Source of the DNA: a virus
DNA length: 26,092 nucleotides
Strand: one strand, 5' to 3'
Virus record (IMG/VR): IMGVR_UViG_3300034061_003747
Coordinates: 1 to 26,092 of that record
Below the pieces are notes generated by a model. The model searched no databases, was not told the origin of the DNA, and saw nothing but the letters and a program-made list of their open reading frames with translations. Below, in pieces: positions 1 through 26,092 of the stretch (position 1 is the stretch's first letter; each line of letters opens with the position of its first letter). Both the position numbers and the translations under genes were made by a program.

Positions 1-882
1 TTTGACTGTCTTAAGAATCAATGGAGTAGGCAGGAATTGTTGGGAGTTATTGGAGATTCTGGAGTTGGTAAGTCAGAAGTTGTTTTATATTTCTTTAAGG
101 AAATTTTAAAGAATAATCCGGAGTCGTGTGCGGTATATGTATCCCTTGAAATGACTGACGAAAAGATCTCACAACGCTGGTTTAAGCTTACAGAAGAATG
201 TCCTGAGATTTCGGATAGGCTTTATGTAATTTCAAGATATGACGAATCTGGAAAATCTAGAGAAGTATCTATGCCATGGATTAAGAAAGAACTTGTTAAA
301 TACAGGGAAGTAATTGGAGATGTGGCTGTATTTGCAATCGACCATATTCATTGCCTTGGTGAGAATGATCCATCTACTCTTAACTCAATTATGATTACGC
401 TTAAAGAAATGGCAGTAGAACTTAATGCTTTTGGCATTCCAATGGCACAAGTTAATAAAGGTGCTGGACAGAAAGGTGAAGTACCTTTAGATGCAGATGC
501 CGTTCTTGGTTGTAGTCAATTTAAATATATTTGCTCGGATATTATGCAAATTCATCGTCCAGTATTGAGACTGGAAGAAGAGGCTAAGATCAGCGTTATG
601 GGTTGGGGTTATTGTAAAATTAGAGAAGCTCATAAAGAAGACAAAGTAAAGCGTGGACAAAATAAATTGCTAGCGTATGATGTAGAAACTAGAGGATTTA
701 AGAAAATGTCCACTAATGAATATTCTACTTTTAAACTATACTACAATGAGCTTCTGGCAATGAAATCTGCCGAAGAAAAGCATAAGAGTTTTACCTATGA
801 TTTAATTAAAGAAGTAGTAAGTCCTAGTGGTAAAGTTGTAACTGTGGTTGAAAAATTTAGTGGAGATTCGGGAGATTTATAA
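1..882 (+). CDS. Replicative DnaB-type helicase, ATPase domain (5' end cut by window)
   Basis: RecA-fold ATPase that would unwind DNA at the phage fork. The frame is open from base 1 with no stop, so the gene very likely begins outside the window; the TTG at 37 lies inside the Walker A region and is not a credible start. Counting from base 1, Walker A GDSGVGKS is at residues 18-25. It is followed by a DnaB-like SLEMTDEKISQR segment, a Walker B-like VAVFAIDHIH segment, AQVNKGAG (DnaB sensor-like position) and a CSQFKYICSDIMQIHR segment matching the DnaB arginine-finger neighbourhood. The N-terminal DnaB domain is not visible. The stop overlaps the start of the primase gene (TAATG), so helicase and primase are probably co-translated. 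DnaB rather than a T7 gp4 fusion is favoured because the primase is separate and of a different superfamily. Confidence 0.85.
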   Translation, partial: FDCLKNQWSRQELLGVIGDSGVGKSEVVLYFFKEILKNNPESCAVYVSLEMTDEKISQRWFKLTEECPEISDRLYVISRYDESGKSREVSMPWIKKELVKYREVIGDVAVFAIDHIHCLGENDPSTLNSIMITLKEMAVELNAFGIPMAQVNKGAGQKGEVPLDADAVLGCSQFKYICSDIMQIHRPVLRLEEEAKISVMGWGYCKIREAHKEDKVKRGQNKLLAYDVETRGFKKMSTNEYSTFKLYYNELLAMKSAEEKHKSFTYDLIKEVVSPSGKVVTVVEKFSGDSGDL

Positions 883-1733
883 TGAAGCTTAGCATTTATC
901 CAAAAGTTAATTTTCTTCCCAAGAATAAAGATGAGAAAATTCTCCAATCTAAACTTGCTTCTAATCCAAATTTGCCACAAACTTTAGATATAGTTAATGA
1001 CGAAGATCTAATTAAAGCGGTAACTTCCTATGGTTGGAGTCCTAGTATTTTTTTAGGCTTTAGGCATAATGATAATTTTATATCTACTGATTTTATGAGT
1101 TTGGATGTTGATTCTGGATTAACAATAGAAGAAGCTGAGATTCGTATTCAAAAACTTGGAGTTGCTTGTCTTTGTCTTCCAAGTCCAAGTTTTACTCCAG
1201 AATTTCATAAGTTTAGATTGATCTTCCCACTAGCTAAAACAATTCTAACTCAGGATGATTTTGATACTACTTGGGATTGGTTACAAAAGCAATTTCCAGA
1301 ACTTGATGCACAATGTTCTGATTATGCTCGTTGGTATGCTCCATCTAAAATGGAGGCTGGATTTTGGCAGGATGGAGAATTTCTTGTGCCAAAGAAAGCT
1401 CCTATGAAAGAAAAAGAGATTTATAATATAAAAGAGACCCAAGTTATTGTTCCAGAAGAATTAGGGAGTATTGTAAAGCTTTTATACGGCAAAGAAAGAG
1501 AGACTATTCCAGAAGCTGTGGAATTCTTTTTAACGAATGCCCATACTGGATTACCTGGATTGTGGATCAATAGTTTGAATAGTTGTGTATTTTCCTTGGC
1601 ATTGTCTGGAGTTGATGATACTATCATAGAAGAAGTAATTTCTAAGATTTCTCCAGAGTTATTAGATAGTAAGGATTTATATCAAATTAAAAGGTCTATA
1701 AAAGATGGAAAAAAAGCTAGAGAGAATTTGTAG
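882..1733 (+). CDS. AEP-superfamily (PrimPol-like) DNA primase
   Basis: Predicted to make primers for the adjacent DNA polymerase. It is 283 residues long. The catalytic pattern of archaeo-eukaryotic-type primases is visible: FMSLDVDSG with acidic residues D75 and D77, then FHKFRLIFPL with H109 and R112, then SDYARWYAP with D147 and R150. The spacing and the text around them (a Dx D strand, a helix, an H-x-x-R strand, then D...R-x-x) match phage and plasmid bifunctional primase/polymerase domains. The C-terminal third (about residues 180-283) is helical and unassigned. It overlaps the helicase gene by one base. No zinc ribbon or DnaG Toprim motif is present, so this is not a DnaG or T7-type primase. 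Residue assignment is by eye from family knowledge. Confidence 0.78.
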   Translation: MKLSIYPKVNFLPKNKDEKILQSKLASNPNLPQTLDIVNDEDLIKAVTSYGWSPSIFLGFRHNDNFISTDFMSLDVDSGLTIEEAEIRIQKLGVACLCLPSPSFTPEFHKFRLIFPLAKTILTQDDFDTTWDWLQKQFPELDAQCSDYARWYAPSKMEAGFWQDGEFLVPKKAPMKEKEIYNIKETQVIVPEELGSIVKLLYGKERETIPEAVEFFLTNAHTGLPGLWINSLNSCVFSLALSGVDDTIIEEVISKISPELLDSKDLYQIKRSIKDGKKARENL

Positions 1734-1754
1734 AATCTTAAAAAAAGAGCTACT

Positions 1755-2006
1755 ATGAAACAAACTTTGGTAGATTATAACGATATCTGCTTTGAAAATA
1801 TCACACTCAAAATGGAAGTAGAGAGTTTGAGCGACGATGCTCTATTAGATGAATGTAATAATATACTGTCTGGATTTCAAGACACTGAAGATATTGATGA
1901 TATTCTGGTAAATTATTTTAAAACAGGAAAAATATCTCCGGATGAAAGATCTAAAGCCGAATCTATTTATTTATTAGCCTATGGAGATTTTGGATGGGAG
2001 GTATAA
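1755..2006 (+). CDS. Hypothetical acidic protein, 83 aa
   Basis: I do not recognise a family. The protein is acidic, predicted mostly helical, with runs such as SLSDDALLDECNNIL and DTEDIDDILVNYF. It lies between primase and polymerase in the same tight gene string and its 3' end overlaps the next gene by 13 bases. ATG at 1755 follows an AAAAAAGAGC stretch that could serve as a weak ribosome-binding site. Its place inside the replication cluster suggests an accessory role in replication, but nothing in the sequence shows this. Confidence 0.6.
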   Translation: MKQTLVDYNDICFENITLKMEVESLSDDALLDECNNILSGFQDTEDIDDILVNYFKTGKISPDERSKAESIYLLAYGDFGWEV

Positions 2007-2203
2007 ATAAAGGAGATTTGATTATTGTTACAAACGTCCTAACTTCTTTCGAAGAAAAAGTCACGCAATTAATTGGAACAGTTCATACTGTTGAAATAAT
2101 AGATACGATAGGTTTTAATTATTTATATCTTATAAAAGTAAATGATGTATCATATTGGGTAGATGGTATTCCATATAGTTCATTAGTAATGGAGTTATTT
2201 TGA
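1994..2203 (+). CDS. Hypothetical small beta-rich protein, 69 aa
   Basis: Unrecognised. The N-terminus (NKGDLIIVTN) and alternating hydrophobic strands (HTVEII, FNYLYLIKV, VSYWVDG) suggest a small SH3/KOW-like beta barrel, as found in many phage accessory proteins. ATG at 1994 has GGAGA about six bases upstream. The last codons read MELF and contain the GGAG that serves as the ribosome-binding site of the polymerase gene, whose TTG start overlaps this stop. The C-terminus SSLVMELF matches the C-terminal motif described in the findings. Confidence 0.6.
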   Translation: MGGINKGDLIIVTNVLTSFEEKVTQLIGTVHTVEIIDTIGFNYLYLIKVNDVSYWVDGIPYSSLVMELF

Positions 2204-4491
2204 AAAACTATAAACTTATTAACCAACAAAATATTACTCAGTTTTTTTTAGAGCTGAACTCTCATGAAATTATTGCTTATGATACAGAAACGACTGGGCT
2301 AAATGTTCGTAAAGACAGGATTATTGGATTTTCGGTTTCTTGTATAGAAGGCTCAGGATGGTATTTACCCCTATACGTTTGGAATAAAGAATTGCAAGAA
2401 CTTGTTCCTCAAAGTTGGGAGTTATCTATTGCAAGAGATATTTTATCTAAATTAAGTGTAAAAAAGCTTATAATGCATAATGCTAGCTTTGATGTTAGAG
2501 TTACAGTTAATAATCTGGGAATAAACCTAATCTCAGCTTTACATGCCGATACTCAGCTTATGAAGCATACTCTTTGTGAGGAAGGTCCATTCGCACTTAA
2601 GGAAAATGCTATTATCTATGCAAAAGAAATTGGCTTGGATAATCAAGATGCTGCTAATCAAGAACAATTAGAGCTTGAACAAAATGTTAAGGATAATGGT
2701 GGGAAGTGGGTAAAAGAAAATAAGGAAATGTTTAAAGCTGATTTAGATATTCTTTCAAAGTATGCGATTGCCGATACAGATATTACTTTAAGACTTTTTA
2801 ATTATTTTGAAAATCAACTTATTGAGCAGAGTTTATACGAGTTTTTCTATGAAGAGGAAGTAATGCCTCTTTATAAGCTTGTAACGATAAAAATGGAACA
2901 TAGAGGTGTTCACTTAGACATGCCTAAGCTTGAACAATATCTAAAAGAAATTAGCGATGAGCTAGAGCGTTGTGAAGAGAAAGTTGTCGATGCGATTATG
3001 AAAACTACAGAAGCTCAAAAATTTGTCAGAAATTTAGTTGATGAAGAATTTCCGGTTAAACCTACGGGAAAGTTTGCACAAAAGTTCTGTGAAATACTAG
3101 AATTAAATCTACCTAAACTAGCTAGTGGAAAATATCAGATTAATAAAAAAACTGTAGCTTCTCTAAACACTAGTATTCCAGAAATTTATAACGCTTATAA
3201 GTTTCTTTCAGAAGGAGCTGTTTCTAATTTCCATTCTCTTTTCTGGCAAAATGTTCAAATGGATTGTCTTTATGAAACTCAGGAGTATCCTGTCAACATT
3301 GGATCAAAAGATCAGCTAGGAAAGATTGTGTTTGATTACATGAAGATTGAGCCATTGACCAAGACTCCTAGTGGCAAGGGTCAGTTTAATGAGGACTTCG
3401 TAGAGCATTTAGCTGAGAAGTATGGTTTTGCCTGGGCTAAGGAATTACGAATATTTAATAAGCTTACTAAGATTAAATCTAGTTACTATGATAGATTTAT
3501 GGAAAAACAAGAAGATGGTATTTATTATCCATCATTTAAGCAACATGCTACAACTTCTGGCAGGTATGGTTCAGATCTACAACAACTTAGTAGGCCAATG
3601 GAAGAAGGATCAGATGATTCTAGAATTATATATTTTACTAATACTTTAAGAGCTTTAGTAATACCTAAATCTGGATATGCTTTTATCGACGATGATTATG
3701 AGTCTCTAGAGCCAAGAGTATTTGCTGATGACGCTGGAGATCAAGCATTGATTGATATTTTTCTTAAGAATGAGGATTTTTATTCTAAGGTTGGGATTGG
3801 TGCGGAAAAACTCGAAGGGGTTAGCGCAGATAAAAAAGCACCTAACTTTTTAAAGAACGTAAATCCTACTGCAAGACAAAATGCAAAATCATATGCTTTA
3901 GGAATTCGCTATGGCATGAAAGATGTTAAATTAAGTTTTACACTTAATATTTCCAAGGAAGAGGCACAAGCTATCATAGATAACTATTTCGATTCATTCC
4001 CTGGATTAAAAGAAGCAATGGATAGTTATTTATTGGAAGTTAAGAAGAATGGAACAGTTACTTCTAAATTTGGAAGAATTAGGCATTTACCAAGAGCTAG
4101 GGAGATTTATAGAAAGTTTGGAGATAATGTATTAGATTTTAAAGCTTTACCTAAGCTTTGTTTCAAACATAAAGTTCCAATGGATGAGCTTAAGCTTGTA
4201 CGTAAAGAATATAATAATTTGCTTAATAATGCTTTGAACTTTCCAATTCAATCTGCGGCTGCAAGTCTAGTTAATAGAGCTGCAATTGCTATGTCTAGAG
4301 AATTCCTAAGATATGGATTAGATGCTTGGGTGAGTCTTCAAATTCACGATCAGCTTGTAATTTCTTGTAATAAAAATTGTATTGACAAAGTAAAACAAAT
4401 AGTTCAAGATTGTATGGAGAATACTAATAAGCTGGCTATGCCATTAATTGCAAAGCCAGAAATAGCTTACAACTTAAAAGATGGACACTAA
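2200..4491 (+). CDS. Family A DNA polymerase with 3'-5' exonuclease domain
   Basis: Phage replicative DNA polymerase, 763 residues. The N-terminal DEDDy proofreading domain shows Exo I DTET (D28, E30), Exo II HNASFD (N94, D98) and Exo III YAIAD (Y188, D192). The polymerase domain shows motif A DDYESLEPRV (D499, steric-gate E504, R506), motif B ARQNAKSYALGIRYGM (K563, L567, Y571) and motif C QIHDQL (H716, D717, Q718). No 5'-3' exonuclease domain is present, as usual for phage PolA. Two departures: the residue equivalent to E. coli Phe762 is Leu, and the usual HDE of motif C is HDQ. The start is TTG at 2200, preceded by ATGGAGTTATT, and overlaps the previous stop. It sits directly after helicase and primase and defines the replication module. 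Confidence 0.95.
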   Translation: MKNYKLINQQNITQFFLELNSHEIIAYDTETTGLNVRKDRIIGFSVSCIEGSGWYLPLYVWNKELQELVPQSWELSIARDILSKLSVKKLIMHNASFDVRVTVNNLGINLISALHADTQLMKHTLCEEGPFALKENAIIYAKEIGLDNQDAANQEQLELEQNVKDNGGKWVKENKEMFKADLDILSKYAIADTDITLRLFNYFENQLIEQSLYEFFYEEEVMPLYKLVTIKMEHRGVHLDMPKLEQYLKEISDELERCEEKVVDAIMKTTEAQKFVRNLVDEEFPVKPTGKFAQKFCEILELNLPKLASGKYQINKKTVASLNTSIPEIYNAYKFLSEGAVSNFHSLFWQNVQMDCLYETQEYPVNIGSKDQLGKIVFDYMKIEPLTKTPSGKGQFNEDFVEHLAEKYGFAWAKELRIFNKLTKIKSSYYDRFMEKQEDGIYYPSFKQHATTSGRYGSDLQQLSRPMEEGSDDSRIIYFTNTLRALVIPKSGYAFIDDDYESLEPRVFADDAGDQALIDIFLKNEDFYSKVGIGAEKLEGVSADKKAPNFLKNVNPTARQNAKSYALGIRYGMKDVKLSFTLNISKEEAQAIIDNYFDSFPGLKEAMDSYLLEVKKNGTVTSKFGRIRHLPRAREIYRKFGDNVLDFKALPKLCFKHKVPMDELKLVRKEYNNLLNNALNFPIQSAAASLVNRAAIAMSREFLRYGLDAWVSLQIHDQLVISCNKNCIDKVKQIVQDCMENTNKLAMPLIAKPEIAYNLKDGH

Positions 4492-4671
4492 GTGGAAATA
4501 ATACAAACTATAGCTTTATTATGTAATCTTAATACTGGTGCTGATGGAATTTCTCTTATTGAAGTAGTAAAAAAATCTCAGTTGGAATGTCAGCAATATT
4601 ATGTTAAATGTCTAGATCCATTGAATACTAACTATAAAACATTATCCAAATGTATCAGGGAGAGAAAATGA
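4492..4671 (+). CDS. Hypothetical protein, 59 aa (GTG start)
   Basis: Starts with GTG immediately after the polymerase stop (TAA then GTG) and stops within the ATGA that begins the next gene, so it exactly fills the space. Sequence features: IIQTIALLCNLNTGADG near the N-terminus, a VKKSQLECQQYYVKCLD segment, and C-terminal CIRERK. Four cysteines (residues 11, 33, 40 and 54) are spread out and do not form an obvious zinc site. Read as a real gene because of its exact junctions and lack of stops. Function unknown. Confidence 0.55.
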   Translation: MEIIQTIALLCNLNTGADGISLIEVVKKSQLECQQYYVKCLDPLNTNYKTLSKCIRERK

Positions 4672-4988
4672 ATTTTGAGCTTGGCGATAAAGTTAGGATG
4701 ACAAAAAAAGGTTTTAAATTTTATTCTGATTTAGATAAGCAATTTGATTTTCATAGTTTAAGAAGCAATATGAATCATGAGCATTTCACTATTTGTGTTT
4801 GCGAATTATTCTCTGTACATGGGATAGGAACAATTAAGCATTTTAATGATTGCGGAGATCCGTATATTTCTTGGAAGTATAAGTTGGATGGAGTATACTA
4901 CTACTATGAGCATTTTTATGATAAAAAGGATATAACAAAGTTATCTATTTTAGATAGGATTATTTTTAAATTTCAGGGAAGAATATGA
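4668..4988 (+). CDS. Hypothetical protein with SH3/KOW-like N-terminus, 106 aa
   Basis: Unrecognised. The ATG at 4668 is preferred over an in-frame ATG at 4650 because AGGGAGAG lies just upstream and the start overlaps the previous stop as ATGA. The N-terminus (ELGDKVRMTKKGFKFY) resembles small KOW/SH3-like barrels. Further features are two aromatic-rich strands (YISWKYKLDG, VYYYYEHFY) and a His/Cys-containing middle (NHEHFTICVCELF). It overlaps the next gene by four bases. Confidence 0.6.
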   Translation: MNFELGDKVRMTKKGFKFYSDLDKQFDFHSLRSNMNHEHFTICVCELFSVHGIGTIKHFNDCGDPYISWKYKLDGVYYYYEHFYDKKDITKLSILDRIIFKFQGRI

Positions 4989-5170
4989 TAGCTTTATTAA
5001 AATTTGCAGTAGGCTTTTTCGTAGGACAAATTATGGGATCTGTGTATAGAGCTGGTCATTTAGGAATTGGAGCAAGTATCCTATCTGCTATTGGAATTAC
5101 ATTTATTATATGTATTGCATTAGACAAGACTTTTTCTGAAAATAGCGAAGATGATAATGAAAAAAAGTAA
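4985..5170 (+). CDS. Small inner-membrane protein, 61 aa
   Basis: Two hydrophobic segments, about residues 2-20 and 29-47, separated by a short basic loop (YRAGHLG) and followed by an acidic tail (SENSEDDNEKK). This is a two-TM hairpin that could be a holin or an unrelated membrane accessory protein. It is about 3.4 kb from the endolysin gene, so a lysis role is not supported by position. The start overlaps the previous stop as ATGA, and the 3' end overlaps the following gene. Confidence 0.6.
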   Translation: MIALLKFAVGFFVGQIMGSVYRAGHLGIGASILSAIGITFIICIALDKTFSENSEDDNEKK

Positions 5171-5366
5171 AACTACCTCTTCAACAATAGTAGTTTCCAA
5201 TTCTTCTGATGCTACTAGCAATACTGCTAGGTTGTCAGCTTATCCTATTGGAATTGATGGATACTGGGATTATCAGAAGGATTATTCAGTATTAAAAGAA
5301 TTTACAGATGAAGAACTTTCTTTGGAACTCTTAAGAAGAACTTCTCTAGGAAAAGAACTTGAATGA
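5157..5366 (+). CDS. Hypothetical protein, 69 aa, with shared C-terminal motif
   Basis: Unrecognised. The ATG at 5157 is chosen over the one at 5151 because GCGAAG then sits at a normal distance upstream. The N-terminal half is Ser/Thr-rich and probably disordered (KSKTTSSTIVVSNSSDATS). The middle holds GIDGYWDYQKDYSV and the C-terminus ends RRTSLGKELE. That ending matches the C-termini of the genes at 8962-9261 and 12961-13101. The stop overlaps the next start as ATGA. Confidence 0.6.
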   Translation: MKKSKTTSSTIVVSNSSDATSNTARLSAYPIGIDGYWDYQKDYSVLKEFTDEELSLELLRRTSLGKELE

Positions 5367-5653
5367 GTCAAATATCGATTGATGATTATTTAAATTCTTG
5401 GGTTTTAAAAAGAATTGACTATGAATTACAAGTCAAGGGAAAAGCTAAGATAAATAATGATGGATGGAGAAAGCTTAGAAATTGCCATTTAATTAGTTAT
5501 TTAAATAAGTTAGATAATCCATTCTCATTTTTATTCCATTTAAAATATAAACATAAACGATTGTTTAATCAAATATCTTGCGCTAATAAACTTTATTATG
5601 TAGAATTAGAAAAGAGACACGATTCTTTTGCTATACATAAGGTAAAAAAATGA
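5363..5653 (+). CDS. Hypothetical basic protein, 96 aa
   Basis: Unrecognised. The protein is basic, with Lys/Arg/His-rich stretches (LKYKHKRLF, LEKRHDSF, HKVKK) and an N-terminal acidic helix. No TM segment, zinc motif or nucleotide-binding motif is visible. The charge would fit nucleic-acid binding, which is only a guess. ATGA overlaps join it to the genes on both sides. Confidence 0.58.
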   Translation: MSQISIDDYLNSWVLKRIDYELQVKGKAKINNDGWRKLRNCHLISYLNKLDNPFSFLFHLKYKHKRLFNQISCANKLYYVELEKRHDSFAIHKVKK

Positions 5654-6570
5654 TTTCAGATAAAGTAGTATATTGTTTAAATAGTGCCGCTGTTGGAGAT
5701 TTAATTGCAGCAGTTCCAACTTTGAAATATGCTATTGATACATTTCATTCAAAGACAGATTATAGAGTTGCTGTTTATGATGATTTTAAAGTATTTTTTC
5801 CTTTTGTTCCAGATGATAAATTTGTAGAAGTTAAGCCTAAGTATGATGAAGGTTATTGCATACGTCATTTAAATATGCTAGGAGTTGGTGGTAGAGTTTG
5901 TAAACTGACTCCCTCTAGAATGAAGCTAACTCATTATGCGTCAATTGGTCTTCTTGGTAGAGTGTTGTCTGAAGATCAATTAAAATATGTACCACTGCCT
6001 AAAGTTGATGTATCTAGATATGGCATTGATTTTTCAAAATGTGTAATTCTTATAGCTACTTATAGAGATAGGCAAAGAACTATTCTAGGATCTGAACTGA
6101 CAAAGATTGCAGAGTATGTGTATTCAAAAGGACTTACTCCAGTTTACGTAGGTAAGACTGGAGCTATTAGTATTTGGAAGAATAATCTAGCTAAGACTGA
6201 TTTTGAATATCCTGGATATGGGATTGATCTTAGAAATGATACTTCTTTTTTGGAATTAGCTTCTATCATGGATCAATCAAGAGCTGTAGTGGGAATGGAT
6301 GGGGGGCCTATTCATATTGCATTTACAACTAAGGCTCCAATTGTTTGTGGATTTACTACTGTTTCTCCAGAACTTAGAATTCCATATAGGGGAATTTACA
6401 AGACAGAAGCAGTAACTCCTAATATATTTTGTAATTTTTGTGAATCAAATTGGTCATTGAATTCTTGGGATTTTGGTAAGTGTCCAAGAAAAATGGAAGT
6501 TGCAGAATGTGTTACAAAGATGAGTGCTGATAAATTTATAAATGCTTTAAATAAACTTAGGATTTTTTAA
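5650..6570 (+). CDS. GT9-like glycosyltransferase (heptosyltransferase family)
   Basis: Predicted sugar transferase of the GT9 (ADP-heptose:LPS heptosyltransferase) family, 306 residues with a GT-B fold. The N-terminal domain begins with the family's AAVGDLIAAVPTLKYA segment (residues 13-28). The C-terminal nucleotide-sugar domain carries AVVGMDGGPIHIAFTT (D217, G218, G219, P220, H222), then VCGFTTVSPELRIPY. Near the C-terminus is a Cys cluster (CNFCESNWSL...C...C) of the kind seen in many GT9 members. A phage copy could modify host lipopolysaccharide, for example to block superinfection, or glycosylate a phage product. Its place among small membrane and accessory genes, away from DNA-modification genes, favours envelope modification. 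Donor and acceptor cannot be read from sequence. Confidence 0.8.
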   Translation: MISDKVVYCLNSAAVGDLIAAVPTLKYAIDTFHSKTDYRVAVYDDFKVFFPFVPDDKFVEVKPKYDEGYCIRHLNMLGVGGRVCKLTPSRMKLTHYASIGLLGRVLSEDQLKYVPLPKVDVSRYGIDFSKCVILIATYRDRQRTILGSELTKIAEYVYSKGLTPVYVGKTGAISIWKNNLAKTDFEYPGYGIDLRNDTSFLELASIMDQSRAVVGMDGGPIHIAFTTKAPIVCGFTTVSPELRIPYRGIYKTEAVTPNIFCNFCESNWSLNSWDFGKCPRKMEVAECVTKMSADKFINALNKLRIF

Positions 6571-6692
6571 TGGCTACTATACTGTCTATACTATGTATGA
6601 AGTTTAATAAACCTAAATTAATTCCTGTGGCTGTTTTTGTAGGATTTTCTTTAGATTTTATGTTTATGTCTTTAGTACTGGAAACATTATGA
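6570..6692 (+). CDS. Tiny membrane peptide, 40 aa
   Basis: Fits exactly between its neighbours: ATG overlaps the previous TAA by one base, and TGA lies inside the next ATGA. It encodes a basic N-terminus (MKFNKPK) followed by one hydrophobic helix, about residues 17-36. The C-terminus is MSLVLETL, weakly similar to the shared C-terminal motif. Function unknown. The exact junctions and the TM segment support a real gene. Confidence 0.5.
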   Translation: MATILSILCMKFNKPKLIPVAVFVGFSLDFMFMSLVLETL

Positions 6693-7108
6693 AAAACTAT
6701 AAAGTTTATTTTATTATTGGATTAAGTTGCTTACTTATTGGTAGATTTGTTCTTCAACCAAAAGCTGAAGTTAAACAAGTTATTAAAATTGTTGAAGTTG
6801 AAAAAAAACAAACAAAGAAGAAAAAAGTTACTAGAACTGAAACAAAACCCGATGGCAGTTCTACTACAAATACGACAGAAACAGAAGATTCTACAACCGA
6901 AAGTAATACTAGTATTTCATCTAATTCCAGTACTTCAAATAAAGCTGGATTAACTTTGGGTGTACTTGCTATAAAAGATTTGAATAAGTTTTCAGAAAAA
7001 CCAGAATTTGGAATATTGACAGTAGCTCCTTTATTTGGTAACTTATCTATCACTGGATCTATAGATACTACTAAAAGAGTTGGGATTGGACTTGCTTTGG
7101 AATTTTAA
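6689..7108 (+). CDS. Membrane-anchored protein with Lys and Ser/Thr linker, 139 aa
   Basis: An N-terminal hydrophobic segment (residues 6-23) would anchor it in the inner membrane or act as a signal. A basic stretch (KKQTKKKKVTRTETK) follows, then a long Ser/Thr/Asn linker (about residues 54-84). The C-terminal part of about 50 residues is beta-rich, ending GIGLALEF with a terminal Phe, like an outer-membrane beta-strand signal. Overall it looks like an envelope protein with a flexible spacer crossing the periplasm, possibly spanin-like. I do not recognise a named family. Confidence 0.55.
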   Translation: MKNYKVYFIIGLSCLLIGRFVLQPKAEVKQVIKIVEVEKKQTKKKKVTRTETKPDGSSTTNTTETEDSTTESNTSISSNSSTSNKAGLTLGVLAIKDLNKFSEKPEFGILTVAPLFGNLSITGSIDTTKRVGIGLALEF

Positions 7109-7290
7109 TGATGTGGTGGATAAATCCAGACGATTACGAAGAACCCCCGGAACTGCCTTTAAATTGGGAGCAAAGAACTTGCTTTCATGATTGGAAAAAG
7201 ACAGTTTTAATAATAAGTACCGTTTATGACTGCACAAAGTGCGGAGTTAAAAAAGAAGAATATGATAAATGGGAAGAAGAAAAATTTTGA
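7108..7290 (+). CDS. Small zinc-ribbon-like protein, 60 aa
   Basis: Shows RTCFHDWKKTV followed by YDCTKCGVKKEEYDKW. The CxxC knuckle, with upstream Cys and His, could bind zinc. Small proteins with this layout are common in phages and unassigned. The start at 7108 overlaps the preceding TAA; an ATG at 7111 would also do. The 3' end overlaps the next gene by 29 bases. Confidence 0.58.
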   Translation: MMWWINPDDYEEPPELPLNWEQRTCFHDWKKTVLIISTVYDCTKCGVKKEEYDKWEEEKF

Positions 7291-7474
7291 AATAGCTACA
7301 GTTTGGTTTGATCCAGTTGCTATTCAAGAATACGTAGTATTAGAAGTTGACGATCAAAGATTTATTACTTTACTATGGTTATCTTCTAATCTTATAATGA
7401 CTGTGCCAGATTATTATTGTAAGAGTGATGATTTTATAAGAAAGATGTCTAGTTTAGAGATGGAGTTATTATGA
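7262..7474 (+). CDS. Hypothetical protein, 70 aa, with shared C-terminal motif
   Basis: Unrecognised. The ATG at 7262 is preferred to one at 7226 because AAAGAAGAAT lies just upstream and it shortens the overlap with the zinc-ribbon gene. Predicted beta-rich (ATVWFDPVAIQEYVVLEVD, RFITLLWLSSNLIMTV). The C-terminus is SSLEMELL, very close to SSLVMELF at the end of the 1994-2203 product. The last codons contain GGAGTT, the ribosome-binding site of the following gene. Confidence 0.52.
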   Translation: MINGKKKNFEIATVWFDPVAIQEYVVLEVDDQRFITLLWLSSNLIMTVPDYYCKSDDFIRKMSSLEMELL

Positions 7475-8082
7475 AGAATTTTACTGATAAATGGGGTAGA
7501 TACCACCATAAAGAAGTTACCGATGCTAATCCTGTGCCCAGTAATAATGGGTGGATTTACACAGCATACGCGTATAAACTGGATTTGCCTTTGGATTGGC
7601 TAATGCTAGGATTTTGTTATAGAAGTTGTAGACAGTTAGATTCAGAATTTACTAGAATGTATCTTATTAGAAGTCCTGATAAATTCTCTCCTCCAATTTC
7701 TAGGGATGAAGTTTTGGGAATGGCTGCTTTAGGATTTCTTAAACCGCAGCATTTAGATGGATGGAGTTTTTGTCCTTATAAAATACCAGCATTTAATCCA
7801 ATAAAAACTATACAGCAATTTATGGAACTTCGTGGAAAGCACAGAAACTATCTATGGCAAAATAAATTAGAACATACTTATAGATTTGCATTTTCAGTTC
7901 CATTATCTGATAGGCATTTTATATTGCAGAAATGGGGCAAATTTAATATATTTTATTGGGCTATTGCTAAAGTAGATAGTTTATTAAAAATTACTAATGG
8001 CATTGGTTGGCTAAAGTATGATAAGAATATAGAGGCAATGAAGTCTGAATTTCCAGATGATCATCCATTTAATAAACTGTAG
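7471..8082 (+). CDS. Conserved-looking phage protein, 203 aa, function unknown
   Basis: Largest unassigned protein of the accessory block. N-terminus GRYHHKEVTDANPVPSNNGWIYTAYAYKL, middle YLIRSPDKFSPPISRDEVLGMAALGFL, later aromatic-rich segments (FNIFYWAIAKVD). It looks globular and rich in Trp, Tyr and His, without a TM segment. The His and Asp residues near the N-terminus and the SRDE segment could be catalytic, but no family motif is certain. The start overlaps the previous stop as ATGA and has GGAGTTATT upstream. It is followed by the 16-codon basic ORF. Confidence 0.65.
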   Translation: MKNFTDKWGRYHHKEVTDANPVPSNNGWIYTAYAYKLDLPLDWLMLGFCYRSCRQLDSEFTRMYLIRSPDKFSPPISRDEVLGMAALGFLKPQHLDGWSFCPYKIPAFNPIKTIQQFMELRGKHRNYLWQNKLEHTYRFAFSVPLSDRHFILQKWGKFNIFYWAIAKVDSLLKITNGIGWLKYDKNIEAMKSEFPDDHPFNKL

Positions 8083-8090
8083 GAGGATTT

Positions 8091-8141
8091 ATGGCTAAGA
8101 AGAAAGTTATGGGCAAGGGTAAAGGTAAAGGCTGTAAGTAG
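8091..8141 (+). CDS. Candidate 16-residue basic peptide with optimal ribosome-binding site
   Basis: Reads MAKKKVMGKGKGKGCK then TAG. It starts four bases after AGGAGG, the best ribosome-binding site I noticed on the plus strand, where most genes use weaker GGAG or AAGGA. The peptide has seven lysines, alternating Gly-Lys and a single Cys next to the last residue. Such short ORFs arise by chance, but the strong site and spacing argue for translation. No function can be assigned. Confidence 0.45.
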   Translation: MAKKKVMGKGKGKGCK

Positions 8142-8155
8142 TCTACCATGGAGTT

Positions 8156-8190
8156 AAATCGTCCCAATAGGTATTTATTACTAACGATTT
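8156..8190 (+). terminator. Inverted repeat in the 8142-8205 gap, possible weak terminator
   Basis: AAATCGT at 8156-8162 and ACGATTT at 8184-8190 form a perfect 7-bp stem around a 21-base loop, followed by TTCT. The stem is AT-rich, the loop is long and the U-run is short, so it is a weak candidate for an intrinsic terminator. It may equally be a processing or attenuation site separating the accessory block from the lysis block. Confidence 0.3.
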
Positions 8191-8205
8191 TCTAAAAGGA
8201 TGTTT

Positions 8206-8421
8206 ATGAAATTTTTAATATTTTTTATACTCGTTTCATGCTCTAGTCATAAAATAGAAAAATTCGATTATTTGGTTAAAGATTATGATGGTACTTACCT
8301 TTGTGATGAATTATATCATGGAGCTTATGGGTCTGCGGCTCATGATTGTACTCATGTACTTTCTGGAAGAAAAAAAGATAGAATTGTAAATCCATATGAA
8401 ATTATAAAAGTTAGAGAGTAA
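8206..8421 (+). CDS. Small lipoprotein, 71 aa
   Basis: The N-terminus is a lipoprotein signal: MKFLIFFILVSCSS, with lipobox LVSC, so Cys12 should be lipidated after cleavage. The start at 8206 is chosen over 8200 because AAAAGGA then lies five bases upstream. The mature part is small, with two further cysteines in CDELYHGAYGSAAHDCTH and a basic C-terminus. It precedes the endolysin gene by two bases, so it could be the outer-membrane spanin of the lysis cassette. It is not proline-rich like classical Rz1, so a superinfection-exclusion lipoprotein is an alternative. Confidence 0.68.
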   Translation: MKFLIFFILVSCSSHKIEKFDYLVKDYDGTYLCDELYHGAYGSAAHDCTHVLSGRKKDRIVNPYEIIKVRE

Positions 8422-8423
8422 TT

Positions 8424-8834
8424 ATGATTACGCTTAAAGATGCTATTACTTCATCAGGTTCTTATCCAGATAGAGAGACTCATCCAGAACTCACTCCAGA
8501 TGTGATTTCCAACTTAGAAGTGCTTCTTATTCACGTTAACGCTTTATTAGATGGGTTAAAGATAAGTAAGGTTAGGATCTCTTCTGGATTTCGTCCCAGT
8601 CAGGTTAATGCCGCTACTAAAGGTGCGGCTAAGAAATCTAATCATATGTTAGGTAATGCAATTGATATTATTGATGATAAGCAACAGTCCTTAGCTAATA
8701 AGCTAACTCCAGAAATTCTTGCTAAATATAACTTGTATATGGAAGATAAGTCTGCTACAATTGGAAAAGTGACAAATTGGGTGCATTTACAAACGGTAGC
8801 TCCTAAATCTAAAAAAAGAATATTTTTACCATGA
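8424..8834 (+). CDS. M15-family peptidoglycan peptidase, probable endolysin
   Basis: Predicted zinc D,D/L,D-peptidase that cleaves peptidoglycan cross-links during lysis, 136 residues. The family pattern is clear: SSGFRP at 53-58, KKSNHMLGNAIDI with zinc ligands H74 and D81, the likely catalytic E107 in YMED, and WVHLQ with zinc ligand H121. Its length suits a single-domain phage M15 endolysin. There is no signal peptide, so it would need a holin. The following 43-residue single-TM protein overlaps it by four bases and is a candidate partner, and a lipoprotein precedes it. Confidence 0.88.
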   Translation: MITLKDAITSSGSYPDRETHPELTPDVISNLEVLLIHVNALLDGLKISKVRISSGFRPSQVNAATKGAAKKSNHMLGNAIDIIDDKQQSLANKLTPEILAKYNLYMEDKSATIGKVTNWVHLQTVAPKSKKRIFLP

Positions 8835-8962
8835 ATCAAGATAACTACCATCACGAAAGAATTAAGTTACAGCGGCTACAATCTAAGTTACAGTTTGCTC
8901 AAGTATTAATCCAGGCTATTACATTAATAGCTACTTTAATATTATTAGGTAAGAAGCTATAA
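8831..8962 (+). CDS. 43-aa single-TM protein, holin candidate
   Basis: Sequence layout: a charged N-terminus (MNQDNYHHERIKLQRLQSKLQ) that forms an amphipathic helix, one hydrophobic helix at about residues 23-39, and a basic end GKKL. Overlaps the endolysin stop (ATGA) and ends TAATG at the next start. The position directly after the endolysin suggests a small holin or an inner-membrane spanin. The length is very short for either, so the role is inference. Confidence 0.5.
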   Translation: MNQDNYHHERIKLQRLQSKLQFAQVLIQAITLIATLILLGKKL

Positions 8963-9261
8963 TGGTAACAGTAACTGTATTATCTATTCTATTAACCATA
9001 AATATGTTTCTTATGCATGGTCATAAGTTTGTGCAACTTTATTACTTTTTTTATAAAAAATTAAATAAGCCAAAATTTAAGCCTAATGAATTAGTTATGA
9101 TTGATGATAGAGAATTTGAAGTAATACTACTAACTCATAATAGTAAGCCTTATACATATTTTTGTTTACCTACTAATAATTATAATGTTAGAATGTTAGA
9201 GACTTATTTTCATGAATCTAGAATTAAAAAAAAGACTGGATTATTAAAGGAATTAGAATGA
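8962..9261 (+). CDS. Membrane protein with small cytoplasmic domain, 99 aa
   Basis: N-terminal hydrophobic segment (residues 2-17), then a basic/aromatic stretch (YYFFYKKLNKPKFK). A domain follows that reads like an SH3-like barrel (FKPNELVMIDDREFEVILL ... YTYFCLP). The C-terminus RIKKKTGLLKELE matches the shared C-terminal motif. The start overlaps the previous TAA, and the stop overlaps the next gene as ATGA. Its function is unknown. Nearness to the endolysin suggests, but does not show, a lysis-related role. Confidence 0.6.
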   Translation: MVTVTVLSILLTINMFLMHGHKFVQLYYFFYKKLNKPKFKPNELVMIDDREFEVILLTHNSKPYTYFCLPTNNYNVRMLETYFHESRIKKKTGLLKELE

Positions 9262-10049
9262 ATAAAAAATCTTGGATTAAATCACAAATTACTTTTGTTT
9301 TAAATCTTCATAAAAAAGGATTTTCCAGAAAAGAGATTTCTAAAAAATTCAATGATAAGTATCCTACTAGTCCAAGAACTCAGGATTCAATTAAGCATTG
9401 TATAGATGTTTATGGAGTATATGTTGAAAAAGCTCCTAAAAAAGTACTTATATTGGATATCGAAACAAAACCAATGACTGCCAAAGTTTGGGGGTTATTT
9501 GATCAAAATATAGCTCTTAATCAAATTGTTGATGAAGGTGGGATATTCTCTTGGAGTGCTAAATGGATTGACTCTGATGAGGTTATTTATAAAGATGTTA
9601 AAGGTAAGAAGTCAAAAGAAAAAGAACTATTAAAACCAATCTGGAAGTTAATGGATGAAGCTGATATTATTATTGGTCAAAATTCTGATAGCTTTGATAT
9701 TAAAAAATTAAATGCTAAATTTTTAGAGCATAAATTAGGAAGTCCTAGTTTTTATAAAACAATAGATACTTTGAAGTTGGCTAAAAAGCATTTTAAGTTT
9801 GTAAGTAATAAGCTAGAGTATATGTCTAAAAAGTTCTGTAAAATTAAGAAATTAGCTCACAGTAAGTTTCCAGGATTCTCTTTGTGGGACGAGTGTGAGA
9901 AAGGTAATTTAGCTGCTTGGAAAGAAATGAGATTATATAACATGGCAGATGTACAAGCCACTGAAGAACTATTTTTAGAATTATCTCAATTTGATAAAAC
10001 TGAAGTAGTTCAAGATGCTTTAAAAGCTTATAAAGGTGGTAGCAAATGA
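9258..10049 (+). CDS. DnaQ-like 3'-5' exonuclease with N-terminal HTH
   Basis: 263 residues. Residues 60-245 show a DEDD-type exonuclease: DIET (D67, E69), GQNSDSFDIKKL (D144, D147), and LYNMADVQATEEL (Y227, D231). The pattern resembles RNase H-like YprB/phage exonucleases. Residues 9-53 look like a helix-turn-helix (KGFSRKEISKKFNDKYPTSPR then SIKHCIDVYGVY), which would guide DNA binding. The polymerase already has its own proofreading domain, so this enzyme is more likely used for recombination, end processing or host DNA breakdown. ATGA overlaps link it to both neighbours. Confidence 0.82.
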   Translation: MNKKSWIKSQITFVLNLHKKGFSRKEISKKFNDKYPTSPRTQDSIKHCIDVYGVYVEKAPKKVLILDIETKPMTAKVWGLFDQNIALNQIVDEGGIFSWSAKWIDSDEVIYKDVKGKKSKEKELLKPIWKLMDEADIIIGQNSDSFDIKKLNAKFLEHKLGSPSFYKTIDTLKLAKKHFKFVSNKLEYMSKKFCKIKKLAHSKFPGFSLWDECEKGNLAAWKEMRLYNMADVQATEELFLELSQFDKTEVVQDALKAYKGGSK

Positions 10050-10231
10050 AAAAAGGTGTTTACGTCAATCTAAAGTTGGATAGAGCTGATTTAGTATACC
10101 ACGATGGTAAAAAGTTACATTTACATCAAGATTTGACTTATGATGATTTCGATGTTAGAGTTGATCTAGATTTAGAACTTCAAAATTTAGAGATGACTTT
10201 TATAAATTTGGAGTATCTTGGAGATCTATAA
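10046..10231 (+). CDS. Hypothetical acidic protein, 61 aa
   Basis: Unrecognised. Beta-rich pattern with a highly acidic middle (YDDFDVRVDLDLELQNLEMTF) and a short basic N-terminus. No TM segment or metal site. Its final codons (GDL then TAATG) contain the GGAG that serves the next gene, and ATGA joins it to the exonuclease gene. Could be a small partner of the flanking nuclease, without direct evidence. Confidence 0.55.
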   Translation: MKKGVYVNLKLDRADLVYHDGKKLHLHQDLTYDDFDVRVDLDLELQNLEMTFINLEYLGDL

Positions 10232-10560
10232 TGGCTAAGCCTAAGTTTTATATAGCTAAGATTAAAGGTATGGAATGGAAATTCTATGCTCAGGCTAGCT
10301 CTACTTATAACAGAAAACATGGTACTGATAGCCATGCTATAACATATACTAAAGAAAAAGAAATCTATTTTAAACTTTCAGAATTATCTCCAGATTATAT
10401 TCGGCATGAGCTTATGCACGCTTATGTAATGTGTTGTAGCATTAACTCGTCTAGTTTGACCGCAGATCAAATGGAAGAAGTTTGTGCCGAGATTTATGGG
10501 GAGCATGGTGCTGAAATGGGTTTATTGGTAGATCAAATCCTAAACTACTTTTTAAAATGA
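10231..10560 (+). CDS. Predicted zinc metallopeptidase, HELMH motif
   Basis: 109 residues with the zincin signature HELMH (H59, E60, H63) in DYIRHELMHAYV. A following acidic helix MEEVCAEIYGEHG offers E83 or E87 as third ligand. This is the layout of small phage and SprT/IrrE-like gluzincins. N-terminal strands (KFYIAKIKGMEWKFYAQ, HAITYTKEKEIYFK) build the small fold. No signal peptide, so it acts in the cytoplasm. The substrate is unknown; IrrE-like enzymes cleave repressors, so cleaving a host or phage regulator is possible. The next gene, a small HTH protein, overlaps it as ATGA and could be a functional partner. Confidence 0.72.
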   Translation: MAKPKFYIAKIKGMEWKFYAQASSTYNRKHGTDSHAITYTKEKEIYFKLSELSPDYIRHELMHAYVMCCSINSSSLTADQMEEVCAEIYGEHGAEMGLLVDQILNYFLK

Positions 10561-10790
10561 AAAAAATAGCTAAATTTGTTTTTAAAATTCACAGAATTAT
10601 TTATAGATATCCGATGAGATCTGAGATAAGATTAGTTTTGGAATATCATGATCTTATTGGTAGCTTATGGTATATTGGAATGTTATATATTTGTGGAGAG
10701 TCTATTTCAGAAATTGCGGTATTAATGGGCGTTTCAAAGCAAGAAGTTATGGATAGTCTTAATAGAATAGCGTCTTTATCGGATTTATAA
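10557..10790 (+). CDS. Small HTH protein, sigma region 4-like
   Basis: 77 residues. The C-terminal half reads CGESISEIAVLMGVSKQEVMDSLNRI, a good helix-turn-helix of the sigma-70 region 4 / RNA-polymerase-sigma-like type. The N-terminal half is basic and helical with aromatic residues (FVFKIHRIIYRYPMRSEIRLVLEYHDLIGSLWYI). It is too short to be a full sigma factor. It could steer host RNA polymerase as an anti-sigma or co-activator, or repress phage promoters such as the palindrome-covered one at 25.7 kb. That link is inference. Confidence 0.65.
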   Translation: MKKIAKFVFKIHRIIYRYPMRSEIRLVLEYHDLIGSLWYIGMLYICGESISEIAVLMGVSKQEVMDSLNRIASLSDL

Positions 10791-10804
10791 CAATGGGAGT
10801 TGTA

Positions 10805-11089
10805 ATGCTAAAAGAAAAAAAACAAGAGACTAGATTAGAATCTGAAACTACAGCTAAGCCCACTAGATATAATACTGGAAATATGGAAGTTTGGGATGCT
10901 ATTAATGGAATGGGCTTTGATTATATGCAAGGAGCTGTTGTCAAATATATTGCTCGATATCGTCATAAAAATGGAATTCAAGATTTAAAAAAAGCTATAA
11001 ACTATTTAACTAAAATGCTGGCTGATGAATCTAACCAGGATTATTACGAACTTAGGAAAAAGACTATTGATGAGGTTACTGGTGAATAG
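10805..11089 (+). CDS. DUF3310 family protein
   Basis: Matches the DUF3310 pattern of T7-like, staphylococcal and many other phages: TRYNTGNMEVWDAINGMGFDYMQGAVVKYIARYRHKNGIQDLKKAINYL at about residues 20-68. This gives the KYI.RY..KNG..DL.KA core. The biochemical role is not established; the family is often described as a nucleotide-kinase-like or SaV-like protein. The start at 10805 is preferred over 10793 because GGGAG lies six bases upstream. The C-terminal helix is charged. It lies among nucleotide and DNA enzymes, consistent with a metabolic role. Confidence 0.8.
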   Translation: MLKEKKQETRLESETTAKPTRYNTGNMEVWDAINGMGFDYMQGAVVKYIARYRHKNGIQDLKKAINYLTKMLADESNQDYYELRKKTIDEVTGE

Positions 11090-11261
11090 GTTTATTAAAT
11101 GCATGGATAGTTTTTTAATTGGAGCTTATATTACTTTCATTATAATGATGGGAATAACTGGTTGGGTTATTACTAAAGAGTTTGTATCCAAGACTAGTTT
11201 AAAAACAAATATTGTTTATATAGATGGAATAATTTATGAAGTTAGACCAAAACGATATTAA
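11082..11261 (+). CDS. Small single-TM protein, 59 aa (GTG start)
   Basis: The GTG at 11082 has GAGG upstream and overlaps the end of the DUF3310 gene. An ATG at 11103 lacks a ribosome-binding site. It encodes MNRFIKCMDSF, a TM helix at about residues 11-31 (LIGAYITFIIMMGITGWVI), and a short soluble tail (VSKTSLKTNIVYIDGIIYEVRPKRY). Function unknown. It directly precedes the membrane-tethered nuclease and may be a partner at the membrane. Confidence 0.55.
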   Translation: MNRFIKCMDSFLIGAYITFIIMMGITGWVITKEFVSKTSLKTNIVYIDGIIYEVRPKRY

Positions 11262-11282
11262 TTATATTTGTAAAGAATTGCA

Positions 11283-11813
11283 ATGTCTGTAATAGCTTTT
11301 ATACTTTGTATATTATCTATTTTATACGTATACTCTAAACAAGTAATTATAAATAGAAATAGATTAAATGAGTATAAAAAGCAAATACAAACTCTTTCTA
11401 ATTCAGTTCCTCTATCTCATTTTAATCAAATGCTTCACAATAAAGAATCTGAGTTAAGAATAATATCTCAGGAATTATCCAATTTTAAAGAAGAGTTGGA
11501 ATCTTTAAAATCTCAGCAACAAAGTAAAAGTGTACGACTTGGATTAATTTCTGAGAATGTTCTTCCTTTCCATGAAGATTTTAAGTATAATGTGAAAGAC
11601 TTAGTGCCTATGTTTAGGCCTATAGATTACATAGTATTTACAGAAGATGAAATTGTTTTCTTGGAAATAAAGGTTGGAACTAGTCAGCTTTCACCAAAGC
11701 AAAAGCGTATTAAATCTTTAATAGAACTTGGAAAGGTTCGTTTTGAAGAGCATAGAGTAACTGAAACTGGTTATTTTATTAAGGAGAGTTATGGGAAGAA
11801 AGAGGAAAGCTAA
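11283..11813 (+). CDS. Membrane-tethered Holliday-junction-resolvase-like nuclease
   Basis: 176 residues in three parts. First, an N-terminal TM helix (residues 2-18). Second, a coiled coil at about residues 24-80 (NEYKKQIQTLSNS ... NKESELRIISQELSNFKEELESLKSQQQ). Third, a PD-(D/E)XK nuclease domain of the type related to archaeal Holliday junction resolvases. Catalytic residues are D113 in RPIDYIVF and E127/K129 in VFLEIKVG, followed by SPKQKRIKSLIELGKVRFEEHRV. The Pfam family Endonuc_Holl has this layout, including the N-terminal TM helix. Likely acts on branched or recombining DNA at the inner membrane. The next gene overlaps it by 23 bases and has AAGGAG upstream inside this gene. Confidence 0.75.
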   Translation: MSVIAFILCILSILYVYSKQVIINRNRLNEYKKQIQTLSNSVPLSHFNQMLHNKESELRIISQELSNFKEELESLKSQQQSKSVRLGLISENVLPFHEDFKYNVKDLVPMFRPIDYIVFTEDEIVFLEIKVGTSQLSPKQKRIKSLIELGKVRFEEHRVTETGYFIKESYGKKEES

Positions 11814-12075
11814 CCTGGAAGTTGAATACGAGCTAGAGCGTCAAATAAGCGATTTAAAACAGGAAGTAGCTAAATTAAAAAAATTGTTGCGAGAAAAAGA
11901 AAAGTCTGATAAACTTCTAAAAGTTGATAAGCCTATAGAGAAAGTTAAAAAACAAGTATCTAAGGAATGTCCTAAATGTGGAGCTAATGTTTCTACAACT
12001 GAATTACCTATGGGATCTTTAGAATTATGCGAAGCAGCATGTGGGTATAGATCAGTAAGAAAAAAAGGCAGTTAA
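11791..12075 (+). CDS. Coiled-coil protein with C-terminal zinc ribbon, 94 aa
   Basis: A basic start (MGRKRKAN) is followed by a heptad-rich helix (residues 9-55, LEVEYELERQISDLKQEVAKL onward). The C-terminal zinc ribbon is ECPKCGANVSTTELPMGSLELCEAACGYR, with C60, C63, C80 and C84 as ligands. Zinc ribbons ending LELC..CGYR are common in small phage proteins. Likely a nucleic-acid-binding dimer. It overlaps the nuclease gene by 23 bases, so a shared complex is plausible. Confidence 0.65.
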   Translation: MGRKRKANLEVEYELERQISDLKQEVAKLKKLLREKEKSDKLLKVDKPIEKVKKQVSKECPKCGANVSTTELPMGSLELCEAACGYRSVRKKGS

Positions 12076-12254
12076 TGTTTGAGCCATCAAAATTTATATG
12101 CTTAAAATGTGCAGATATTATTTTTTCTAAATATCCTGGACATTTTGTAACTTGCAAATGTGGTTGTTTATCTGTTGATCAAACGGAAGATTATACAAGA
12201 ATATTAGGAAACCAAGAAGATTATACGGAGGTTATAAATGTCGAAGCTTGTTAG
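12075..12254 (+). CDS. DUF7695-like zinc-ribbon protein, 59 aa
   Basis: Starts at the ATG overlapping the previous TAA and reads to TAG at 12254, overlapping the next gene by 17 bases. The pattern FICLKCADIIFSKYPGHFVTCKCGCLSVDQTEDYTRILGN fits the widespread small phage family with CxxCxDxIxSKxxHxFVxCxCGxxxVDGGxDYxRxxGN. Zinc ligands would be Cys9, Cys12, Cys27 and Cys29. Family function unknown. The name is from memory of the motif; the zinc-ribbon assignment is firmer. Confidence 0.68.
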   Translation: MFEPSKFICLKCADIIFSKYPGHFVTCKCGCLSVDQTEDYTRILGNQEDYTEVINVEAC

Positions 12255-12663
12255 AGGAATAAAAGTAAGTATTGATCAAATTATAAATAGTGAAGCACCA
12301 AATGCTGCCGCTAGAGATTACGTAACTCCAAAAAAAGCTACAGTTCTATCTACAAACTACGGAACTCTTATAGAAGCTGAAGAAGGTGGCCTTTATGTAG
12401 TTCCAGTTGGAGAATGGTTTAGAAGTATTTATTTTGGAAGAACTATTCCTCAAGTTGATCAGTTTAATCAATTGCAGGATTATGGATTAACTCAGATTAA
12501 GGATAAGCTGGTTCGACATGAAGAACCGAAGATTGAAGAAAAGATAGAAGTAAAGAAATCGGAGAAACCTAATGGACAAGAGATTTCAAGCCAAAATAAT
12601 GTCAGCCCTAAGAAAATTGACAAAGCAGTGGCCTCCAATCCTAAAAGCGAAAAAAAAGACTAG
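12238..12663 (+). CDS. Hypothetical protein with disordered charged tail, 141 aa
   Basis: Good ribosome-binding site (ACGGAGG) before ATG 12238. Residues 1-95 look globular and beta-rich (KATVLSTNYGTLIEAEEGGLYVVPVGEWFRSIYFGR). Residues 96-141 are Lys/Glu/Ser-rich and probably disordered. The tail is encoded where the HNH gene already runs in another frame (92-base overlap), so its composition may be partly set by the overlap. No family recognised. Confidence 0.6.
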   Translation: MSKLVRGIKVSIDQIINSEAPNAAARDYVTPKKATVLSTNYGTLIEAEEGGLYVVPVGEWFRSIYFGRTIPQVDQFNQLQDYGLTQIKDKLVRHEEPKIEEKIEVKKSEKPNGQEISSQNNVSPKKIDKAVASNPKSEKKD

Positions 12664-12964
12664 GATAGGTCCAGAACTTCATAAATGTCCATTATGCCAT
12701 CAAATTGTTTATACTGGTAAAAGATCTATAGAATCCATCCAGATTGAATATCCAGACGCTATTGCTGGTAAAATGGACGTAGATCATATTGATCCTGTAA
12801 TTCCTATTGAAGACTCTGGCAAGGATAAAGACTGGAATATAGTAATTACCAGAATGTTTTGTGACGAAGATAACGTGCAATCAATATGTTGGATATGTCA
12901 TAAATCAAAGAGCCTAGCTGAAAGAAGCGATCGAGCTTTGGCTAGAAGAGAGAACAAAAAATGA
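12572..12964 (+). CDS. HNH-type endonuclease
   Basis: 130 residues. A first zinc knuckle CPLC (C39, C42), then the HNH beta-beta-alpha core: DVDHIDPVIP (D71, H72), DWNIVITRMF (N89), and VQSICWICHKSKS (C106, C109, H110). Such phage enzymes nick or cut DNA; some aid packaging beside terminase genes, others are homing enzymes. No terminase is nearby and no intron is visible, so the role is open. The ATG at 12572 follows GGAGA by six bases. The first 92 bases overlap the preceding gene in another frame. Confidence 0.78.
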   Translation: MDKRFQAKIMSALRKLTKQWPPILKAKKKTRIGPELHKCPLCHQIVYTGKRSIESIQIEYPDAIAGKMDVDHIDPVIPIEDSGKDKDWNIVITRMFCDEDNVQSICWICHKSKSLAERSDRALARRENKK

Positions 12965-13101
12965 GCGAATACGACTTGCAAGTATTGATGCTTTTACTGG
13001 AATGTGGAACTATGTCTGTAGAAGAAGCTAAGCAAATTATAGAAGATAGGGCAGTAGAGGAAGAATTAAAAAAAACTTCATTAGGTAAGGAATTGTTTTA
13101 A
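12961..13101 (+). CDS. Small helical protein, 46 aa, with shared C-terminal motif
   Basis: ATGA overlaps the HNH stop, and TAATG joins it to the MazG gene. One long amphipathic helical stretch (LQVLMLLLECGTMSVEEAKQ) is followed by an acidic helix and the end LKKTSLGKELF. The C-terminus is nearly the same as RRTSLGKELE of the gene at 5157-5366, though the codons differ. The protein is little more than a helix plus this motif. Function unknown. Confidence 0.55.
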   Translation: MSEYDLQVLMLLLECGTMSVEEAKQIIEDRAVEEELKKTSLGKELF

Positions 13102-13406
13102 TGGAAAAATTAGTAAGAGATAGAATTGCAGAATTTGTATTTAAAGAGAGAGGAGAAGTATTAACTACTAGGAAAGCTACTGAAGAAGAGTTACTATCTC
13201 TTTTAAAGAACAAGTTAGTAGAGGAAGCTAACGAAGTTTTAAATGCTAATTCTATGGATGAACTTATTGAAGAAATGGCAGATGTCTTAGAAGTTATGAA
13301 AGCTATTTCTGTTAAGCAAAATATCACAGATGAGATATTTGAAAAAAGAGAAGCTAAGTTCTTGGAAAGAGGTGGATTTGAGGATGGAATTGTTTTAATA
13401 AAATAA
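13101..13406 (+). CDS. MazG-like nucleotide pyrophosphohydrolase
   Basis: 101 residues of the all-alpha NTP pyrophosphatase superfamily. Visible pattern: KLVRDRIAEFV at the N-terminus, KLVEEANEVLNANS and DELIEEMADVLEVMKAI supplying the Mg-binding acidic residues (E41, E42, E45, E58, D61 region), then the C-terminal KREAKFLERGGFEDGIVL. This matches the phosphoribosyl-ATP pyrophosphohydrolase-like branch often seen in phages. It may trim aberrant nucleotides or lower (p)ppGpp to keep the host metabolically active. It ends the first plus-strand cluster before a promoter-bearing gap. Confidence 0.85.
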   Translation: MEKLVRDRIAEFVFKERGEVLTTRKATEEELLSLLKNKLVEEANEVLNANSMDELIEEMADVLEVMKAISVKQNITDEIFEKREAKFLERGGFEDGIVLIK

Positions 13407-13409
13407 TTC

Positions 13410-13438
13410 TTGTTTTTAATAAATTTATTTGATATAAA
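13410..13438 (+). promoter_or_regulatory. Candidate sigma70-type promoter before the ClpP-like gene
   Basis: TTGTTT at 13410-13415 and TATAAA at 13433-13438 are separated by 17 bases in the 83-base gap (13407-13489), one of the longest non-coding stretches on the plus strand. The -10 has one mismatch and the -35 has three. The gap is very AT-rich, so chance matches are likely. Its position before the ClpP-like gene fits a second transcription unit. Confidence 0.4.
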
Positions 13439-13489
13439 TTATATATTATGTACAAACAATGGTGTTTGTTTTTTATTATTGGAGTTTTC

Positions 13490-14260
13490 ATGATCAGAGT
13501 CTTTTTGTGCCTAGCATTATTAACTGGCACAGTTTTTGCTAAACAAACTGAAATTGTTCTAACAGAAGAAAACTCAGTTAATTTTAATCAACCAGTTACT
13601 GGCGAATATACAGCTAAAAAATCTATTGAAATTTTTAAGAAGTCACTTAAAGCTAAAGAATTGTACTTAGTTCTAGATACTCCTGGTGGATCTGTTATGG
13701 CTGGGTTACAGTTTATTGACATTATTAAAAGCTTAAATATTAAAGTACATACTATTACTATTTTTGCAGCATCTATGGGTTATCAGATTGTGCAAGAATT
13801 AGGAACTAGATATATCCTTTCTTCTGGATCTCTTATGAGTCATAGAGGATCTGTGTCAGGAATGTCTGGACAAGTTCCAGGTGAGCTTAATTCTAGACTT
13901 AATTTTATCCAATCTCTTTTATCTAAAATGTCAGAATCTGCATCTAAAAGAGTTGGTATGTCAAAGTCAGACTACGAGGCTGCTATTGTAAATGAGTTGT
14001 GGACTTTTGGACAAAGTGCTGTTGATTCTCGTCATGCAGATGAAGTTGCTAGTGTTAGATGTGGGGACAATCTTTTAAATAAAACAAGATCAGAAGTAGT
14101 TAGTACAATTTTTGGAGATGCAGTTGTTACTTACTCAGCTTGTCCATTGGTTAGTGCTCCTATCTCAGTAGAACCTGTTAATGGTGTTAAAGCTGAACTT
14201 GCTCCTCTAATTAAAGATCAAATTAAAGCTAAAAATAAGAAGACTAATTTATCATTCTAA
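13490..14260 (+). CDS. Exported ClpP-like serine protease
   Basis: 256 residues with a signal peptide (MIRVFLCLALLTGTVFA, cleavage expected after residue 17). The start at 13490 is preferred over 13448 because GGAG lies five bases upstream. The mature part is a ClpP/crotonase fold: LYLVLDTPGGSVMAGLQ (oxyanion-strand region), IFAASMGYQIVQ with nucleophile-type Ser in ASMG, and LMSHRGSVSGMSGQVPGELNSRL with the catalytic-position His in SHRG. The place of the third catalytic residue reads VNELWTFGQSAV, where the usual Asp seems replaced by Asn or Glu. It would work in the periplasm or envelope rather than with a cytosolic Clp ATPase. Substrate unknown; candidates are host envelope proteins or signal-type peptides, as for SppA. 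Confidence 0.8.
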   Translation: MIRVFLCLALLTGTVFAKQTEIVLTEENSVNFNQPVTGEYTAKKSIEIFKKSLKAKELYLVLDTPGGSVMAGLQFIDIIKSLNIKVHTITIFAASMGYQIVQELGTRYILSSGSLMSHRGSVSGMSGQVPGELNSRLNFIQSLLSKMSESASKRVGMSKSDYEAAIVNELWTFGQSAVDSRHADEVASVRCGDNLLNKTRSEVVSTIFGDAVVTYSACPLVSAPISVEPVNGVKAELAPLIKDQIKAKNKKTNLSF

Positions 14261-14267
14261 GGTTTAT

Positions 14268-14645
14268 ATGGGAAAGTCGATAGAGGAATTACTAAAGCTT
14301 ATAGAAGAGAAGCCGAGGTCTGAAAGAAAGCCAAAAGAAGATAACAGAGATGTTTTGGATTTCATAAATGACCTTGGTATCGAATCTGGAACTGAAGCTA
14401 TACCTAACTATTTAATTTTCTTTATTTATAGATGTATTTGGAAGCCAGATCAGTCTAAGAAAAAAGCTAAGAAGATAACTTTCTTCCAAACTTTTGGGAA
14501 GCATTTTCCAGATTATAGAAAAAATAGACAACGATATTATATGCTAAAACAAGGATTATTTAATGTTAATGAGGAACTGCTAAAAGCTGCAAAACAATAT
14601 GACAAACAACACTGGCAAAACAAAAAATTACAAAAAAAAGTTTGA
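14268..14645 (+). CDS. Hypothetical basic protein, 125 aa
   Basis: Unrecognised. The N-terminal helix (IEELLKLIEEKPRSERKPK) is charged, the middle (AIPNYLIFFIYRCIWKPD) is hydrophobic, and the rest is Lys-rich and helical (KKKAKKITFFQTFGKHFPDYRKNRQRYYMLKQG). The basic C-terminus would suit nucleic-acid binding. Its 3' end overlaps the next gene by 47 bases. Such a pair upstream of a ClpX-like gene could be an adaptor and substrate, but this is speculation. Confidence 0.6.
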   Translation: MGKSIEELLKLIEEKPRSERKPKEDNRDVLDFINDLGIESGTEAIPNYLIFFIYRCIWKPDQSKKKAKKITFFQTFGKHFPDYRKNRQRYYMLKQGLFNVNEELLKAAKQYDKQHWQNKKLQKKV

Positions 14646-15153
14646 GTATCTTAATAAGAAAGGTGCTAGAGCGCAAAGACAGGAATTTATAGAAACTCCA
14701 TATTTGTCAGGAATTGTTAATGATAATGGGGAAAAAGTAATAAGAGCTTTGACAGAATCAGAAAAGGATTTTTTAAATAACTATTATAAAGAATTCGTAC
14801 ATGGAACTTTCAATACAGATAAAGAATCAACTGAGTTGTTTAAAAAAGCCAAGAAACTATCTAAGAAAAAAGAGAATATAAAATTCTTTGAACAGAATGG
14901 ATTTTATCCAGAGGAAGTCATAGAAGCCGTTGAAGCATTTAATGCTAAAAGTAAATCTCTTGGAAATTTAGTGTATGACTTTTGGGATCAAAGAGAGATA
15001 AACTCTGACGATTATAAGCGTAGATACGACATCCAAAATAATTCGGCAAAAGGTTTTCAGCTTGAATCTTTTGAAGATGTACAATATAATGCTAATGTTG
15101 AAGAATTAGATAATACAACCATCGAAGACTTAATAACACAGAGCGAGAAATAA
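14599..15153 (+). CDS. Hypothetical charged helical protein, 184 aa
   Basis: Unrecognised. Lys-rich N-terminus, then charged helices (ESEKDFLNNYYKEFVHG, ELFKKAKKLSKKKENIKFFEQNG, EEVIEAVEAFNAKSKSLGNLVYDFWDQ) and an acidic C-terminal tail. ATG 14599 lacks a good ribosome-binding site and overlaps the previous gene by 47 bases, which suggests translational coupling. No motif identified; possibly a scaffold or DNA-associated protein. Confidence 0.6.
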   Translation: MTNNTGKTKNYKKKFEYLNKKGARAQRQEFIETPYLSGIVNDNGEKVIRALTESEKDFLNNYYKEFVHGTFNTDKESTELFKKAKKLSKKKENIKFFEQNGFYPEEVIEAVEAFNAKSKSLGNLVYDFWDQREINSDDYKRRYDIQNNSAKGFQLESFEDVQYNANVEELDNTTIEDLITQSEK

Positions 15154-15344
15154 TGAAAAATAGAATTGAAATTAAAAAAGATAAGGATTCTGAAGATTAT
15201 TATATTGATATTTATGACATGGCTGATTTATTTGATGATGTAGAAGTAGTTGAATCTTATAAATTAGAATGGAAAGATGATGGATCTGTTTTAATAGAAT
15301 TTTTTGATAAAGATGGTAATAAAGTATTTCCAAAGAAAGCTTAA
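15153..15344 (+). CDS. Hypothetical very acidic protein, 63 aa
   Basis: Unrecognised. Dense Asp/Glu content (DKDSEDYYIDIYDMADLFDDVEVVES), beta-strand-like C-terminal half (YKLEWKDDGSVLIEFFDKDG). TAATG overlaps join it to both neighbours, including the ClpX-like ATPase. A small acidic protein in this position could be an adaptor or DNA mimic. Nothing in the sequence proves either. Confidence 0.55.
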   Translation: MKNRIEIKKDKDSEDYYIDIYDMADLFDDVEVVESYKLEWKDDGSVLIEFFDKDGNKVFPKKA

Positions 15345-16270
15345 TGAAAACTCCTGAGCAAATTAAAAAAGAATTGGACGAGTATGTTATTGGTCATGAA
15401 AAGACTAAAAAATCTCTTTCGGTAGCAGCTTACAATCATTTTAAAAGAATGAATGGAAGCTCTATTAAAAAGTCAAACGTACTCCTAATTGGACCTACTG
15501 GATGTGGCAAAACCTATTTAGTTTCTATTTTAGCCAGGATTCTAGGGGTTAGTTTTTTAACCAGCGATGCGACTCAATTTACTTCATCTGGGTATCAAGG
15601 TAGAAGCGTAGAAGAGCTTATTACGGATCTGCTGGGTATTTGTGAAGGAGATGAGAGAAAAGCTGCTAAATCAATTATTTACATTGATGAAATTGATAAG
15701 ATTAAAAAGAAAACTAATCAAGACGGTGGAGCTGATGTTAATGGACTTGGCGTACAGCAATCTCTTTTAAAGCTACTAGAAGGAAGTGATGTTCCGTATA
15801 TTTCCAAGTATTCCCAGAATGGGGAGTACGATAGGAAGATGGATACTAAGGATATTATGTTTATATGCTCAGGAGCTTTTGTAGGTCTAGAATCTGCTAC
15901 AGTTCCTAATCTAATAGACTTTGGGATGATTCCAGAGTTCTTGGGTAGGTTTCCAGTTATCACACAGCTTCAGGAGCTTAAATTTGACGATTATAGAAAG
16001 ATCCTACGTGACTCTAAGGGGTCTATCCTAAACTCGTTTAAAGAGTGGTTTTTGAGCGAAGGGATTGAATTAGTAGTAGATGATAGTGCTATTAATATTA
16101 TTGCTCAGAAAGCAATTGAGAAGGGTCTAGGAGCTAGAGGTTTGCACAGTGTTTTAGATGAAGCTCTTTTAAATGCTCAATTTGAAGTTCCTAGCTTAGA
16201 GAAAAAGCCAAGCAAATTTACCTTAGATTCTATGGTAGTTATGTCTGGAAAGCCTAGATGGGTTTATTAA
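15344..16270 (+). CDS. ClpX-like AAA+ unfoldase lacking zinc domain and ClpP-docking loop
   Basis: 308 residues against about 420 for bacterial ClpX. It opens at the AAA+ module (LDEYVIGHEKTKKSLSVAAYNHFKR), so the N-terminal zinc-binding domain is missing. Walker A GPTGCGKT is at 50-57, pore loop 1 GYQG at 83-86 (ClpX has GYVG), Walker B IIYIDEIDKI with D115 and E116, PEFLGRFPVI with the arginine-finger-type R202, and sensor 2 GLGARGLHSVL with R265. Between SGAFVGLE and IDFGMIPEF only seven residues remain, so the long segment bearing the IGF ClpP-docking loop is gone. The protein probably remodels rather than degrades its targets. Phage complexes or host proteins are possible substrates; the acidic small protein before it is a possible adaptor. 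Confidence 0.88.
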   Translation: MKTPEQIKKELDEYVIGHEKTKKSLSVAAYNHFKRMNGSSIKKSNVLLIGPTGCGKTYLVSILARILGVSFLTSDATQFTSSGYQGRSVEELITDLLGICEGDERKAAKSIIYIDEIDKIKKKTNQDGGADVNGLGVQQSLLKLLEGSDVPYISKYSQNGEYDRKMDTKDIMFICSGAFVGLESATVPNLIDFGMIPEFLGRFPVITQLQELKFDDYRKILRDSKGSILNSFKEWFLSEGIELVVDDSAINIIAQKAIEKGLGARGLHSVLDEALLNAQFEVPSLEKKPSKFTLDSMVVMSGKPRWVY

Positions 16271-16446
16271 TGAAAAGAAGTGAAATGGTGGAAATTATCT
16301 TTCTTGAATTATTTCCATTAGGAATTGGAAAAGAAACCTGTGCAGATATTTTAACCTTAATAGAAGGAGCTGGGATGTTACCTCCAACTATGAGACTTCC
16401 TGCTTTTGGAGTTATGGATAACGCTTGGGAGCCAGAAGATGAATAA
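16270..16446 (+). CDS. Hypothetical small phage protein, 58 aa
   Basis: The ATG at 16270 overlaps the ClpX-like stop (TAATG) and is preferred over 16258. Helical N-terminal half (EMVEIIFLELFPLGIGKETCADILTLIEGAGMLPP) and an acidic end (NAWEPEDE). A pattern of helix, then AGMLPP, then WEPE at the C-terminus recurs in small phage proteins in my memory, without an assigned role. It overlaps the next gene by eight bases. Confidence 0.6.
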   Translation: MKRSEMVEIIFLELFPLGIGKETCADILTLIEGAGMLPPTMRLPAFGVMDNAWEPEDE

Positions 16447-16993
16447 TGCAAACTTACCTCCAATTCCTGTTTACATCTGGGATTATTTTCTTTTTGACTC
16501 CAGTTCAAACAAGGAGGGTAAGACTAGTGGGCATTTGATATCTGTCAGAGCGAGGCAGAATCAAGCTCTTCAGTTTAGCATTTTATTGGACAATGGCGTA
16601 CTTTTCACAGGACTTCCTGCCCATGCTATTACCTTTAGGGAAGATCTTATTAATGGTAAATTAGAGCTTCCTGACGCTCAAATGTGGGATTGCATTAGTG
16701 ACGACATTGACGTTTTTGTTATGGAAACTCTTAGATATGCTGAGTGCGAAGTTAAGCCTGACATGATACCAGCAAAGTCTGGAAAGTATCTTTTCACCAT
16801 AGACTTTGTTGGAGAGGGATTCTCTCGTCACCCTACACATTGGAAACAGCTCCATGCCATTCAAACAAATGATGGATATTTAATGCTTTATCCTCAGTAT
16901 CGAATTATATTCTTAGACAAGGCTTTGTTTGAAGATGTAGAAAAACTTCCAGAATACAAAGCAAATTCTCGACATTGGATTGTAGGCTCATGA
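16439..16993 (+). CDS. Hypothetical protein, 184 aa
   Basis: ATG 16439 is preferred over 16406 because GGGAG lies about seven bases upstream and the overlap with the previous gene is short. Probably globular and beta-rich: VYIWDYFLFDS, HLISVRARQNQALQFSILLDNG, HAITFRED, KYLFTIDFVG, HKQ-type HWKQLHAI, YLMLYPQYRIIFLD. Many Trp/His/Asp residues but no family motif I can name. GC content looks slightly higher than in the neighbouring genes. Function unknown. Confidence 0.65.
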   Translation: MNNANLPPIPVYIWDYFLFDSSSNKEGKTSGHLISVRARQNQALQFSILLDNGVLFTGLPAHAITFREDLINGKLELPDAQMWDCISDDIDVFVMETLRYAECEVKPDMIPAKSGKYLFTIDFVGEGFSRHPTHWKQLHAIQTNDGYLMLYPQYRIIFLDKALFEDVEKLPEYKANSRHWIVGS

Positions 16994-17148
16994 AAGATCT
17001 AACTTTTGGAACTTTAATTTGTTGTTTATTCTTAGCTTTTATGCTAGGATTTGTGACATGTCATAAACTATATGCTGGTTTAGACAACAAGGACTTTCAT
17101 GGTTTCTCTAATATATGGCGGCATAACACATCATTACTTAGCTTCTAA
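16990..17148 (+). CDS. Short membrane or signal-bearing protein, 52 aa
   Basis: The ATG overlaps the previous TGA (ATGA). One hydrophobic segment, about residues 6-24, ending CH, is followed by a 28-residue tail. It could be a lipoprotein-like or single-TM envelope peptide: VTC resembles a weak lipobox. The last 50 bases overlap the start of the barrel-like gene in another frame. The pair may be coupled envelope proteins. Confidence 0.55.
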   Translation: MKDLTFGTLICCLFLAFMLGFVTCHKLYAGLDNKDFHGFSNIWRHNTSLLSF

Positions 17149-17503
17149 TCTTCCTTATTGCAATAGGATTAATAATGTTGGCACAATCCATAATGAATAT
17201 GTCATTGCATTAGTTGGCAATAAAAATACTAAGTTTGGTTTTTTAAATGGAAAAGATTCAGCCTGTGGGAATATCTTTGGACCTATTTCTAGCTTTAATA
17301 TAAGAAAAAATGTAGATATTATGGTTGGTGGATATAACACTAATTTTAATGAATTTAATAAGTTAGGAATTATTCCAGTTCACATTGGGAATATAACTCC
17401 AATTATTGGGGCAAATTTTAGAATTCCAATTACAAAGAATATAGAAATTAATAATCTTATTTCTATTGGAATAATAACCCATGCTTTAAGTGTGAGCTTT
17501 TAA
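17099..17503 (+). CDS. Beta-barrel-like (PagP-like C-terminal) protein, 134 aa
   Basis: Starts MVSLIYGGITHHYL with AAGGA six bases upstream. The chain alternates strands and turns: NEYVIALVGN, KFGFLNGKDSACGN, VDIMVGGYNTNFNEFNKLGI, GNITPIIGANFRIPITKNIEINNLISIGIITHALSVSF. The GGYN...TP..G..F.IP.T..... .S.GI..H...V.F ending, with terminal Phe, recalls small outer-membrane barrels such as PagP and similar phage proteins. No signal peptide of its own is visible; the overlapping upstream ORF has one. Function unknown. Confidence 0.6.
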   Translation: MVSLIYGGITHHYLASNLPYCNRINNVGTIHNEYVIALVGNKNTKFGFLNGKDSACGNIFGPISSFNIRKNVDIMVGGYNTNFNEFNKLGIIPVHIGNITPIIGANFRIPITKNIEINNLISIGIITHALSVSF

Positions 17504-17505
17504 TT

Positions 17506-17661
17506 ATGAACTATGTTAGACTTTTTTCAATTGTAGTAATTCTTATAAATTCTTTTAGATTATTGTTTAGTAATGATCCGATAGAATCTTCTATTGGTCT
17601 TATATTAATACCAGTGTTTATCGTATATCTTAAAAAAGTAATTTATAGACTCCAGCAATGA
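17506..17661 (+). CDS. Small membrane protein, 51 aa, end of plus-strand cluster
   Basis: ATG at 17506 follows the barrel-like gene by two bases. Two hydrophobic stretches, about residues 5-21 and 29-43, flank a short polar loop (SNDPIESS), and the end is basic (KKVIYRLQQ). It is the last plus-strand gene and its final 32 bases overlap the end of the opposing minus-strand gene. Function unknown; a small membrane hairpin could be holin-like. Confidence 0.5.
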   Translation: MNYVRLFSIVVILINSFRLLFSNDPIESSIGLILIPVFIVYLKKVIYRLQQ

Positions 17662-17899
17662 AAGTTACTACTGATGCTAAAGCTCCAATTATTCTTAGAG
17701 ATGCATCCATTATAGCCACATGCTTTTTAATTGGCTGAATTTCTTCTTTAACCAACTTAATTTGTTCTTCTGCTAAATCAGTTCTGTAGATATGGTGCTC
17801 TAAGTCCTTAGCTTGCTTAGCAAGAGTTACGTCAATATTGGAGATCTTATCTTCAATACGATCTAGCTTTTGATCCATCTTGTCTAAATGATCTTGCAT
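17630..17899 (-). CDS. Coiled-coil protein with C-terminal TM helix, 89 aa (holin/XhlA-like)
   Basis: Residues 1-60 are heptad-rich (LDKMDQKLDRIEDKISNIDVTLAKQAKDLEHHIYRTDLAEEQI), then EEIQPIKKHVAIM and a C-terminal TM helix at about residues 67-88 (SLRIIGALASVVTFIAGVYKLLF). The HHIYRTDLAEEQ...PIKKHV segment is typical of small phage proteins annotated as XhlA-like or holin-associated, often found after the structural genes. It ends the minus-strand operon. A lysis or injection role is likely by analogy; it is on the other strand from the endolysin. Confidence 0.68.
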   Translation of the reverse strand: MQDHLDKMDQKLDRIEDKISNIDVTLAKQAKDLEHHIYRTDLAEEQIKLVKEEIQPIKKHVAIMDASLRIIGALASVVTFIAGVYKLLF

Positions 17900-17907
17900 A
17901 GTAAGCC

Positions 17908-20073
17908 TTATTTACCTTTTAATTTTTTTATAATATCTCTAAAAGCTGGTTGCTGGTTTAATCCAAACAAAATAGATTCTTTTTCTCTAGGAGAAGCATC
18001 TATAATTTGATTTAAAACTCGTCCATATTCTTGAGATGCCTTATCTGTACCTGATTGCATAGCTTGTGCCATAGAAGCTATTTCTTCTGGGTTATCTGCT
18101 TTTAATTTATATTGTTTATTTGTCATCCATTCTGGAAGTATATCTTCTATAAAAGATTGTCTTTTCTGCATTTTCTGCATTTCTTCTGGAGAAACTTGAT
18201 AATTTTGAGCTATTTTTTTAGATCTCTCTTGTGCTGAATACTCCATTGCTTTCTTTGCTTGTATTGGGGAAATTGGTACTGGATTTATTGCTTCAAATGC
18301 TGCATATGGTATAGCAGCAATTTCTGGAAGACCTTCTTCTTTAGCTTCTTGATATCCAAAATAACCTCCAGCTGCTGCTCCTGCTACTCCTGCAAGTGGT
18401 CCTAAAACTTTAGCAGTGGTTTTTAATGATTGAGGAATTTTTTCTGCAAGCCTAGATCCAAAAGTAGCTGCTTGATATGATCCAGTTGGGGTTTTTAAAG
18501 CTTTTACTCCTTCGTATCCTACTATCGGAGCTATTTGTCCAATACCAGCACCTATCATAAATCTAAAGGCATCAGTAGCTCCAAATTTCATAGCTTTAGT
18601 TGGGTCTAGTAAATCCATTTTAATAGCTGCCTGTTTTACTTTATCTAATAAAACAGGATCAGCCACCAAAGTATCTAGTAATTTTCTACCTTCTTGTATA
18701 TCAACATTTTGTAAATCTTTAGTAGATGGATTCATTACTCTTTTAATAAATTGTTGCTCGGATTGCCCTATTTTTACAGACTCTGGAGAAAACTTAGAAA
18801 TTTTACCTTCTAATGTACTTGTATCTATCTGTCCAGTGGTTCGTTCAATAAATCCTGCCTGTTCTGCAGCCTCTAATTCTGTCAATAATTTATTAACTTC
18901 TTTAAATTTTTCATCTGATTTTGTTCCTAATGGGGCTAACTGTGCTCTTAATTTTTCTCTAACTTTTGCTGCAAGTTCACTGTTTATTCCAGAATTTTTA
19001 TCCCATCCTTGTGCGCTAAGATTTCTTAAAAAGTCAAAAGCCTCTCTTCCTTTTTTACTAGTAACATCTGTTATATCTTCTAACATTTTATTAATTGCTG
19101 TTTCATTTATAGATTCTTTAGGTTCTAGTCCTTTAGCAGAAGCATATTTATTAGCTAACGGAGTTTCAGATTGTTTAATTAATTCTTCTGTAGTTTCTGC
19201 AGTTATGTCTTTTTTTGAAACTTCATTTAATTTTTTTGTAAGTTCAGTTTTATCAGATTGTAATTTTTTAATTAAATTAAGCTCTTCTTTTTTTGAAGTA
19301 GCTAATGCCTTATCAAAAGCTTCATTATATATTTCTTTTTCGTCAACTGGTACTAATTCTAATGTCCCTGGAGTTTTATATGTTTTTGCATTTTTTACAG
19401 CTTCATCTCCTGCTTTTTCTGCTTTATTTTGTGCATATTCTTTTGCATTAGCTATTAAATTATCTTTTTCCAATAATAAGTTCTGTAATCTTTCTACCTC
19501 TAATTGTTGTTTTTGAGAAATTGTTGTTTTTAATTTTTTTTGAAAAGGTTCTTCTTTTATACGAACTGGCGTTAATAATTCTGGAAGAGCTTCTTCCACT
19601 GCTTTTTCAGCAACTTCTCTAGTTAATGGAGTAGGTGCTAATTTTTCTGCTTCACCCAAAGCCATAGTAGCCTGTAAATTTTTAGCCTTAAAAGAATTTT
19701 CAAGTTGTTTAAATGTATCTTGAATAGCTTCAGGAGTCATTCCACTGGCTTCCATAGCCTTGTAATTTTGTTTAAGATAATCTGTTTGCTCTGGAGATAA
19801 TCCTCCAATTTTTTGCGCAGCAAATTCTCCTGCTTTTGAAAAAGCTTTAGGTAATGCTTCAGTTACTGCCGTAGTACCTTTATAAGCAGTAGACCAAGTT
19901 GGAGTAAATATCTGAGATTCATTTTCAATAGCTGCTGGTATTTCTTGTGGTTTATTAAATTCAGCTAACTCTTCTTGCGTTGGAGGAGCAAATATATCAT
20001 CCTTATTAGAATTAAATTCAGCTAACTCTTCTTGCGTTGGAGGAGCAAATATATCCTTTTCTTTTTCGCTCAT
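17908..20073 (-). CDS. Large virion-like protein, 721 aa, possible ejection protein
   Basis: Highly charged, helical and low in cysteine. The N-terminus carries two copies of DIFAPPTQEELAEFN (residues 7-21 and 26-40). Long coiled coils follow (residues about 165-310, for example QQLEVERLQNLLLEKDNLIANA). Near the C-terminal third are two hydrophobic glycine-zipper segments, FRFMIGAGIGQIAPIVG and VLGPLAGVAGAAAGGYFGY. These could insert into a membrane during DNA entry, as proposed for podovirus internal virion proteins. The last part is charged and ends KKLKGK. ATGA overlaps the 473-aa gene. No enzymatic motif such as a lysozyme or transglycosylase was seen. Virion role is inferred from composition and neighbours. 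Confidence 0.65.
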   Translation of the reverse strand: MSEKEKDIFAPPTQEELAEFNSNKDDIFAPPTQEELAEFNKPQEIPAAIENESQIFTPTWSTAYKGTTAVTEALPKAFSKAGEFAAQKIGGLSPEQTDYLKQNYKAMEASGMTPEAIQDTFKQLENSFKAKNLQATMALGEAEKLAPTPLTREVAEKAVEEALPELLTPVRIKEEPFQKKLKTTISQKQQLEVERLQNLLLEKDNLIANAKEYAQNKAEKAGDEAVKNAKTYKTPGTLELVPVDEKEIYNEAFDKALATSKKEELNLIKKLQSDKTELTKKLNEVSKKDITAETTEELIKQSETPLANKYASAKGLEPKESINETAINKMLEDITDVTSKKGREAFDFLRNLSAQGWDKNSGINSELAAKVREKLRAQLAPLGTKSDEKFKEVNKLLTELEAAEQAGFIERTTGQIDTSTLEGKISKFSPESVKIGQSEQQFIKRVMNPSTKDLQNVDIQEGRKLLDTLVADPVLLDKVKQAAIKMDLLDPTKAMKFGATDAFRFMIGAGIGQIAPIVGYEGVKALKTPTGSYQAATFGSRLAEKIPQSLKTTAKVLGPLAGVAGAAAGGYFGYQEAKEEGLPEIAAIPYAAFEAINPVPISPIQAKKAMEYSAQERSKKIAQNYQVSPEEMQKMQKRQSFIEDILPEWMTNKQYKLKADNPEEIASMAQAMQSGTDKASQEYGRVLNQIIDASPREKESILFGLNQQPAFRDIIKKLKGK
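19954..20055 (-). repeat. Tandem 57-bp repeat unit with 45-bp exact identity
   Basis: Bases 19954-19998 and 20011-20055 are identical over 45 bp and offset by 57 bp (19 codons). In the 721-aa protein they encode two copies of DIFAPPTQEELAEFN. Identity at the third codon positions too points to a recent duplication. Confidence 0.93.
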
Positions 20074-21491
20074 TTTTTAGATTTCCTTTTCTCTATAAAT
20101 TTACTTGCTGCCTCATAATCTCCATTAAAATATGTGTTAGCATACTCCTGTATACTTTTATCTTTTACAGTTTGAGTTTGATTTGGTTTTTGATATTGCA
20201 TAATTTGTTTCGGATATATAATTTCTCTTCTTATTTCTGGATTTTCTACAATAGATCCTAACCTTTGAGTAGCAAAAAAATCAGCTTTAGTAATTATATT
20301 TTCAGAAAGTCCCTGTTCCATAGAATTTATTAATTGTCTGTACTCTGGAATTTTAGCTGGATCAATAGTACCTTTCACCATATCAAAATAACCAGTTCTT
20401 ATTTTTTGTATTAAATCTGTATCTTTAACATATAAATCAACATCTTTATCCGATAATCTACCATCTTGGAACACTTTTGCTAATTGTGTACCAAAAGCTC
20501 TGGCTGCAGCCCTATTATCAGATGACATTTCTAAAGTTTTTCTTAAATTAGAGATAGATCCTAAAGTATTTCTTTCTTCTTTTGTATCTTTATTAAAATC
20601 TTTTATAGTAGATTCTACAGCTTCTTTTTGTTTAGGATTAAATTTTAATTTTGTTTCTTTAACTAACTCATTTATATTTTTTTCTTTGTTAGAAAATTCT
20701 TTTCCTTGCGTTTGATTGTCTTGAGTAGATTTTTCAGATATTAAAGAACTAGATGAAGATTTTCCCCCAGATATGGGATTGTATGCTACAATATTCCCAG
20801 AACCGGGATCTACTCTAAATTGTTGGTATGTGGCTTTTTCTCCAATTGGTCTAATTTCATTAGTTACTTTGTTAACGCTAATATACTGCTGAACTCCGTC
20901 TTTTACAACGGGAACAATCTGCCAAGCATTAGGAGATTTTGATAAATCTTTATCTGTAGCCATAGCTTTGTATTGAGCCAATAAAGCTTCTCTTCTATCT
21001 TTTAAATCACTAGCAATTTCTGGAGCTGTTGCAAACATATCGGCAACTTTACCTAGCCCAGCACCTTGCTGAACTTGTACTCCAGGAGCTTTTACATTCA
21101 TTTGGCTTTGTGCATTAAGATACGTAGCTAATGCGTCTCCAATAGAGCCACCTATCTTTAGCATTCTATCACGCTTTCTAGCTTCTGCAAGATCTGCCTC
21201 ACCTTTTCCAAGTAGCTTATTATATTCAGCGATTAAAGCCTCTGATTTTGACATCGTAGGTTCTGAAGAAGGTTCATTTTTATCAGAATTTGTATCTTCT
21301 TTTTTTGAAATATCTTGTCTTTTAGGAGCATTTTGTTTTATAACTGGTTGAACTGGAGTTTGAAATTCAGAAGCTTGTTGTGGTAGATCTGCTAATTCCT
21401 CTGGAGTTAACGGAGCATTCTCTTGATTAATTCCAAAAGCATCCATTAATTCTCTGTTATTTAACTCATTAGTAAATATATTTTTTGCCAT
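20070..21491 (-). CDS. Large virion-like protein, 473 aa
   Basis: Low-complexity, helical and Gln/Lys/Glu-rich. The N-terminus includes APLTPEELADLP, reminiscent of the APPTQEELAEF repeat in the next gene's product. A disordered Lys/Asp/Ser stretch (about residues 55-80) is followed by helical regions (SEALIAEYNKLLGKGEADLAEARKRDRML, KIGGSIGDALATYLNAQSQM). It then has a long coiled region about residues 255-320 and a C-terminal domain with PEYRQLINSMEQGL. No TM segment or catalytic motif seen. Probably a structural or ejection protein by position between the 323- and 721-aa products. Start at 21491 follows the previous stop with AGGAAAAT upstream. Confidence 0.62.
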   Translation of the reverse strand: MAKNIFTNELNNRELMDAFGINQENAPLTPEELADLPQQASEFQTPVQPVIKQNAPKRQDISKKEDTNSDKNEPSSEPTMSKSEALIAEYNKLLGKGEADLAEARKRDRMLKIGGSIGDALATYLNAQSQMNVKAPGVQVQQGAGLGKVADMFATAPEIASDLKDRREALLAQYKAMATDKDLSKSPNAWQIVPVVKDGVQQYISVNKVTNEIRPIGEKATYQQFRVDPGSGNIVAYNPISGGKSSSSSLISEKSTQDNQTQGKEFSNKEKNINELVKETKLKFNPKQKEAVESTIKDFNKDTKEERNTLGSISNLRKTLEMSSDNRAAARAFGTQLAKVFQDGRLSDKDVDLYVKDTDLIQKIRTGYFDMVKGTIDPAKIPEYRQLINSMEQGLSENIITKADFFATQRLGSIVENPEIRREIIYPKQIMQYQKPNQTQTVKDKSIQEYANTYFNGDYEAASKFIEKRKSKK

Positions 21492-21492
21492 A

Positions 21493-22464
21493 TTATTTTC
21501 CTAGTTTATTCATATAAAAATCATCATATGAATTTGCAGGACTTGCTCCACCATATCCACTTTTAGCAGTTTGAACACCTGTAGTAGCAGCTGCTGCAGC
21601 CGGCCCTCCTAAATAAGCTGCACCTAATGTACCGCCTAAATTAAGTAACGCACCTGTTTGAGCTTGCTGAGCTTGTTGAGCAGCTCCTGCTTGACCAGCA
21701 TATTGTTGTGCTAAATTAGCTTGCTGACCAGTAACTCCAGTGGCTTTAGCCATTTGATTTTGGAATTGTTGTTGTATAAGTCCTTTATTATAAAGCTCTT
21801 GTTGATTCTTAGTTGCAGCTTGTTGATTTGCAATATTTTGTCTGGCAGCTAAATTTTGAGCTGCTACATTTTGTCTATTCTGTGTATTAAATTGATTAAT
21901 AACATCTGCCGCTGAAGCTTTCTGTCCAGCTAATGCAAGTTGTTGTTGTGACATTTGAGATGCCATACTTGCTTGCTGTCCAAGAGCTTGTCTTCTAGCT
22001 GCTGCAGCTTCTGCTGCCAATCTATCACCTTGCTGAGCAGCCATATCGGATGCCGCTTGTCCAGCTTGTAATTGAGCAACTAGGCTAGCTCCAGAATCTC
22101 CCAAACCTCTTTCTTGCATTTGTTGTAATGTAGTAGCTTTTTGAGCTTGAGCCATTCCAGCTGCTTGTCTTCTGATTTGATTAAGAGCAGCAATATCTTC
22201 TGCTCCAAGTCCTGTTTTAGCTAATCCTGATACGTCTTCTAAAGCTGCCATTTGAGCAGCTTGTAATCTCGGGTCCATCGTAACTTGTTCAAATCTAGAA
22301 GGACCTAAAGCTTCAGCTTCTAATACTCCTACAAGTTCTGGGCTTGATAAAGCAATTTGTTGAGCTTCTATTGTAGGAATACCAATAGCTTCTAAGCGAG
22401 CGACATTATCTCGCATCAGCTTATTAGCTTCTTTCATTTCACTCTTACCAGCATTCTTACTCAT
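21493..22464 (-). CDS. Gln/Ala-rich virion-like protein, 323 aa
   Basis: Extreme Ala/Gln composition in a continuous helical region (about residues 80-265), with repeated QQ, AAQ and RQN units such as QNRQNVAAQNLAARQNIANQQ. A segment MQERGLGDSGASLVAQLQAGQAASDMAA resembles a Gly-rich turn in similar Gln/Ala-rich proteins seen in phage structural clusters. It is followed by a hydrophobic glycine-zipper, LLNLGGTLGAAYLGGPAAAAAT. A conserved-looking YDDFYMNKLGK closes the protein. Likely a virion component, comparable to ejection proteins. It overlaps the GNAT-like gene by eight bases. Confidence 0.62.
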   Translation of the reverse strand: MSKNAGKSEMKEANKLMRDNVARLEAIGIPTIEAQQIALSSPELVGVLEAEALGPSRFEQVTMDPRLQAAQMAALEDVSGLAKTGLGAEDIAALNQIRRQAAGMAQAQKATTLQQMQERGLGDSGASLVAQLQAGQAASDMAAQQGDRLAAEAAAARRQALGQQASMASQMSQQQLALAGQKASAADVINQFNTQNRQNVAAQNLAARQNIANQQAATKNQQELYNKGLIQQQFQNQMAKATGVTGQQANLAQQYAGQAGAAQQAQQAQTGALLNLGGTLGAAYLGGPAAAAATTGVQTAKSGYGGASPANSYDDFYMNKLGK

Positions 22465-22813
22465 ATCTAGTTCCTCTACTATAAATTATCTGATATATAT
22501 CTTCATAAGTCAACTCCATTCCAAATAACCGACATAAATGAGCCGTTCTTTGCTGAGTGAATTCTGAAGTACTCTTACTTATCTGAGCAGAAATTGTCTT
22601 ACAATTTTCTTGTCTTGCAATTTCCTCTATCTTATTTGTTAAGTCTCTCCATTTATCTTTTCCTCTAGCTTGTGGAGCGACATACATTTCAATTATCTTT
22701 AAACAACTAACTGGACCAACTTTCTGAAATTCATAAGTTACGAAACTATCGCTGTCTTCTAGAGTTTCCCAGTTTACCGTTTCCTTAACAAATTGCGCGT
22801 ATAGACTGGACAT
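22457..22813 (-). CDS. GNAT-fold acetyltransferase-like protein, 118 aa
   Basis: The middle reads SCLKIIEMYVAPQARGKDKWRDLTNKIEEIARQ, the beta4-alpha3 motif A of GNAT enzymes (V.P..RG......L). The next strand KTISAQI and the C-terminal RTAHLCRLFGMEL (the L..FGF-like motif B) complete the family pattern. The acetyl-CoA loop is degenerate: RGKDK lacks the second glycine of the usual R/QxxGxG/A. Thus it may bind acetyl-CoA poorly or act structurally. Small GNAT-like proteins occur beside internal virion proteins in podovirus structural clusters. It could acetylate host polymerase or a virion protein, but this is inference. Confidence 0.72.
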   Translation of the reverse strand: MSSLYAQFVKETVNWETLEDSDSFVTYEFQKVGPVSCLKIIEMYVAPQARGKDKWRDLTNKIEEIARQENCKTISAQISKSTSEFTQQRTAHLCRLFGMELTYEDIYQIIYSRGTRYE

Positions 22814-22815
22814 AC

Positions 22816-25629
22816 TTATCCTTGTCTGCGTAATAATTCTTGCAATGCTGCAGTTCTAGCAGCTGTGGCATCTGTATTTACTATGTTAGCTCTATTCTCA
22901 AATCCTTGTCCAGCTAAGTAAGCTTTGTACTTATTTTCTAAATCTTTTATAGCTAATTCTTTTGCTTTAGCACTTCCATAAGCTTTCATAGCTCCAGTGT
23001 TTATTCCACCTACAACTCCACCTATTCCTCTAAAAATATCTCCTACGACATTAGTACCTGCTATATTACCAGCTCCAGAAATAATTCCACCTGCTCCAGA
23101 TCTAATATCTTCAACTCCCTGTCCTACTGCACCTAATCCTTTAATTCCCAATTTAGATTCTAATTCTTTATATAGGTCTGAAGTTGCTTGAAATGGATCT
23201 AAGGTATTGGCTCCTAATGTTCCACCTATTGCAGCACCTATTGCAGCTCCGGGTGCTCCAGCACCTATTGCAGCACCTGTACTTGCTCCAGCTGCAGTTC
23301 CTTCTAATGTTTTTCCACCAATATTAGCTTCTTCTGCTCTAGATGTAGAGGTAGCTTTTAGATATTTATCCAATAGATCTTTATTACTAAGTAAGGATTT
23401 AGCTTGTTCTGGTTCTAAGGATGAAACATCGTACCCAGCTTGTCTAAGCATGTCTGCAACATTTCCTTCAACATTAGCAGAATAAGTACTAGTTTTTTTA
23501 CCTAATAAGTTACCTCTAGATACTTTTTTCTCACCAACACCTGTCAGTTCTGCCGACTCAGCACTTTCTTTAAATTTTTGTTGTGCTTCATTCAAAGCAT
23601 TTCTAATAGCTTCTGTATTTAAAGAACTTTGTAAATTCTGAGTTCCAGCTTTTTCCATATCTGAATATAGCAACTCTTTTTGTAAAGCTTTAGAAAGATC
23701 CGTTCCAGCTAATCTAGCAAGAGCTTGTTGTCTAGCTAATTCATCCTTGGTAATTAATCTCCCTCTTTCAGCAGCAACATCTTGGATTAATCCCTGTCCT
23801 AGATTGTATATTCCCTCTCCAGAACTAATTCCTAAAACAGCTGCTTCTTCTGGGCTTAAATTTAAAGCATTTAAATTAGTTCCTGATTTTAATTTTTGTA
23901 GCCCAGTTTCATATGATTTTTTTTGAGCTACTAGATCTTTATAAGCTTGATCTGCTTTTTTAATTCCAGCTTCTCTTTGTGCTATTTGCTCTGGCGTAAA
24001 TTGTGTATATTCGCCTTCTCTATTTGTGAATTTTTGATAAGCCGCTATTCTAGCTTTTTCAGCAGCTCTTATTTGAGCATTAGAAACTGCAGGATTCTGT
24101 GCCGTAAATTCAGCAATTTTTTTATCTAATTCCGCTTTATTTGTAGCTTCTCTATTTCTAATTATACCTCTGTAATATTCTGGAAGTTGATCCCATTGAG
24201 TCATATATACTGGATTTCCAGCTGAGTCAACCATAGGTTTACCTTCAGCTGTTAACTTTTGAATTGGTTCTTTAGTGACAGGATCAACAACTGGCTCTTT
24301 AATAAGCTTATCTATTCTAGATTCTGTTCCTGTTTCTTCAGCTGTTCTTCCTTCTAAAAAAGATTTCCTAGCTTGCTGCTGAATATCTGCTATTTCTTTA
24401 GCTCTTCCAGTTGCTAAATTGGCAGATTCTGTTTGAGCTTGCTGAAGTTTTTGTTGTAAGTTTCCAGCTTGTTGAGCTTGTTGTTGGAGCTGTCCAACGC
24501 CTTGCTGAGAAGCATTTAAAAGCAATGCATCTAATTTTCCAGAATAGTCTCTATTTTGGCTAAAAATATTCCTTAGAAGTTGTTCTCTTCCAGCAGCTGT
24601 CTGTGTTTGCTTAATTGCTTCTTGAGCTGTTCTTGCTTTTTCCGCAGCTCTATTATATAACCCAGCTTCTTGAATAGATCCTGGACCACCATATTTAGCA
24701 TTAATAATATCTGCAAAACGCTGCTGCTGTTCTGGAGTTACTTCGGCTGAAGTCGGAGCCGTAGGAGTTGTTGGTTGAGCTGGTATTTCTGTATCTAATT
24801 TTGCATTTATATTTTCACGACCTATAAGACTTTCTGGACCCCAAGTGATAATCCTATTGGGGTCCATTGGCATATTTCTTCTTACATCGTCTTCTAGATT
24901 TGAATCTCTGTATCCGGGTAATTTAGTTTGATCTATCCCGTACTTCTCAAAAATTTTTTTTCTACTCTGTAAAATATCTCCTAATTCCATCTTGGAACCG
25001 TCTGGATTAAGAAAAGATCTGTTGTCCATTTCATTTCTATAATCTTGATACTTATCGCCTAGTAAGTTTTTAAGATAATCCTGTGTAGCACGTTCTATCG
25101 GATTAGGCGGAGGATTAATACCTACTCTATATGCAGGGCCTCCAATTGTTCTATCTATAGGCCTTTCTGGAGCTGCAATTGGCTGTTGAGCTTGATAAAC
25201 TGTTCCTCTAGCAGCATCTATAGCAGCTTGTACATCTTTTGCAGCAGTTCCCATATTAGCTAAGCTTCCTGCTTCTAATTGCTTTCCAAAAGTTTGTGTA
25301 GCTTGAGAAATTCCTTTCTGAGCACCAGTTGCTACATTTTGAACTTTCTGAGTTGCTGCCTGAGCTATTTTTTGCTGCCCTCCACCCTGAGCGGCTTGGA
25401 GATAGCTTTTAAGATTTGCAAAAGTTCCAGTTCCTGCTTTTTGCTGTTTTGGCGCAGCTTTAACAGCGGATGCCTGAGCAGTACCTGCTTGAGTTGCTAA
25501 TTGAGTTGGCTGGTTTTGTTCTTGTGCTTGAGGTTGTTCTTGTTGCTTTTTCTTTTCTTCTTCAGATAAAGTAGCACTCATCCCTTGTCCGGGTGCTTGA
25601 TTTCCTGCTTGATTTATTCTCATTCCCAT
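22816..25629 (-). CDS. Largest virion-like protein, 937 aa, first gene of minus-strand operon
   Basis: Mostly Gln/Ala/Lys-rich coiled coil with a disordered N-terminus (residues 1-130, Gln-rich). A central region holds several helix-rich blocks (QQQAQQAGNLQQKLQQAQ and similar). A short beta-like segment PVVDPVTKEPIQKLTAEGKP...AGNPVYMTQWDQ lies about residues 450-490. Toward the C-terminus is an uncharged glycine-zipper region: GTAAGASTGAAIGAGAPGAA, then GGIISGAGNIAGTNVVGDIF and GGVVGGINTGAM. These could cross a membrane as part of a DNA channel. Start is ATG 25629, with GAGGA five bases upstream; a second ATG lies at 25623. No catalytic motif seen. Likely a large internal or tail-associated virion protein. 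Confidence 0.65.
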   Translation of the reverse strand: MGMRINQAGNQAPGQGMSATLSEEEKKKQQEQPQAQEQNQPTQLATQAGTAQASAVKAAPKQQKAGTGTFANLKSYLQAAQGGGQQKIAQAATQKVQNVATGAQKGISQATQTFGKQLEAGSLANMGTAAKDVQAAIDAARGTVYQAQQPIAAPERPIDRTIGGPAYRVGINPPPNPIERATQDYLKNLLGDKYQDYRNEMDNRSFLNPDGSKMELGDILQSRKKIFEKYGIDQTKLPGYRDSNLEDDVRRNMPMDPNRIITWGPESLIGRENINAKLDTEIPAQPTTPTAPTSAEVTPEQQQRFADIINAKYGGPGSIQEAGLYNRAAEKARTAQEAIKQTQTAAGREQLLRNIFSQNRDYSGKLDALLLNASQQGVGQLQQQAQQAGNLQQKLQQAQTESANLATGRAKEIADIQQQARKSFLEGRTAEETGTESRIDKLIKEPVVDPVTKEPIQKLTAEGKPMVDSAGNPVYMTQWDQLPEYYRGIIRNREATNKAELDKKIAEFTAQNPAVSNAQIRAAEKARIAAYQKFTNREGEYTQFTPEQIAQREAGIKKADQAYKDLVAQKKSYETGLQKLKSGTNLNALNLSPEEAAVLGISSGEGIYNLGQGLIQDVAAERGRLITKDELARQQALARLAGTDLSKALQKELLYSDMEKAGTQNLQSSLNTEAIRNALNEAQQKFKESAESAELTGVGEKKVSRGNLLGKKTSTYSANVEGNVADMLRQAGYDVSSLEPEQAKSLLSNKDLLDKYLKATSTSRAEEANIGGKTLEGTAAGASTGAAIGAGAPGAAIGAAIGGTLGANTLDPFQATSDLYKELESKLGIKGLGAVGQGVEDIRSGAGGIISGAGNIAGTNVVGDIFRGIGGVVGGINTGAMKAYGSAKAKELAIKDLENKYKAYLAGQGFENRANIVNTDATAARTAALQELLRRQG

Positions 25630-25658
25630 ACAATTCCTCTGTAATATAAGGGTGTTAA

Positions 25659-25678
25659 ATAGCTCTTTTTACAGCTAT
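25659..25678 (-). promoter_or_regulatory. Leader hairpin upstream of the 937-aa gene
   Basis: ATAGCT (25659-25664) and AGCTAT (25673-25678) form a 6-bp stem with an 8-base loop in the leader of the minus-strand operon. On the minus strand it is followed by only TTT, so it is not a strong terminator. It may stabilise or regulate the mRNA leader. Confidence 0.35.
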
Positions 25679-25692
25679 AAAAAATCAATATC

Positions 25693-25707
25693 TTACAACA
25701 CTTGTAA
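25693..25707. promoter_or_regulatory. Palindromic operator candidate
   Basis: TTACAACACTTGTAA: a perfect 6-bp inverted repeat around a CAC centre. It lies just past the -10 box of the minus-strand promoter, covering the expected start site near 25700. This is the usual place for a repressor to block initiation. Perfect 6+3+6 palindromes also occur by chance in AT-rich DNA. Confidence 0.45.
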
Positions 25708-25735
25708 ATATAACAAAGTTATGATACTTTATCAA
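25707..25735 (-). promoter_or_regulatory. Sigma70-like promoter for the virion operon
   Basis: Read on the minus strand: TTGATA (25735-25730), 17-base spacer, TATATT (25712-25707). Each box has one mismatch to the consensus, and spacing is ideal. Transcription would start near 25700 and give a leader of about 70 bases before ATG 25629. This is the best promoter-like sequence I found in the window. Confidence 0.62.
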
Positions 25736-25769
25736 GGAAGATTAATTTCTTCTCTTTTTGCTCTTTTGG

Positions 25770-26092
25770 ACCGTGAAATAGAGGACTTACAAGCGAGTCC
25801 GATATACGAGCCGGTGTAGGAAACGAAATACTCGACTAGGTGTCGCAAAACCATTAAGTACCTAGCGGAAAGCCAGAGAGTTAAGCAAAGTTATTAGAAG
25901 ATTGGAACTTTGCAGAAAAGATACATTCAGGTTAAAAGCCCAAGCCTTTTCCCCAAATAGCTGAAAGCACACTAAGGAACTGGTTTTACTAAGTAGAGAA
26001 TTACGCTCTATATAAGTAAAGCTATGTAAATTATTTGATTATTTCTAAAGTAAGCCGGTACTTTACACCTGCTGAAAATCCAATTCCATACG
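25770..26092 (+). ncRNA. Candidate large structured RNA (continues past window end)
   Basis: No convincing gene lies here on either strand. Stems readable by eye: GGACT/AGTCC (25783-25787/25796-25800); CTAGGTGT/AGTACCTAG-type 8 bp (25836-25843/25858-25865); GCAAAGTT/AACTTTGC (25885-25892/25906-25913); GAAAAG/CTTTTC (25915-25920/25946-25951); GTTTTACT/AGTAAAGC (25983-25990/26015-26022) enclosing GTAGAG/CTCTAT (25993-25998/26006-26011); TAAAGTA/TACTTTA (26046-26052/26059-26065). Four of these pairs are G-U only if the plus strand is the RNA and would be A-C mismatches on the other strand. A loose CGGT/ACCG pairing (25770-25773 with 25812-25815) may close a multi-branch. No tRNA, tmRNA, RNase P or clear group I/II intron signature was found. 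The exact 5' end is unknown. Confidence 0.5.

Follow-up and report, generated by a model that had tools for sequence, protein, structure and literature searches.

At one end of a viral contig, two minus-strand virion genes are separated by roughly 400 nucleotides that encode no recognizable protein, and the question is what this slot holds. The contig is 26,092 bases long and was analysed whole; we refer to all of it as the window. The original prediction, made from the sequence alone, placed a large, unnamed structured RNA of the plus strand beside the virion operon and saw it truncated at the end of the window; it could be a relative of the GOLLD and ROOL classes or form a new one.

The non-coding slot and its neighbours

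The slot, the genes on either side and the RNA that we place in it are as follows.

22816–25629, minus strand: flanking gene for a 937-aa virion-operon protein of unknown function; ORF start at 25629
25630–26030, no strand: non-coding slot of ~400 nt between two minus-strand virion genes, without a conserved ORF
25702–25730, plus strand: position of a sigma70-like promoter, TTGTAA-17-TACTTT, at the same place in homologues; the window copy is weak and below the scan threshold
25736–26025, plus strand: whole RNA, inferred extent ~290 nt, from hairpin P0 just past the promoter position to hairpin P7 ahead of the 136-aa gene; 10 homologues conserve it, and both ends are inferred and unmapped
26031–26092, minus strand: C-terminus (YGIGFSAGVKYRLTLEIIK and stop) of a 136-aa flanking gene, truncated where the contig stops and aligned with L024 2695–3105 and L018 7120–7530

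The 136-aa gene is whole in L024 and L018, and its end at 26031 in the window is set by homology. The 937-aa protein has no PHROG or Pfam match and, used as a query, brought in no relatives on its own. The slot failed the test for protein coding, with no conserved reading frame between 25630 and 26030 and stops in all six frames of all 10 homologues. The predicted position beside the virion operon was correct, and so was the absence of a plausible gene as far as 26030. Two other parts of the prediction failed: coding sequence begins at 26031, so the RNA stops short of the window edge, and at ~290 nt it is medium-sized rather than large.

Part of the slot is strikingly conserved. Across five contigs, positions 25741–25920 (~180 bp) are almost identical, yet the adjoining coding DNA is only 69–84% identical. 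This near-invariance marks importance but supplies no covariation.

Elsewhere in the window, the early operon encodes a ClpP-like protease (13448–14260, plus strand) and a 308-aa AAA protein (15344–16270, plus strand), whose counterpart in the related phage G001 matches AAA_2 and ClpB D2-small domains; it is possible that they form a phage ClpXP pair. The early region of G001 also has a MoxR-like ATPase gene adjoining a metallopeptidase/VWA (DUF2201) gene (L056 9145–11619, minus strand).

A plus-strand RNA with a fold kept by compensatory changes

Single-sequence folding energy is unremarkable (z of -1.29 for the plus strand, -1.07 for the minus strand and -1.61 for 25736–25915), and the signal in the slot exceeds chance only by comparison of relatives. 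A first 15-base pattern, applied by pattern scan and blastn, matched 47 contigs, just four of which were true homologues with the same slot. Alignment of a tail protein together with two further patterns added L063, L064, L066, L193 and L195, and the slot copy of G014 joined the set through a later model search. In the resulting slot set of 10 homologues, 54 pairs in nine helices are paired in 94.4% of cells, and 22 of the 54 pairs are changed on both sides, compared with 8.1 in shuffles. When partners were slid by one to three columns (3'-slid controls), only 35–46% of cells paired and three to six pairs were changed on both sides.

The 17-base motif UGGACCGUGAAAUAGAG also matched L192, a phage contig with unrelated genes that has the core of the RNA alone in common with the window. 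A gapped pattern, GTGAAATAG-N(64-94)-GCGGAANGCC, returned 34 stretches, comprising 10 contigs already known, 11 new ones and 13 chance matches; the 11 new contigs carry the core within a covarying closing helix, although some are near-duplicates. A covariance model built from 11 sequences (R1) recovered phages absent from its training at 44–55 bits, and it also matched unexpected second copies in the G001, L219 and L210 contigs at 20–31 bits. For a second model, R2, a test on 744 kb of unrelated sequence yielded no match even with E values of up to 10 allowed. A loose-pattern scan of genome contigs returned at least 120 matches, none of them real.

Family-wide, the alignment A9 (19 rows) pairs in 89.8% of cells (66.4% when shuffled), and 19 of its 26 pairs change on both sides. 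Its covariation score is 0.586, against 0.163 for shuffled and at most 0.129 for slid versions. When each lineage is reduced to a single row (12 rows), pairing stays at 89% of cells compared with 64% in shuffles, and none of 1000 shuffles reaches the observed value. A9 was fitted to the structure, which biases it in the structure's favour; A10, a MAFFT alignment made without structure, concurs on P1–P4. G-U or U-G cells outnumber A-C or C-A cells by 30 to 14, which fits an RNA of the plus strand, as does the promoter position. These comparisons show that the slot encodes a plus-strand structured RNA whose fold is kept by compensatory changes. Its parts, all on the plus strand, are listed below.

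25737–25752, plus strand: P0, 5' hairpin GAAGA/UCUUC (GGAGC/GCUCC in L064); two pairs changed on both sides, 84% of cells paired
25754–25888, plus strand: family-wide core, a four-way junction modelled by R1 and R2 (cmsearch, 139.7 and 125.2 bits, respectively), with covariation in A9
25761–25769, plus strand: 5' strand of P1, partner 25873–25880, with U25766 bulged; covaries in L064, L195 and the slot copy of G014
25770–25781, plus strand: A-CCG-UGAAAUAG, the P1b strand CCG and a near-invariant single-stranded motif; invariant in the 16 sequences of alignment A6
25783–25800, plus strand: P2, hairpin GGACU/AGUCC (GAGUU/AACUC in L063 and L066); three pairs changed on both sides
25807–25834, plus strand: P3, hairpin CGAG/CUCG; 100% paired, three of four pairs changed on both sides (four of four family-wide)
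25836–25865, plus strand: P4, hairpin CUAGGU/ACCUAG (CUGGGU/ACCCAG in four homologues); five of eight pairs changed on both sides family-wide
25866–25872, plus strand: CGG-AAAG, the 3' strand of P1b and the internal loop opposite A25770 (alignment A9)
25873–25880, plus strand: 3' strand of P1; covariation in the slot set and family-wide
25885–25913, plus strand: P5, hairpin GCAAAGUU/AACUUUGC (GCGUAAGU/ACUUGCGU in L064); six of eight pairs changed on both sides
25983–26022, plus strand: P7, 3' hairpin with a weaker inner stem at 25993–26011; 93% of cells paired, changes mostly one-sided

The core of ~130 nt consists of the closing helix P1, the motif GGACCGUGAAAUAG, hairpins P2–P4 and AGCGGAARGCC. 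P1 is long and variable in sequence, with six of its seven pairs changed on both sides in A9. Inside it, GG-A-CCG faces CGG-AARG-CC, giving P1, an internal loop and the 3-bp helix P1b, after which come the single strand UGAAAUAG and hairpins P2, P3 and P4. Because P4 is invariably closed by CU/AG with CGG immediately behind it, stacking between P1b and P4 is likely. For L195 and L204, folding without constraints yields the four-way-junction layout directly. In the slot group, P0 precedes the core, and P5 and P7 follow it; the structure of this 3' part (P5–P7) is only partly resolved. We define the family by covarying P1, P1b, P2, P3 and P4 together with GGACCGUGAAAUAG and AGCGGAARGCC, a definition that the window RNA meets.

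The invariance of A-CCG-UGAAAUAG in A6 is partly a matter of ascertainment, and the same holds for the other pattern motif, because second copies found by the model read otherwise: UGAAAUAG drifts to GUGAAAAAA or GUUAAAAAA, and the other motif reads GCGAAACGCC or GCGGAACGCU. Two further pairings were tried and rejected. A pseudoknot of ACCG (25770–25773) with CGGU (25812–25815) is not general, and base pairs between AAAACC of the P4 loop and a downstream GGUUUU cannot form in the slot copy of G014.

The original prediction had inferred the strand from four wobble pairs, which read G-T, T-G, T-G and G-T on the plus strand, and the inferred strand held. The stems that it listed are present, although some individual stems differ from ours. 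Wobbles 25842–25859 and 25843–25858 are invariant in the slot homologues, in a part of P4 that is built differently family-wide. The pair 25984–26021 is U-A in six homologues and U-G in four, as a plus-strand RNA predicts, and the outer pairs of the hairpin 25993–26011 are weakly supported.

Distribution, known families and replacement in the slot

Seven phage records exceed 60 kb; R2 found two copies in six of them (G001, G002, G003, G009, G014 and G018) and one in the seventh, G005. G016 and G020 also have two. G001, G014 and G018 have many proteins in common and form one podovirus-like group of ~80–85 kb, and the slot copy of G014 has the same neighbouring genes as the window slot. Compared with this group, G015 and G013 have just one to three weak protein matches, and G011, G017, G019 and L192 have none at E 1e-4. 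The family is thus spread over unrelated phages, and the two-copy habit is established for one phage group. Neither the spread nor the second copy could have been seen from the window.

Outside these records, BLAST of the RNA found no match in 50,697 cultured phage records, and the two cultured phages closest in terminase or polymerase lack the RNA. A sample of 1,547 bacterial genomes drawn from four large groups yielded no copy, which is weak evidence given that the search was coarse and scored only eight to nine candidates per genome.

Known families do not account for the RNA. At the gathering score, Rfam 15 has no match in the window, the class-1 relatives, L061–L063 or nine distant loci, and at E up to 10 it returns nothing relevant for 25500–26092, including GOLLD, ROOL, HEARO, group I, group II, tmRNA and RNase P. 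ARAGORN found no tRNA or tmRNA genes in the window or in seven relative loci (20-kb stretches). GOLLD and ROOL are phage-borne, elaborately folded non-coding RNAs of unknown function (PMC12286853); many GOLLD RNAs exceed 800 nt, one ROOL has 659 nt, and they often lie near tRNA islands and also occur in prophages (PMC12286853). The window RNA resembles them in being phage-borne, elaborately folded, non-coding, found by covariation and of unknown function, but it differs in its length of ~290 nt, in the lack of any tRNA found nearby and in usually occurring twice per genome in the main phage group. A criterion of ~600 nt or more near tRNA islands is unmet, as the slot itself has only ~400 nt and no tRNA genes were found.

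The open-licence papers that we searched, excluding large candidate lists such as that in PMC8040213, which were not compared, hold no description of the RNA or its motif. We regard the RNA as new at the level of the family; the broad sort to which it belongs is already known, from GOLLD, ROOL and other structured phage RNAs whose function is unknown. No relationship to GOLLD or ROOL was found, and the alternative of a new class is supported. Three outcomes would have counted against an unnamed structured RNA, namely a lack of compensatory changes, an Rfam hit or a conserved reading frame; all were checked and none refuted it.

Two phages of the same group carry a different conserved non-coding sequence of ~320 nt, GGUNACUCCAUACGCCAUGAAAUGAGGGGC..., in the same slot (class 2; L062 12745–13066 and L061 8160–8490, both minus strand). 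R2 does not recognize it, and the unfiltered model gave no link between class 2 and the four-way-junction family. Of two class-2 patterns, the first gave three chance contigs and the second nothing new. A swap of function or of allele is suggested. In L061, an ORF for a 180-aa DUF559-type (Vsr-like) putative endonuclease (8505–9047, minus strand) separates the promoter position from the class-2 RNA. The match of the upstream flank to L063 runs on into hairpin P0, which makes the cassette look like a homing replacement. In L192, an HNH endonuclease gene (5043–5441, plus strand; PHROG 3377, E 7e-13) lies downstream of the RNA, separated from it by ~660 nt with little coding potential, in which the longest same-strand ORF has 60 aa.

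Transcription and possible roles

At the promoter position, slot homologues read TTGCCA-17-TATATT (L063, L066), TTGACA-17-TATACT (L195) and TTGACT-16-TATTCT (L064), scoring 11/12 in L195 and 10/12 in L063 and L066; only the strongest homologues beat shuffles. Outside the slot, strong promoters lie just upstream of the RNA in L192 (TTGACA-17-TATAAT), L210 (11/12) and L219 (12/12), and behind the second copy of L219 there is an intrinsic terminator (7840–7825). No such promoter was found upstream of the RNA in the GC-richer phages L196, L199, L214 and L217, and no plus-strand terminator was found in the slot. An own promoter and a stand-alone transcript are supported but not shown; no transcript has been seen, and the RNA ends are inferred.

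Two further promoter-like sequences were noted. A minus-strand sigma70-like site, TTGATA-17-TATATT (25707–25735, 10/12), overlaps the plus-strand promoter position and could drive the 937-aa gene, in which case two promoters would overlap in opposite directions. The second copies in L210 (6400–6800) and L219 (7900–8130) lie directly behind TTTAACAACTATAT, a string that precedes another gene in both contigs and is possibly a phage-specific promoter.

On balance, and with moderate confidence, we favour the interpretation that the slot encodes a discrete, trans-acting phage non-coding RNA, antisense to the virion operon. The phage group of the window usually carries two members of the family. P1 closes a four-way junction from which P2–P4 radiate, with P1b predicted to abut P4, and the junction holds the single-stranded pieces that hardly vary, UGAAAUAG and the internal loop A/AARG. 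We infer that these pieces most likely serve to bind some host machine that many bacteria possess, because no phage protein was found to accompany the RNA. Action in trans on a host component is inferred, because the phages that share the RNA have no obvious common partner gene and its fixed letters are single-stranded at the junction; no target, partner or phenotype is known. RNA polymerase or the ribosome is a possible partner, but the two, even taken together, are guesses. The poor promoter in the window, the failure to find a plus-strand terminator in the slot and the lack of an observed transcript speak against a stand-alone trans-acting RNA, and a position antisense to late genes also leaves a cis role possible.

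Among the alternatives, a cis-acting RNA is unlikely but ranks highest. It would be a leader controlling its own transcript, either by antitermination like that of the HK022 put sites or as an antisense brake on the late operon. The slot RNA is indeed antisense to late genes, promoter-like sites facing opposite ways cover the same stretch, and HK022 likewise has two structured put sites per genome. However, put sites are only ~65 nt and act in cis on their own transcript, whereas in G001 neither copy of the family leads the late or the early operon; moreover, copies in other phages sit in varied contexts, and a terminator lies behind one second copy. We rate slightly lower, and also unlikely, a mobile or RNA-guided element, either a guide of the omega-RNA kind or the remains of a ribozyme that homing endonucleases have moved. 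Like HEARO, omega-RNA and TnpB guides, this is a structured RNA with endonuclease genes sometimes adjoining (the HNH gene near the RNA of L192, and the DUF559-type gene in the L061 slot, where a different RNA replaces the family member), and the family is present in unrelated phages. Against this, most copies have no endonuclease nearby, Rfam gives no HEARO, group I or group II match, and slot copies are inherited with the phage lineage. In addition, PF07282 (TnpB/Cas12f-like) is above the cut-off in none of 12 phage records of carriers, although the records may be fragments and IscB-type nucleases were outside the search. A PF07282 (zinc ribbon) match below the cut-off, at 14.2 bits, lies at 11911–12051 (plus strand) of the window.

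The remaining two explanations are very unlikely. A packaging RNA working with the terminase, like the pRNA of phi29, would fit a medium-sized structured phage RNA with a slot copy among virion genes. Nevertheless, the family usually has two copies per genome, its carriers include phages with unrelated large terminases, its architecture is different and without an Rfam match, and phi29-type pRNA serves a different kind of motor. These arguments are only indirect; a pRNA is defined by its binding to the prohead connector and the packaging ATPase. Least likely of all is a signal at the level of DNA, such as a replication origin, a packaging site or simply conserved DNA. The near-identity across ~180 bp in five phages would be consistent with such a signal, but compensatory changes with G-U intermediates on one strand and a correctly placed promoter in relatives argue for an RNA.

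Returning to the trans-acting RNA, a bolder reading is that the family represents an undescribed class, with two diverged copies per genome, that binds and reprograms a conserved host machine. We regard this as a serious possibility, but would not at present bet on it.

Ordinary annotation misses this RNA family, because it is nearly absent from reference sets (the 50,697 phage records searched by BLAST, and Rfam); with the covariance model and a short motif, it can now be searched for and tested directly. Although phage genomes contain hardly any unused DNA, this RNA is retained by unrelated phages, and one group usually has two copies. A fold preserved by matching mutations suggests an important, though still unknown, role in infection, and its combination with fixed single-stranded letters implies a partner common to many hosts. 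If the bolder reading is true, phage takeover proteins would have a widespread counterpart made of RNA, one that unrelated phages exchange and that homing occasionally replaces with another RNA in the same slot.
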